This document shows, piece by piece, positions 1-64,000 of a stretch of 64,000 nucleotides of DNA. The stretch lies in NCBI GenBank assembly GCA_950295325.1, contig OX485807.1:46052796-46116795 (forward strand). The letters are read 5' to 3'. The DNA comes from Polytrichum commune. Its lineage: Eukaryota > Streptophyta > Polytrichopsida > Polytrichales > Polytrichaceae. The position numbers were made by a program, and so were the translations under genes. The notes beneath the pieces are model-generated. The model was not told the origin of the DNA. It made no database searches and saw only the letters and a list, made by a program, of their open reading frames with translations. Each line of letters begins with the position of its first letter. Position 1 is the stretch's first letter.

Positions 1-582
1 AACATCATAAGAAGACAATGGAGTGGAGCACATTTGAGAGATTGCTCACTGTCATTCGGTTACTGGACTTTTCAAGAACATTCTCTCTATGTTGATTGTG
101 CGCACTGCTGATTTTTTAAGTTTTTGTGTGTTTTAATGGATCTGTGGCAGTATGAGCCCAAAATGAGTGCTCATATTTGTTTTATGTTTAGAATTTATTT
201 AGAATTGCATTTGGAGTGTTATTGAAACAATCAAAAGTATAAAAAGAGTGAGGCTTGGTGTGGTTTATGTTTTAGGCCTTAAGCCTATTTTGTGTGGTTA
301 ATTGAAGCTTAGTGGCATTAGGAATTGTTTTGGGTAAGTGAGTAGTGTTTGATGAAGCAAGGGGAAGGGCCTTGGATTTAAATGTTTGAATTAGAACATG
401 TTCTTGTTGGTTTAGAGGGTGAAGACTTAGTGGATAGGATAAGGTCCTACTAAGTAGGAAAAGGTCAAGGGGGTTGTGGTTGTGGGATGCCCTCTCTCAT
501 TCCTTCCTCCTCTCTCATTTTCTCTCTCTCTTTTTCTCTTGTGGGTGTGGGGGTGCGTGTGTGTGTGTGTTGTGGAGTGTGG

Positions 583-680
583 TAGAGAATAGAGTTGATT
601 AGAGGGAACTTACATAATAGAGTTGATTAGAGGGAACTTAGAGAACATAGTGATTAGAGGGAGCTTAGAAAATTAGCTGA
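583..680. repeat. Short tandem repeat, about 28-bp unit
   Basis: About three imperfect copies of a unit containing GTTGATTAGAGGGAACTTA follow each other just before the 23-bp minisatellite. A short GT run lies at about 556-571. The unit is not a multiple of three and no reading frame crosses it, so it is non-coding. Confidence 0.75.
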
Positions 681-687
681 TTAGAAG

Positions 688-1170
688 GGCCAAGACAAAA
701 GCTTACTAAGGCCGAGACAACAACTTACTTAGGCCGAGACCAGCAACTTACTAAGGCCGAGGACAGAAGCTCACTAAGGCCGAGGACAACAGCTTACTAA
801 GGCCGAGGACAGAAGCTCACTAAGGCCGAGGACAGCAGCTTACTAAGGCCGAGGACAGAAGCTCACTAAGGCCGAGGACAGCAGCTTACTAAGGCCGAGG
901 ACAGAAGCTTACTAGGGCCGAGACCAGCAGCTTACTAAGGCCGAGACCAGCAGCTTACTAAGGCCGAGGACAGCAGCTTACTAAGGCCGAGGACAGAAGC
1001 TCACTAAGGCCGAGGACAACAACTTACTAAGGCCGAGGACAGAAGCTTACTAAGGCCGAGACCAACAGCCTACTAAGGCCAAGACAACAACTTACTTAGG
1101 CCGAGACCAACAACTTACTAAGGCCGAGACCAACAGCTTACTAAGGGCTGAGACAGAAGCTTTACTAAGG
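688..1170. repeat. 23-bp minisatellite, about 21 copies
   Basis: The unit is close to AGCTTACTAAGGCCGAGG plus five bases and recurs every 23 bp about 21 times. In the middle of the array two variants alternate, one with GCTCAC and AGAAG, the other with GCTTAC and AGCAG, giving a 46-bp higher-order period. Edge units carry a GAGACCA variant in place of GAGGACA. The 23-bp period is not divisible by three and stops occur in all frames, so this is a satellite-like tract rather than a repeat protein. Confidence 0.95.
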
Positions 1171-3340
1171 AGCAGCTGGACTAAGGGACAGTTAGAATGA
1201 GGGGTTAGTTAGGTCTAGTACCTTACGTTAAGATGGATGGGTTAACTAGGTAGTTAGCTCTCCGTGTAATCGGGGGTGCAATTGTGTGGGAAGTTGATAG
1301 AGGATGTGGAGATAGTCCAATAGAGAAAAGCGTTTATCAACGCTTGTACTCATAATATGGAATAAATTGGTGTGACCCAAGGTATGTGTGATGTCATGGG
1401 GATGAATGGCGGAGGAAGGGTAAACTAGGATAAATATGAATGTGATCACCATACCCTCACCCGGACTAGGACGCTTAAGGGTGGGCGGTTTGGCCTCACA
1501 GGCAGGTTGGCAAGAGCCTATGGCAAAGACAAATGTGGTAAGAACTAGTGTCGGACTGGTACCAGCTTTTATTGATACCACATGGCTATATATAATGAGG
1601 ATTTTACAATTTGGATTCTAGAGAGTCTGCAGTGTGGATCAACAAGCATGATGACATTCTTGATTCCAATATCTATTTGCAAGTGTATTGAATTTGCGGA
1701 TCCTCAATCTTATGACTTGTAATGCTAATAAACCCTAAAACTCATATAGATGTTGATTTGAGGACTTCCCTCTTTTTACCCTTCTCCACTCAATTTTCTT
1801 CGACAATATTTTGATTCAACCCCAATCAGCCGTGTAAAAACCTTCCTAACAAAACCCTAAGATGGTGATGTTGTAAACCCTTTTAACCATGAGGTGACTC
1901 CAAAACTATTGGAGGGGAAGATAAGGCCTTGCCTTATTCAAGATCAGTTCCGTTCATTTCGAACTTCCAACATGTAAACAAGGGTACGTTTGTAGGGTCG
2001 ACACTGCCTTGAGGCAACTCCTCATTTTCAATTCATCCAAATTCCAGACCGGTGGGGCACTTTGGCACTAAACTCACTTTTAGGGCATCCATTTTGCAAT
2101 TCAGTGCAGCTATCAGTGGCCTTGCTCTCAAAATAGAGGAGTCCATTTAGGATGAGGCATTGAATTGAGCACATCTACATTGATATGTGCAATTCGGTTG
2201 CCCAATGCTACTTTATCAACATTCCACATTATTTTGAATATTTTTTGAACACAAATTTTGAATATTTTTGAACCTTCAAAAGAACACGTTTCATTTGTTC
2301 TCCTCATCTAATTGTGCTCATAATTGAATCTCCCTAATGTATGTAGTGCAAGTGAGGGATTTGTGTTGGAGTTAACTTCATGAGTCTTTCACAAGGTTGA
2401 ATTCTTCTTCAAGACGAATTATCAAGCTCAGCTAGAAGCCTGACGACCATGAACATCAGGGTACAGTTTGCTCCTCTCTCTCGACATTATGAGAGTAGAG
2501 GTGTAATTTGATTATCGCCTTGGGTTCTTACAAACCTTGGAACCGTTATTTTGCAGTTGCAATGAGGTCTGCAGAAGCTGGAGTTGGTTCTTTGATGCAT
2601 CGTGCTTTGATTATTGCCAATTCATCAGCGTAGCAACAACTCAATTCGACTCTTAATCCCTCTAAATTGCACCTCCCACTGTAGCGAGACTCTGATCTAG
2701 AATTGGCTAGGTGTTGCCAACATGCTATGGTGGTAGGTCGGTAGATCGCCTGGCCTATTCTCCACATCTATCAAACCATGACCACTTTACAGTAACTCTT
2801 TAAAAGGCAGGTACATGTGCTCAAATTTGTGTTTCATCCGTTTTACTTTGTGAATAACTCTGTTAAGTTATGTATCAAAATTTCATATCTCCAGTTGATG
2901 ACTTAAAGTTCCTGCATCTCCATTCCAATCATCACAACCGAAGTGTATTGATATCATCTGATGCACCACTTTATTGGTGCAATGTCGACTCGGCCAGAAG
3001 AGACCAATGTAAAGGTGTTTAATGCATTGCAAGTGCATAATTTTTGAAGTTCCATCACCGCCGTGGGCTACATTTAAGTAAGGAGGTTGTAGATTAATAA
3101 GCAGGGATGCATTACTTAGGGGTTGTAGATTAAGCAATTCCGGAAGCTCCCCCACCTACCTATGCGTGTGATGGCTGCAACACAAAATTATGAATCCACA
3201 AGACTGGGTACCTAACTTATGCAAGGCATGAAGTCCCTACTTCTCTCACATTAGCTCTTCTAGCCAACATGTTGCATGAGAAAGACAAGGAGAAAGAGCT
3301 AGGTGTATCATGCAATCCAATGCAATTTCAGCCTCCCTCA
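1171..3340. other. Gene-free stretch
   Basis: I see no supportable gene. The short open frames lack splice context, recognisable domains and consistent composition. A minus-strand frame at 2883-3155 is leucine-rich near its start and could be a decayed leucine-rich-repeat scrap, but the match is too loose to call. Bases 2180-2215 share the phrase GATATGTGCAATT with the inverted repeat near 38.15 kb, suggesting a dispersed repeat fragment. Confidence 0.5.
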
Positions 3341-3911
3341 AGCTTCACAGCACCAAAAAATAATCAGAGCTCTGAAATGGACACACACACAGACAGAAAG
3401 AAGAAAGAAACTCCTCAACAAAACAAGAAAATGGAACAGAGGCACTAACCAAAACATCCTCATCAACACAACCAAACCCAACGAATCGCATGAAAGCACG
3501 AGAATCAATCCATACACCACATGACACCTCGGAATCAACGACGATGCCAGAGACATTTATTAGGCATAAGGCCCACATGCATTGATGGAAAACATTTGAA
3601 AATGAATGTATCCAAAATTTAAGTAGGTGCACGGGAAGAATTTCAGTTATGAGGTTCCAAGATTCTCCAATGAACTTTACCACTTTCCACTGCTGCTCGT
3701 AGTTTTTATGAAACACCTCCCACAAACAAGCCTTCAAATTAATACCCCTATCCAAATCCAGCGGATCGACGTAAGAATCCCCTCGACAAGCTGCCTCAAG
3801 TTTTGCGCCAACCAAGCAATCGTAACTGGGTCAAGCGCACTCAAGAGCTCCTTCAACTTCCCCAATGTCTGGAGGGAAAGCTGAGTACACACTCAACAAC
3901 GCTCCGTGGAC

Positions 3912-4137
3912 CAGTGATCGGGGAGATTTTTGGGCATAATCGGTTGAGATCCTAGTGTTTGCAAGTCCAACTGCTTACATGTTGACATCCTCCGGTGTTC
4001 CTTTATAGAATTGGGGTATATTCTATAAATTCCTCTAAACTGATCGGTAATTTTCCTGCAGTCTTGAACTTCAACCAGTTATTTCTCAAACTCAACCGGT
4101 TCATCTGTAACTAACTGCCGGTTCTCCCCGATCATAG
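3912..4137. mobile_element. hAT-type MITE, 226 bp
   Basis: The left end reads CAGTGATCGGGGAGA and the reverse complement of the right end reads CTATGATCGGGGAGA, so the ends are 15-bp inverted repeats with two mismatches. They are flanked by a perfect 8-bp direct repeat, CCGTGGAC, at 3904-3911 and 4138-4145. An 8-bp duplication and an end starting CA(G/A) are the marks of the hAT superfamily. There is no internal open frame, so it is non-autonomous. A diverged relative lies at about 55901-56118. Confidence 0.88.
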
Positions 4138-4325
4138 CCGTGGACGTCTCATTGCACAAGAGATGACACATCGCCATACTTCACATCGAACTCGAAACGG
4201 CGAGGTCGGGTACTTGCGCCTCGCCTACTTCCTTCCCCGTTTTCCAAATCCTCTCCTACCTCCGCAAAAGAGAATTTGCGGCCGTTAGGGTTCAAGAAAC
4301 GAAACGCGGGTTTAGAGCTTCCGGG

Positions 4326-4370
4326 TTGTTCTTGTTCTTGTTCTTGTTCTTGTTCTTGTTCTTGTTTTGT
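4326..4370. repeat. Hexanucleotide microsatellite (TTGTTC)6
   Basis: Six perfect copies of TTGTTC followed by a partial unit. On the minus strand they keep a frame open as alternating Glu and Gln, inside the possible gene relic described at 3345-4508. Confidence 0.9.
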
Positions 4371-4528
4371 GGAAAGCTCGAGAAGGAACGTCAACAAGGA
4401 CTTTGTCCTGTCATAAACCATCACATAAACCAAAGGGGACAGAGCCAACACATGTAAATTAGAAAAGAACCAGGCACTAGTTCCCCTAGAGTAGTGTGCC
4501 CTACCCAAAGGTCCACTTGTTACAAGTA

Positions 4529-4983
4529 AGGTAAGAATACCATAACCCGTGAAAATAAGGTGATTCGGCTAGAAAGAGTGGCTTGAAATTTTGTGCAATA
4601 TTTTTCAGAGATGGAGAAGAGGAAATGATGAGGAAATGCAAGTTGTTTCGTAATGTCATTCCTTGGAAATAATTAGTTGTATTTTTTCAAAGAGGCTAGT
4701 AATTCAAACCCCCTACTTGTACAATAGTCTCCCTAATCTCAACATCAAAATATTCTACTCCGCATACAAAGACATGCAAAACGGTTAACTTAATGGCACC
4801 CAAAAGTGAACACGAGTGGTGTCAAACAACACCTATCCAGCCAATCATTGCATCCCATCTAGCAATGCGTCCTTTTCGGGCCACCACTTTTCCAACTAGC
4901 CATTTTGGGTCCGCACAAGAACCACTCTGCCCCTAGTCTAGTGCACCACCAGTGGTCATTAATGGGTTATGGTATTCCTACCT
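4529..4983. mobile_element. TIR element with TA flanks, 455 bp
   Basis: The left end AGGTAAGAATACCATAAC is matched, inverted, by the right end with one mismatch over 20 bp (AAG versus AGG in the second triplet). The dinucleotide TA lies outside both ends (4527-4528, 4984-4985), as in Tc1/mariner-type insertions. No coding frame is inside. The superfamily assignment rests only on the TA flanks. Confidence 0.7.
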
Positions 4984-5459
4984 TAGGCAATAAGACACCC
5001 CTGTGCCCCTTACTGCATATGGAAATGGACATGGAATGGTGAATGGACATTCCACGTTGGCATAACGAACCACTAAAGTTTTTCCTTCTTCATGCATCTC
5101 AAAGAATCACACATGCATGGTCATGATTACAACTAGTATTTTCAATCCTCCCTTAATGAAATTAGAAGTATTTTTTCAAAAAGAAAATAAAAAATGCAAA
5201 CCTTGTTATCAATGCAAAAAGTGATTTGATTGACTAGAATTAGGAAAAATAGAAATGCAAGCACGTGATCTTGACATGATTTGATCTCAAAGTAATCAAA
5301 TTATCAAACTTGCTTGAGTTGTGAACACATCGTGCAATTGATAAAATAAATATTCGTAAAAAGATTAGAATCGCGCTATCTAAATCTTGAGTTGATAATC
5401 ATTTCAATAGCTATGTAAGGAGATGTTAGAGTTATTTGTCGAGGGGAAGGCTCTGAGAA

Positions 5460-6687
5460 GGGGGACGTTAAGTACCCCCACGAACTAATAGGGATTCCAT
5501 ATTCGGGCGGGGGCAGCCCTCCCACGAAATTTCTGGCCCCGCCCGGATTTTTTCCAAACCCGCCCGAAAATAGCTGCCCGCCCCGCCCGAAAACGAAAAA
5601 AACATTGCTCTTCCATTCTTGAAGGCCGCTTGACTACAAATCCCATATTGAGTGCACTTCACCTTCAAGGTCTCAAATCCAATATATATGTGCACTTCCA
5701 CCTAGTAAATAAGGCATTAAATGGGATTTCATTCCGGAAGTGAAACCATCAACCAAGAATGTAATTAACTTGGAAGTCAAAAAATTAGAAAATCCTCATC
5801 AACATTGAGGTTATAATTTTTATGACTTGCCATTTGAAATTGTCTTCGTCATTCTTAAATGACACTTAAATTTAGTGTGCTGATGTGGTATGTATATTTT
5901 ATAATATTTTAGATAATTCTGGCTACTTTCAAGAATATTCATACGCACTTATTCTAATTAAGTGTGATTTAATGTAATTATATCTGATTAATTCTGATTA
6001 ATCCTAATTAATCCTAAAATTTAATTACTGGAATTAACTCCAATTAAGTCCAATCAATTTCAGTAATTACAATACTCAATTTTTATATCCAGTAAGCCTA
6101 ATTAACCCTAAAATTTAATTAATGGAATTAACTCCAATTAAATCCGGTAATTAAAATAATTGATTAATTAGTTCCATTAAGTATATTTTATAAATAAGTG
6201 CGTATGAATATTCTTGAAAGTAGCCAGAATTATCTAAAATATTATAAAATATACATACCACATCAGCACACTAAATTTAAGTGTCATTTAAGAATGACGA
6301 AGACAATTTCAAATGGCAAGTCATAAAAATTATAACCTCAATGTTGATGAGGATTTTCTAATTTTTTGACTTCCAAGTTAATTACATTCTTAGTTAATGG
6401 TTTCACTTCCGGAATGAAATCCCATTTAATGCCTTATTTACTAGGTGGAAGTGCACATATATATTGGATTTGAGACCTTGAAGGTGAAGTGCACTCAATA
6501 TGGGATTTGTAGTCAAGCGGCCTTCAAGAATGGAAGAACAATGTTTTTTTCGTTTTCGGGCGGGGCGGGCAGCTATTTTCGGGCGGGTTTGGAAAAAATC
6601 CGGGCGGGGCCAGAAATTTCGTGGGAGGGCTGCCCCCGCCCGAATATGGAATCCCTATTAGTTCGTGGGGGGTACTTAACGTCCCCC
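5460..6687. mobile_element. Mutator-like foldback element with 495-bp terminal inverted repeats
   Basis: Bases 5460-5955 and 6193-6687 are inverted copies that differ, as far as I can align them, by three substitutions and one base in a C run. The outer ends read GGGGGACGTTAAGTACC. A perfect 9-bp direct repeat, CTCTGAGAA, flanks the element at 5451-5459 and 6688-6696. Long inverted repeats plus a 9-bp duplication point to the Mutator (MULE) superfamily. The 237-bp centre is AT-rich with TTAATTA-like motifs and codes for nothing. The same 77-residue open frame appears on opposite strands of the two arms and is an artefact of the repeat. Arm identity above 99 percent implies a recent insertion. 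Confidence 0.92.
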
Positions 6688-6696
6688 CTCTGAGAA

Positions 6697-6870
6697 CGCT
6701 ACAGGAATAGCGCCCTCTCAGCCGGCCACGTCCCCCTGGATGAAATACATCCTGGTTAGGGCCCGGGACCTGTGGATGCCACGCCGGGTACACCCGAGCT
6801 TTTTCCCGAAACCCGTGATGGAGGTTTTCGGCTATGGCGAAGGAGGAGCTGCTTTGCACCATACGACGTT
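6697..6870. other. GC-rich island beside the Mutator-like element
   Basis: About 170 bp with markedly higher G+C than the flanks begins right after the 9-bp target duplication. A minus-strand frame stays open across it from 6862 and runs into the element. I do not recognise the peptide and see no splice support, so it may be a promoter, a UTR or an exon scrap. Confidence 0.3.
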
Positions 6871-6939
6871 GGCATTGGAAAAAATGTGGAACATTTGATA
6901 AATTTTTGGTTTCTTAAAGGTTAAAAAAAGTGGCTGGGG

Positions 6940-7340
6940 TGTAAATTGTGCTGGATTCTGGGGAAATTTGAAGGTTTCTTTATGTGATAGCTTGGGAGGT
7001 TTTTTGTGTGGAGTACGGAGATTGTCTGTACCAGAGGTGTGAATCGTAAAATTGTTGAAGTTTTGTTGAATTTTTTGATGTTCCAGGTGCGAATTTTTCT
7101 GTTACTGTATGATATTGTGCAATTTTCTTCGTATGATAGCTCTGCAGGTTTTTGTGTGGACTACAGAGATGTGCATTTAAGAAGTGGTTGAAATTTTTTT
7201 AAAGTTTTGGATGTTCAAGATATAAATTGCAGTTGGAGTGAGAGTTGCGCTGAATTCTAAAATTATTTGAAGATACCTTTGTGTGAATTCTTCGGAGGGT
7301 TTTCCTGTGTGGACTACAGAGGCTGTTCAAGTGAGGAAGA
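6940..7340. repeat. Imperfect triplicated repeat, about 150-bp unit
   Basis: Three diverged copies follow each other. Landmarks are GATAGCTTGGGAGG near 6985, GATAGCTCTGCAGG near 7135 and a related TTCTTCGGAGGG near 7285. Each is followed by TTTTGTGTGG(A/C)(G/C)TAC-like sequence and then an aligned GATGTTC(C/A)AG(G)-type block. Spacing is about 150 bp. The repeats do not preserve one reading frame. Confidence 0.65.
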
Positions 7341-8605
7341 GTGGCGATGGCTACTCTCTCTCTTTCACAACTTTGGTTGTAGTAGGGAGAATTGTTGAGG
7401 TGGAAGGTTCCAGCGGTCAGGTATGGCGTTACCTTACCCCTCCTTGGAATTTCGTAGTGGTGAATGTGCATGAGATGGGTCGTGAAATTTGTGAAGCAAA
7501 AAAAATTTCAATGTAGCACTGGCCCGACGATGTCAAATAGCTCAATGTGGAGCAAGGGAGTGGGAGAATATCAAATAGTTTCGGAAGTCTGAGGGATGAT
7601 GTTGCATAATTTCCAAAACATTGAACTTTGAAATAAGCTCCTGTTGTGAGAGTTGGTAATTCATGCTCCCAATGAGAGCTCTTACACTAAAATTGTCTTT
7701 GCCTTATGGAGCTTGTTGAAGGTTGATCCACCTTGAATTTTAGGTTTTAGATTCTATTTTTTTTGTACATTATACTTGAATCAAGAAGAAGGAGGAGGTG
7801 GGGCACTGAGAAGTGGGGGATGGGGAAGGCATGGAGCAGGCCAAAATGTGGATTGGGTGCTTGTGGTTTTGGGCTACGATTTCTGGCCCCAATCTCTGGC
7901 GTCTCTATCTCCAGGTTTGGTGGACATTCTATGATTGTTGTCTCACTTAACTGGGCAATCTACTCATTGTGAATTTGAGAACAAGAATCCTTGCATTCAT
8001 GCATTTTTTTGTTTACCATCAAAGCCTTCTATATGAAAGATTACCATCACAAATCTGGCATAATTACCTCAATCTGGAATATGTGTTGTCAACTAATTAT
8101 CTGGTGTTAATTCTCAATGGAATACCAGGATGGTTTCGGGAGGTTTAGCAGGAAGCCGATGTTGCACATTGCAGCAAGTTTTGGCGCTGAAACCGAGAGA
8201 GCATTCAAAAAGACTATATAGATCGATCACCTTATTGACAACCTACGAGAAACCGAATATTCAAAATGTGAATGCCACACAGGAAACCTGGGATTGCACA
8301 TCGCCTTTGGCAGGTTTAACAGCAAAAAAACTGTGCCCATCAAGAAGCAGTAGGAAGACATGTTGCATCATCTTCTAGGGCTAACTCTCTGTTTTATGTG
8401 TTATTTTGGGGTCACAGATGGCACAGGTAGTGGCTGAGAACGTCTTAGCTTTCAATGCTCCATTTTGGCTGCGTCTCGCTGCGAGGGCGGGCCAATGCTC
8501 TTCGCATGAGGAGAGAATGAGTTCACCTTCTGATCATACTGTATTGAACTTGACAATAAAGCAATAAAAGAAATGAAAGAAAGACAACTCCAATGTTGCC
8601 ACCGG
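7341..8605. other. Gene-free stretch
   Basis: Open frames at 7763-7972 and 8130-8378 are short and show no domain or splice context that I can defend. I see no RNA gene or transposon end here. Confidence 0.4.
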
Positions 8606-8942
8606 CGTGAATTATGGTGTTGCTTCATCTTCAAGTTGATCTAAGTCTATATGTAATCCTGAAACGGGCATCACGAGAATTAGAGGGCCCCAAAGACTTC
8701 TGCCTCCTTCGAATTGTGAACGCCTTGAACAGGTGAGGATTAGACGGCCTGCACCTATCTCCCTCAAGATCAAGCCCCTAAATTTCTACACTCCTACTAT
8801 GATTGGGTGGACTATAGATGGTAGGGTGCACTGGAAATGAAGTGCTTGGAAGGTCACCCATCCGAGCACTACTCCCGCCTTAGGCAGCTTCATCTCAGAG
8901 TTCCCATGGGATCCAGGTTAAGGCCTTAGGTTTAAGCCACCC
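8606..8942 (-). mobile_element. 5S rRNA-derived repeat, copy 1
   Basis: Read on the minus strand, 8942 down to about 8822 aligns along its whole length to plant 5S rRNA. It starts GGGTGGCTTAAACC, contains GGATCCCATGGGAACTC, then AAGCTGCCTAAGG, GGGAGTAGTGCTCGGATG and GGGTGACC, and ends TGCACCCTACC. The internal promoter blocks of 5S genes (A box, intermediate element, C box) fall in that stretch. It is not a normal 5S gene: the 5' third is diverged and a roughly 215-bp unrelated tail follows, ending near CAACACCATAATTCA. Copies 2 and 3 share head and tail. This fits a 5S-headed SINE or a Cassandra-type LTR (Cassandra elements carry 5S sequence in their LTRs). The homology seems to begin at the 5S start, which favours the SINE reading. 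Confidence 0.85.
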
Positions 8943-9593
8943 TTTGAACTTACAAATTCTGTTACTTGAAGGTGATTTCAGTCCCCATCATCACGTAGTC
9001 ATTGAGTGAACAAATGATCGTTGATGTTTTGAAATGCTGTCATCTCTTTGGATTAGATGGAATTGATATCCATCTCGAAAGAAAGGGATTAATAGTTATT
9101 GGCAGCTGAAGGTTTTTTCCAGCTGGGAATGGTGCTGCCACTGAATCAAAAGCAGTTAGTGTGATCCGGATTCTCCGCATTGATCTCAGGGAGACTCTGG
9201 AAGTATGAGGAACATCGTCCACTGGAACTCTGATGCAGAAGTACATGCTACCAAAAGTGAACCTCCAATATAAACAGAAATACTCACATTTATAAACTTT
9301 GGTTGATGAGAAGTCACATGTGTTTGTTGCTATTTCTGACAGCCCTTATGGCATGCTTTGATGCAGAAAGAGCACGAGGAGCTTGCTAATCAAATTATAA
9401 CAGGACCATATGATCCATCATCTCAGTTATCTACTTATCTTCATGCACTTCCCTTAGCATATCATTACATAACTTCACAATCACTGCAGTCGTACTCCGA
9501 CTGTTGTATATAACGATAAAATATTATCCACCCTCTCACTTATCCACTTCTTGTCATCCACGCTCGTTAACACACCTCACACATATATAAATG
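8943..9593. other. Gene-free stretch
   Basis: I see no supportable feature between the 5S-derived repeat and the TATA element upstream of the GIY-YIG gene. The minus-strand frame at 9040-9246 has no recognisable content. Confidence 0.4.
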
Positions 9594-9601
9594 CATACAT
9601 C
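9594..9601 (+). promoter_or_regulatory. Candidate TATA box for the GIY-YIG gene
   Basis: TATATAAA lies 114 bp before the first ATG of the frame that leads into the GIY-YIG gene. A pyrimidine-rich leader follows, typical of plant 5' untranslated regions. No transcript evidence is available. Confidence 0.45.
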
Positions 9602-9714
9602 TTTCTATTCTTCATCCCACAACCTTCAATTCCTCACTATTTTCATTTCTTTATCTCTCTCCTACATAATTTTCGCTCGTGTTCGTAATAGCTGCGAATT
9701 CGGAAAGAAGTGTT

Positions 9715-10246
9715 ATGGATTTATCTAGCCGCCTCACAAATGGCACTGTGGACTACACAACTCTACTTGCTAGGCTGAAGAATGAAATGCCACGTACTAA
9801 GAAGTTGAAGGTCGAACAACAACCACAGGTAAATCATTCTCTCATTGCATATGTTTCCCACATTATATATTCGCAAATTCATGCATCATATGTTTTAACT
9901 CCTCTCATTTCGTATTTCACATTTTTCACATTCTTTCTCCATGTCTTACAGGATCACAGGCAAGGTTTACATTGGACAATCCATTAGGCCTAAGCTTCGA
10001 TACAAACAATATGCACAATCTTCACCTGTAAGGATGCGTAAAGATGTGCTCCAATATGGCCCGTCTGAATCCAACTTCAAACTAGATATAGTTCATACAA
10101 CCGACCAACAATACCATGCAGATCGTATGGAGAAAACTTTAATAAAAAAATATCAAAGTCAACCAGGTTTAAGTTATAATATTTTGGCTAGACGTCCTTC
10201 CTCAGATCCGTTGTATTGGATCCTTAGAAGAAGCAAACGCCTCTAG
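9715..10246 (+). CDS. Small GIY-YIG nuclease-domain protein
   Basis: The frame 9941-10246 encodes a complete GIY-YIG fold: TGKVYIGQS for the YIG strand, an Arg-containing helix (KLRYKQY), KDVLQYGP, and the helix MEKTLIKKY with the metal-binding Glu, ending SYNI with the conserved Asn. The domain is the catalytic core of homing endonucleases, UvrC, SLX1 and many stand-alone proteins; it cuts DNA using one divalent metal. A basic tail (ARRP, RRSKRL) could be a nuclear signal. Upstream, an open frame from ATG 9715 to 9828 ends at a good donor (CAG/GTAAAT), and TTACAG/G at 9951 is a good acceptor. That splice would shift the nuclease frame by one base. Either a weaker donor at the preceding AAGTTG is used, translation begins at Met 9941, or the gene is damaged. 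No homing-intron context is visible. Confidence 0.65.
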
Positions 10247-11750
10247 CATTGCGAATATATGTTCTATGCAATAAAGTTTTTTTCCCCTATTTTCCATTGA
10301 TGGTCCATTGTGGCAAAGGTTTTATTCAACATATCATTAATTCACAATAATCAAACCTTTTTTTTTTTTTTTTGATTTCTTTTTGTTTTTCATTTCGTAT
10401 GTTCTAGAATGCCTTTTGTCTTCAGTCACAAAAATTCATGGGGTTGAAATTCTAATAGATTCTAATGTGTAGCACCGCTAGTTCAAACCATGTGATGTAA
10501 GACTGCAGGGATTGTTTATGTGTAATGAGATTTTATGCGACCTCCTTTAAGTATGAGAAAGATTGATTTTATTATTATGTCAATGTAGTTAAACTTGTCA
10601 TATGCATTTTTAATATGATTATAAGAATTATATTTATATCTCAAGTGGTAACACCTGAGCTTAAAGAAGAAAGACCCAAGAACATGCATTTTCTACATTA
10701 ATAATCACTACTAAGTTCGTAAATGGTGTAGTTAACTTGTTTTCATGATCAATTTTGAATGTGACTACTCTCTTCTAGCACATATTCCTTCAGTTGGTTG
10801 CTTCCATTTAGCCGTCTTGAAATTCTATTTGCTTCTTATGTGAAGCAACAACAATTCAATCCACTTGATGGAAGAATGTAGGGGTCGTTTCTTCGTTATG
10901 AGATTTTATGCCACCCCCTCATTTGTTTGTAAATGGTGCAGTAAACCTATTTTCATGAATTAATCATGAATGTATCTTTTGTCTTACATCATTTGGGTTG
11001 TGTGTATGACTATAGTCGTTCCACCATTCTCTTGTTTTTTTGTGAAGCGACTCCACTTCCATTCACAAGCCTTTCAATAACTCACCATCATGAGGAGTTG
11101 GTGTTTTAGGGTTGGTTCACTCGGGGTCTCAAGTCCTAAGTCCCAACTCACTAGAGGTCAATCCCTGCAATCTAGTTGTTGAGAGCATGGGACTTGGGAC
11201 TTACCACTTCACACGGGGTTCCAAGTCCTAACTCCCAAGTATGACATGGATGCCTACATGGCAACACTTTTTGGAGGTGAGACTTGGGACTTCTATTGAG
11301 AGTTGGGTCGAGCAAAAAGTTGGACCCAACCCTCAACACAAGTCCCGTCAATATTTTGCATAAAATAACCAAGATCCGCCTTTAATGATAATTAAGCATA
11401 CTTTAATGGTTTCTTGTCTCCATGTTGGCACTTGCTGACAAGAGTGTGACTTGGCGCTTGGGACCCCATGTGAACTGGCCCTTAATGAATAATTTATGAT
11501 GTGCTTGTTGTCTTCAATCACAAAATCCTTTGGCCATTAGCATCCTTGTGGCTGCGATTCTTAGATTAGTTTCTTATGGGAAGCAACAACATTTCATACA
11601 TGAAAGTTGGTTCTTAATCATACCTATATATATACATTGTTCAAATTATTCTAAATTTGAAACTAGGTCTATTCACCCTAACATTCATGTTTATCAAAAT
11701 ATTGTACATTCCTATACCAATACCAATCCTCACATACATGCATGAATAAT
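10247..11750. repeat. Degenerate repeat-rich spacer
   Basis: Phrases recur in loose order: GAGATTTTATGC at about 10527 and 10899, GTAAATGGTG(T/C)AGT at about 10717 and 10929, and GAAGCAACAACA at about 10845 and 11580. They suggest two or three old copies of a unit now heavily diverged. A 19-base T run lies near 10358. No gene is visible. Confidence 0.4.
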
Positions 11751-12540
11751 TTTCGTTCTTTGGTGATTATAGCTATATCAAGTGAATTTAACATGTACTC
11801 AATCCCTACATTGTAATTGCTTTCTTTTATTTCATTTACATTCATTAAAATTAGGTAGAAAATCGTGAGCCTTCCCCTCCCACCAACGTAGGGCCCCTGG
11901 CCCTAGTGGCTCGTTTGTAAGGGAGATGAAACCATGGGTTTGGTCACAAACCTAGAGTTTATGAGGATTAACACAAAGTCACCCAAGTTTCTTAACACTT
12001 ACATTACCCTACACAAAGAGTGGTGTCAGGTTTTTAACAACCAACTTTTTAGCTTGTCCTACTAGGATGGGTGGGCCAAGCCAGCCTTACATAGGTTGAT
12101 CTGGGATTTAGGACAACGGGTCCCATTCACACACCCTGTTTTAGATCTCAAAATTCTTTCAAAATTCGAGAGATAAAAAAAAAAGGTCTCAAAAGTTTCA
12201 CCCAACTTTCAAAATAGGCTCTGATGTATGACATGGTAACAAGCTCTTAATAGATAGTCTTCTCAAAGAAGGATCAATCCCACAGTCCCATCCCTCTTTG
12301 AGGAACTTAACGGATAACTCTATTCTTGTTAAAATATTACTAATTTACGAATGACATACAATCGTTTGAAATTAGGAGTCCCATTTGGGAATGTTTAGGC
12401 CAAAAGGGGAAAGCACTCATGAAAAAAGGAAACTTTTGCACAACAAACAACCTTTTGCAAGCCCCCATCACATGGCCGGATCATGACCATACAAAAGAAC
12501 AAAAGCACTTAAAACAAACAACGGCTACACTTACACCTTC
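11751..12540. other. Gene-free stretch
   Basis: AT-rich sequence with no open frame above background, no RNA gene and no inverted repeat that I could identify. Confidence 0.4.
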
Positions 12541-12542
12541 TA

Positions 12543-12991
12543 CAGTCTACCCTCTATAAATGTTAAGCCTCGGGAGTGGATCAAAGTTAACATTTATAGA
12601 GGTGTTAACAATTAACAATTATAAAATTACTTTTTTGAGCAATATACAAATCTTAACATTTATAAATATAAGCAATTGTGAAGAGTCCTTGTGAGAGAAT
12701 ACCATTCATAAAATTGCAAACCCAATCAAAACTTTATTCAATATCAAGTTTACAAATCACGGGTGAGAGAGAGAGAGGAATGTAACTGGATGTGTAGTTT
12801 TTATCATCCATATTATAGTTGTATTTCATTCGTTAACATTTATAGAGTCAAATTTACAAAGAAGGGAGTACCATTTTGTTAACAGTTAACACGTTTAAAA
12901 TTTATAGTGTGCAATATGTGGGGAGTAGAAGAAAGTTAACATTTAGAGAAGGTTAACACTTATAGGTGTAACATTTATAGAGGGTGGACTG
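12543..12991. mobile_element. pogo/Tc1-mariner-like MITE, 449 bp
   Basis: The left end CAGTCTACCCTCTATAAATG is matched inverted at the right end with one mismatch in about 23 bp. TA lies directly outside both ends (12541-12542, 12992-12993). CAGT at the terminus and the TA duplication are typical of pogo-type members of Tc1/mariner. AACATTTATAGAG-like subrepeats recur inside. It has no coding capacity. Confidence 0.88.
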
Positions 12992-13747
12992 TACTTAGAT
13001 AACGTCTTTTGACACCTCTAGGTGCTTTTGGACTAAGGCTTAGAATGATCATTGCTTTGTGGATGGACACGAGGCTTAGGCCACATGTCCTTAGTTTTTT
13101 TTTGTTTCAATTTTAAAACATCATCCATCTTTATTGGTTGTCAGCAAATTCTCCTTAACACGTATATGTCTAAGACCTTCCAAAAGCACATTGAATGATA
13201 AGTCTAGTAAGTGCGGGTTATCATTTGGTGTTACATGTTGCTATATTTTTTTAACCGAGATTGTCATCTTTCATTCATACAGGAAAAACAACTACACTAA
13301 AGTTTGTATTTAGTGTCATCACTTCTATTTGTCTTGCTCAATACTATTTGTAAATTGCCCGTGTAGTGTCACCAACACTAATTGCAAACCTAAAAGTATT
13401 TGTCATCCCTTGCGAAAAAACAAATGGGCATTATAGATTTATTGTCACTTACTAATTGATTTTTCATCCAAATTTCAATCATCCATGGCAATATATTTTA
13501 TTACAAGATTGTTAGGATGCAAAACATATCAAACTTCCGTTTGTATAATTGACATTTGGATGAACTTAAGGTAAGTTGGGATGGTAATACTTGTAAATCT
13601 ATTCATAAGAAGTGTCACTAGGAAAGTTACAATAGTGACATAAAATACCATATGACATAAAAAAAAAAAGAATAGTATGTGTAGTTTGTATGTCAAGAGT
13701 ATGAAATAATTTACTTGGTAAATTTTATTAAAATAATTATTTAATTT

Positions 13748-14534
13748 AGGAATAAATTATGGTGTTGCTTTATTTTCAAGTTGGTCTAAGTCTACATTTA
13801 ATCTCGAAATGGACATTGGGAGATTATGAAGGCCTTCAAGATTATTGTCTCCTTTCAAAGGTGAACACCTTGAATGAGCATGGACAAGCTGGTCAACACA
13901 TGTCTCCCCCAAGGGCAAGTCCCTACGTTTCCACATGGTTGGTTGAAAATAAATGGTGCACTCGGATACTCCCACTATGACTGGTTGGATCATATGTGGT
14001 AGGGTGAACTAGGAATCAACACTACAAGAGGAAAATGGGGGTCAAATAGGCATCGGAGGGGCCTCAACTAGTGGATGAAAATGAAGCGTTTCTTACTAAT
14101 TTGATTATCACCCATGGGCCCAGGCAACCAAGAATCTCTCATGAGTAAATCTCATTAGAGCATGAAATCGAAAGATCGGACCTTAAGATAGGCATTCTAG
14201 ACTATTAGGAAGAGTAGGTTCTCCCTGTTCATTGGTTTGGCTAGGCATGCCGTATATTTGGTGTCGATTATCTGAATAATGATGATCTTGTGTCAATTTT
14301 ATGCGTAACACGTCATGTGCCACAAAAGACAAGAAAGAATTTATAGTCATGCAATTTTCTTGGGGGGAGGGGCATTTCATTGAAATTCTCCCAAACTCGA
14401 GGCATGCTACTATAACAGTTTCTCCTTTAGTGGTGCTAGAAGAGGTCACTCATTTGAGTACTGATCTAACCTTAGGCAGCTTAACCTCAAAGTTCTTACG
14501 GGATCCAGGTTAAAGCCTTTAGTTTAAGCCACCC
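13748..14534 (-). mobile_element. 5S rRNA-derived repeat, copy 2, interrupted
   Basis: The head (14534 down to 14433) and the tail (14019 down to about 13748) match copy 1 at 8606-8942. The head includes GGGTGGCTTAAACT and GGATCC, but the C-box area is more diverged (ACTCATTTGAGTACTG read on plus). The tail shares GTTGCTTTATTTTCAAG and TCTAAGTCTACAT with copy 1 and ends near ATAATTTATTCC. A 413-bp CACTA-like insertion separates the two parts inside the 5S-derived segment. The open frames at 13757-13993 are by-products of this repeat. Confidence 0.8.
14020..14432. mobile_element. CACTA-like insertion inside the 5S-derived repeat, 413 bp
   Basis: Aligning copy 2 to copy 1 shows an insertion exactly here. 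Its left end is CACTACAAGAGGAAA, close to the CACTACAAGAAA terminus of plant CACTA (En/Spm) elements. Its right end TTTCTCCTTTAGTG is an imperfect inverted match. The expected 3-bp target duplication is not clean (CAA on the left, GTG on the right), so superfamily assignment is tentative. A minus-strand frame (14183-14449) spans most of it but is unrecognised. Confidence 0.6.
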
Positions 14535-15340
14535 ATGGCCTAATAAAAAGTTGAGCAACGTGTAACTCCACATGTTAACCCACATTAATAGGACTAATTG
14601 GTGTAGTTGCAAGCGTTATTAAAGAGATTCTTTTTAGCTCAATAGGCATGTATGTATGTATGTATATTTGGAATTAAAAAATATATACACCACCTTAAGC
14701 AAGCGGATTGATATCATCTTTCAACAAATAAACAACAAATTAGTGAACCTTTAAGTGATTGTAACTCTTAATTTTTCTTGGTTACACTACGTGGTTTATG
14801 CTCGGAAAGTAGCAAGCTTGATTTACCATTATTTATATCTTCTTTATATTTTCCAGCAAGTTAAGTAACTTGGAATTCTAGCCAATTAAAGCAAATGTCA
14901 AGTTACATTATTTTATCTTGAAGTTCTAATAATTTTCTAAAAGAGGACGATTCTAAATGGACTTGGTTGGAGAACATTGATAAGGGTGAGTTTCCATGTA
15001 GGTTGTTCATTCACCATATTCTAGTGGGAATAAGGACAATTTTGTTCAAATATAGATGGAATATGATGGGGTAGGGTTTGTGTGTGCCAACTAGCTACTC
15101 TCATCTTCTCAAATTTGGCACCTCTTTCATGTTACCAAGGATGGACTTCTAGACCATTGGTTTTCAAATCTTCAATGATCAGCACTTGTAAGTTAAAAGA
15201 GTTCAGACCTTGGACAAATGATAACTATAGTTAACTAGAAAATTTTCAAACAACTATAACTATGTAACTTACTATAATTAACTATAATTAATTAATTTTC
15301 AATAAAAACTATAGTCAATTGTAGTTATTAAATATGAACG

Positions 15341-15508
15341 TTAAGCCTCGTATTCATCATCTACCTCGATGTCGTTGTTGTCTTCATCGTTGGTGTTGTA
15401 TTCCAGCATAGTTTGTCGCTTGGGAATAAAAGACTTCCATTGCGAGTTAAGCTTGACTACCTCAAATACGTCAGAATTGAGTAAATGCTTCTTCATCTTC
15501 AGGAACAT
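15341..15508 (-). pseudogene. 55-residue acidic-tailed ORF fragment
   Basis: The minus strand encodes a short frame starting MFLKMKKHLLNSDVFEVV, continuing KLNSQWKSFIPKRQTMLEY and ending in an acidic run (NDEDNNDIEVDDEYEA) before a stop. The acidic carboxyl end and coding-like composition stand out from AT-rich surroundings that repeat TAACTATAGTTAAC motifs on both sides. This may be the 3' end of a transposon ORF. I cannot name the family, and a stop lies just upstream of the frame. Confidence 0.3.
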
Positions 15509-15533
15509 GTTGACCTCAATAACACACTAGTGG

Positions 15534-15762
15534 CACTACAACACTATAAGAAAATTCCGTGAACATGTTGCACTCAACTTTAGTTACCTAGATATAACTA
15601 AAGTTAACTAGAATTTTTGGTAGACCGAATTCAAAACAACTATAATTAACCACATTTTTTTTGGCAGGTTAAATTGCGAACAACTATAGTTATGAAAGGC
15701 AACTAGTTAACTAAAAGTTGAATTAGTTGGTTAGTTGTATGAAGTTTGAAAGTGTTGTAGTG
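15534..15762. mobile_element. Small TIR element with CACTA-like ends, 229 bp
   Basis: The left end CACTACAACACTATAAG is inverted at the right end as GTGTTGTAGTG. The flanking trinucleotides TGG and GGC do not match, so a target duplication is not shown. The interior has AACTAAAGTTAACTAG-like repeats shared with the area around 15220-15320. Confidence 0.45.
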
Positions 15763-16626
15763 GGCACATGGAAGTCTAGTGGTCCATGTCCAAGGCCCTC
15801 CACATTCTAGTAGGCCAACATAATGTGGTTATTGGTGGCTTGTGCTTATCTACATGAGAACACCTCCAACCCATTATTATCTAGAATCTAGTGGACGAGC
15901 AACCTTCATGGAAACTACCCCTAATTATCCTTTCTCAAATTGCCATATGTAGTCTAGAATACTCACTTTACTATTTTTGTTGTATGTCAACTTTAAACAA
16001 ATCTCCAATTCATATTAGAGTTAATGGAAAATGGCGGGGATGTATTGGGCTCGAATTGCTTTAATAGTCCCCTGTTTGACTCTAACTAGAAAAACTTGGA
16101 GGACATCATTGAGTTTTAGATGCCAACATGTTTTATCTTAATAAAACTAAGAATCTTCTCATTTTCTTTGCCATCTACGGTGCACATGCACTTCTTTGCT
16201 CCTCTCACCAGCGAATTTTTTTTCACTTTTTACTAGGGGGTGAAATGGCTATTATAATGGTTGTTTACATTGCAGTTTCGGCTATGTGAACATGTAAGGA
16301 AATTGTAAACATTGCGATGAAATGTGTGGTAGAATGAAATTGCCGCTATCTAAAATGGACAGTAGAGAAATGCAAATGCGATACTTGTTGTGATGCCTTT
16401 TGGAAGTTTAGCTAAGTGAAAAATAAAAAATACTGCAAGGCCACTATTGGAACAAGGAAATGCAGCAGTAAATATGCGAAATTACATCCCACAAATTACG
16501 TCACAAAAAATTTAGGAGGAAACCACCTCTTTAATTACAATGGCATGCATCGCCAATAAGCCGTATTCTAAATAGTTATGAAGAAGTGGGAAAAACCCCC
16601 TAAATGTCTCATTCATTCTATGCAAA

Positions 16627-19600
16627 TCAAACACCAAGTGCATATCGGCCGCGCTTCGGCTTGCAAGCTCTCCAATCTAAAACGACATCCTTGTACGGGA
16701 ATGATGTCAATGTGTAATGTTTTTGTGCAAACATTGTTGTAGCAAGAGGTAAATGTTCAGTTAAGCGGTTGCGGAGTTTGTTCTTCAAGAAAGAAACATT
16801 GGAAAATGTTCTTTCGTCTTCTACGCTCCCAAGAACCTACAAAATGGATGCAAAGAGACAAAGTCAATAAGAAGCCAACTTGCATTCAAGAACATGAATA
16901 CAAAAAGCATGAGAAAGTTTAATGAAGTAACATATTTTCAAAATATAACCCCGTACCTGGATCATCGCAATTTCTGCGAGCTTAAAGAACTCGGGAAACA
17001 TACCCTTCAAAGGGACAGATTGTACCAAGGCACGCCATAGTTTGGTTAAGGGATAAATGTGGGTGTCCATGGCCCTCATTGCATGAGGAGAATTATTTGC
17101 CATAGCCACAGCAAACCAATGCAACTGCCGATCAAGTATCATAGCACTCAACACTGCTGGACATGTATCACAAACATTTGTAGCGCTAGAGAAATCCTTG
17201 GTGTGAGCATATGTTTGCTTCAAAGTGTTCATGTACCCTGTGAGTTTGTCCTCATGCCCTGGCTCAAGCCAAAATTGAGGATATACAATGGACAGTGCAT
17301 CATTACCTCACTAGGGGGAAACCTACTTCCCAATTCCATCACCATCATGGCTGCAGCATCTGCAATAAAAAACCAACACATTAGATCCATGCTTATGGAT
17401 GCAAAACCTTGATATAATCAAAAGATGCAAAAACATAAACAAACAAACAAAACTAAAAACAAACACATACCTGCAACCTCGACCTTCACCTCCGATATCG
17501 TTCTATCAAATAATTCTCTTGTCACAAAACTCCTCAAGTGTGTGAAATGATCACGCAATTTGCATTGAGGTGGGAACCGGCTGAAGTTGACAAATGGGCC
17601 TCAAAAACCAAGTGCTCAACACAATCATTCACATCTGGATGCCACCTTAGGCGGATGCTCTCATGCGAAAGGTCACATATCTTTTTGAAGCATGAAAATG
17701 CATCTGAAATGAATGCATTGTTTGTGCAATACAAGTCATTTACATCTGAGATACAAAGGCTCAATGCCCTTGTGAAATCACACACATATACACTGGGGGA
17801 TTGTGCAAAGACAACCAAGGCTTTCACAGCCTCTAGAAGAGGTAGCATTGCAGCCAAGGTCAGTAAAGACTTGATATTAGCCATGAGTTCATAATTTACC
17901 TTGGCTGTCGGGATTGTTGGTTTTATAAGATGATCAGAGTACATCTTCACCAAAAGGGTGCGGTACTCTGACAAAACACGTTTTAATGGATTTAACATTG
18001 AAATCCACCTTGTTTTTACATTTTGAAGAATTTTTCTGCCCTTAGACTCAAGCAATTCAGCAAGTTTTTGGAGCTCCAAATGACGTTTTGGGGACTTACT
18101 AAAATACTTGTGCAAAGCAGCTAGTAGGGTTTCAATCCTAGCCACCATCTCCAGATCTGATAGACATTGCACTGCAAGGTTGCTTCGATGTGCCACACAA
18201 TGCATGCCTTGCATATGTGGCGCATGAGAAACCTGCAGCTTGTTAGTGACACCATTCCTCTTCCCTTGCAAAACCGATGCACCATCTGCCCCAAATGCCA
18301 TGAATCGGTCTCTAATCTGATGTGGGGTTAACCCACCTTCATTAGTGAGTGCACCAAGAATCATCTTGGTTATATTATCGGCACCATCACCCTCAGTCAC
18401 ACGCTGCAAGCACAACAACATTGGCACTTTCTCCCAATCTTGAATTGTATAAACATGCATGCTAATCCAAGATTGGTTGTCCAACGTTGTGACTTCATCG
18501 CAAGTGATAGAGAAGTAAGGGGCTGTACTTACTACTTCTTTTATCCTTGTTTGCACAACGTTAAACAAACTCTCAGCCATTTCCCAACCCGACCCCTCGG
18601 TCCAATGCTTCAATGGAACGTGCACATACATTCAAGTGCCATTACTAACCAACACAATGTTTCAAAACAAAATTAATAACATAAGCAACTGAAACTGAAA
18701 AGAAATGAAGGATTCTGACCTTAGGAACGCCCAGGAATTGTAACAGCTCCTTCATGGGTGGATATTCTGTCATAGGTCTTCCAAATTGTAACAAGTGGAA
18801 GATGACTGCCATTTGTACTTCCTTGCGTTTTGGAGGAGCCCCAGCTGTAACTAGGGTTCCAATATCATTAACAGATAGTGTTGCAAATGTCCTCTCAGCA
18901 CGCTTGTAGACGGAATTCTGGTCCCAATACCATTCACCTTTCTTCACCTTCAAAGAAGGTAAGTCGCTGAGTGCTCTCTTCCATCCTCGGTGTTTTTTAA
19001 GGTTGTCATCTTTTGCATCCAGTATTTTGTCTCTGCCATTTACTTTAGAACAGATGATACATCGAACTTTGTCAAATGTACCATCCCCTTCAGGGTCCTG
19101 TTGAGAGCATGGGTATTTTGCTGCCCAATTTTCTTGAAATCTGCACCAAAACCACCTTAAACCAGTGAGAAACAAGACATCATCAAAAACATATTCTCAA
19201 AATGCCAACAAAAATCCCCATAGGAAGTGGCCCCTAAACCCATAATGTTTGGGGAGACACGTGCGTGGCGGGTTTGGGTCGGGTATAAACCCCCCCCGGT
19301 GTAGAGGAGGTGGAGCGGGGCCTTCCGGTAGAGCTCACATTTAGGCCTTCCGGCAGAGGCCACGTTTAGGCCCTTCCGGTATAGGCCAAGAATAAAAAGT
19401 TTCACAAGTTTTTCAAAAAAAAAGTGGCCTCAACCAGTATGGCCTAATCATTTTTTTCTTCTTGTGAAACTTTTTATTCTTGGCCTATACCGGAGGGGCC
19501 TAATCGTGGCCCCTGCCGGAAGGCCTAAATGTGAGCTCTACCGGAAGGCCCCGCTCCACCTCCTCTACACCGGGGGGGGGGGGGGGGTGGGGGGGGTTTA

Positions 19601-20223
19601 TACCCGACCCAAACCCGCCACGCACGTGTCTCCCCAAACATTATGGGTTTAGGGGCCACTTCCTATGCTGAGGCCCTCAAGAATGCGTACACGTCAAAAC
19701 TTGAGAAAGAAAAAAACTTGGGAAAGAGAAAATATCACACATCAATTGACATGTTAGAAATTGAAATGACACATGCTTAGAAATCGGAAATTGAGACGAC
19801 ATTTTAGAATAATCTTAGCCCTCAGCCCTCAGCCAATGCATTACTCCCCAAAAAATACAGCCATGGTTTAGGGTTTAGGAGGTACCTTCTTTTTGGAATT
19901 TTTCGCTTCTTTGTTGGAGGTTCATGTGAGGTTGGTAGCAATTGGGTGTCTGATTGCTCATGGAAGCCATCTAAGCTGTTGCTACCACCACTTGAAGGAG
20001 CATCGACAGTGAATGGGGAGCCACTGATGTCCAATGCATTAGCCTCAAATGGAGCAGGTACATGCAGTGGGGTGGGAGAAAAAATGGTTGCAGACGCGGT
20101 TGAAGAGATCTGGACAACCTCTTGCATTGCGGCAGTTGATAATTCTCCCCCAGGGGTGATCATCAACACCCTCTGCTTGAAGGAGGGACGTTTTCCAGAA
20201 CCAGATGCAGAAGCCATTGTCAT
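16627..20223 (-). pseudogene. hAT-like transposase gene (BED finger, RNase H-like core, hAT dimerisation domain), frameshifted
   Basis: I reconstruct five exons from splice sites and phase. Exon 1 (20223-19886) has a nuclear signal, PPTKKRKIPKRR. Exon 2 (19140-18720) joins in phase and has a BED-finger-like stretch (ENWAAKYP, CIIC, AKDDNLKKH). Exon 3 (about 18644-17471) holds the RNase H-like core (YFSITCDEVTTLD, FGADGASVLQGKRNG, CVAHRSNLAVQ, KTRWISM). Exon 4 (17359-16957) has SAMILDRQLHWFA. Exon 5 (16836-16627) carries the dimerisation motif VEDERTFSNVSFLKNKLRNR and a stop. Exons 4 and 5 join in frame at CAG/GT. Breaks: exon 3 shifts frame near 17540, before HLRSFVTRELFD; exon 4 shifts near 17300, apparently one base missing, between RFPPSEV and ALSIVYPQFWLEPG; the exon 3 acceptor does not fit the frame. 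Related BED/hAT proteins are often domesticated, but this copy is damaged. Tandem repeats at 20353-20480 lie just upstream. Confidence 0.82.
19219..19667. mobile_element. Foldback element in intron 1 of the hAT-like gene
   Basis: Two arms of about 195-205 bp (19219 to about 19415, about 19462 to 19667) are nearly perfect inverted copies, separated by roughly 45 bp. The outer ends read GGAAGTGGCCCCTAAACC, with TA directly outside both. The right arm has a long G run (19571-19587) and is slightly longer there. The element lies wholly within the predicted intron (19141-19885), so it need not break the mRNA. Transcribed, it would fold into a dsRNA hairpin of about 200 bp. Open frames on both strands beginning MKLFILGLYR are mirror images made by the arms. 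Confidence 0.88.
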
Positions 20224-20352
20224 GGTAGAGCAACTACCACCTACACTCACTGCAACTGCCGGAGCAGGGGATCGCAGATCCACAGGCGACCACACAAAAC
20301 CAACTCCCAGGTAGTCAGGCGATGTGAAGTGGCGCTGCGAGGCGAACACCAA

Positions 20353-20480
20353 GAGATCACACAAAACCAGATCGGGCAAAGGCGATGACGCCAATGCACA
20401 CACAACAGGCGATCACACAAAACCAGATCGGGCAAAGGCGACGCCAATGCACACACAATGCACCAATGCACACACAACAA
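20353..20480. repeat. Short tandem repeat upstream of the hAT-like gene
   Basis: Two near-identical units of about 55 bp contain GATCACACAAAACCAGATCG and CCAATGCACACACAA. Partial copies of the second block and a related GACCACACAAAACCAACTCC at about 20286 extend the array. It lies 130-260 bp upstream of the first exon and may belong to its 5' region. Confidence 0.8.
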
Positions 20481-20519
20481 TTGCACATACCACTTCGCAA
20501 AACAACAATGCACATACCT

Positions 20520-21071
20520 GTTGATTGCAGATTCCATAAATAAGATGTCGCCACTCCCAGCTCTGTAACGCCCACTCCCTATAGCCACACCCATCCTCAT
20601 CCTCATTAGTGAATGCAGTGAGAATTGTGCACAAACCCTACCTAAAAAATGCCCAGACTTCAATGTGGCTCCAAGCCTCCAACTCTGACGGCCTCAACAG
20701 AACAACTATGCACAGCATTGTCTATCAGATCTGGAGTCTGGACTCTGGAGAGAGTGGACAATGCACAAGTTCACCGCGAATGGAACCAGCGGATGAATGT
20801 GCCAGTCTGCGAAAGGGCTTCATCCATACGAACAGGCGGCCGCGAATGGCCAGGAGCGACGTGGAGAATCCGGCGACATAAGGTGGCGGAGTGGAGGGAT
20901 GGGCTGCCGATGTGTAGGGTTGGCGAGGTGACCCAACGGCGACGTGACGGAATGGGCAGGAGGTGGGGGCAGCATGGAGGAGCTTTACTGCTTCTACTCA
21001 TGGTAGATTTGGGCGATTTGGGGACACCTAGATTTGATTATTCTAATAGGGAATTTTGTGGCATCATTTAG
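20520..21071. other. GC-rich stretch upstream of the hAT-like gene
   Basis: This segment has higher G+C than the surroundings and keeps two plus-strand frames open (20609-20881, 20649-21071). The peptides are Arg/Trp-rich, overlap one another and lack recognisable domains, so I do not call a gene. It may be promoter or leader sequence of the minus-strand transposase gene. Confidence 0.3.
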
Positions 21072-23339
21072 AATATAGCATTAAATGCGAATAATCGCCC
21101 AAATAAAATTCGCTGCCTCTCACCACTTGTGTACTCCTCAAATAGAATCAAACTTAATAAAGAACTCAAATTTGTTTAAAATTTAGTGTTGTGGCAAATA
21201 TGGAAAATTCTATCAAAGAACTTGAGTCGATCCCCACTTTTGGTGACTTTTCATTTAACTTTTATGTATTATACATGTTAGTTTCAAATTCGACCTCCCA
21301 ACTATCCACCCAACCATTTAGGGGTTGAATTTCAAGAGGTTTTCGGTCAATAATGGGGCAAATTGAAGGACTATTTTTGTGGTTTAAAATAAGGCAAGAT
21401 CCAGTAATTCAGTGGGTCTTGTACTCTATGAAATGTGAAGAGAATTGACTGTAGAGATTTCCTTACTTTTCTCAACCTTTATGTTTCAAGAGCATATAAA
21501 AAGTTATCATAGAGGCAGGTAATTGTAGTGAACAACATCGTAGAGTAATGTATGGTTCACCACTTCAAGTGCTAAAAGGTACTTTCATATAGGTTACAAT
21601 AAGACATTGGCCAATGCGAAGATGACACGTTTCAAACTTATTCAAAATAAAAGTCAAATGTTGAAGTAGATCACACTCTACGGTAGTATGGAATGTGTGT
21701 TTTGGGATGAAGAAATATGATGAGTTGCACATGAAAGCAAAAAAAGTGGGTAAGAAACACAAAGGGTCCCATCTTCAGCATATTACCAATCCATTGCCAA
21801 GAAGAAAGGAAAAAAAGCCATGTTAGTTTGATGATATATTTTTCCAAAACTACCAGTGTTGTAGTTCTAGACAATGCCAAAAGTAAATAAAAATACACAT
21901 TTAAATCACGGGGGATTACTCAAAATTCCACATTGTAGACTCTAAACTGAAAATACTTTCAAAAATGTACTTGAGGACACATGTGTCCATGTTTTGAATT
22001 GGTTTGCCACATATGAAAGGATTGCAATTGCTTAACGAAGAAACCCTAGTTGCAGGCACAATAATTGCTAAGGAACAACCAAATTGCTTCAATGAGCAAT
22101 CATTTCTTTAGGTGTCAAAGTTATCCAAGATGATTTGTTGGGCAATTGGAGGGGATTTGTTGCATTCTTCAAATATAGCTATTTGCCACTTTGCATGGCC
22201 ATAATCGAGCAAAGCTTGTCAAACTGCTTGGTGGACTTCTAGCACATGCCATTGAATGTGGTTGAAGACCGAATATTTTAATTTACATCAATTTATTCAC
22301 ATAATGATTTTTCCCCAAGTAGAATCAATTCTTGCTAAAATTGCTTAAGATTACGCAATCCAAACTCACACTTAGTTTAAAGGTTGACCATTATGTAACA
22401 ATAGCAGCCACCAACTAGGACTCAATGGATTTCCGATGCCACCAACTCTGCACAACCAAGGCCACGCACGAGTTAGCATGTTTTCTTAGGTAAGCTTAAG
22501 TGCAAAGTGCATGGCATATTACGTCTCCCTACAAGATACCCTAGAGCCCAGTTTTAATAGGGTTTAGAGTTAGGAGTCACCCCGACTCACGGTCTTAGGG
22601 ACATTCCTCGAAATCCCCACAAGCTACTGTTATCACTCACTAGCCTCGAGACTCTATTCATGAGTTTGGGACATGCCCTTTCCGGTGCAAGTTGCTAAGG
22701 AGCCCAAATGGTTCAACTAAGTTTAGTCACACTACAGTAATTATCCCCATTAGTGAGGGAGGGCTAAGTGAGTGTGGGAAATCAATGAAGGTGATATTAA
22801 GTTTTTCCACTATATGAAATTAGTGCCACCAAAAGATCTAGGAAGCTTTGTTCATCATGGCACTATTCACTAAAAATATGATTCATAGCTCAACACTATT
22901 CATCTTGAAACTATTACTTTATGCATATAAATTTTGTTTATCAATCTACAAACACCTTAGAGCACCCACTAATTTTCTTGAAATGTGTGGCAAATGAGCA
23001 TGTATTCTTGAATTTAGTATCACTCAGTAAAAAGTTCAACCCTCACTCATTTTGAGACTTGGCAAAATAGTGTGCGTTTTGGGAATTAGTACCACGTGCA
23101 CTAATTGGGATAATCAATATAGTCCCAAGAGTGTTAGGAGTATGTACATGATACCTACTCATGGCCAAAATTGTGGTTCCAACTCCACACACATTTTTGG
23201 CCATTGGATTGGATTAAGAACTTCATGTCCACTTAGCAATTGTGAATCATAAAGACTATATTCCAATTTCAGAGTTGGAGTTGAGAAAGTAAATTGATAA
23301 CATGTCAAGGTGGATAAATAAACTCATTCTTAAACCTTT
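21072..23339. other. Gene-free stretch
   Basis: AT-rich DNA with scattered short open frames. I see no RNA gene, transposon end or tandem repeat worth calling. Confidence 0.4.
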
Positions 23340-24144
23340 CCTTTGTCCTATAGACACCCATGGGTGTTTTTTTTTCTCCAAAAAAATGCCATGTCATGGC
23401 CTCTTCATGCTACCAATGCGACACCCTCTTCACAAACACATTCCTTTCGAGTTCCAACAACATATTTTCATAAAGTTTCATGTGACCTAACTTTGAATAT
23501 AAGGCAAATGATCATGCAATGCGTGGTTGGAGGTTGAAGGAAGTCACCAATGCTTGAGGGCAAAAGCAATATTGTTTGCATGTGGTCTAAGGACGTTGTA
23601 TGGATAAAGTTGGGCAACATCTCAAACCAAAACATGCCTCAAATATGGCACTCAAGCCTACACATAGATTGATCAACAAACTTAGACATGCTCTAGAATA
23701 GGCAATTGAAACCAAATGTAGGGACCCAAAGTTTCACATGTACATATCAAATTTTCAAATGATTCTATGTATATGTGAACAAGAGCAAATGCTATCCCTA
23801 CATCCAAAACTAGCAACAACCTTATTTTCACTACCTACCCCTACATGAAAACTTTGACGTTGCAACTGTTAAACCTTCTCAAATCTAATCAAATTTGTGA
23901 AATTCTTGTGTCTAATAAATGTAGATGAAGCTCCACCAAATGAAATGTAGGTAGTGACCCCCTCCTCCATTCTCAAAATTGCGGGCTTTTGAATGTTTGT
24001 GGCCAACAAATGTTTGTCACAATTTTTTCTTGTCTTTTTTTTTTATATCAAAGATGCTACAACATGGCCAAAAAAATTGGTAGCAAGTGAGATAAAAGGC
24101 CCTCATTGTCAATGGCCATCTAAATGTACAAAATAAAGTGCCTA

Positions 24145-24181
<37 letters not shown>

Positions 24182-24620
24182 ATGTATGTATGTATGTATG
24201 TATGTATATCATACAATTCCTTTTTCAATGAGCACATGTAAGTCAAGTTTGCCTTCTCTCCATGATAACAAATATTCTCTCAAAATTTCTTAGCATTAAT
24301 TAAAATAATAACCTTGACAACGTGACTTGTCAAGCTGAGTCTCAAAATACTAGACTTAGAACATCAAATCTCCAGGGCTTAAAGGAGAATCCAACGATGA
24401 CCATTGGTCGAACATTATAGTGTTACAATGTTTAGAGAGGTTATACAAGGAACTTACATGGGAATGAATTGTATAGTGCATTCTTATCAAGAATGCATAC
24501 AATGCATTATCCAACAATGAAAGGCAATTCCATTCCGGAAATAACATAGGATCTTGGTAAATTCTAGACATGGTAATAGTATGAGACAATAGAGAAAATT
24601 GGTGGGCCAATATTTAATTG
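23340..24620. repeat. Long dispersed repeat, copy A
   Basis: Blocks here recur in the same order at 25400-28190. Examples: GAGTTCCAACAAC near 23450 with AAGTTCCAACAAC near 25475; TTTCACATGTAC(A/G)TATC near 23730 and 26160; TCTAATCAAATTTGTGAAATTC near 23885 with the related block near 27712; TGCATTCTTATC(A/G)AGAATGCAT near 24478 and 28110. Identity is modest, so the copies are old. No coding sequence is visible, and the repeat's class is unknown. Confidence 0.7.
24149..24208. repeat. Compound TA/TATG microsatellite
   Basis: About ten TA units are followed by a run of GTAT units, inside long repeat copy A. Confidence 0.95.
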
Positions 24621-26648
24621 GGTTGGTCACTACCACTAAGTAAATGCTAACCCATAAGTGACTACCTAAATAGCAAAGGTCTCAATATCAAATTGAGCTA
24701 CAAGAAATTGCCCAACCTTGCATGCCTCATAATATGCCATCAATGATGGTCGAATGCATTGAAATACTTAAATATTATTAACCGAGCAACAACAAAATAG
24801 TGATCACCAGTTGGCACATGGGTCATGATCCCAATGTCTTGGTGGACAACCTAAACTAGGTCCTACCTACCCATGAACATTGGACCCGTCCAATTGGAGA
24901 CATGCTATGTATTGGCTACTTAAGGTAGATGGGGCGGGGCTAGAGGCATGTAGCTCCCAACTGTTGGTTAATTTCGCCCATCAAAGTAAGAGTAGTTCAA
25001 GTTGAATCCACAAAGCAAAGAATCCCAAATGCATTATTTGGGTACTTAACCTGACATATTCATTGTTATGGAAATCGTATAAAAAGAAAACCTATACAAC
25101 ATGAGCTCATTCTTCTAGAAAACTAAATTTTCGAATTGGTTGAATACCTTAATGTTATTGTAGATTTGGAAAAAAATTTACAATCTAGGTGCGCTTGGAT
25201 GGAACTACATACTTAGTAATTTGAGCATTTAAGTCACATGTGAGTGCAATTTTATTTTCTCCTTGACTTAAGATGATACACAAGATAAAGAGCAAACCTT
25301 TAAAGTATAAAAATGGTGGTTTTAAGACTTGGTGAGGCTTGCATAGAGCATGTCTTTGGTTGTATGTGTAGCCCCTTGGTCCTTTAAGGATTAAATGCAT
25401 GTAAGACTTTCTTCTTCTTCATCTTCTTCTTCTTTCCTCAACGCCTCGTCATGCGGCCAAGGTGGCACACTCTAAGTTCCAACAACTTCATTTCAAGTTT
25501 CAAGGGATTTGACTTTGCATAACTTATAAGGAGAACAATCCTCCAATGTGGGACTTGAGCTCATAGGAGGTCACTAAGGCTTGAGGACGCAACCAACATT
25601 GCTTGCATGTTGTCGTGTAAATAGCGATCGTGTGTAACTGCAACTCGAGTACTAACCACCACTAACAAATACCACTAAAACATAGCAAAGGCACACATAA
25701 ACAACACACCTCCACAGTGAGAAGGAAGAGAGTCGAACCCTTGCAAAAGCTCTAATCCTCTCTTTAAATGCACACAATGAGTCAAGTTATCTCTCACTCC
25801 ACCACGGGAGAATCCAAGAGTGTAAGTATGAGGAGAAGAACTCAAGATTTATTGCAAAAACATGCAATCTTCACCTCACACAAGCTTTCTCCAACTTTTA
25901 AGATTCATCCATCCAAATCTAAATGCACGAAATCCCACGGATAAGGTGAGGCCGCCGACGCCACATACCGTAACAATGTGATCAATGCATGTTGTATAAA
26001 CAATATAGTTGGAATAATTTGGGCAAGACCCCAAACCAAACACACCCCAAACATCACTCACGGGCATTCACACCCACACGAAAGACACCTACAACATGAT
26101 CAATGAACTTCACGCACTCTAAAATGAGCAATTGGACACCAAATTTAGAGATTTAAGGTTTCACATGTACGTATCTGAGGTTTAAACAATTCTAACTATT
26201 TGCGAACAAGAACATATTCCATCCCAACATCCAACACTAGCAAAGGGCCTTAGGGCGGCTTTATACACGGCCTGGGGCCGGCCGGAGCACCAGCCCGATT
26301 AAGCCCTCAATCCGGCTCCACTTTACGAACTTTTTTGGGGCCCAACCTTGTCACATGGAAAGTGGTGAGGCCCAATTCTAGGGCCTTATGGTCTTGAGGG
26401 TTAAGTTTCATAGAACTTACCGTGGTCAATACCCGGTGTTCTCGACAATTAAGTTTCACGACACTTAATACTACGAGGGATGACATCTATAGGGTTGTGG
26501 TTAGCGAATCGAAATTGGGTTCCACTAGACTAAATTGGGGCCTTTGAATCTATTATGGCGTCAAAATGCTCCTACAAATTTATCTACCATGTTCAATGGA
26601 TTGACCAATGGGTGTGGTTTAGAAGGCACACCATATTCTTGATTAACG

Positions 26649-27320
26649 GCTTAAATGTTTCATTTTTGTCTTAAGTGCATAATTAACATATTAATTGTTG
26701 TGTTATTACCCTGATGCTATCATATTTACACTAATTGTTATCTTACTAGACTAATCCATAGCCTAAGCCATACCATATGCTTGATTAAATGCTTAAATGT
26801 TTCATTTCTATCTTAAGTGTGTGATTAGCACCCTAATTGTTGTGTAATTAGCCTAATGCTACCATCTGTGTGCTAATTATTGTGTTAATGGACTAACCTA
26901 TTGAATAATGCACGCCAAATTCTTGATTGACAACTTAAAATGTATCAATTTTATCTTAAGTGAATGATTAGCGTCTTAATTGTTGTGTTATTACCCTATT
27001 GCTAACATACTTATACTAATTGTTGCCTTATTAGACTAACCCATAACCTAAGTCATACCATGTGCTTGATTAAATGCTACAATGTTTCATTTTTATCTTA
27101 AGTGTGTGATTAGCACCCTAATTGTTGTATTATTAGCCTAATGCTATCATATTTTAGCTAATTGATGCATTATTAGACTACCCAATAGCCTAAGCCATAC
27201 CACATGCTTGATCAAATGCTTGAATGTTTCACTTTTTATCTTAAGTGTGTGATTAACGCCCTAATTGTGGCCTTATTAGTCTAATGCAATCATATTTATG
27301 CTAATTGTTGTGTTATTAGA
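26649..27320. repeat. 142-bp tandem repeat, about five copies
   Basis: The landmark GCTTAAATGTTTCAT or a close variant occurs at 26649, 26791, 26932, 27075 and 27218, spacing 141-143 bp. Each unit also holds ATCTTAAGTG and a CTAATTGTTG(T/C) block. Units are diverged by point changes, and none codes. Confidence 0.92.
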
Positions 27321-27404
27321 AGAGTGGAGTGAAGAGGAGAGGAAAATAATTTACCCCGGTAGTGATTGACGGACAAGATGAGCTTAATCTAACGGAGGAG
27401 CCCA

Positions 27405-27470
27405 ATCGGGCCCTAGATGGGAGTTCAGGATGAGGAAAAGCTCGTCCCGAACTCTCATCTAGGGCCCGAT
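27405..27470. repeat. 66-bp near-perfect hairpin
   Basis: Thirty-base arms starting ATCGGGCCCTAGATG pair with three mismatches around a 6-base loop (GAAAAG). It lies inside the 1391-bp Harbinger-like element and could be a nested tiny foldback. Confidence 0.85.
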
Positions 27471-28245
27471 GGTTTGGCGCCAAAATTGTGCCACCTAAGA
27501 CGCCACATGGGATGAGTGAGTGTTTGGACCAGCCCCAAGTATAAAGCCCTTGGGCCCGATTTGATGAAATCGAGCAATCCTATTGGCCCAAATTTTGAGA
27601 GTTCCGGCCGGCCCTCAATCCGGCCCCAAGTATAAAGTGGCCCTTAGTTTCTCTACATGCACATACTACACGAGAACAACTACTTTACGATTCCTAGATC
27701 TTCTCGAATGTGATCAAGTTTGTCAAATTCATGTTCCCATGCACGTGTAAAGAATATACTAGTTGCAACATGGCCGATGAAAGAAAATACGGTAGAAAGA
27801 GGGATGAAAGTCCCTCGAGGTGTTGAATGACGGTGGTCTCAAACGTCATTCACCCCTCAATGAACATAACAATAATCAACCTCGTCTACCTACTCTCTAT
27901 GGTAGACTCACATGCTCTCAATTTGGAGCATCAATCAATGAACAACCTTGACAACATAACGCTCCATGTTGAACCTCAAAATGTAATGCTCACCTAGAAA
28001 GTCTCCAAGGTTCAAAAGAGTACGATTCAACAATGACCAATGATCGTACAACACTACAACTTTTTGAAAAGACTATATTGGGTTTAGCAACTTGGTATGA
28101 ATAGTGAGTGCATTCTTATCGAGAATGCATATGAAATGCACTTTTAATTCCTTATGTCCTATGCGACGAGGATCTCACTACTGGCATTTCTATTATATTA
28201 TGCTACATAACAAAACTTTGTGTTTAAGATTTTGGACTACGAGTA

Positions 28246-30056
28246 CAGTCCCACCTCTTTAATACGACACTCGATAATATGACAACCTTGATGTAATAAC
28301 ACGATTGTACCATACTTTCTAGTTGGAATCTACCTCTATAATATGATTGTGACATTGTTGATATGACACTCTTGGACCCCCAAAAATGTCGTATTATAGA
28401 GGTAATCAATGCATATATGGTGGGTCCCCCACATGTATAAGTACATAGTTAATATGAACTTTATGTAACTTTCACACATGAAATGTGGATAAAAGAAAAT
28501 TTGAATGTAAAATGATGTTAAAACATGGGAACTAAGGGAAGTAGGTTCTCTATTTCAAAACCTAATGAAAGGGACTCATTAGCTTTGGTACGTTTCGCAA
28601 CAATTTTTCACTTAAACCTTAAACCAAGGTGCACACTTTGTTTTTGAGCATTTGGAACTTAATATTTATCATATTTCTTGAATATATATGGTTGGAACGC
28701 TATTGGAATTGTGCTTATTTTGGTGGTAATTTTACTCAATTGTGAGTTGTGTTGGCAGAGTTATGACCGTTTGAAGGCTAGTTGGGTTTTAGAAGTTGAT
28801 TTCAAGACAATGACGTTCTTTAACACATTATGAGGTTAGTTTTGATCCGATCATTCTGATTTGCATATTGTTGGAAAGCTATTGAAATTACACTATTTTT
28901 GGTGGTAGTTTTGCTCAATTATGAATTGCATTGTTAGAGTTATGACCGTTTGAGGGCTTGTTGAGTTTTAGAAGTTGATTGACCTCCACCTATTGTAAGT
29001 TTGGCATACGTCAACATCATGCTCAAGTGTTAGCTACATTTTTTTTATGGACAACCCATTAGATTTTGCTCTTGCATACATATTGAAATTGCAAGCCATA
29101 TTGGAGAAGCTCAATATGATAGATGTTGCTAATTTGATGTGGCAACATCAATGGATTGTTGATTCCTTCTTTAAGTCCGTGTAGATTTCATGAGAGAAAT
29201 TTGCACATTTGTAAAGACATTTGAATTAGTACTTATTTTATATATGTGGCCAAATATCTAATGTGTGTTTTCATGAAGTCACCGGGGGATGACTCCTTAG
29301 GGAGGGTTGTATATGACGCTAGACTGAGGGGTATTAATGCAGGGGGTATTTTGATGGCATGGACTAATTAAATGGACTATTCAATTACCTACCTATCTAT
29401 GTCATGGTGATGAAGGGTCCATATAATTACTTACAAATCATTTAGGGGGAAGTTTTTTTAGCCCCTTAATATATTACAACGAATTGAAGTAAAGTAGAAA
29501 AATGAAATATAGAGATTAAAGACAAAGATATTTCTAACAATTTGAGTACCAAAACTAAGGCTAAGCTATCAAGGAATGGCATCAAGAAACATTGAGTTCC
29601 AAATGGTAGTGCTTTTGTAATGGTGCCCATAAATTCTAACTTCAACAACTCAAGTTTGAAAAACAATGCCATTACACACTCAATGGCACAACCAACACAC
29701 AAGTTCTCCATTATCAACATGAAGATAAGTTGTACCACATTGTATATTACATCTAAAAAACTAGATTGGATATGTTATATAGACACTTATATTAGTTATA
29801 ACCCAATATGGCATATTTTATCCATCATATATCACCTCTAAAAACATATTCAAATTTATATGTATAAATAATGAACTACACCATATTGTTGGTCGCGCCA
29901 TTCCAACTCATTTTATGAAGCCATCCTCCCTAGGCACGAAGTCTATCATTATTATGACAAAGAAGTCTAGTTTGTCATATTATTGAATTCGTGACACCTT
30001 GATAATACAACAATTTTCTCGTTCCCCAAACGTGTCATATCAAAGAGGTAGGACTA
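28246..30056. mobile_element. pogo/Tc1-mariner-like element, about 1.8 kb, non-autonomous
   Basis: The left end CAGTCCCACCTCTTTAATAC and the inverted right end TAGTCCTACCTCTTTGATAT match at most positions, with TA outside each (28244-28245, 30057-30058). The left 160 bp also folds on itself: CCTCTTTAATACGACA is answered by TGTCGTATTATAGAGG near 28400. Inside, two copies of a roughly 112-bp block (about 28691-28802 and 28870-28981) share AGAGTTATGACCGTTTGA. No transposase frame remains; the open frames at 29466-29841 are unrecognised. Confidence 0.72.
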
Positions 30057-30176
30057 TAGTCACCTTTAACCTGCAATTATGTTAAAACTTTAGATTTTTA
30101 GCTACAATCACTGAAATTGAGGTCACATTTTATGGGTAGATTTGAAGGAACATGGGCGTGGGAAGATAGAGATTAA

Positions 30177-30767
30177 GGGCCACTTCACACATGAGCCAAG
30201 AGCCGTGACCTTGTAATGGTGAGGACCCTTGACTCTCATCCAAAGGCCATACCATGGGTGTTGGGAAATCCACTTTATGTAGTCTTGGGCCCTCAAGCAT
30301 AGTGTGAAGTGAGAATGAACCATGTTGCGGGACCATTGCATATTTTGTTGGCGGAAAAGAGGGGGAGATTTGGTTTAATATAATATGTCTCAAACTTTAT
30401 CAATTTAAGAGAATTACTTGGTGGTGTTTGTCTATCTTGGAATCTGTCCTAGAATATGTTCTAGAATCTACCATGTAGTCTGTCTTGAAATCTCTTATGC
30501 TGGAAAAAAACATAAAAAAGTCATGGTCTCCCGGAGGCCCACCTCTTGGAAGTGGGTCTGACACAAATTCTAGTAGACCATGCATTCTTATCCACAACCT
30601 GCCATGTAGGGCTCCATGTAGACTTTTCATTCATGAACTTTTCTTTGGACCTTTAGGCCTTCACCTCCTAGTGTGAAGTGAACTTGGATGGTCTCCGCCT
30701 TTTCGACCTATGAGAGCTCTTACATTGCCATGGTCAAGGGCCTTCAGCCTTGTGTGTGAAGTGGCCC
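30177..30767. mobile_element. PIF/Harbinger-like MITE, GGGCCACTTC family, copy 1
   Basis: Ends GGGCCACTTCACACATGA and, inverted, GGGCCACTTCACACACAA are flanked by TAA at 30174-30176 and 30768-30770. The GGGCC terminus and TAA duplication are typical of Tourist-like MITEs. It is 591 bp and aligns along its length to copy 2 at 54334-54904, including the block AGAGCCGTGACCTTGTAATG. Its small open frames are shared with copy 2 and are not genes. Confidence 0.92.
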
Positions 30768-30837
30768 TAAGATAAGAAAAAGAAGAAAAAGGGTGAGTGG
30801 TCACATAAAGGTAGGCCCTCCCCAATATGTTAACTTA

Positions 30838-31244
30838 TGCCCCCTCCCCACCTGACTTTAGCGAAGCCTAAAAGTTGGTTCTAAAAACACGGCCTCCACA
30901 CCATCGACATTATCTAGTGTTGAGCCTAGTTGGCAAATGATGTGGCATGGCTAAGAAGTGGAGGGTTTAAGCCCCAAGCACCGACCCTCCCATCGGTACC
31001 TAGACATGAGGCAAGAATATAAAACTTTTAAAAGTGTCACCTCCCGCCCTTGTGATTGGTTACTTTTTAGTCTTAGCTATGAGGGCACGAAGAGCTTCAT
31101 TAACAAAAACTGATGGTAAGATCGATGAGCAGTAAAGGATTTGGGGATGGGACAAAAACTATCCAACATTCCCAACTAAGGGAGCTTTACCTGGGCTTTA
31201 GGAAAGACTTTGGTTATTTGGTAAAGTCAGGTGGGGAGGGGGCA
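30838..31244 (-). mobile_element. TIR MITE, TGCCCCCTCCCC family, copy A
   Basis: Ends TGCCCCCTCCCCACCTGAC and its inverse are flanked by TTA (30835-30837, 31245-31247). At 407 bp it is shorter than the three other copies and lies in the opposite direction. The 3-bp duplication suggests PIF/Harbinger, though the T-start of the terminus is not classic. Confidence 0.9.
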
Positions 31245-31456
31245 TTAGTTTAACTACCGAACCCAGACTCAACAACTGTTTCTATTATGCGCATATGGTC
31301 CAATCTCATTGTCCTGCGTGTGAATCGTGACCCTTTGTAAACGATGAGTCCTGCCAAATCAAATCCGAGGCGTTCAATCAAGATAAATGAGCACACAAGA
31401 CCCCAGACACTTCCCTGCATGAAAGATGTACAGGTGAAGTGGATTTATGGAGAGGA

Positions 31457-31462
31457 CACGTG
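31457..31462. promoter_or_regulatory. G-box (CACGTG) upstream of shikimate kinase
   Basis: GGACACGTGGCA contains the palindromic CACGTG core used by plant bZIP and bHLH factors and resembles an ABA-response element. It is 1.2 kb before the predicted start codon, in a GC-richer stretch (31340-31620) that may be the promoter. Function is inferred. Confidence 0.35.
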
Positions 31463-31841
31463 GCATTTCCCCATTGATGGGGACCCGTCTACGCATGTGC
31501 ACAGTAGGCAGACCGGAGCCGACGTGACCTGACCAGGGTCACGAAGAGACCCAAAAGCCCGGCAAGCGAAAAAGGGTTCAAGAAAGGCGGCCTTTCTGTT
31601 CCAGTCAGTCAGCCAGCCTCCATGCGCTTTGTCCTTTCCAATTTCAATCCCCATTTCTTCTGTCTTCCTCCGTCAATTATGATGCTCTCACACAACTTCT
31701 TATGGGAATTTTACTCAATCAAACTCTCACTCATTGAAGCAACAATGCTAAAGTACATAGTAGTGTTGGACAACAGACAACGGGCTAAGCTAATAACTCC
31801 CCAAGCCATTCGTCTTCATCTTTCAAGTTAGAACTTATCAA

Positions 31842-31863
31842 CATCATCATCATCATCATCATC
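31842..31863. repeat. CAT trinucleotide microsatellite
   Basis: Seven CAT repeats, followed within 20 bp by a TCAC run, in the probable leader region of the shikimate kinase gene. Confidence 0.9.
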
Positions 31864-32661
31864 TTCGAAGCTTGCCTCACTCACTCACTCACTCTGTGAA
31901 GTTGCAAAGGTGAATAATCCTCTATGATTAAAGTGGATGCAAAATAAATAGCGTGAAGTTTGCGAGAGCCATGTCAGCTTCACCATCGTCATCATCATAT
32001 GGAGGATTTTGTTTTCTATATTGTTGTCGATGTTCTCATTGTGTACATATTTGCCTCGAGGGCAGCTCTTTCTGCAGCTGTGCTGCTCCAGAGTGAATTC
32101 TTGCAGTTTCTCGTGGTTTTGATTTAAACTTGTGTGTATGTATGTATGTATACCGATTCTGAGTCTTCATGTTAGGCTGGAGGTTTTAGTGGTCCTGTGA
32201 TTTGTTCATGTTGGCGGCAGCCTTTTCTGACTCTCCTGCTGCTGCTCAGAAGGTACCGGCCGGACGCTACCCAATGCTGGGGCCTTTTGTGGTGGATGCT
32301 TTATTAGTTGGCGGGTGTTGGTGAAGGTTGAGGCGAAGGGTTGGGGGTTTAAGGGTAGGGTGGCATTTTTGGGAGGTGAGATCGGCAGGTGGATTTTGCG
32401 TTGCTGGGGTTGTGGATTGAATGTGAAAGATTTTCTGGGTGAAGGTTTTGGTGGAGGGTGGAATCTGGCGTGCGGCGGGGGAGTTGTTAGTTGTTGATGT
32501 TGATGAGGAGGGTTTATTGTTGCATGAGGCTTCATTCGTCGCATTCCATTGCGGCTTTGGTGTAGTTTAGGAGAGGGAGAGGAGGAAATAGAAATAGAAG
32601 TGGAGAGGTGGGTGTGGCCAAGAGAAGTTTGAAGGGATTTCTGGATTGTGAGTGAGGCGCT

Positions 32662-35600
32662 ATGGCTGTGGCGATAAGTGAATTGAGTACGGGGATATTT
32701 GTATCCACCAAAGGATTCACACACAAGAGTAAGAATGCGACATGCTGGGAGTCTCATGTGCGGGTGTCTGTGCAAAGAGGAGCGCCATTGTCGTCGCGGA
32801 AATCTATTTTGTTGCGGGTTGCAGCAGGAAGACCTAACTTCCGCGCGGGTGTCGTGAGCAGGAACGGCGCCGCCAAGCAGCTGTTCACCGAGGGCGATGA
32901 CCAAGATGCGGTAAGGATACTTTCCTCTTTGGGGTTCGGAGACTGAATTTTGATTTCTTGTGGTGCATTTACAAAGAGAAAGTGCACAAAGATAGAGAAG
33001 TCGAGGAGTGATGGGTAACAAATGCGAGTCACATCAGGAACTATTTAGGTTACAAGGATTACGGCGTCCCAATGCTTCCTGCGAATGGAGGCGCCGGTGC
33101 TGCAATTTGCAACTAAGGAAACTGGAGATCTGTAAAGAGGATGCCGGATAGAAATTCATACATGTCAAAATGCAAGTGACCAGCGGTTAATCTTGAGTTA
33201 GTGTTGATACATATGTCCCCATCAGGATATATGTCTGTCCAGTGCAAACTCAACGTGTAGCTAATCACTCATTCAATATTGATTCAACTCATAATTCAAC
33301 CTTTTGGGTCTTGCAACTATAAAATTAAGAAGCAGTTCGTCACCGAGGGTGACGACCAGAGATGCGGTAACGATACTCCTCTTTGGGTTCGGCAAGTGAA
33401 TTTTGATCTCGTCGTGCATTTACAAGAAATTGTACAAAGAGAGAGGTCGAGGAGTGATGTGTATCAGGCATCAGGTATCAATGAGAAATTATTGTTGGTA
33501 TGTAACTTTTGAGGTTTGTGATGTAATGACGGAACACATTCATAATCTCTGGGTCTCCAAAGCACTCCAGATTAAGTAGCAACGAAAACAAAAGAGAAGA
33601 TGTATAAGTGCATCTGCAATTCCGATACACAGATAGGCAACAGTTTGATGGTCTGCGCTAAACCCTAATGATTTTTCACACTTTTATGGACATAGTGGCA
33701 GATATTATTTTAATGAACAATCTGTGGCATTGATTTTCTTTAGTATGACGAAACCTTAGCCAGATGTTATCAAGGATCAATTGAGCAACGATCAACAATC
33801 CCCTACCAAATTTATCGGTAGGTGTGGACCCCATACTAGATTTTGACATCAACTGGTGTTGATACCCCTGCGTTGGATTGAAGAAAGGGGAATGAGTACT
33901 TTCTTAGGAACTGGGTTTCCAGTGTACCGCATGCAATAATACATCAACCCTTTATCAAGCAGTTTATGCAATATTCTTGATCAGCTTGTCGATTGCAACT
34001 CTTTTGCACGGTTTAGGTGTTCTTAAGGCTGCGGGTTGAGTTTCCCATAGTGGCATAAGTTATTCTAAAACATCTGAAAACTTGTGGATGACAGCTGCAA
34101 GGGAAAAACAGCCCAGTGCAGTTTCTTGATCTGGAGAGAGAGTCTTCTGGCAACGGTATGCAACCATTTCTCAGTAGAGTGCTATGGGCTCCACTGCTTA
34201 AAGATGGGACTTGTTTGAGTGAAATTCAGACATTCTAGATTTGGTTGTGTGTTATCAGTAATTGTCTCACTGTCAAGTTGCCATAGTCACCATAGGACTA
34301 AGATGCATCTTTGTGACTTAGCTGTCTGATGCTTTGTATTGTTGAACTTCAAGGTTTTGTAGAGCATTTTCAAAGTGGTGATAGTAAGCTCTAATTGTTA
34401 TTCTTGTTATGCAGCTATTGTTCCGGAAGCAGTAAGAGAATTTGAGAACCAATTGGAGGACAAAGCAAAGGCGGTGCTGGAGTTCAATAACGACACTTCA
34501 ATCTTCCTCATTGGTATGATGGCTTCAGGCAAGTCCACTGTGGGCCGAATCGTTGCAGACGCTCTGTCCTACCAATTTTCTGACAGGTATGAAGTTATTT
34601 TGGTTGTCTGTAGTGTGATGCAGGATAAATCAAAATGCCATAGCTATTACATGGATTTGACAATTTATGTGTTCCATGTCTACTCTCCACAGGGAGGTGA
34701 TGCAATATGCATTTTTTATGTCATAACTTCAATTTCGACACATCAGTGACCATGCTTTTGTATTTTGAGTCTGGCGGGTTCTGTGCCCAACAGGGCTCTG
34801 TTATTTGTGAAAAGACTTATATCTTAGGTGTTGTACCTACCAACAACCTGAAGATCTATTTTGTGGTAGCATCTTGTGATGCTGTCAATGGTCTTCTTAT
34901 CTGTTTCTTGGTGCTTGTTTTGATGAACAGCGACCATGTAATTGAACAGTATGTTGGTGGGCTTCCTGTGAAAGATATCTTTAGGGAAAGGAGTGAGGCA
35001 GGATTCAGAGAACTTGAGGTTTGTCGCTGAACCTGTTGGAAAATCCAGTGTATTTATGCATACATTGTGCAGATTCAAGGGTCAATCAGGATTTTTTTAG
35101 AAAATCAACTGCAAAAGTTTGACGTCATTCTAGGAATCAGGGTTTTGGAGATCAAACAAAACTTTCTTGATAAATGTGTTGAGGGTGTCCAGGGTATGAA
35201 TCTTCACATCTACAGCAGACCCTCTCTTTTTGATCATTCCAATCCGTTCTGAAGGCTTACAGCTCTAAATGGTATATGCTTTTGCAATGGGATAAAATGC
35301 AATAAAATGGGAGAACAGAGGGCTGTTTATGGATTATAATCTCCAGGTTGTCTGACCTCTTCTTGCAGACACGTGCTTTACGGGAACTAACATCAATCAC
35401 CTCATTGGTGGTTGCCACTGGTGGTGGTGCTGTCGTTCGTCGTGAAAACTGGTAAACATTGATTTATGTTGTGGCCGTAACCTTGCTCTTTACATCGGTG
35501 GTTTCTAGTTGTAGCTGGAGAAAGTGTCTTTGTTGTTTCTAGCATTCTGAAGGTGTCTATCCTAGCTGATAGTTTGAGCTAGCATATTATTCTGCTTGTG

Positions 35601-37161
35601 CTTGTACTATAAAACCAATTGAGCTCATTGAATTTGAGAACGTACTCTTGAAAGTCATGGTTGTCAATTGGAGGTTTTTGATATTGAAATGATAATAATC
35701 TGAAACTGGAAAATTGGGTTTTACCACCCGTCCATTCCACACGATCTAAAAACATGTGGGTTTATTTTATGCAGGGCGTATCTGCAGGCTGGAATCACAG
35801 TGTGGCTGGATGTTCCAATTGAGGATCTTGCAAAACGTGTCACTGCAGTTGGCACTGACTCGAGGCCCGTATTGGGGGGAGAGTGCGGTGCCTACGATCA
35901 AGCACTTTCTCGCCTTTCAAAACTTATGGTTGACAGAGGTCCCCATTACAAACAGGCGAATTGCAGGCTATCTTTACAGGGTATGCTGTTTCTTCACACC
36001 TGACCCTCTTTTTGGACCTTACTGCATGGGTATATACATACAGTGGGAAGGTGGTGGTTATCGCCTGTGGTTCATGGTATTGTTTTTGTGAGTATATGCA
36101 ATTCTGTACAAGAGAGTGTAACTGGTCCTTCCATAAAGAGATGAATTGTGGAGCTTTCGCCAGTGAGAAGTTTTGCATTTCACCTATTTGAAATCGTGTT
36201 TCTCAGACCTACTATGGTTCATTGGTTTTTTAACCCAACTCTTATCAAGTAAAGTATTGGCAGAGAGATCTCAACAAAGGCAAGGGAAGAATCAAGAACT
36301 GTTACTAGCACTTTAATATTTCTCTCTGCATATCCTGAACTAACAATTTTTTATGTGGGTGCAGAATTGGCCTACATGTTGAAGCTGGAAAATGTATCTG
36401 AGCTTACACCTACTGCTATTGCAGTTCAGGTAAGAGCTTTCACAATTGTTTTGAACATGTGTGGCATGTATTTCTGTAAATGTCAATGCTTCTAACACCA
36501 TTCAGGAAGTTAATAAAAGTGACATCTACAGAAACACCCAATATTCTATTAAAGGAGTAACCTCACTCCTCAAAACCATTCATCCATAAATGACTATCCT
36601 CAGCACTTAATAGGGGCATTTGTGAGATAGGAGTCATCATAGTCTACTGTAGTAAAAAGTTTTTTCTCTGGAGTATTTTCAGGTATGACAGCATTTTTGT
36701 CCCTTCAACTAAAATCAAAATTACTCATTGTCCACTTGATTATGTTATAGAGGGCCTCTCTTTGGAGGTGTTGGCTGGGTGAATGCTCTTATATATGCCT
36801 GGCCATGGCCTCCAAAGAGAGACCCTCTTTACCATAATTTTTGTGCTATGAGGAATTTTTCTTACAAATAGTCAGACAAGCATGACACCTTACCTTACAA
36901 AGCTCAAATATCCTTATAGAAGGAAGAGACTATGCCCGGTCTGGTGGGCACAATCTAATAATCGTTCTACTGGTATGTTTTATACGAATAATGAATGTTC
37001 TAACTCTCATAAATAAAATTCTGTTGTCCGCTGTGAAACCTGGCTGTTTGTAAAGATTCAAGAGGAACTGATAACTTGGATTCAAATTATTTCAGGTATT
37101 GGAAGAGATCAGGAAGTACTTAGAGGGGAGGGGTGTATTCGTGCAACCTGTTGGCTACTGA
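32662..37161 (+). CDS. Shikimate kinase, chloroplast-targeted, eight predicted exons
   Basis: Shikimate kinase phosphorylates shikimate with ATP at the 3-hydroxyl, a late step before chorismate in plastids. Exons by splice site and phase: 32662-32910, 33330-33366, 34415-34586, 34931-35018, 35369-35451, 35775-35980, 36365-36429, 37096-37161; they sum to 966 bases, 321 residues, one open frame. Residues 1-80 are Ser/Arg-rich with few acids, like a transit peptide. The core has the Walker A loop FLIGMMASGKSTVG, SDHVIEQYVGG after FSD (shikimate-binding Asp), FRELE, ATGGGAVVRRENW, ITVWLDVPIEDLAKRV and the lid Arg in VGTDSRP. All key residues are present, so this looks like an active enzyme rather than the inactive SKL paralogues, whose P-loop is altered. 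The 37-base exon 2 is a duplicate of the end of exon 1 and is needed to keep the frame; see its own entry. Confidence 0.9.
33330..33366 (+). other. Duplicated mini-exon of the shikimate kinase gene
   Basis: This segment repeats the last 37 bases of exon 1 (LFTEGDDQD becomes FVTEGDDQR), and the following intron also copies the start of intron 1: both continue GTAA(G/C)GATACT and later share GTCGAGGAGTGATG(G/T)GTA. The duplication spans about 32870-33056 and 33330-33500. Exon 1 ends in phase 0, while the kinase exon at 34415 needs one preceding base. The mini-exon is 12 codons plus one base, so it supplies that base. Its acceptor AAATTAAG is not strongly pyrimidine-rich. Confidence 0.65.
36749..36829. 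ncRNA. miRNA-like hairpin in the last shikimate kinase intron
   Basis: The arm AGAGGGCCTCTCTTTGGAGG pairs with the inverse of GGCCTCCAAAGAGAGACCCT with one mismatch, extending with small bulges to a stem of about 27 bp around a loop of roughly 20 bases. Size and shape fit a plant small-RNA precursor or a tiny foldback transposon. Expression is unknown. Confidence 0.4.
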
Positions 37162-38100
37162 TACAGTCATGCAACAATTTCCTAGAATCCTTCTAGCCTT
37201 GAAATCGGAAGAGGTGTAAATAGAAGGTTGGGATGCATTCCAGCATGAACCACTATGAGCCCTGGTTTGCAAAATGATTTGACACTAAATATTTCTCAAA
37301 GTAAAGTCATAGTTCATAAAATTTAGAGCCTACAAATGTTCCTTCTCAACTGCCAGACAATTCAGAGTTTCAGATACCCCTTATTTGAGAAATTGACTAT
37401 ATGCGGGACTTGCCTTCATATTGGAGGAAAGCATTGAAGAGGTGACTAGATTGATCAACTACTCTTGATATTCACTGAGGAGACCTTAATTAGACGACAA
37501 AATGACCGTCTGATTAGTGTTCAGATTCAGCAACCACACCGGTGGCCTTGTTGGGTACACACATTCCCATTTGCATGGGCATAGATTGCACAAAGTTGAC
37601 ATGATAGAGATCATTGGGGTTGTTTCTTCAAATTAAGTCTATAATTCGCCCTGTTCTCTTCTTATATTTGGGACCCTTTTGAGGTCATTCCTAGCTCTGA
37701 TTATGAGGATCGTGTGTTGGTATCACTTCCAAGTGATTCTTTTCAGTCATTAAAAGGATACCCTATACACATGTCCCTGTTACGTATAGTAAAATTTTAA
37801 GGTGTACTCAACTTGAAACTACTATTTCTACCTTATAATCAATTACAGTAAGTATATCCTAGAATGTACATGTGACTACTTATTTGCCCAACTTGTCAAA
37901 ATATAAGCAGGTGGTGTAAGTTAAGGGGCAGTTTATACTAGGGTGATCAATGTAACTGCAAATTGAGCTAGCCTATTGGTTGAGACTTGAAATTTGACTT
38001 GATTGGAAAAATTGGACTTGCATCTGAACTTGGACTTGGACTCTGCAGGTTCAAATCCAAAGTAAGTCACAATGAAGTGTCCATGCACCATTTTGTCTTC
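37162..38100. other. 3' flank of shikimate kinase; otherwise gene-free
   Basis: Sequence after the stop codon probably holds the 3' untranslated region and terminator, but I cannot place a poly(A) site with confidence. No other gene is visible. A tRNA-like A-box (TAGCCTATTGG, near 37969) and B-box (GGTTCAAATCC, near 38047) lie 78 bp apart, which is weak evidence for a tRNA-derived SINE head. Confidence 0.35.
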
Positions 38101-38108
38101 ATTTTGTT

Positions 38109-38376
38109 CACATATCAGTGTAGAATCCCAACTGTCCTATTTCAAAGAACTTCTACACTGATATGTGATATGTGCAATTAGTTGCCTTCATGAATAGGTT
38201 GCTTCTTTACCCATGCAACCCTAAATCAGATCACAAAAACTTCCAATTTTGTTCATTTATCTATATAGCAACCACCATAAAAGAAATCCTGTATTTTGTT
38301 CCTGTGGTCACAAATGTTCAAAGTGGTGGGATAGTTGATAGATTAGAGGAGCAACTTAATTGCACATATCAGCGTA
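38109..38376. repeat. Compound inverted repeat
   Basis: CACATATCAGTGTAGAA at 38109-38125 is perfectly inverted at 38151-38167. The second arm plus GCAATTAGTTGC is inverted again near 38348-38376 (GCAACTTAATTGCACATATC). The phrase also occurs near 2190. It looks like a foldback element with an internal duplication. Confidence 0.7.
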
Positions 38377-39780
38377 GAGGTATCCCCACTAAAGCAAGAG
38401 TCTGTTATGACTTGTGGGATGTAGATGTTATGTAATTTACTCATCATCAGTCAATCATAGATTCCCAACTAGTGAAGTATGTATGATGAAGTGTAAACTA
38501 GGAGGGATCATTATCAGGCTATTGGGTTCAACCGTAACACGTTTCTCAAAAAAGCTGGATGCAAAGTTATTCCTGCAGTAACGGTGCTCCATTTATCAGA
38601 ATTGCACAACACAACAGACCTTTTTGTTAATTGACGATGAATGGGGATCATTTTGGAAGATATGATATTTTCCAAACTCCAACAGCTTTCTACCAGATAT
38701 TTAACACCAATAGGCTAGTAGCCTAAGAGACCGGTACTACAAATTGGCAGAAGTTAGCAATGAGCATGCTTCCTTATGAACTCCAAACTGTGATCAATAC
38801 ATAACATTATCAAGCAGTGTGCATTTGTTCACGTGGGCCCTGAGAATATAACCATAGGATGTCCATACTAACATCATAGAACCAATTCAACACAAATACT
38901 CACAAATACTCACAAATTGACTGACTAACATGAACCAAAGGCCACTAGTCACAATTTGATTATTGACTAACCATCATTCCATTCAAATTGGAAAGTTGGG
39001 GGTGTAACATTGCAATGTATCATGCTCAGAATGTTTTTACTCTTTTACGTAACTCAACACTAGGGTCTCTACGCAAAAGCTATCATGTTTTCACCCTAAT
39101 TGCTATAAGTCTATTCTGTAGAGGACATGGGAAAAGAACCGAATAGTACCCGAATAACGTGTTTCAAAATCTGACCAGCATTCGAATGAAATCTGGGCTG
39201 CATCACATTCGGCAGCCTATTTCTACACCATTTAATCGGCCTGAACTTGAAATGTTACTTGCAACAAACCGACCTTTAGTCATCTTACACTGGATATTTA
39301 ATTAGCAAAAGCTAGCACAAATTCAAAAGTATCGTAAAAAAATCGGTAACATAAATAGTTGATTTTGAGCCTCAAGGCCCACAAAATACACGCCAACAAA
39401 CTGGCCTTCTAGATATGTCAGGGTCAATTCGGTCCGCCAATACTGCAGCCGCGACATTCACTCATAAGCTACAATGTGATCAACAAATGACCAGTATTCG
39501 AAGTTCCAATCATCACGTGCATGCGGGCTCCATTCCATCCAGAGTCCACGTGATCTTCTCTAGCTGAGAACTCACCATTCTAGCGAAGGGGTTCACGTGT
39601 GGGCCGCTTCTTCCGTGGCCTCAACATTGACATAGCTACCAGATAACCAAACTACATGAATTTCTACCTAATGTGTCTAATATGAGTGTGGGCTGCATGC
39701 AGCGCAGCCTCAAACATACCCTTCCCTCAACTAATGCATGTAAAAGTACAAGATCAATCAAACTCCCTGCGGCGCTATAA
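38377..39780. other. Gene-free stretch downstream of the pectate lyase
   Basis: AT-rich sequence. The only identifiable piece is at about 38805-38865, which matches one arm of the foldback at 54043-54211 (GTGGGCCCTGAGAATATAA). The last few hundred bases before 39780 should include the pectate lyase 3' untranslated region. Confidence 0.4.
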
Positions 39781-41295
39781 TCAACATCTCGAGCCTGCTG
39801 AGCAAGAGAGAGGGCCAGCACTGCTGGTCATCCTCGAGACTAGGGACGCTGGCCGGGCGGCGCAGCTGGTTGCCTTTGCATACGCTTGGGCAGATGTCTG
39901 AACTCCCGACCCAGTGAAGTAAGCCCCCGACATGAAACTGTCACCCACAGATTTCCAGTTCCACTTGAGAGGACCGCCGTAAGAGTTGCCCCTATCGTTG
40001 ATACGCTTCGTCACCTGCCTGGGTCCGCTACCAGGGTTGAATATGTTGCCCTCCGACAGAATGGTGGGATTTTCACTGCCGCCGACGGCGTATATTCCCC
40101 ACCCGGCTGTGTAATCGTTGTTCACGATGTGTACACTCCCGTGGCGAATCCTAGGGAGCCTCTGGGTGAGTTTCGGTCCGAAGGTGTTGTAGGCGACCGT
40201 CACTTGCATGTTCCTGTCTTCCATGTCGTTCGGGTGGGCACCCAGAAGCATTACCTTGTCGTGTTGGGTGAAGTAGTTGTTGGAAATTGTCACTCCGGTT
40301 GAGCCCTTGATCACGTCGACGAGGCCGTCGGCGGCCCTCGCAAGGTAGCAATGGTCGACCCAGATATTCTTCGACGAGTAGATGGAAATCGCATCCCCGT
40401 CCGCCCTTCCTCGGTTTCCCACATGGGAGGTAGAGCTCATGATCCTCGCCGGGCCTGTCGCTTGAATGTCGTGAATGGAAATTCCGTGAACAATGACATT
40501 GGTGACGTACTGAAGCGTCAGACCAGCGCCTCCAGCGATCTGCACGTTCACGCCCCGCCCGTCGATAGTCTTGAAGCTGGTGATGATCAGCTCATTCTTC
40601 AGCCGGATGGTCATGCTGCGCGCAAACGTGATCCACAGAGGCTCAGCGCGGGTGACGGCGTACCGCAGAGTCCCGGGGGAAGGATTCGCGGGGTTGTTGT
40701 CAGCGGCGGACGTCACCACGTAGATTCTGCCGTTCTTCCCACCGATAGCGTTCCGTCCAAACCCGATGGCACAGTTCGCAAGGTTCTGACGATGGGAAGC
40801 CCAGTTGGGATCACACCTCCAGCAATCGTCCACCGGGTTCCCTGTGGCACACCCACCCGACTTCGTCGCCAGGGAAGTACTTGAATCCGTCGCCCCCGAC
40901 GTACTATACCTATCGTCCACAGTCTCCACCATGTCGAAACCATCACCAGAGCTGGTCGGAGATCCCGGCTTTACATTCGCAAGGTCACCAGTGGCATAGC
41001 TGTCCGCGGCTTGGAAGCTATCGACAGCTTGAAAGTTACCCTCCAAACCTCCTTCCGGCTTGGTAGCGTCATACACATAGTCAGGGTCAGACGACCTGGT
41101 AGTGAAGCTTGCATCGGTAGTACTGTCCGCAGCGAGGGAGAAGACTGCTCCATTGGCCCCATTCGAGAATGATATGGGCTCAGTCTTCGCAGATGACGAA
41201 TCCCACTCTTCCTGGGACTGGACCAGGTCGGCAACCACCAAACCCATCACCATGGTCATCACCACCCATGACCGCATTCCGAACAATGCCGCCAT
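39781..41295 (-). CDS. Pectate lyase (polysaccharide lyase family 1), secreted, intronless
   Basis: A single uninterrupted frame of 504 residues. I start at Met 41295 because MAALFGMRSWVVMTMVMGLV forms a signal peptide; an upstream in-frame Met at 41400 would bury it. Residues about 28-135 are acidic, Ser/Thr-rich and poorly conserved. From GCATGNPVDDCW the beta-helix lyase core begins: [53 protein letters not shown] (Ca-binding acids), [33 protein letters not shown] (catalytic Arg region) and YAVGGSENPTILSEGN. Pectate lyases cleave de-esterified pectin by beta-elimination in the cell wall, needing calcium. The Cys-containing tail is shared with the paralogue at 59774-62128. That gene has three introns and this one has none. 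Confidence 0.95.
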   Translation of the reverse strand: MAALFGMRSWVVMTMVMGLVVADLVQSQEEWDSSSAKTEPISFSNGANGAVFSLAADSTTDASFTTRSSDPDYVYDATKPEGGLEGNFQAVDSFQAADSYATGDLANVKPGSPTSSGDGFDMVETVDDRYSTSGATDSSTSLATKSGGCATGNPVDDCWRCDPNWASHRQNLANCAIGFGRNAIGGKNGRIYVVTSAADNNPANPSPGTLRYAVTRAEPLWITFARSMTIRLKNELIITSFKTIDGRGVNVQIAGGAGLTLQYVTNVIVHGISIHDIQATGPARIMSSTSHVGNRGRADGDAISIYSSKNIWVDHCYLARAADGLVDVIKGSTGVTISNNYFTQHDKVMLLGAHPNDMEDRNMQVTVAYNTFGPKLTQRLPRIRHGSVHIVNNDYTAGWGIYAVGGSENPTILSEGNIFNPGSGPRQVTKRINDRGNSYGGPLKWNWKSVGDSFMSGAYFTGSGVQTSAQAYAKATSCAARPASLVSRMTSSAGPLSCSAGSRC

Positions 41296-41494
41296 ATCCA
41301 CAATGCCAGAATTTCCTGAACACCTTAAAATTGGAGTCAGTGTACCTTTCTCTGTACTCCTCACATGCACCTCGGAGGCATATGCTCCAAACAAACCCAA
41401 CAGTGGTCTCCCTTCAGTTCCTACAGGCGAGTCGATGAGAGAAGTCCCTCAAGAGACACTTGCAGAACTGATGAATCTGGGGCGTATGTGGGGG

Positions 41495-41504
41495 CTTAAG
41501 TATA
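41495..41504 (-). promoter_or_regulatory. Possible TATA element of the intronless pectate lyase gene
   Basis: On the minus strand TATACTTAAG lies about 200 bp before the start codon. The intron-bearing paralogue has TATATAAGC at almost the same distance (190 bp). The match to a TATA box is imperfect, so this rests on the shared spacing. Confidence 0.35.
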
Positions 41505-41649
41505 TGTTCCGATCGGCTGCGAGAAGTGCCGAGAGAATCGGCAATGTGCGCGGGCCAATGTGCGGGGACGGCAACGTGCTCGGAGAGGAATTAGCCGGAG
41601 TGATCGCGCTGAAGTTAATTAGTTGATTTTTCTGACATGATCGATCCGC

Positions 41650-42160
41650 GGTAGAAGTTCAAAAGTTATGAATCAAACAGTGTAATTGTTTGCCTCATTT
41701 ATTAGACAAGAATTGAATGCTTGGAGGTAGGAAGGAGACCCACTGCTGAATCAGCGCTCGATTAATTGCAACCATGAGCATGTGGGGAAAAATTAACCCA
41801 TCTTGGAATTTAGTTTGCAGATTTCCTCCAATTGCAGGGGAGGTTTTGTAACCCTCCATTTTGCCTTCCATAAACTCAATCACATCCAGCATAACATTAC
41901 TCAGCTGATGAGCCTGTGTTCATTGGCCCATCATTGTGTTCGAGAATAAAGACTCCAAATTTCCAAATTCTACTGTTTCAAATTGAATCTAAAGTTAGGA
42001 TAGATAAACACAAATCATCAGTTGAGAAATGAAGAATACACTTATAAGTTTGATAATGTTGATTTATGTGTTTTCTTCTAGGAGTAGTGGTCACATCTCC
42101 TCCTAGAATTGTTGTTTCTTTGGTTTTGATGTATTAATAACATGATGGATTCTCACACCA
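41650..42160. other. Gene-free stretch
   Basis: I see no supportable gene or element here beyond a small inverted repeat near 42082 (TTCTAGGAG and CTCCTAGAA). Confidence 0.4.
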
Positions 42161-42162
42161 TG

Positions 42163-42309
42163 CCCACACTTACTAGTGTGAGCCACCAACGAACAACTCT
42201 TACCAACATGGGTCATTTTTAGCTCCAATTCGGTCAACGAGAGGCACTAGATGTAACCATTATTGGTAGAAATTGTTCGCTGGTGGCCCACACTAATAAG
42301 TGTTGTGGG
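42163..42309. repeat. Foldback repeat, 147 bp
   Basis: The left arm CCCACACTTACTAGTGTGAG, continuing GCCACCAACGAACAA and TTACCAA, is answered inverted by the right arm (AGTGTGGGCCACCAGCGAAC read on the minus strand). Arms are about 50 bp with several mismatches. No clear target duplication is seen. Confidence 0.72.
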
Positions 42310-43399
42310 TTGTCACTAGAAAACAAAATCTCCTTTGACAATTAGGTAGATTTATGCTAGATTATTGTTTTGACAATGCAAGAGGTAAATACAACTCAAA
42401 TTTTGAGGTCATTATCATTGTGGGGGAGCCTTATAAAAATGTAGATATTAAATATTAGCGACCAATGTGAAGAAGAGACAATGAGAGGTTTGTAAATTAG
42501 GGTGTTGAGTTGTGGAGTAGATTAGATTATGTGCACTATATTTCTATCTAGACAGGCACGGCCTTTGACATTAAATTGAAGGGGTGTATTGGACAATGGG
42601 GGCCGTTGATGTCGTATTTCTTGTGTTATTTCTTAGTTGGATGTCTTTTATTTTTCTTGGTTAAGTTCTCACTCATTTTGTGTTGTGCCTTGAAACACAC
42701 AGTTGATAACACAACCTTGGAACTTATGAGCTTACTTGAACATGATGTACATAATGACAAGGAAATACCTAAGGACTCCATGAGATAGGAAGGAGGAGGA
42801 CTCAAAGATAGTGGACTCGTCCAAGAATTGTAAGGAAGGAGGAGGGAACAAAAGAAAATGAAATAAGGAAGGATGACATGGAGGGAGGCAATGGTACTAT
42901 GTCATGGTAAGTTTTACTTTAATGTAGTCATCTTTTGAATGATCTAGCAAGTATTTCTCCACGGAATAATTTGAAGAGGTATCCACAATTAGAGAAGATA
43001 TGAACAATAATATTTTATACTATATATTGTTGTGCAATTACGCAGATAGCTTAAGAACTGACTTAGGACTCAACATAGTATAATGAAATAAATTGTAATT
43101 GGAACAAATAAATATGTATGTTAATGTTCACTCTAGTACGGTCTTTCATATTTTCCTCATTCCTTTGCACTACACTGATTATCCCACTTAGTGTGTGTTA
43201 CTATTTGGGGGTTACACAGTGCCAACAATCTATCAACAACATTCCACAAGAATGTGACTGGAACAATTATAGTTGATTTAGGTTCAGTTGCCCAAAAAAG
43301 TTTAACCGACATAGTAGAGTAGAATTGATGAAGAGGTTAGTTATTCTTGAGTTATTGTCCACCTAAATGAACCTTTCTTTAGGACCATATGACATTATT

Positions 43400-43960
43400 G
43401 TATACGAGCATAGTACCTCTCATCCATCCAACATAAATTTTGACCTCTTGTAGGTTTGTCACTTCATTGGAAAGATTAATTTAGGATCTTCGAAACTAAT
43501 TTCAATGTCAATTCAACTTAAAATTGTCAATCTTCAAGTTGCATACTACCTCATAAGTTTAAGTTGGATGAATAAAAGGCACACTTGTACGCCATAATCC
43601 CCTCTCTCCTTTTCTTCGCCCTTGCTACCACATAACGACTAGGGCTACACGCCCATCTTTTTAAGTTGGACACTTACCACTATTACCCAAGATGAGAACT
43701 TGGACGAATATTATAGCATATATATATATATATAGATATATATATATGTCTGTGTGTGTGTGTGTGTGTGTGTGTGAGTGAAAATGTGACTCTTGAAGTA
43801 AATATCAAACGTTGAGAATTGACCTAGAGGAACCCACTTGAGATGAGAAGACCACAAACCTTTGTGGATTATGTTTTTACTCAGCTCTCTTTACCTTGGC
43901 AATAGTGGCGGGCCCAGCTCAAAGTGGTAGGTGGGCGTCTAACTTTGGCCCTAATAGTAT
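43400..43960. repeat. Dispersed repeat shared with 55530-56690
   Basis: Blocks recur in order in both places: CTCTCATCC(A/G)TCCAACATAAA, GTTGGATGAAT(A/G)AAAGG, CTACCACTATTA(C/T)CCAAG, and GTGGGCGTCTAAC(T/C)TTGGCC. The open gap at 42310-43399 shows no gene. A TA/GT microsatellite at 43719-43777 interrupts this copy. The class of the repeat is unknown. Confidence 0.65.
43719..43777. repeat. TA then GT microsatellite
   Basis: Runs of TA (with one GA) are followed by about twelve GT units. Confidence 0.95.
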
Positions 43961-44231
43961 TGGGAATGATGGCTTCTGACATAAAGTATCCATTGCACCC
44001 TAGCTACCTCGGCGTTGAAGACCCAGCTGATCCATATCCAGGGTGCGCTATTCCGGCACTGACAGCCAAGTAGTGGTTATTGTGATTGACTTACCTGATT
44101 TCCTCATCACAACATCGCAATGGATTCCTTGACGCCTCAATCAGCAAGCTTAAAATTCACTCTCTGCCATTGTTTGAATTCGTTCGATTCGTGCAAGAAA
44201 TAGATAATGAAAAATTAGTGTTGTCCTTTTA

Positions 44232-45030
44232 ATGGTGGAAATGAAGTTTTCATCACCGAAAGTAACAAGCCAAGACAAGGAGGGAGGGGACACCAAGGAG
44301 GATGGAAGAGAGAACCCCAAAACCAGAGCCGGAGAGGGAGGAAATCCCGATCCCGATGTGAAAATGTTCATGGAGATGCATGGGGTTATGGTAGCAATAT
44401 GTGTTTTTGATCCCAGGAATGCGCTTAATGCAACCTGGATAGGAGTAGTTAACAGAGGAAGTTTTGGGATTACAGGAAATGAAAAGAACACGGAGATACA
44501 CACGTCAAAACATAGCTTGGAGCAAGCAAGAGAGAAAACAAACAAGTTTTGATGCAACAAATAAAGCCAGGAGTGAATCCAGTAAACATGGATTCGGATC
44601 TGCGGGGGATTGTGAATGTGTGGTTTAAGTGCACTACAATGACATACATGTTACAACAGCGGAAGGGCGGAGCACTGGAGAGCAGATCAGGCCAAGGAGT
44701 ACGACAATGATCATGGAGTCTTTTGCGGATTGAGTTTGAACTTTGAAGTGGACCTAGACCAGCACAATTTGACCTGCTTGTGGGCAAGACTGGAGGATGG
44801 ATCCACAAACCAACAACACAACACAATGTGATGCGGAAATGGAAGATGCGAATCCCGAGGCCATCGCCAACATCAAGGATGATTTGGGCGAACCAACCCA
44901 TCCACTCGTTCCTTGCTGGATGCCTAAACCCTTGACTTCAAGGTTTAAACATAATTTTAGCGATTTCTTGGTCAAAACGGTAGCCACATTTGTATCCATT
45001 TCATTCGTGACATATGTTTTGTATATGTAG
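44232..45030 (+). CDS. Possible small hypothetical gene(s) with a hydrophobic C-terminus
   Basis: A locally GC-richer stretch keeps three plus-strand frames open in series: 44232-44552 (106 residues, charged start, then MVAICVFDPRNALNATWIG), about 44551-44709 (52 residues) and 44797-45030 (77 residues, acidic, ending in the hydrophobic TVATFVSISFVTYVLYM, which could be a tail anchor). The frames differ and I see no clear splice signals joining them. I do not recognise any family. It may be a real unannotated gene, a decayed one, or chance; minus-strand frames also overlap. Confidence 0.25.
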
Positions 45031-45169
45031 TGGAGGCATTTATTACATTAAATTGAAAAGCTTAGTATAAATACATGAGTTCATTTTCTAGCATGTTGTT
45101 AGTGCGCATACATTTGTCTTTCTTTATAAACTTTTTGTATATAGGGGGTTTAATTACATAGTGACCCAC

Positions 45170-46375
45170 GCACGTCATTTAGGTTTTCAATGAAGAGTCC
45201 ACCCCCGGGTACTAGGGGGGCTTAAGAAGGTTGAAAAGGAGGAAGTCCCTTTCTTTTACGGCAAAGAGGCCACACTTGGGTGGGACCCGGACCGTTGGGG
45301 GTGGGTTGAAGGCTACGGCTTCCTTAACTATACCACAAAATTTGGTAGAGGCTCAATTGTCAATAAGATCATGGGCATGACTAGGGTGGTGGACAAATGA
45401 CAATGTTACCTCTTGGGCAACTACAAGTTTTACTAGTCCTAGGTGCGTGTGGGATTTGGCATACTTTGGCAAAGAAACTGCATTTATGTGGTCTATTTGG
45501 CACAAGGTGGTAGCTATTAATGAATAGAATGCACGTATTGCACCAACATCCATATCTAAGCAATGTGTGTTTTGCCTTCCTAACACAAGCGAATTGGTTG
45601 TACATAAGTTTTGGAATTGCATTCAAGGCAAAAGAAATTGGCAATGGGCCACCTTTATCATGCCCAAATTTTGTGGGGTTCGTACCAATAATTACGATAG
45701 CTTTCATTGGAAACAAACCTTTTGGGTGGGGGGGCGGGGGACATGATTCCTAAGAAGTTTGTCAAGAAAATGAAAATTTGGCACCTTCTTTAGGGCATTT
45801 TTCTTTGGACTATCTTGATTGAGCAAAAACACCTGGTGTTCAACCAAGAACAATGGCATGACTCCAAGGTCAAACACCTCATTTGGAATGACCTTTGTAT
45901 GTATGCCAAGGTTGCTTGGTAGAGGGTGGTTATGTTAGGATTAGTGCTTATTTGACCAAAACCATCTTCAAAGGCTTCGCCAAAACTTGGGGTGCTAGGA
46001 ATATCCTTTGTAGATGTGACAATTTGAGAATCACCTGGAATTGGAAACCTTAGCATATGTAGGTAGTTTGGCACTTTGATTAGCTACATGGTGGCTCGAG
46101 GGTTGTTCTTGGCTAGTTGGGTAGGGGTGGTCCTATGTTAGGTGACTTGGTGGGTTGTCCATGGTGGGGTCAATGTTACTTGGGTTGTTTGTTACTCTTT
46201 ACATGGCGATGTGGTGCATCCGATGGGCTCCACCCCCCCTTGAAGTGAACGTATCTTTCCTTAGTTCTTAATGCATTTGGTGTTGGCTTTTGGCCTTCTG
46301 TCTCTTATTTTATTATATACATTAAGATTTAAATAAAGAAAAGGATCAAAAAAAGAAAAGAAAAGGACTCGTGAC
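45170..46375 (+). pseudogene. 3' remnant of a LINE retrotransposon (zf-RVT-like end)
   Basis: Conceptual translation with frame changes and stops gives the C-terminal part of a plant LINE ORF2: FGKETAFMWSIWHKVVAINE, then ISKQCVFCLPNTSE and VVHKFWNCIQGKRNWQWAT, that is, the C..C....E..H.FW.C pattern of the zf-RVT domain. Past a frameshift it reads KKMKIWHLL, VFNQEQWHDSKVKHLIWNDL and YAKVAW. Stops interrupt it repeatedly. A roughly 300-bp untranslated tail ends in A-rich sequence near 46345-46375, as expected of a 5'-truncated non-LTR insertion. Its 5' limit is uncertain. Confidence 0.7.
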
Positions 46376-47690
46376 ATACTCTCAAAGGAACAAGTCTGAA
46401 ATTCATCAAAGAACAAAGCAATCAATCATCACGTACTCCCGGTGCCACTACAAATTTCTTTGTAAGAAGGGTGGGAACATAGCCAGTGATACACCCTAGC
46501 AGGTAAATAAAATACACCATGTACCCATATTTTATCAAATTGTCCAAGATATGACTAGGAGTATCATAGAATCAGCAACGGTGCATTTTCAAGCAATCGT
46601 GGCATATTCAAGGAGATCCCCCTCACATTTGTTTCTATCACTTCAACTGTACAACTATCATCAATGAAGATGTGATCATTCTAGCTTCTCCAATTACCCA
46701 AACCACAATGTCTTGCATAAAGTGCCCAACTTTTATGATTATTCTGAATGCTTAATGGCACATTCTTCCCAAAAGTAGACATTGTTGATGAGGCAAGTGT
46801 TCCTAAGAGCAAGGCTTTTCCTTGAGGATTTAGAGGCCACCTTGTGGACAATGTGAATCACCCACAACCACACATTGTGAGTTTGTGGGCAGAGTCAAAA
46901 ACATGTAGAACTTCCATCTTCTTCACACCCATAATCACACAAATGGCTTGCATGGAATTAATGGTTGCTTGGGCATGAGGTGAGCACAAACATGGCATAA
47001 TGCTTCTGCATATGGTAGGTCCATTCGCCTCTACCTTATAAACACCCATTTGGGGATGTCTAAATTGCATGTGAAAATTGGACTCCAATCCATTGGTTTA
47101 ATAACATGGACTAGCTTCCAATTAATGAACCTTGGAAGCTCACTCTCAATGCACATGGTGGGCATTTGCCAAGCACAAAATTCATTAGTTTTAATGCCAA
47201 ACTTGTATTGCCCTCCTTTGAAGCTAATACATCTACCTTATGGAAGGGGTCAGTACTGGACCGGATACTATACAAGCCTTTGTCATAAAGAATAGTAGTT
47301 ATTCGTTTTGAGAAACCCACTGCATGGTTGTGTTCCATTCTATATTTAGAAACTGACATGGGCCTCCACTATCTTACCTTCATGGGAAGAAACTTAGAAA
47401 TAGGAAGAAATCGACGCTAGTACAAATAATGAATAGTAAGAATATTGTGAATAGTGTATGTATTTTCAATGGTAGGGCTATTATAGATAGTATTTTCAAG
47501 GAATAATAATGGGATGAACAATGATTCTTGTGCAGAATGTTGGGATTATAACTCCACTCAAATTTCCAAGTTCAGCATGAATGTATGAATAGTAAATGGA
47601 TGTTCCCACTTTCTTCAAGAATATAATTGACATAGTCAAGGGTCATGGAACTGACACACATGGCTAAAATGATGTTATGCAACTCCAGTC
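46376..47690. other. Gene-free stretch, possibly more retroelement debris
   Basis: Minus-strand frames around 46858-47359 are broken and Cys/His-bearing. They might be another LINE scrap but match nothing firmly. No other feature is visible. Confidence 0.3.
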
Positions 47691-48390
47691 CTTTGAGAAC
47701 AAATGGTACACCCAAATACCTCCACTATGGGTGGAACATAGATGTTGAAGTGCACTAAAAACAAAGTGCTAGGTATATCACCCATCCGAGTATTATTCTG
47801 GCCTTAGGCAACTCATGCCCCCTTCCCACTTGATTTTCCAAATAACCAAAGTTTTTCCTAAAACCTGGGTAAAGCTCCCCCGGTTATAGTAGAGGCATCC
47901 GGCTACTGCAATGCACCTACAAGAACTTGCTCCAGAGATTTTCAAGTAGGTTTCAATTGAGTAGCTTTCACATGTGTTCATTGTTTTATTTACCAAGCAA
48001 TGAATGTTGGATAGTTTTTGTCCCGTCCCAAAATGCCTTACTACTCATTTATCTTACCATTGGTTTTTGTTAATGGAGCTCCTCGTGCCCTCGTAGCTAA
48101 GGCTAAAAGCAACCAATCACAAGGGCGGGAGGCAACATTTTTAAAAGTCCTACATTCTTGCCTCAAGTCTAGGTACCAATGGGAGGGTCGGTGCTTGAGG
48201 CTTAAAACCCTCCACCTTTAAACCATGCCACATCATTTGCCAACTAGGCTTTGCATTAGATAATGTCGATGGTGTGAAGGCTGTGTTTTTAAAACCAACT
48301 TTTAGGCTTAGCTAAAGTCAGGTGGGGAGGGGGCATTAACCTCGGAGTTCCCATAGGATCAAACTTAAGACCTTAGGTTTGAGCCACCCA
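47690..48390 (-). mobile_element. 5S rRNA-derived repeat, copy 3, interrupted
   Basis: The segments 47690-47815 and 48339-48390 join to give the same 5S-derived unit as copies 1 and 2. The head on the minus strand starts GGGTGGCTCAAACC, followed by GATCCTATGGGAACTCCGAGG; after the insertion it resumes GCCTAAGGCCAGAATAATAC and CGGATGGGTGATA. The interruption is a 520-bp MITE. Only part of the tail is recognisable. Confidence 0.8.
47816..48335 (+). mobile_element. TIR MITE, TGCCCCCTCCCC family, copy B, inside the 5S-derived repeat
   Basis: 520 bp. Ends TGCCCCCTTCCCACTTGA and TCAGGTGGGGAGGGGGCA. The right flank is TTA (48336-48338) and the left flank TCA (47813-47815). Copy 2 of the 5S repeat has TTA at this point uninterrupted (GGCAGCTTAACCTC), so the left copy has mutated and the target was TTA. 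Confidence 0.93.
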
Positions 48391-48989
48391 ACAACATAGG
48401 GTATATTTTATTTTCTCCGCTTGTCCACCATTCACCAAATCACTACAAGCCAACAATGAATACATAACCTAAACCCTAGAACCAGATGATATCCGGCCCT
48501 AGATGAATCAAACCGGATGAAATTCACCTATTACATAATTAATCTAAGTAAAAATCCTCCTCAAAATGGTTGCCGGTTGAAATCCGTTTTTTTTTAAAAA
48601 AGCACCGGTTTCACATCCTCCACTTTCCCAATTCAACCGGACTTTCCACAAAACCAACCGGCCGCCATTACACTAAATACCAGTTCTCCCCATACATTGA
48701 TTATGTAATGTTGTAATGTTCAAACTACCTACTAGTAGAAATACTAGTATTTTCATTTTCATTTTTATTTTTATTATTTTTTTGAGACAGAAGGCCAACA
48801 CAACCAACACCAAGATGAATAAAACCAATAAAACACATATTTGCATTTCATTGTAAGGTTGAAATCTGCAGTGTTAAACTATAGCAATGAGTGATTGCAA
48901 ACAATAAATGACAGTGACACCATAAACAGTGTAGTAGCCTTGAGGGCCTCTAAATGTAACAACTCTCTATGTACAGTACACACACATTA
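48391..48989. other. AT-rich spacer, no gene
   Basis: Contains several CCGG-rich motifs (48490-48700) such as AACCGG and ACCGGTT that resemble the interior of the hAT-type MITE at 3912-4137, but no ends could be defined. Confidence 0.35.
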
Positions 48990-49500
48990 TGCCCCCTCCC
49001 CACTTGACATTAGCAAATAACCAAAGACTTTCCTAAAACCCGGGTAAAGCTCCCTCGGTTATAGCGGACACGTCCGGCCATCTCAATGCACCTACAAGAA
49101 CTTGCTCCGGAGATTTCCAAGTAGGTTTTAGTGTAGTAGCTTTCACACATGTTCATTGCTTTATCTACCAACCAATGAATGTTGGAAAGTTTTTGTCCCA
49201 TCCCCAAATGCCTTAATACTTACCACCGGTTTTTGTTAATGGAGCTCCTCGTGTCCTCATAGCTAAGACTAAAAGCAACCAATCACAAGAGCAGGAGGCA
49301 ACACTTTTAGAAGTCCTACATTCTTGTCTCATGTCTAGGTACCGATGGGAGGGTCGGTAGTTTTAGCTTAAAACCTCCACTTTTAAGCCATGCCACATCA
49401 TTTGCCAACTAGGCTCGGCACTAGATAATGTTGATGGTGTGAACGCTCATTTTTAAGAACCCACTTTTAGGCTTAGCTAATGTCAAGTGGGGAGGGGGCA
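48990..49500 (+). mobile_element. TIR MITE, TGCCCCCTCCCC family, copy C
   Basis: 511 bp, with ends TGCCCCCTCCCCACTTGAC and its inverse, flanked by intact TTA at 48987-48989 and 49501-49503. It lies in the same direction as copies B and D. A 65-residue minus-strand frame (49010-49207) is shared by B, C and D but is broken in A, and has no recognisable function. Confidence 0.94.
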
Positions 49501-50063
49501 TTAGTGATATATGTGTACACTGTATATTTATTATTAGTGCCAAGTTTACTCAAACTCATAAATGAAATATATATGTGCATGAATATGTGAAAAAATTAGT
49601 GTAACATAAAAGCATAATATTTTGTTTGAAAAAAAATCACAGGGTTGGCATATGAACTTGTTTAATGTGCCATAATTTCATTAATGCAGTGTATTTTATA
49701 CTGTTTTCATTTTTACTGAATTGATGCAAACTTTGAACTCGTTGTTGGTGAAGACAGGATTTTCACAACCCTGTGACATGGGCATAAGTAAAGTTAAAAT
49801 TAGTGCCCTCGCCACACAAAACTTGTGGTGAAGCTCAAGCTTGGATTGAGTATGGTGGGCCAGCAATGTAAAAATAACTTGGAGCCTTTGAATGTGCCAA
49901 AGTTGGTGGGAGTTGTCTCAAATTTGGCATCCGCTCTTTTTCAAATGAATTCAAACCTGGCTCACAAATCAAAGCTTTTCGAGTTTGTTTCACTCATCGT
50001 GGACTTTGGAACCATAGCAAAGTCAACGTCCAAGTTCTTGTATGGTGTTTCAATTGAGTCTAA

Positions 50064-50452
50064 GGGCAAGCCCAGTGACCCCGCACCTGCATCTGCATTT
50101 GCGCTTTCTCATCCGCGATGCAGATGCAGATGCAGGATATTGTCCCAATCACCCTGCTATACCCTAAAATTAGATGTAAAATAATACAGGAAGTGTATAA
50201 CTCCCTGTATTTCGGCGAGATATGCAGGGATCATGCTATCGGCTAAGGACAAACAACTTCATGGCAGCTTTTAACTAAAGACAACTCAATATGGTAGGGC
50301 CGCAGAAAACTACAAATCATTTTAGAGGAAATTATGATGAAAGCAATGTAGAATGAGTGGCAGTTTTGCCTGGGTCTACATTTGCATTCTGGATGGAGGC
50401 CACTTTTCATTCCCGAATGCAGATGTAGATCCAGGAACGACTGGGCTTGCTC
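50064..50452. mobile_element. PIF/Harbinger-like MITE, GGGCAAGCCCAGT family, 389 bp
   Basis: The left end GGGCAAGCCCAGTGAC and the inverted right end GAGCAAGCCCAGTCGT match over the first 13 bp with one mismatch, and an inner GCATCTGCATT-type pairing continues the arms. TAA flanks both ends (50061-50063, 50453-50455). No coding frame of its own. Confidence 0.87.
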
Positions 50453-50455
50453 TAA

Positions 50456-53400
50456 CTTAATACACAATGAAACAAGATGGCATGGCCAGGATAGGCTCTG
50501 TTCCAATTGATCTATTCACTTTAATAGAATTAGCACAATGTGGTACAATACAATGGTGGTATAAATTGACATTGTAGTATAAATGTAATGTTGGCATAAT
50601 ATCATACTTTAAGAGTGAGTTTAGCGCATTTCTACTAAATGATTTTTAAGAATAAAAAAAGTGATTTGGAGAAATGATTAAAAATATGTAAAAATTTCAA
50701 CTCTAACAATATAAAAGTGCTAAATGTGATGCCACAAGGGTTTGAATCAAAACCTCTTAGGTTCCAAACATACAATTAGTAAAGTCTCTTTAGTCACAAC
50801 CATAGTTTTAAGCAAACCCCACCCTCACCATCTTAGCATCCGTCATGCTTCATACATACTATCCTTAGGTATTTCCTAATTTTTCACATTTTTAGCAATT
50901 TGACTCAGAAAAATTAAATAATTTGGCATGCTTTTCTATAACTCCTTAAAGTCAAACGTATTATAAAACTACAATACCATGATATTAACATATGAACCTA
51001 GAATGAACTTCTCATGAAATTATGATGAATGTTTAATGAAATCCTAACATTCTAAAGGAGTTTTGTGAATGCAGAATGTATATGAACACTTGATGTAATT
51101 TTGAGAAACTTATGAGGAATTCATGAGATGCTAGGGAATTTATGAGAGAATTTTGAGACATTTTGGGGAAAGTTTTGAGAAATCGTTGGAAAATTTATGG
51201 ATAAATTATCAATATCTACCAAGTAAGTAACTACATCATGTCTCTTGATGTGCTATATGCTATCTATCTGACATGTTATATGGACACAAAATTGATATTC
51301 TTAGTGAGTTTTTTATGAATCTAAAGTTGCGTGTTGCAAGCCCTTCAACATGGTTGCTAAGAAGCTATAAAGTTACTAACATAGGATCAAAACTTTGTGT
51401 TTAGGGTGAATAGCAACCGGCATTTTATTCTAGGACATTCGTTATGTATTCTTAAAAAAAACTCAATGTCAACGGAGTTCAAGCTAAGAAATTAAAGTCT
51501 CTCATATTTGGCTTGCACCTCCCCTCCATTGGCCACATACTCCTCATTCCAACATCCAATGTCTATCTTTGAGGTCCCCTGCAAGGCTTAAAGCCCAATG
51601 TCCAAGGTCGGTGCAACGAACATCCAACTCCAAGTTCAACTCGTATAAAGGATAGGCCACCTACAAAATTGAGAGCCCATAGCTAAGAGCTCCAATTCAG
51701 CATGTTGCAATTTCGAATACTCTCTAAATCTCTATCCATCCCTTCACATGCTTGTTGGTCTTATCTTACATTGAATTATGCCAAGATTGCTCAAACTTTT
51801 ACATCCCAAACTTCCAATTTTGCAAAGTCATGGTCTAGTGCAGAAGCCATGCTGGAGTTTTGTAAACTATACTCCCAATTGTGCAAACTCATGATATAGT
51901 GAAAAAACGTGTTGATTTTTTCCTAAAGTAGACCCCCACTTGTGCAAACTCATTCTTTGTAGTGGAAACCCCATTAATTTTTAATCTTTTTTCCATTACT
52001 CAAACTTGTATTTATAAAATTTCTTACATCCCGGGCAAGCATGGTTTTAGCACACCATAACTATGAGAGTTTGATAGCCATTGAGCTAGCTTGCAATCAT
52101 GGTCATCATTTTACATCAAATAAGGATGAGGTGTTGCTAGAGTCTTTGGCAAGACAAACAAGGATTGTTAGGTGATAGATGGCATTGGGGACCCATGCTA
52201 GGACAACTATCTATTCCAACTCAACCCTCTCCACCTAAGCTCTCGCCCCAAGATGTTGGTGCACCTGTGCCACCCTCAAAAAGATTGTGGAAGGAAAATT
52301 AATACATGCCAACACTTGAATCGGAGATATTGGCCAAGATGTCACATTCTTACTATGTGCATTTTGTGGAATACTCTTGCACAAGGAAGAATGTCACCCA
52401 ATTAGTGCCAAAATTTATAGTGTGGCAGAAAATGTACAAAGGACATTGTGTATGGGTAGGTCATATGTATGTTTTTGTGCACCATGTGTGGCAAAGAAAC
52501 ATTCGTTTAGGGGTCATTTATTTCCAAGGCATGAATTCAAGGTTCTCTATAATTACATAATTTACTAAAATGACCTATTTGTTTGCACCCTATCATTACT
52601 TATACTTCCCATACCAATGTAATTTATTATTGTCTACATTCCTTTTATGTAATCAAGAGTAATCCATGTCCAAACATATCATCGCATACATACAAATTCC
52701 ATCTTCATACATATTATTGCAACACACAATTCTTGAAGTCATTAATTTCATAGGGAATTCAAACAAAACACATCCACATCACACTAGCATACCATACACA
52801 ATATACATTTTGAAAGTGCATGTGTACTCACCAAAAAAGAAATTGACTATATACTAGAAAATACAACACCCACTGTGTAGAATTTTGTACACAATCACAA
52901 AGAAAATCGTATATGGGTACACAAAAATGAAAACTTAAAAATATAACAACCTCTTGTGAATTCAAAAAACCCCTGACTCCCAATTCTTGATCATACTAAA
53001 CATAAACTCTAGGATCTTAAACTTCGACCCCTATATTAGTTATACTAAAAAGAAATGGCCCACATTTTATACCTATCTGCTTTGCTTATAATGGGATTGT
53101 CTACTTTTAATGGGCCCTTCATTTATTTGAAATTCTTTTATAGTTTTCATTCCAAATGAATTTAATCCTCCCTATATTATGCCGCATGTTCTTTTTTAAA
53201 TGTACACCCACCCGTGATTTTGTAAGGACTTTCCTAATATCATATATCAAGAGGAGACACTAAAGAAGAGATTGAGAGATGCATTAACTCCACTGAGATA
53301 AATACATCTAATGAGCAAGGTAACAGAAAGGTTGTATCTTAGTGTGACGAGATTTTGCAAGGATTGAGGAGCACCGATGGGCATGCAACTAGGAATGCCC

Positions 53401-54042
53401 TTAAACACCGCCAATCCATCTTGCAAATTTCCACCTTTACTCAGTGAGAAACCCAACCAACCAATTCATTAGATGATAATGCATAATAATATTATATATA
53501 TATATATAATAATAACTTCGGTCTCCTCCGGAGACCGACGTGAATTAAGTGTTTGTTCGATCCACCTCCAATCCCATGCCCACAGGACAAGGGTATGGAG
53601 GAAAAGATCTACTCCCCCCTTTCGAGAGTAGACACTTTATGATAATGCAACTAGTCTTCCAGACACATTAGAGGTTGCTAGCACCACAAGTACACAAGAA
53701 TGAACTAAGAGGCCTATGACAATAGGAGGAATGTTATGAGCACAATCAAAGAGTATGGTTAGCATGGCAAGGATGTGAGAGGCTAGTAGAAACGTTGGGG
53801 AGTCGTTGTTGGTCGCTAGGGTTAAGATCAATGAACAAAAATAATTATAGTATTTCAAGATAGCCAACATGGAGAAGGCTCGTGATTTAGTTGTAATCAC
53901 AAAAAACTCAAAGCCTAAGCCTAGCTTAAACACCACTACTGGATTTCCTTGCACCCTATTTAGGAATGTAGTATCAAGTGATATGAAATCTTTACTCCAG
54001 TTAGACCACCAAGTTTACACTAACCTCCATTTTACAAAGGCT
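50456..54042. other. Gene-free stretch
   Basis: AT-rich sequence with short open frames only. A TA run lies at about 53493-53511, followed by a small GC-rich inverted motif (CGGTCTCC and GGAGACCG) near 53520. I see no RNA gene and no transposon ends. Confidence 0.4.
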
Positions 54043-54211
54043 TAACATTATTAAGCAATGTCATGTGGGCCTTGAGAATATAAGCATGGAATGACCCAAC
54101 CTAGTGCAGGGGGCTCAGAGTAAGTCCGAATTTGCACTAGGTTGGGGCATCCCATGGTTATATATTCCTAGGGCTTGCATGACCAAACACACACTGCTCA
54201 ATGATGTTATG
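54043..54211. repeat. Foldback repeat, about 170 bp
   Basis: Arms of about 75 bp pair imperfectly. The left arm holds GTCATGTGGGCCTTGAGAAT and GACCCAACCTAGTGCA; the right arm read inverted holds GTCATGCAAGCCCTAGGAAT and CCCCAACCTAGTGCA. A solitary arm of the same family lies near 38805-38865. No target duplication is clear. Confidence 0.75.
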
Positions 54212-54333
54212 GGCCACTACACTCCATTACCTACTTTAAGATATTAGCATTTTCAACTCCACCTCGATGAACTTCAAGTCCCCTTAGCCTTTTGACATTA
54301 AAATCGGTTTCCATATCAATTTCATGAGAGTAA

Positions 54334-54904
54334 GGGCCACATCACACATGAGCCAAGAGCCGTGACCTTGTAATGGTGAGGACCCTTGACTCTCATCCAA
54401 AGGCCGCACCATGGGTGTTGGGAAAGCTGCTTTATGTAGTCACGGGCCCTCAAGCATAGTGTGAAGTGAGAATGGACCATGTTGCGGGACCATTGCATTG
54501 TTTGCTTGCGGAAAAAGAGGGGAGGATTTGGTTTAATATAACATGTCTCAAACTCTATCAATTTAAGAGAACTACTTGGAGTTGTGTGTCTGTCCTGCAA
54601 TCTGTCCTGAAATATGTCTTTCTAGAAAAAATATTATAAAAAAGTCACGGTACCCCGGAATTTACGTCAGGCCCACCTCTTGGAAAAGGTGGGCCTGACG
54701 AAAATACCGGGAGACCATGAAACCTCATCCATAGTCCGCCATGTAAAACTCCATGTAGGCTTTTCATCCATGACGTCTTCTTTGGGCCTTTAGACCTTCA
54801 CGTTTGTGTGTGAAGTGAACTTGGACGGTTTCCGCCCTTTCGACCAATGAGAGCTCTTAGATTGCAATGGTCACGGGCCTTCAGTCTTGTGTGTGAAGTG
54901 GCCC
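54334..54904. mobile_element. PIF/Harbinger-like MITE, GGGCCACTTC family, copy 2
   Basis: 571 bp, aligned end to end with copy 1 at 30177-30767 in the same direction and flanked by TAA (54331-54333, 54905-54907). It contains a tight internal hairpin at about 54667-54702: 14-bp perfect arms (CGTCAGGCCCACCT) and an 8-base loop, less perfect in copy 1. Confidence 0.92.
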
Positions 54905-54907
54905 TAA

Positions 54908-55213
54908 TAAACTACAAAGTGAGGCAAGCCTGGGCAACTGTAGGACATTCCATAAGACAGGAAGGAGGGTGAGCCCATACACATGCAACCTGAAGAAGAT
55001 GTTGCGGCCCCAGCAGATCCGTAGTGGATAATCTTCTATAATAAGCCTTTGGATGCTGTCGTCTCTTTCTATCTGGCTCCAAAGCTCAAGAAAATCAGGG
55101 CAATCATCCCTAACAAGTCGGCTGCCAATGCCAAAATAGGCCCAATATATTTCCCACAGTTTCGGACCTGGCAGAGAACAAGCAATGGAGCTGGGCACCA
55201 CTAGGGCAGGCCA
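54908..55213 (-). pseudogene. Possible exon remnant abutting a MITE
   Basis: A minus-strand frame of about 100 residues is coding-like in composition: LPGPKLWEIYWAYFGIG, then DDCPDFLELWSQIERDD and LLPVLWNVLQLPRL. It is open right up to the target duplication of MITE copy 2 and begins just after an in-frame stop. I cannot name the family. It may be a gene fragment into which the MITE inserted. Confidence 0.3.
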
Positions 55214-55529
55214 GGCCTGGGGCTAGAGGCCTCTGCCTCTTTGAGGAGAGAGAGAATATAACACTCTAACTTCTCTAATATCACGCCTATGCCAACCAAT
55301 GTGCACGTGCTGTTAAGGAGGTCTGTGGTGTTAACATGGATGTGTGATTATAGAGAATTAGTGTAGCGTGTGACAATGTGGAATAACACAAAGTCAACAA
55401 TGCAATAATGAAAATAACTGATAATGACGATAACGTGATGCGTACGAGCGTATGGTTTGAATTATGTGGTGGAAGATTTTTAATGTCATATTTTGTGATA
55501 TTTGCGAGGGTGACATTACGGAGGTTATG

Positions 55530-56690
55530 GTGTATGTTGTATATGAGCATGCCTCTCATCCGTCCAACATAAAAACTTTCACCCATCTGAGTTTGCTGTT
55601 GATTTATCTCAAATGATCTCAAGTGTGCTACCTTGGAGGACTTGAAACTAGTTGTGGTGTCAAATCAAATTGAACAAGCAACCTCTTGGTTGAAAACTAT
55701 TTTAAGGCTTTTATGTTGGATGAATGAAAGGTACGCTCTTATATGCTAATTCCCTCTCCCCCCCCCCCCCTCTTTGAGCTAGACACCTACCACTATTATC
55801 CAAGGTGAAAAACGCATGTAATCCTATTACAACATTCATATGTCCTTTTAAAAAAAATTGTTGATCACAAAATTAGCATCAAGGGTCCCAAATCAATGTC
55901 CAGGGAGATTTTTGGGCATAATAAGTTGAGATCCTAGTGTTTCCAAGGTCAACCAATTAGATTACATGTTGACATCTTTTGGGTTTTCTTGGAATTCCCC
56001 TAAAATGATCGGTATTTTTTCTAAAGTCAAAAATTTCAACCGGCTATTTCTCAAACTAAACTGGTTTATATTTAATCAAAACTATTATTCCATTTAGTAT
56101 ATGGGATTTTTTCCCCAAAAAACAAGCACTATTTTATCAAATCTCAAAATCAGTGAGGGCTAGAATTTGTACTAAGTGATATTAAAACCACATGTACAAG
56201 CTCATATACCATACCTTTCAAGAGAACTAGTGCACGCTCTAAAGTGTTTGTAGAATGCATCATTTGCTTTGGTGACTTCAAAGAGGCTTTCTTCTTCATT
56301 TTTTTCAGTCAATGCCATTCACTCTTGGGGCATCTCTTCACACTAAGAATCTAAAGAGAGCTTGTATTAAGAGTTTCCGGCACTTTGGTACTTTAGGTTC
56401 CCGAAACCCTAGATCTTTTGGTGGCACTAGTTTTGTTGCATGAGGAAATTTACTATCAACTTTACTTATCTCCCACACACATTGTTAGCCCACCCTCACT
56501 AAATGGGATAACTGATGTCATGGTCAGTTCTCCCTATTCCTTGCCCCAAATTAGTTGGGAGGGATCCACTTCAATAATTGAGATGAATAAACCACAAACT
56601 TATGGGGGATCATACTTTTTCACTATACCCCCTTTACTTTGGTATTAGTGATGGGACCCAACTCAAGTAAGTGGGCGTCTAACCTTGGCC
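55530..56690. repeat. Dispersed repeat shared with 43400-43960
   Basis: Carries the same ordered blocks as the copy near 43.4-43.96 kb, lengthened by a hAT-like MITE relic in the middle and closed by MITE copy 3 inserted at its TTGGCCCTAA motif. The 43.9-kb copy reads TTGGCCCTAATAG there and so shows the empty site. A C run lies near 55758. Confidence 0.62.
55901..56118. mobile_element. Diverged relative of the hAT-type MITE
   Basis: Aligns in order with 3912-4137: GGGAGATTTTTGGGCATAAT, GAGATCCTAGTGTTT, ACATGTTGACATC, ATGATCGGTA, CAACCGGCTATTTCTC. The terminal repeats are eroded (CAGGGAGATT on the left, TTTTTCCCC on the right) and no 8-bp duplication is visible, so this is the older copy. 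Confidence 0.72.
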
Positions 56691-56694
56691 CTAA

Positions 56695-57250
56695 GGGCCA
56701 CTTCACACACGAGATCGAGGGCATGTGACCATTACACTTCAAGTACTCTCATTGGTGGAAAAGGCCGGAGCCGTTCCAGGTTCTCTTCACACTACACTTG
56801 AGGGACCAACGGAGAAGGTGAATGCAAGATGGATGTTAAGTCTACACGACATTCCTTCATGACATCAAGTAGATCATGTTTCATGGTCACTTGGATTATT
56901 TTCAATAAATACCTCTTCGTGGTAGGCCTAACACAAAAGCGGGAGACCATGGCACTCCGAAATCTCACAACTGTTTATTTATTATATTTTATCATGTGTG
57001 AGGACCCAAAATGAGTCGAAAATTTATTGAATAACATTTGGTTGAGGGCCCAATCACATATGACTTCAGACTGCACTTGAAAGCATGTATCCACACAAAC
57101 ACTTGAAGGCCCGTGACCACACTTACACTTGAGGGCCCGTGACCACATTACATGATTTTAGAAGTGCCTTGGGACGGCCTTTGGACACTTCTTCTACACT
57201 CGCACAATTTCGTGGTCACGGGCTCTCAGGCTCGTGTGTGAAGTGGCCCC
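56695..57250. mobile_element. PIF/Harbinger-like MITE, GGGCCACTTC family, copy 3
   Basis: Ends GGGCCACTTCACACACGAG and GTGTGAAGTGGCCCC, flanked by TAA (56692-56694, 57251-57253); one extra C lies at the right end. The interior is diverged from copies 1 and 2, with repeated GGGCCCGTGACCAC motifs, so it is a different subfamily. Confidence 0.85.
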
Positions 57251-57538
57251 TAAGGCCAGGCAGGGGTAGGTGGGAAATTAAGAGTGTGGAGGCTCTAGAA
57301 GTTGGTGGCCGCACGATCTCCAAGAGGTTCAACGGCGGGAGATCATCTTCAATATGGCCAAATTCAAACCGCATTTCATGGTCACGGGCTCTCAGGCTCG
57401 CGTGTGAAGTTCCCCCTAAGGCCAGGCAGGGGTAGGTGGGAAATTAGGAGTGTGGAGGCTCTAGAAGTTGGTGGCCGCACGATCCCCAACAGGTTCAACG
57501 GTGGAAGATCATCTTCAGTATGGCCAAATTCAAACGGT
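57205..57538. repeat. 166-bp tandem duplication spanning a MITE end
   Basis: Two copies (57205-57370, 57371-57536) share GGTCACGGGCTCTCAGGCTCG, about 44 bases of the right end of MITE copy 3, its TAA, and about 120 bp of flank including AGGGGTAGGTGGGAAATTA. The second copy has a decayed end (GTTCCCCCTAA). Open frames across it are repeat artefacts. Confidence 0.9.
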
Positions 57539-57654
57539 ATTGCCGCTCTGAGCCGCTCTGAGCCGCCGTCGAACCCGCGGCCACGGTCAGAACTTGGTGC
57601 CATGATTCCCACATTATTCCCTCACCCAGGCCTAAACTTTAGTAGTTAGTACTT

Positions 57655-57700
57655 CCACACACACACACTGTGACACACATATATATATATATATACATGG
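57655..57700. repeat. CA and TA microsatellite
   Basis: A CA run, a short spacer, then about nine TA units. Confidence 0.9.
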
Positions 57701-59570
57701 AACCACAGTGTACAAAGTAGAGCCTTGCTAGAGGGTCGTTGGGCCCACCAGTTGACTTTTGCTTTCCTCTAAAGTGTAGAGCTACCACAGTATCTTGACC
57801 TTCATGATCATGTGATAGTGTGCATTGTGTACACACTTGCGGGGACTCGTTTCTTGCTAATTCGCCCGTGAAATCATCCGACTTTGTGCAAAGAAAATCG
57901 TGATCGATCTTCATCAATCTCTAGTAACCCTTACAGGTGCTGGTAATATACGGTGTAGTTTGTATTGTACACTACAAGCCTTGGTGGAGTGTTTCGTTAT
58001 AAAATATGCAAATTGATCTATGAGACTGAACTGAGGGAGTGAAAATATCGTCAATTGTGATAATGGTGATAAAAACGTGTGTGATGATGGTGATAAACTT
58101 ACCACATATACTTGATCATTAACAGTTGTTGTCGTTTGAGTGTATTTTTGCCTCCTCCTTGTAGTAGAGTATATTAAATATGCTCTTACCGTCATAGATT
58201 AAGTAACACGTGGCTTTCTTACTTGTTCAATGTTGGCCATTGAAAGTGCAATATTCAACTTGATGTAAAGGACAATGCTGGTTTTTCTTGGCGGGAAAAT
58301 GTATTGAATGATCACAACAACTCGTTTCTTATTTATTATCTTCATTTGGTACATTAAGTGTATAAACTCTACTCCTAATTTATAATTCTTGAATGTGAAA
58401 ATCTTAAAGGTGTCAATATTTCATGCCAGACTTCTTTCACATTTTTTTGTAATGTATAATGTGAAGTACTCATGTGTAAATTAAAGCACAGTGAGACCTT
58501 GAAGCTCATGACCATTGTAGCAAGTATGGATATGATAGTAATAGATGTACCACTTTCACTAGTGATATTATCTACAAATGTCCTAGATATTGGATAGAGG
58601 TGATAGGTTTTAGAGTCGTTGTGAAGATTATTGTCTCACTAAACATGTAGTTTCATATGCAAATACTAGTAGAGGTCTCTATGTAGATACAATAATCTAC
58701 AACTCAACTCTTGAATGTTAAGAAAGGCCTGATGGGTCTTGCCATGGTCTCAACAAGAAAACAAGTTTTAATTATTTAATATTTAATATTTATTAGTTTA
58801 TGATGATCATGATTAATCTGTAGTCACTTAGAGAAGTAAATCTTAATGTAGTTACTAAATTGTTCATCTAATGAAATTCTCTGATTAAAGAAACAAGTTG
58901 AAATATGGGTGCAAACATGGTCAAGTACGTGAAGGGAATCCAAAATACACGACTTCTATACATGGTATACACATCTTGCATATCTTAGTATTTTGAGCCA
59001 CCATTCTTCCATATTGTGATTGTAATCTGGTATTTCTTCTATCAAACTACATTGAACATAAATTTGTTATGAGTTTTGGAACACATTTCCATTAAGTTAT
59101 GCCTCGCTATGAATTTTTTTATGAACACTTGCAAAATCAAAATCTTACATGAATGGTTGTCAAGACATTAATTTTCGATTTCAATTTCGATTTCGCTGTA
59201 TATATACTACAATCTTCGTACTATTTGTAACAACATAGTTTTTGTTGTAAACAACTTACATTTGAGCAGCATGGAAGGTCTAATTAGTCCATTTTGAGTC
59301 AACTCAAGTGTCAAAAAACACCCTTGGACTGCAGACTGTTCCCTTTATCAATCTGCTGATTCAAGTTTCTCTGCTAAAAGCATGCATCAAAAGCCGCAGA
59401 TTGCCACATGGATCTCCGCAAAAAGCTTCCACCTAATTCCTCCGGAGTCCGCCGGTACCGAAGTCCGGACAAACACTTAAAGTATGAATGCAGAGGCACC
59501 CCGTGACTTGAGGGCCCACTCCAAGCACTCTACTAATTTCATCCGGCTCCCAAATCCTCAGAATCACGTA
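57701..59570. other. Gene-free stretch; promoter-proximal end for pectate lyase 2
   Basis: AT-rich with no recognisable gene. From about 59330 the base composition rises toward the pectate lyase promoter. Confidence 0.4.
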
Positions 59571-59577
59571 CGGGGGG

Positions 59578-59584
59578 TATATAA
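59578..59584 (+). promoter_or_regulatory. TATA box of the intron-bearing pectate lyase gene
   Basis: TATATAA preceded by a G run lies 190 bp before the ATG, placing a start site near 59610 and a leader of about 160 bases. The position matches the weaker element of the paralogue. Confidence 0.65.
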
Positions 59585-59773
59585 GCTTCCCGAACTCATG
59601 AATCAGCAAACTGCTCTCTTTATCAACCGATCACTGTCTTGGACTGGTTTATCTGCCGGTTAATCTAGGCTAAGCATTCATTCTTGTGCAGATTGCCGGC
59701 AAGAAAACCATCTAATTCGTCGCAAAACACAGACTTGTAAGTTTGTTGTCAAATTCGATCGTTGACTAGGTAA

Positions 59774-62128
59774 ATGGCGTCCTCACCAACATGGTCGGTT
59801 GCAGTGCTCCTGCTGCTAGGCTTGCTTCTTGTCAATCACTGGGCCGACGATCTGCGAGTGCAGGCCCTGCAGGATCCGGAGACGGATTCATTCGCAACGA
59901 CGACTGAAACCTCCGACCCAGTCGAGTATTCAGTTGAGGGCAACGACAATGTCGACACAACATCGCTTGCTGCAGAGTACACCAGCACTGAAGAACCTGT
60001 CCCCAATGCTGATGGGAACAGCTTTAGTACATCCGACACTGTGGTGGACTACAACTACGATGCCACCGTCACAAGTGAGAAAACCAACGTGGACAGCTTT
60101 GCCACCAGTAACGTTCAAGGCGAGTCCGGATCTGACGTACCGGATGGGTTCGACATGAACGAGTTTGCGGCCGATGGTACCATAAACACGTAAGTATTGT
60201 GCTTAGGAAAAATCTGTGCAGTTGACAGACAGTGGCTCTCATTTGTTTTATTATAATCCAGCAGTGGTCATCGCTGGGAAACTAGCTCCAAGGTACTCAC
60301 AAAGGAATTAATGCGGTGCATGATGTAATTCTCCCTGCCACAAAGAATTCATACAGGTTTTAACGTTTGAGAATGTGATCGCTATTTTAAAGATCTTCTA
60401 GATGGCCTTGCAGTGTGGAATTGGATGCTAGCTCAATAGTACGTAGGATAAATTGAGACGCATTAGGAAGTGGATGGAAGGCAATGTAGGTGTTAATAGT
60501 GGTGTTGGGCAGAGAATCGTGTGGACAACTTACCATACATTTAATCCAGCTTGCTAGTCTGTTTTTATAACTTCGAAACTGTGAAATTTCGTTTTTCTGA
60601 CCTTCATGAATGTTTTTTACTGTCTCAGGACGACATCGGACATGAGCGCTTCTCTGGCCTCGCGGTCCAGTGGATGTGGGACAGGAAACCCAATCGACGA
60701 CTGCTGGAAGTGCGATCCCAAATGGGCGTCCCATCGGCAGAGCCTTGCGAACTGCGCCATCGGGTTCGGCAGGAACGCCATTGGTGGAAAGAACGGCAAG
60801 ATTTACGTGGTGACCTCCCCTCGGGACGACAACCCCGCCAACCCTTCCCCTGGAACCCTGCGGTATGCAGTGACTCGCCAAGGGGCGCTGTGGATCATAT
60901 TCGCACGCAGCATGACCATCCGGCTCAAGAACGAGCTGATGATCACCAGCTTCAAGACCATCGATGGGCGCGGTGTGAACGTGCAGATCACCGGAGGGGC
61001 TGGTTTGACGATTCAGTATGTGAGCAATATCATTGTGCACGGAATCTCCATCCACAACATTCAAGCCACAGGCCCTGCGAGGATCATGACCTCTACCTCC
61101 CATGTGGGTAACCGAGGCAGGGCGGATGGCGATGCAATCTCCATCTACACATCCAAGAATCTGTGGATCGACCATTGTTTCCTTGCCAGGGCCGCTGATG
61201 GTCTTATCGATGCGATCCGGGGCTCCACCCTCATCACTATCTCCAACAACTATTTCACCCAACACGATAAGGTGACGCCACAGTTTCAAGCTGATGCAAT
61301 TATTATATCACACTGCTTTCATGTTGGATATGATCATCGTTTACAATGACTTCATGATGGATTATTCTGCCATGGATTGTTCGACTAATTATCGGTTGAC
61401 TATACATTGCAGGTGATGCTTTTGGGAGCTCACAAGAACGATTTCGAAGACAGGAATATGCAAGTGACTGTCGCATACAACACCTTCGGACCTGGTCTCA
61501 TCCAAAGACTACCAAGGTGGGTATTAAATTTATGCATTCAAACACATGATGTCAATATTGCAAAGTTAACCATTGATCATGTCGACATTAACTTTGGTTC
61601 TTTATAACGTGTTCACTTTGGACTAAATCACTGAAAGTCATCACCAGCGTCCGGTATCATGATCAAGTCATGCACATGATTTTTGTGGTTAAGTCGGACA
61701 ACGTGAACTTGGCATTTGTTTTAAAATGTTGGATTCTAACTTTTCTTTGGGATTTCAGGGTTCGATTTGGAAGCGTCCACGTTGTGAACAACGACTATTC
61801 CGCCGGCTGGGGGATCTACGCTATCGGTGGCAGTGAGGCCCCCACCATTCTATCCCAGGGCAACATCTTCAACCCCGGACGCGGGCCCAGGCAAGTGACG
61901 AAGCGCATCAACGACGGAGGCAGCTCGTATGGTGGTCCCCGGAACTGGAACTGGAAGTCGACCGGTGACATTTTCTGGTCGGGAGCATACTTCACCGGCT
62001 CGGGTTCGCAAACCTCCGCACAAGCTTATGCCAAGGCGTACAGCTGCAGTGCCCGGCCAGCCTCCATGGTGATGAAAATGACCAGCAAATCTGGGCCCTC
62101 CTTCTGCAGAGCAGGCGCTTCGTGCTGA
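59774..62128 (+). CDS. Pectate lyase (polysaccharide lyase family 1), secreted, four exons
   Basis: Exons 59774-60189, 60629-61271, 61413-61516 and 61759-62128 join in one frame at GT-AG sites (breaks after the D/E/S/T-rich N-terminal part, after TQHDK, and inside RLPR), 510 residues. The start gives a signal peptide, [17 protein letters not shown]. The variable acidic region ends in [10 protein letters not shown], like SGDGFDM in the paralogue. The core has [79 protein letters not shown] and [16 protein letters not shown]. The Arg-His-Gly of most family members is Arg-Phe-Gly here, but the RxPxxR Arg residues remain. Expected to cleave homogalacturonan in the wall with calcium. The Cys-rich tail (CSARPAS, CRAGASC) matches the intronless copy. 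Confidence 0.94.
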
Positions 62129-62955
62129 TTGATTCTGACACCAAAGTATGCATTTGTGGCGCATTTAAGAGTGCATCTACCCTCGAAGAATATGTTGAGG
62201 CCGCGCTAACTGGAGTGGCCCACATAAACACCATTCATCGCAAGAATGGTCCCCAATGCAGGGTTAGAAATTTAGGATTAGAAACTGATCCGACCAATGT
62301 ATTTGTGTTGAGGTCGCGCCATCAAGTCAGCGGCCCACACTTGAACCCCTTCGCAAGAAATGGAGCGTTCGGAAGCATTGGTCGATTTGTATGCCTGGAA
62401 ACGTTGAGGCAGTGCTAGATGCATCGCCCACGTTTTGTACTACGAATTCAATGAGCAAAGTGGTGATGAGGCAGAACCCAAATTGGGCCGCTCGTCCTGC
62501 TAGAGCTCACCGGTGACTGTCACCAAATTATATAGCATGGCACCTTTTGGCTGTGTTGGCTTTGCCCTTAAGCTTAGTTTATAGCTTAATTAGCTGACTT
62601 GGCAATTAGTTCCATAATCGAGAAACACATTCATGGAAAAAACAATAATTATGTTGGCAGTTGTGTGACGAATCAATAAAGAGGATTCAATGGTGGCAAG
62701 GCTGCATTCATCGTGTGCACGAAGATTACAGTGTTCTTCGGTTTCCTTTGACTTCCAGTCGTCATGTGTGAGTCCCTTGAGTCTGATTGTACGTAGCATG
62801 AGTTTCAAGGGTACCTTTTAAATCAGACGTGTTATTTAAGATATGGTTTTAGCCACATCCGTGCGTTTACGTACAGTAAGGTAGCTCTTGGTAAAGATAT
62901 AAATAGAAAGATAATTGAGGTTGAATATGTATACATTGGAGATGGTGGGACTCAG
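62129..62955. other. 3' flank of pectate lyase 2; otherwise gene-free
   Basis: Should contain the 3' untranslated region. The plus-strand frame 62122-62418 overlaps the stop codon and has no recognisable content. Confidence 0.4.
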
Positions 62956-62959
62956 GTAG

Positions 62960-63478
62960 TGCCCCCTTCCCACCTGACTTTAGTTAAGACCCAAAGTATT
63001 TCCTAAAAACCGGGTAAAGCTCCCTCGGTTATGGCGGAGGCATCCGACTATCCCAATGCACCTACAAGAACTTGCTCCGGAGATTTTCAAGTAGGTTTTA
63101 GTTAAGTAGCTTTCACACATGTTCATGGTTTTATCTACCAAGCAATGAATGTTGGGTAGTTTTTGTCCCATCCCCAAATGCCTATCTTACCATCGGTTTT
63201 TGTTAATGGAGCTCCTCGTGCCCTCATAGCTAAGACTAAAAAGCCACCAATCACAAGGGTGGGAGGCAACACTTTTAAAGTTCCTATATTCTTGCCTCAT
63301 GTTTAGGTACCGATGGGAGGGTCGGTGGTTGAGGCTTAAAACCTCCACTTTTAAGCCATGCCACATCATTTGCCACCTAGGCTCGGCACTAAAAAGAGCC
63401 GTATGTGTGAACCCTAGATAACTAAAACCGCTTTTAGACTAAAACTACTTCTAACTAATGTCAGGTGGGAATGCCCCA
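62960..63478 (+). mobile_element. TIR MITE, TGCCCCCTCCCC family, copy D
   Basis: 519 bp, in the same direction as copies B and C. The left end TGCCCCCTTCCCACCTGAC is intact; the right end is altered (GTGGGAATGCCCCA). The flanking trinucleotides are TAG on both sides (62957-62959, 63479-63481), consistent with a 3-bp duplication. Confidence 0.85.
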
Positions 63479-63813
63479 TAGGTGTCCCTAAGTTGGTGAC
63501 TTATCTTATGTTTGAGTGGTATGTGGTTAGGTGATTTTTTAGAATAGATATGAAATAGGCATGTGTTTAAAAGAGATCGGATTAATACATGCTCAAAATA
63601 TAATATTCATTTTATGTTTTAATGTGACGTATATGACCACCTAATGAGCGTGAGAATCTACACTTTGGTAATAAATAAAATATTATTGTATGTGCTCCAA
63701 AATTATGAGGGAAGTGGCTACAACTTCACCTTGAATTTGCTAAGTCCATCTTGTACTAATTGTGTTTTTCATATCGCAGGATAAGTTGGCTAGTTGGAAA
63801 TAAGTAACCACTA

Positions 63814-63842
63814 AAATCATGGTAAATCATTTACCATGATTT
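63814..63842. repeat. Perfect 29-bp palindrome
   Basis: AAATCATGGTAAAT and its exact inverse flank a single C. GTTGGAAA before it and TTCCAAC just after it extend the symmetry with a gap, so it may be the centre of a small foldback. Confidence 0.85.
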
Positions 63843-64000
63843 CCAACTACTGTGATGTTGAAGACATGGTTCTCTTCATAGGGTAAGGCAAATACATAGT
63901 ACTACGTCTAGTGACGAGTTGTACTCTCTTGCATTTCTATGGTGTAAACTCGGCTTAGTCTTGCAACGCACTCTGATTCATAGCTAAAATGTATCAAACT

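Follow-up and report, generated by a model that had tools for sequence, protein, structure and literature searches.

A 5S rRNA-headed repeat family in the moss Polytrichum commune, probably a SINE3-type retroposon

The repeat in the window and its parts

The window analyzed here, a 64-kb stretch of the Polytrichum commune genome (64,000 nucleotides), contains a full-length copy of a dispersed repeat on its minus strand, with a head derived from 5S rRNA and a T-rich 3′ tail. Two further copies lie in the same window, one split by an insert and the other broken. The features are listed below, with the short interspersed element abbreviated to SINE.

8557–8942, minus strand: full-length 5S-headed SINE, with its 5′ end at 8942 and its T-rich 3′ tail reaching 8557 (profile match and flanking direct repeat)
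8822–8942, minus strand: 5S rRNA-derived head (Rfam 5S_rRNA match; consensus head compared with the genome's own 5S)
8883–8894, minus strand: presumably the box A region of the 5S internal promoter
8870–8879, minus strand: presumably the intermediate element (IE) region of the same promoter
8852–8863, minus strand: GGATGGGTGACC, which we take to be the box C region of the promoter
8576–8821, minus strand: body and 3′ end common to full-length copies (27-copy alignment and profile)
8587–8608, minus strand: 3′-terminal hairpin (arms 8600–8608 and 8587–8595; the family consensus folds into a hairpin)
8944–8955, no strand: target-site duplication flanking the head at a distance of one base, TTGTAAGTTCAA
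8544–8556, no strand: target-site duplication after the T-rich tail, TTGTCAAGTTCAA, matching 8944–8955
13752–14534, minus strand: second SINE copy, split, with profile matches at 14534–14433 and 14019–13752
14020–14432, no strand: 413-bp insert that splits the second copy; its inverted ends, CACTACAAGAGGAAA...TTTCTCCTTTAGTG, are CACTA-like
47692–48389, minus strand: third SINE copy, broken, with a head part at 48389–48335 followed by 47815–47692

For the three promoter blocks, the letters were located in the sequence, and the names and places are our assumption. The first copy matched positions 1–400 of a profile of 27 copies over 8942–8576(−) (E = 2.4e-117, the window copy being itself a member of the profile). 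An earlier note on this DNA had described a 337-bp unit at 8606–8942 there. This unit is real and far beyond chance, but its edges were misplaced and its strand is minus: the tail, which had been ended at 8606, continues through the hairpin to approximately 8576 and then as a T-rich run to 8557. The 121-bp length given for the 5S-homologous head was right, as the Rfam 5S_rRNA model was matched over its positions 1–120 at 8942–8823(−) (26.1 bits, E = 0.0064). This score is under the gathering score of 38, and Rfam at gathering scores returned no match in the whole 64-kb window.

The second copy matched profile positions 1–101 (E = 4e-23) and 102–369 (E = 1e-68) on the two sides of its insert. 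This insert, putatively of CACTA type, is probably the relic of a small DNA transposon. The third copy matched positions 1–55 (E = 1e-11) and 52–178 (E = 2e-22) around a 519-bp interruption, and both copies lie outside the 27 copies of the profile. The number of copies proposed earlier, three, was thus recovered with the profile, but only one of them is whole, and the 215-bp tail ascribed to all three is missing from the third, which has no 3′ half. A weak match at 21283–21365(+) to profile positions 107–196 (E = 6e-4) may represent a decayed fourth piece.

Taken one by one, the copies resemble 5S poorly: among 20 loci searched with Rfam, one match (27.7 bits) was obtained at E up to 1. The family consensus was compared with the near-canonical dispersed 5S loci of this genome alone, which are putative 5S genes. 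Its head scored 40.5 against this reference, whereas 500 shuffles had a mean of −14.9 and a maximum of −1.5, and the SINE profile matched the six best 5S loci with E-values of 4.5e-16 to 1.9e-14. Identity to 5S was 56/70 in the core of the head (positions 29–98) and 28/45 in the remainder. The near-canonical loci (L044–L049) are themselves dispersed, and AATATAA lies upstream of the start in five of the six (not L046); in another moss, Funaria, linked rRNA genes have been described (PMC3095306).

Copies, ends and flanks across the genome

The 407.8-Mb assembly consists of 64 contigs, seven of them large (42–78 Mb), a number that would suit Polytrichales (x = 7). Its LEAFY DNA-binding part is closest to PDB 4bhk (FLORICAULA/LEAFY HOMOLOG 1, 201.3 bits), a Physcomitrium protein, ahead of 2vy1 (PROTEIN LEAFY, 180.6 bits) from Arabidopsis and three further chains, in keeping with a moss host. 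A search with the whole unit gave at least 44 matches at 40 or more places (from the best 40 of 2121 candidates), and a search with a 63-nt 3′ piece gave at least 40 matches (from the best 40 of 1165 candidates), two places of which were also in the whole-unit list. Together, the searches identified at least 78 distinct places, and copies are present on all seven large contigs. Among 82 loci fetched for other reasons (151,718 bases, partly overlapping), there were, besides 5S matches, one clear copy at L045, which consists of two pieces, and a weak match at L152 (E = 0.0007); if this sample is typical, the genome would hold a few thousand copies.

For the comparison of copies, 42 sequences were used (39 fetched loci and three window pieces), of which 30 passed the full-length cut. 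The 27-copy profile and the duplication test omit L005 and L007, which share their flanks with the window copy and are its segmental relatives, and L021, which has the flanks of L022. A larger set of 48 copies, spanning profile position 10 or lower to 385 or higher, may include such duplicates. In these 48 copies, the K2P distance to the consensus ranged from 0.095 to 0.207, and because of its median of 0.136, we judge the family to be old. In one copy (L074), a piece of approximately 50 bp (profile positions 232–282) occurs as a tandem repeat.

In the 30 full-length sequences, homology begins with the start of 5S, GGGTGGCTTAAACCC or a variant form. The 48-copy set includes 38, 5, and 3 copies that start at profile positions 1, 2, and 3, respectively, position 1 having been placed by us at the 5S start. 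When the upstream flanks of the 27 full-length copies were compared among themselves, and likewise the downstream flanks, not a single pair matched with E ≤ 1e-5. The earlier proposal that homology among the copies begins at the 5S start therefore holds, with 46 of 48 copies beginning at positions 1–3 and 27 unrelated upstream flanks. The element starts with GGGTGG and ends in T-rich sequence.

Direct repeats abutting the head were scored as target duplications when they reached a score of 6.5 and lay no more than 3 nt from the head. By this measure, 15 of the 27 copies had a duplication, compared with 37 of 702 mismatched flank pairs. The duplications were mostly 7–14 bp, with one longer example in T-rich sequence. 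In a second set of 38 loci picked by their 3′ ends, the frequency was 8/38 against 86/1406 control pairs, and with a strict cut it was 6/38 against 13/1406. Since these loci were chosen by the 3′ end, their fixed 3′ ends are no evidence. All eight duplications occurred among the 20 loci with a complete 5′ end (8/20), and none abutted the 18 loci in which it was incomplete. Both 5′ truncation at insertion and later deletion may fit these 18 copies, the latter being considered because none of them has an abutting duplication.

These observations bear on whether the copies are mobile in their own right. Isolated 5S-like loci do occur in this genome, and the window locus has segmental relatives with the same flanks, L005 and L007, as would be expected if the copies were retropseudogenes of 5S or products of segmental duplication, with no mobility of their own. 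However, the copies have in common a non-5S part of approximately 270 nt, they are spread over the seven large contigs, and they have unrelated flanks and target duplications, which makes such an origin very improbable.

The same holds for Cassandra or another 5S-carrying terminal-repeat retrotransposon in miniature (TRIM), in which case the copies would be solo long terminal repeats (LTRs) or LTR pairs moved by the machinery of LTR retrotransposons. This explanation would account for a plant repeat that is dispersed, about as long as an LTR, and contains 5S sequence, and there are same-strand copy pairs at L034 (identity of 90.6% over 159 nt) and at L029 (identity of 87.1% over 163 nt), whose members resemble each other more closely than do the 27 aligned copies (mean identity 70.2%, maximum 77.8%, with 85 nt of flank included). 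Yet the members of these pairs are unequal in extent (profile positions 2–251 and 51–399 at L034, and 1–400 and 228–400 at L029), as is expected of local duplicates. Direct repeats between upstream and downstream flanks were found at 3 of 27 loci, L029 (50 nt), L031 (118 nt), and L038 (141 and 73 nt), but the 27 flanks share no sequence with one another on either side. The copies begin at the 5S start and finish T-rich, and TG...CA ends were not found in them. LTR elements as a rule make a 5-bp target duplication, whereas the duplications here are long and variable and no 5-bp duplication was found. Words resembling a primer-binding site (PBS), searched with up to two mismatches to what we take to be the Met-tRNA motif, numbered 12 in 11 of the 27 loci, counting the first word per word type and locus; they were scattered and reached about the reckoned chance number. 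The arrangement named earlier as the mark of ordinary Cassandra, TG...CA LTR ends upstream of the 5S part with paired copies, was looked for and did not appear, and the impression from the window that there is neither a PBS nor a second LTR was borne out by the flank comparisons, which gave no LTR pair, and by the chance-level PBS-like words. We regard the LTR-based explanation as scarcely credible.

The repeat is instead read here as a SINE3-type retroposon of approximately 390 bp, headed by 5S and, in this model, mobilized by a long interspersed element (LINE); we put the probability of this reading at about 0.9. Its architecture is a 5S head, a body of approximately 210 bp, a 3′ hairpin, and then a pyrimidine- or T-rich tail. 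Roughly half of the full-length copies have long, variable target duplications, the flanks are unrelated, and the copies are many and dispersed. The plant 5S-headed SINE that had been raised as a possibility is thus supported by ends at the 5S start, unrelated flanks, variable duplications, and a 3′ hairpin and T-rich tail resembling those of a resident LINE.

The 3′ hairpin, the candidate LINE partner and other 5S joins

The last 46 nt of the SINE consensus fold as a hairpin (−10 kcal/mol, z = −2.81). A similar hairpin occupies the corresponding position in a LINE 3′ family found through the tail of the 5S-like locus L053, in the 5S-like locus L055, and in a young SINE with a tRNA head, with z-values of −3.4 for the LINE relic, −2.6 for L055, and −5.2 for the tRNA-headed SINE, the LINE relic and the tRNA-headed SINE being composites made by eye. 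Sixteen ends, picked and typed by hand, were compared pair by pair. At three stem pairs, both bases differ between ends with pairing preserved. Pair 4 was C-G in 9 ends and T-A in 7; pair 5 was C-G in 8, T-A in 5, and T-G in 2; and pair 9 was G-C in 9, A-T in 6, and C-G in 1. Mismatches occurred at pair 6 in 8 ends (G-G in 7, A-C in 1) and at pair 7 in 4 (A-C). We rely on this between-family comparison because many changes within the SINE family look like CpG decay; covariation within the family was dropped as support on account of the many stem changes of this kind.

A search with the L053 tail recovered the LINE 3′ family (best 40 of 347 candidates), and the tail was traced upstream to a LINE relic, L150. 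Pfam found no families in four broken pieces of L150. Its RNase-H-like piece gave at least 150 matches (the best 150 of 2222 candidates), with open frames of up to 2422 amino acids, and the domains RVT_1 (E = 2.8e-32) and RNase_H (E = 1.6e-8) were each found in a different copy. Among nine LINE 3′ ends, the word ATTCAYGCCGGT was exact in seven and had one change in two, and the hairpin followed by a T-rich tail was present in all nine. When the SINE was compared with the LINE ends, the consensus of which omits L158 and L162, which nearly duplicate L155 and L154, the score was 14.0 with the tails, reached by 3 of 2000 dinucleotide shuffles, and 10.0 without them, reached by 156 of 2000. The SINE appears to share the word ATTCAYGCCGGT, the position of its hairpin, and its T-rich tail with the LINE that has reverse transcriptase (RT) and RNase H, and this resident LINE is the likely mobilizer of the SINE, as judged from the similar ends. 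The LINE itself (L154–L163) is abundant, encodes RT and RNase H in frames of more than 2400 amino acids, and has copies as similar as L155 and L158 (99.0% over 1403 nt); it may still be active.

Mobilization of the 5S-headed SINE by a LINE other than this one would fit the large size of the resident LINE set, in which a zf-RVT search gave at least 141 matches (among the best 150 of 322 candidates) besides the 150 or more of the RNase-H fragment search, and would also fit the end similarity between SINE and LINE, which is short and partly tail-driven. It is made less likely by the hairpin position, the word ATTCAYGCCGGT (exact in 7/9), and the T-rich tail shared with the RT/RNase-H LINE. The 18 zf-RVT 3′ parts compared, which may not reach the element ends, contained nothing that matched the SINE consensus with E ≤ 1. 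The zf-RVT elements, with 18 3′ parts that had neither a SINE match nor clear ends, were set aside as partner.

The heads of T-ending plant SINEs are tRNA, and one tRNA-headed SINE of this genome (L139–L146 and L050) is approximately 355 bp long and young, with at least 41 matches of 91–100% identity (from the best 40 of 1473 candidates) and target duplications that can be recognized by eye at such loci as L140 and L142–L145. ARAGORN found no tRNA gene in 11 loci. A body shared between the 5S-headed and tRNA-headed SINEs was considered and rejected, the best stretch being 22 nt at 86% with a score of 21.0, below the shuffle maximum of 24.5. The 3′ end of the 5S-headed consensus also scored inside the shuffles against L053 (10.5, maximum 15.0), L055 (12.0, maximum 13.5), and the tRNA-headed SINE (9.5, maximum 13.5).

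In the proposed cycle, RNA polymerase III would transcribe the SINE from the 5S internal promoter in its head, the terminal hairpin and U-rich end of the RNA would bind the reverse transcriptase of the resident LINE, and target-primed reverse transcription would insert a new copy. The consensus has TTTT at position 165, and 40 of the 48 copies contain TTTT (10 of them TTTTT) somewhere before their final 25 nt. Such an internal TTTT could possibly be an early stop for polymerase III, which would count against the SINE model. The head would go back to a fusion of 5S RNA with a retroelement 3′ part, probably by template switching on the LINE enzyme.

Possible joins of this kind were seen among 15 further 5S-like loci fetched for comparison. 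At L050, a 5S sequence is followed directly by a whole tRNA-headed SINE; at L053, it is followed by approximately 140 nt of a LINE 3′ end; and at L055, it is followed by approximately 50 nt with a LINE-type hairpin, the whole being flanked on both sides by an 11-bp repeat, TTCTTCAAAAT, 5 nt from the head. A search with the L055 tail returned only L055 (1 of 1 candidate), so that this is a single locus and was rejected as a repeat family. L054 has an exact 12-bp flanking repeat 9 nt from the head. Of ten further 5S loci searched for exact flanking repeats of at least 8 bases, L050, L052, L053, L056, L058, L059, L061, and L062 had none. L050, L053, and L055 are perhaps joins of 5S RNA with retroelement RNA, produced by repeated captures. 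Since L050 and L053 have no exact flanking repeat of at least 8 bases, they may be chance neighbors, in which a SINE or a LINE end landed beside a 5S copy. A LINE enzyme that repeatedly joins 5S RNA to LINE or SINE 3′ parts (L053, L055, L050), one such join having given rise to the family in the window, is a tentative reading that we consider less likely than not; with it goes the idea that Cassandra could have obtained its 5S part from plant SINE3 elements of this sort, a source long supposed. We hold the reading lower because, among L050, L053, and L055, an exact flanking repeat is found at L055 only. Chimeras of 5S and LINE-1 have been reported in mammals (PMC13174262), where the 5S part is typically antisense, whereas it is in sense in the candidate moss joins L050, L053, and L055.

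Other 5S-like loci lie in different contexts. L057, L060, and L063 contain a 5S-like dimer with a spacing of approximately 184 bp inside a longer repeat. Copies of this dimer-bearing repeat (L057, L060, L063, and L064) are 94–97% alike, with 1.24 kb shared by L057 and L063 and approximately 0.2 kb at L064. L059 and L061 carry a 5S relic within a 1.15-kb repeat that is 95.7% identical between them. At L052 and L056, 5S is followed by a common, 71%-alike tail ending in (CTT)n or (TTC)n, and these are perhaps a further 5S-headed family.

Comparison with known 5S-related and T-ending elements

SINE3 elements are known from vertebrates, zebrafish among them, and from some insects (Tribolium and Lepidoptera), and their partner LINEs belong to the CR1, I, and RTE clades (PMC7245038). 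The moss family resembles them in its 5S head with an internal promoter region, its unrelated body, its apparently LINE-like 3′ end, and its target duplications, and differs in its host, a land plant. The 5S-related SINEs of Aspergillus fumigatus (PMC5063351) are likewise non-animal, with a fungal host. In the largely open-access literature searched, we found no 5S-headed SINE from a land plant; PMC3095306 places 5S in SINE3 "including plants" and cites there its own Cassandra reference.

Like Cassandra, the moss SINE is a small, non-coding plant retroelement that would use a 5S promoter. Cassandra TRIMs carry the 5S inside their LTRs, together with a Met-tRNA PBS and a polypurine tract (PMC10853983, PMC10886601), whereas no LTR pair or PBS was found in the moss SINE. 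PMC4717578 reports that no TRIMs were found in Physcomitrella, and in a word search, PMC10853983 on Cassandra mentioned neither moss, bryophyte, nor Selaginella. With ZmSINE2, a T-ending plant SINE with an L1-type partner, LINE1-1_ZM, and a stringent-type 3′ hairpin with compensatory changes (PMC3747384), the moss SINE has in common that it ends in T-rich sequence and bears a hairpin of this kind; unlike it, the moss SINE has a 5S head and a candidate LINE that carries RT and RNase H.

These likenesses bear on two questions. The likely LINE partner and the T-rich hairpin end are relevant to what moves T-ending plant SINEs, a question raised in PMC3747384. The origin of Cassandra has been speculated to be a SINE3 that landed in an LTR (PMC10886601); this requires SINE3s in plants, for which the moss SINE is a candidate. 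Within the plant literature consulted, the use of 5S is that of Cassandra.
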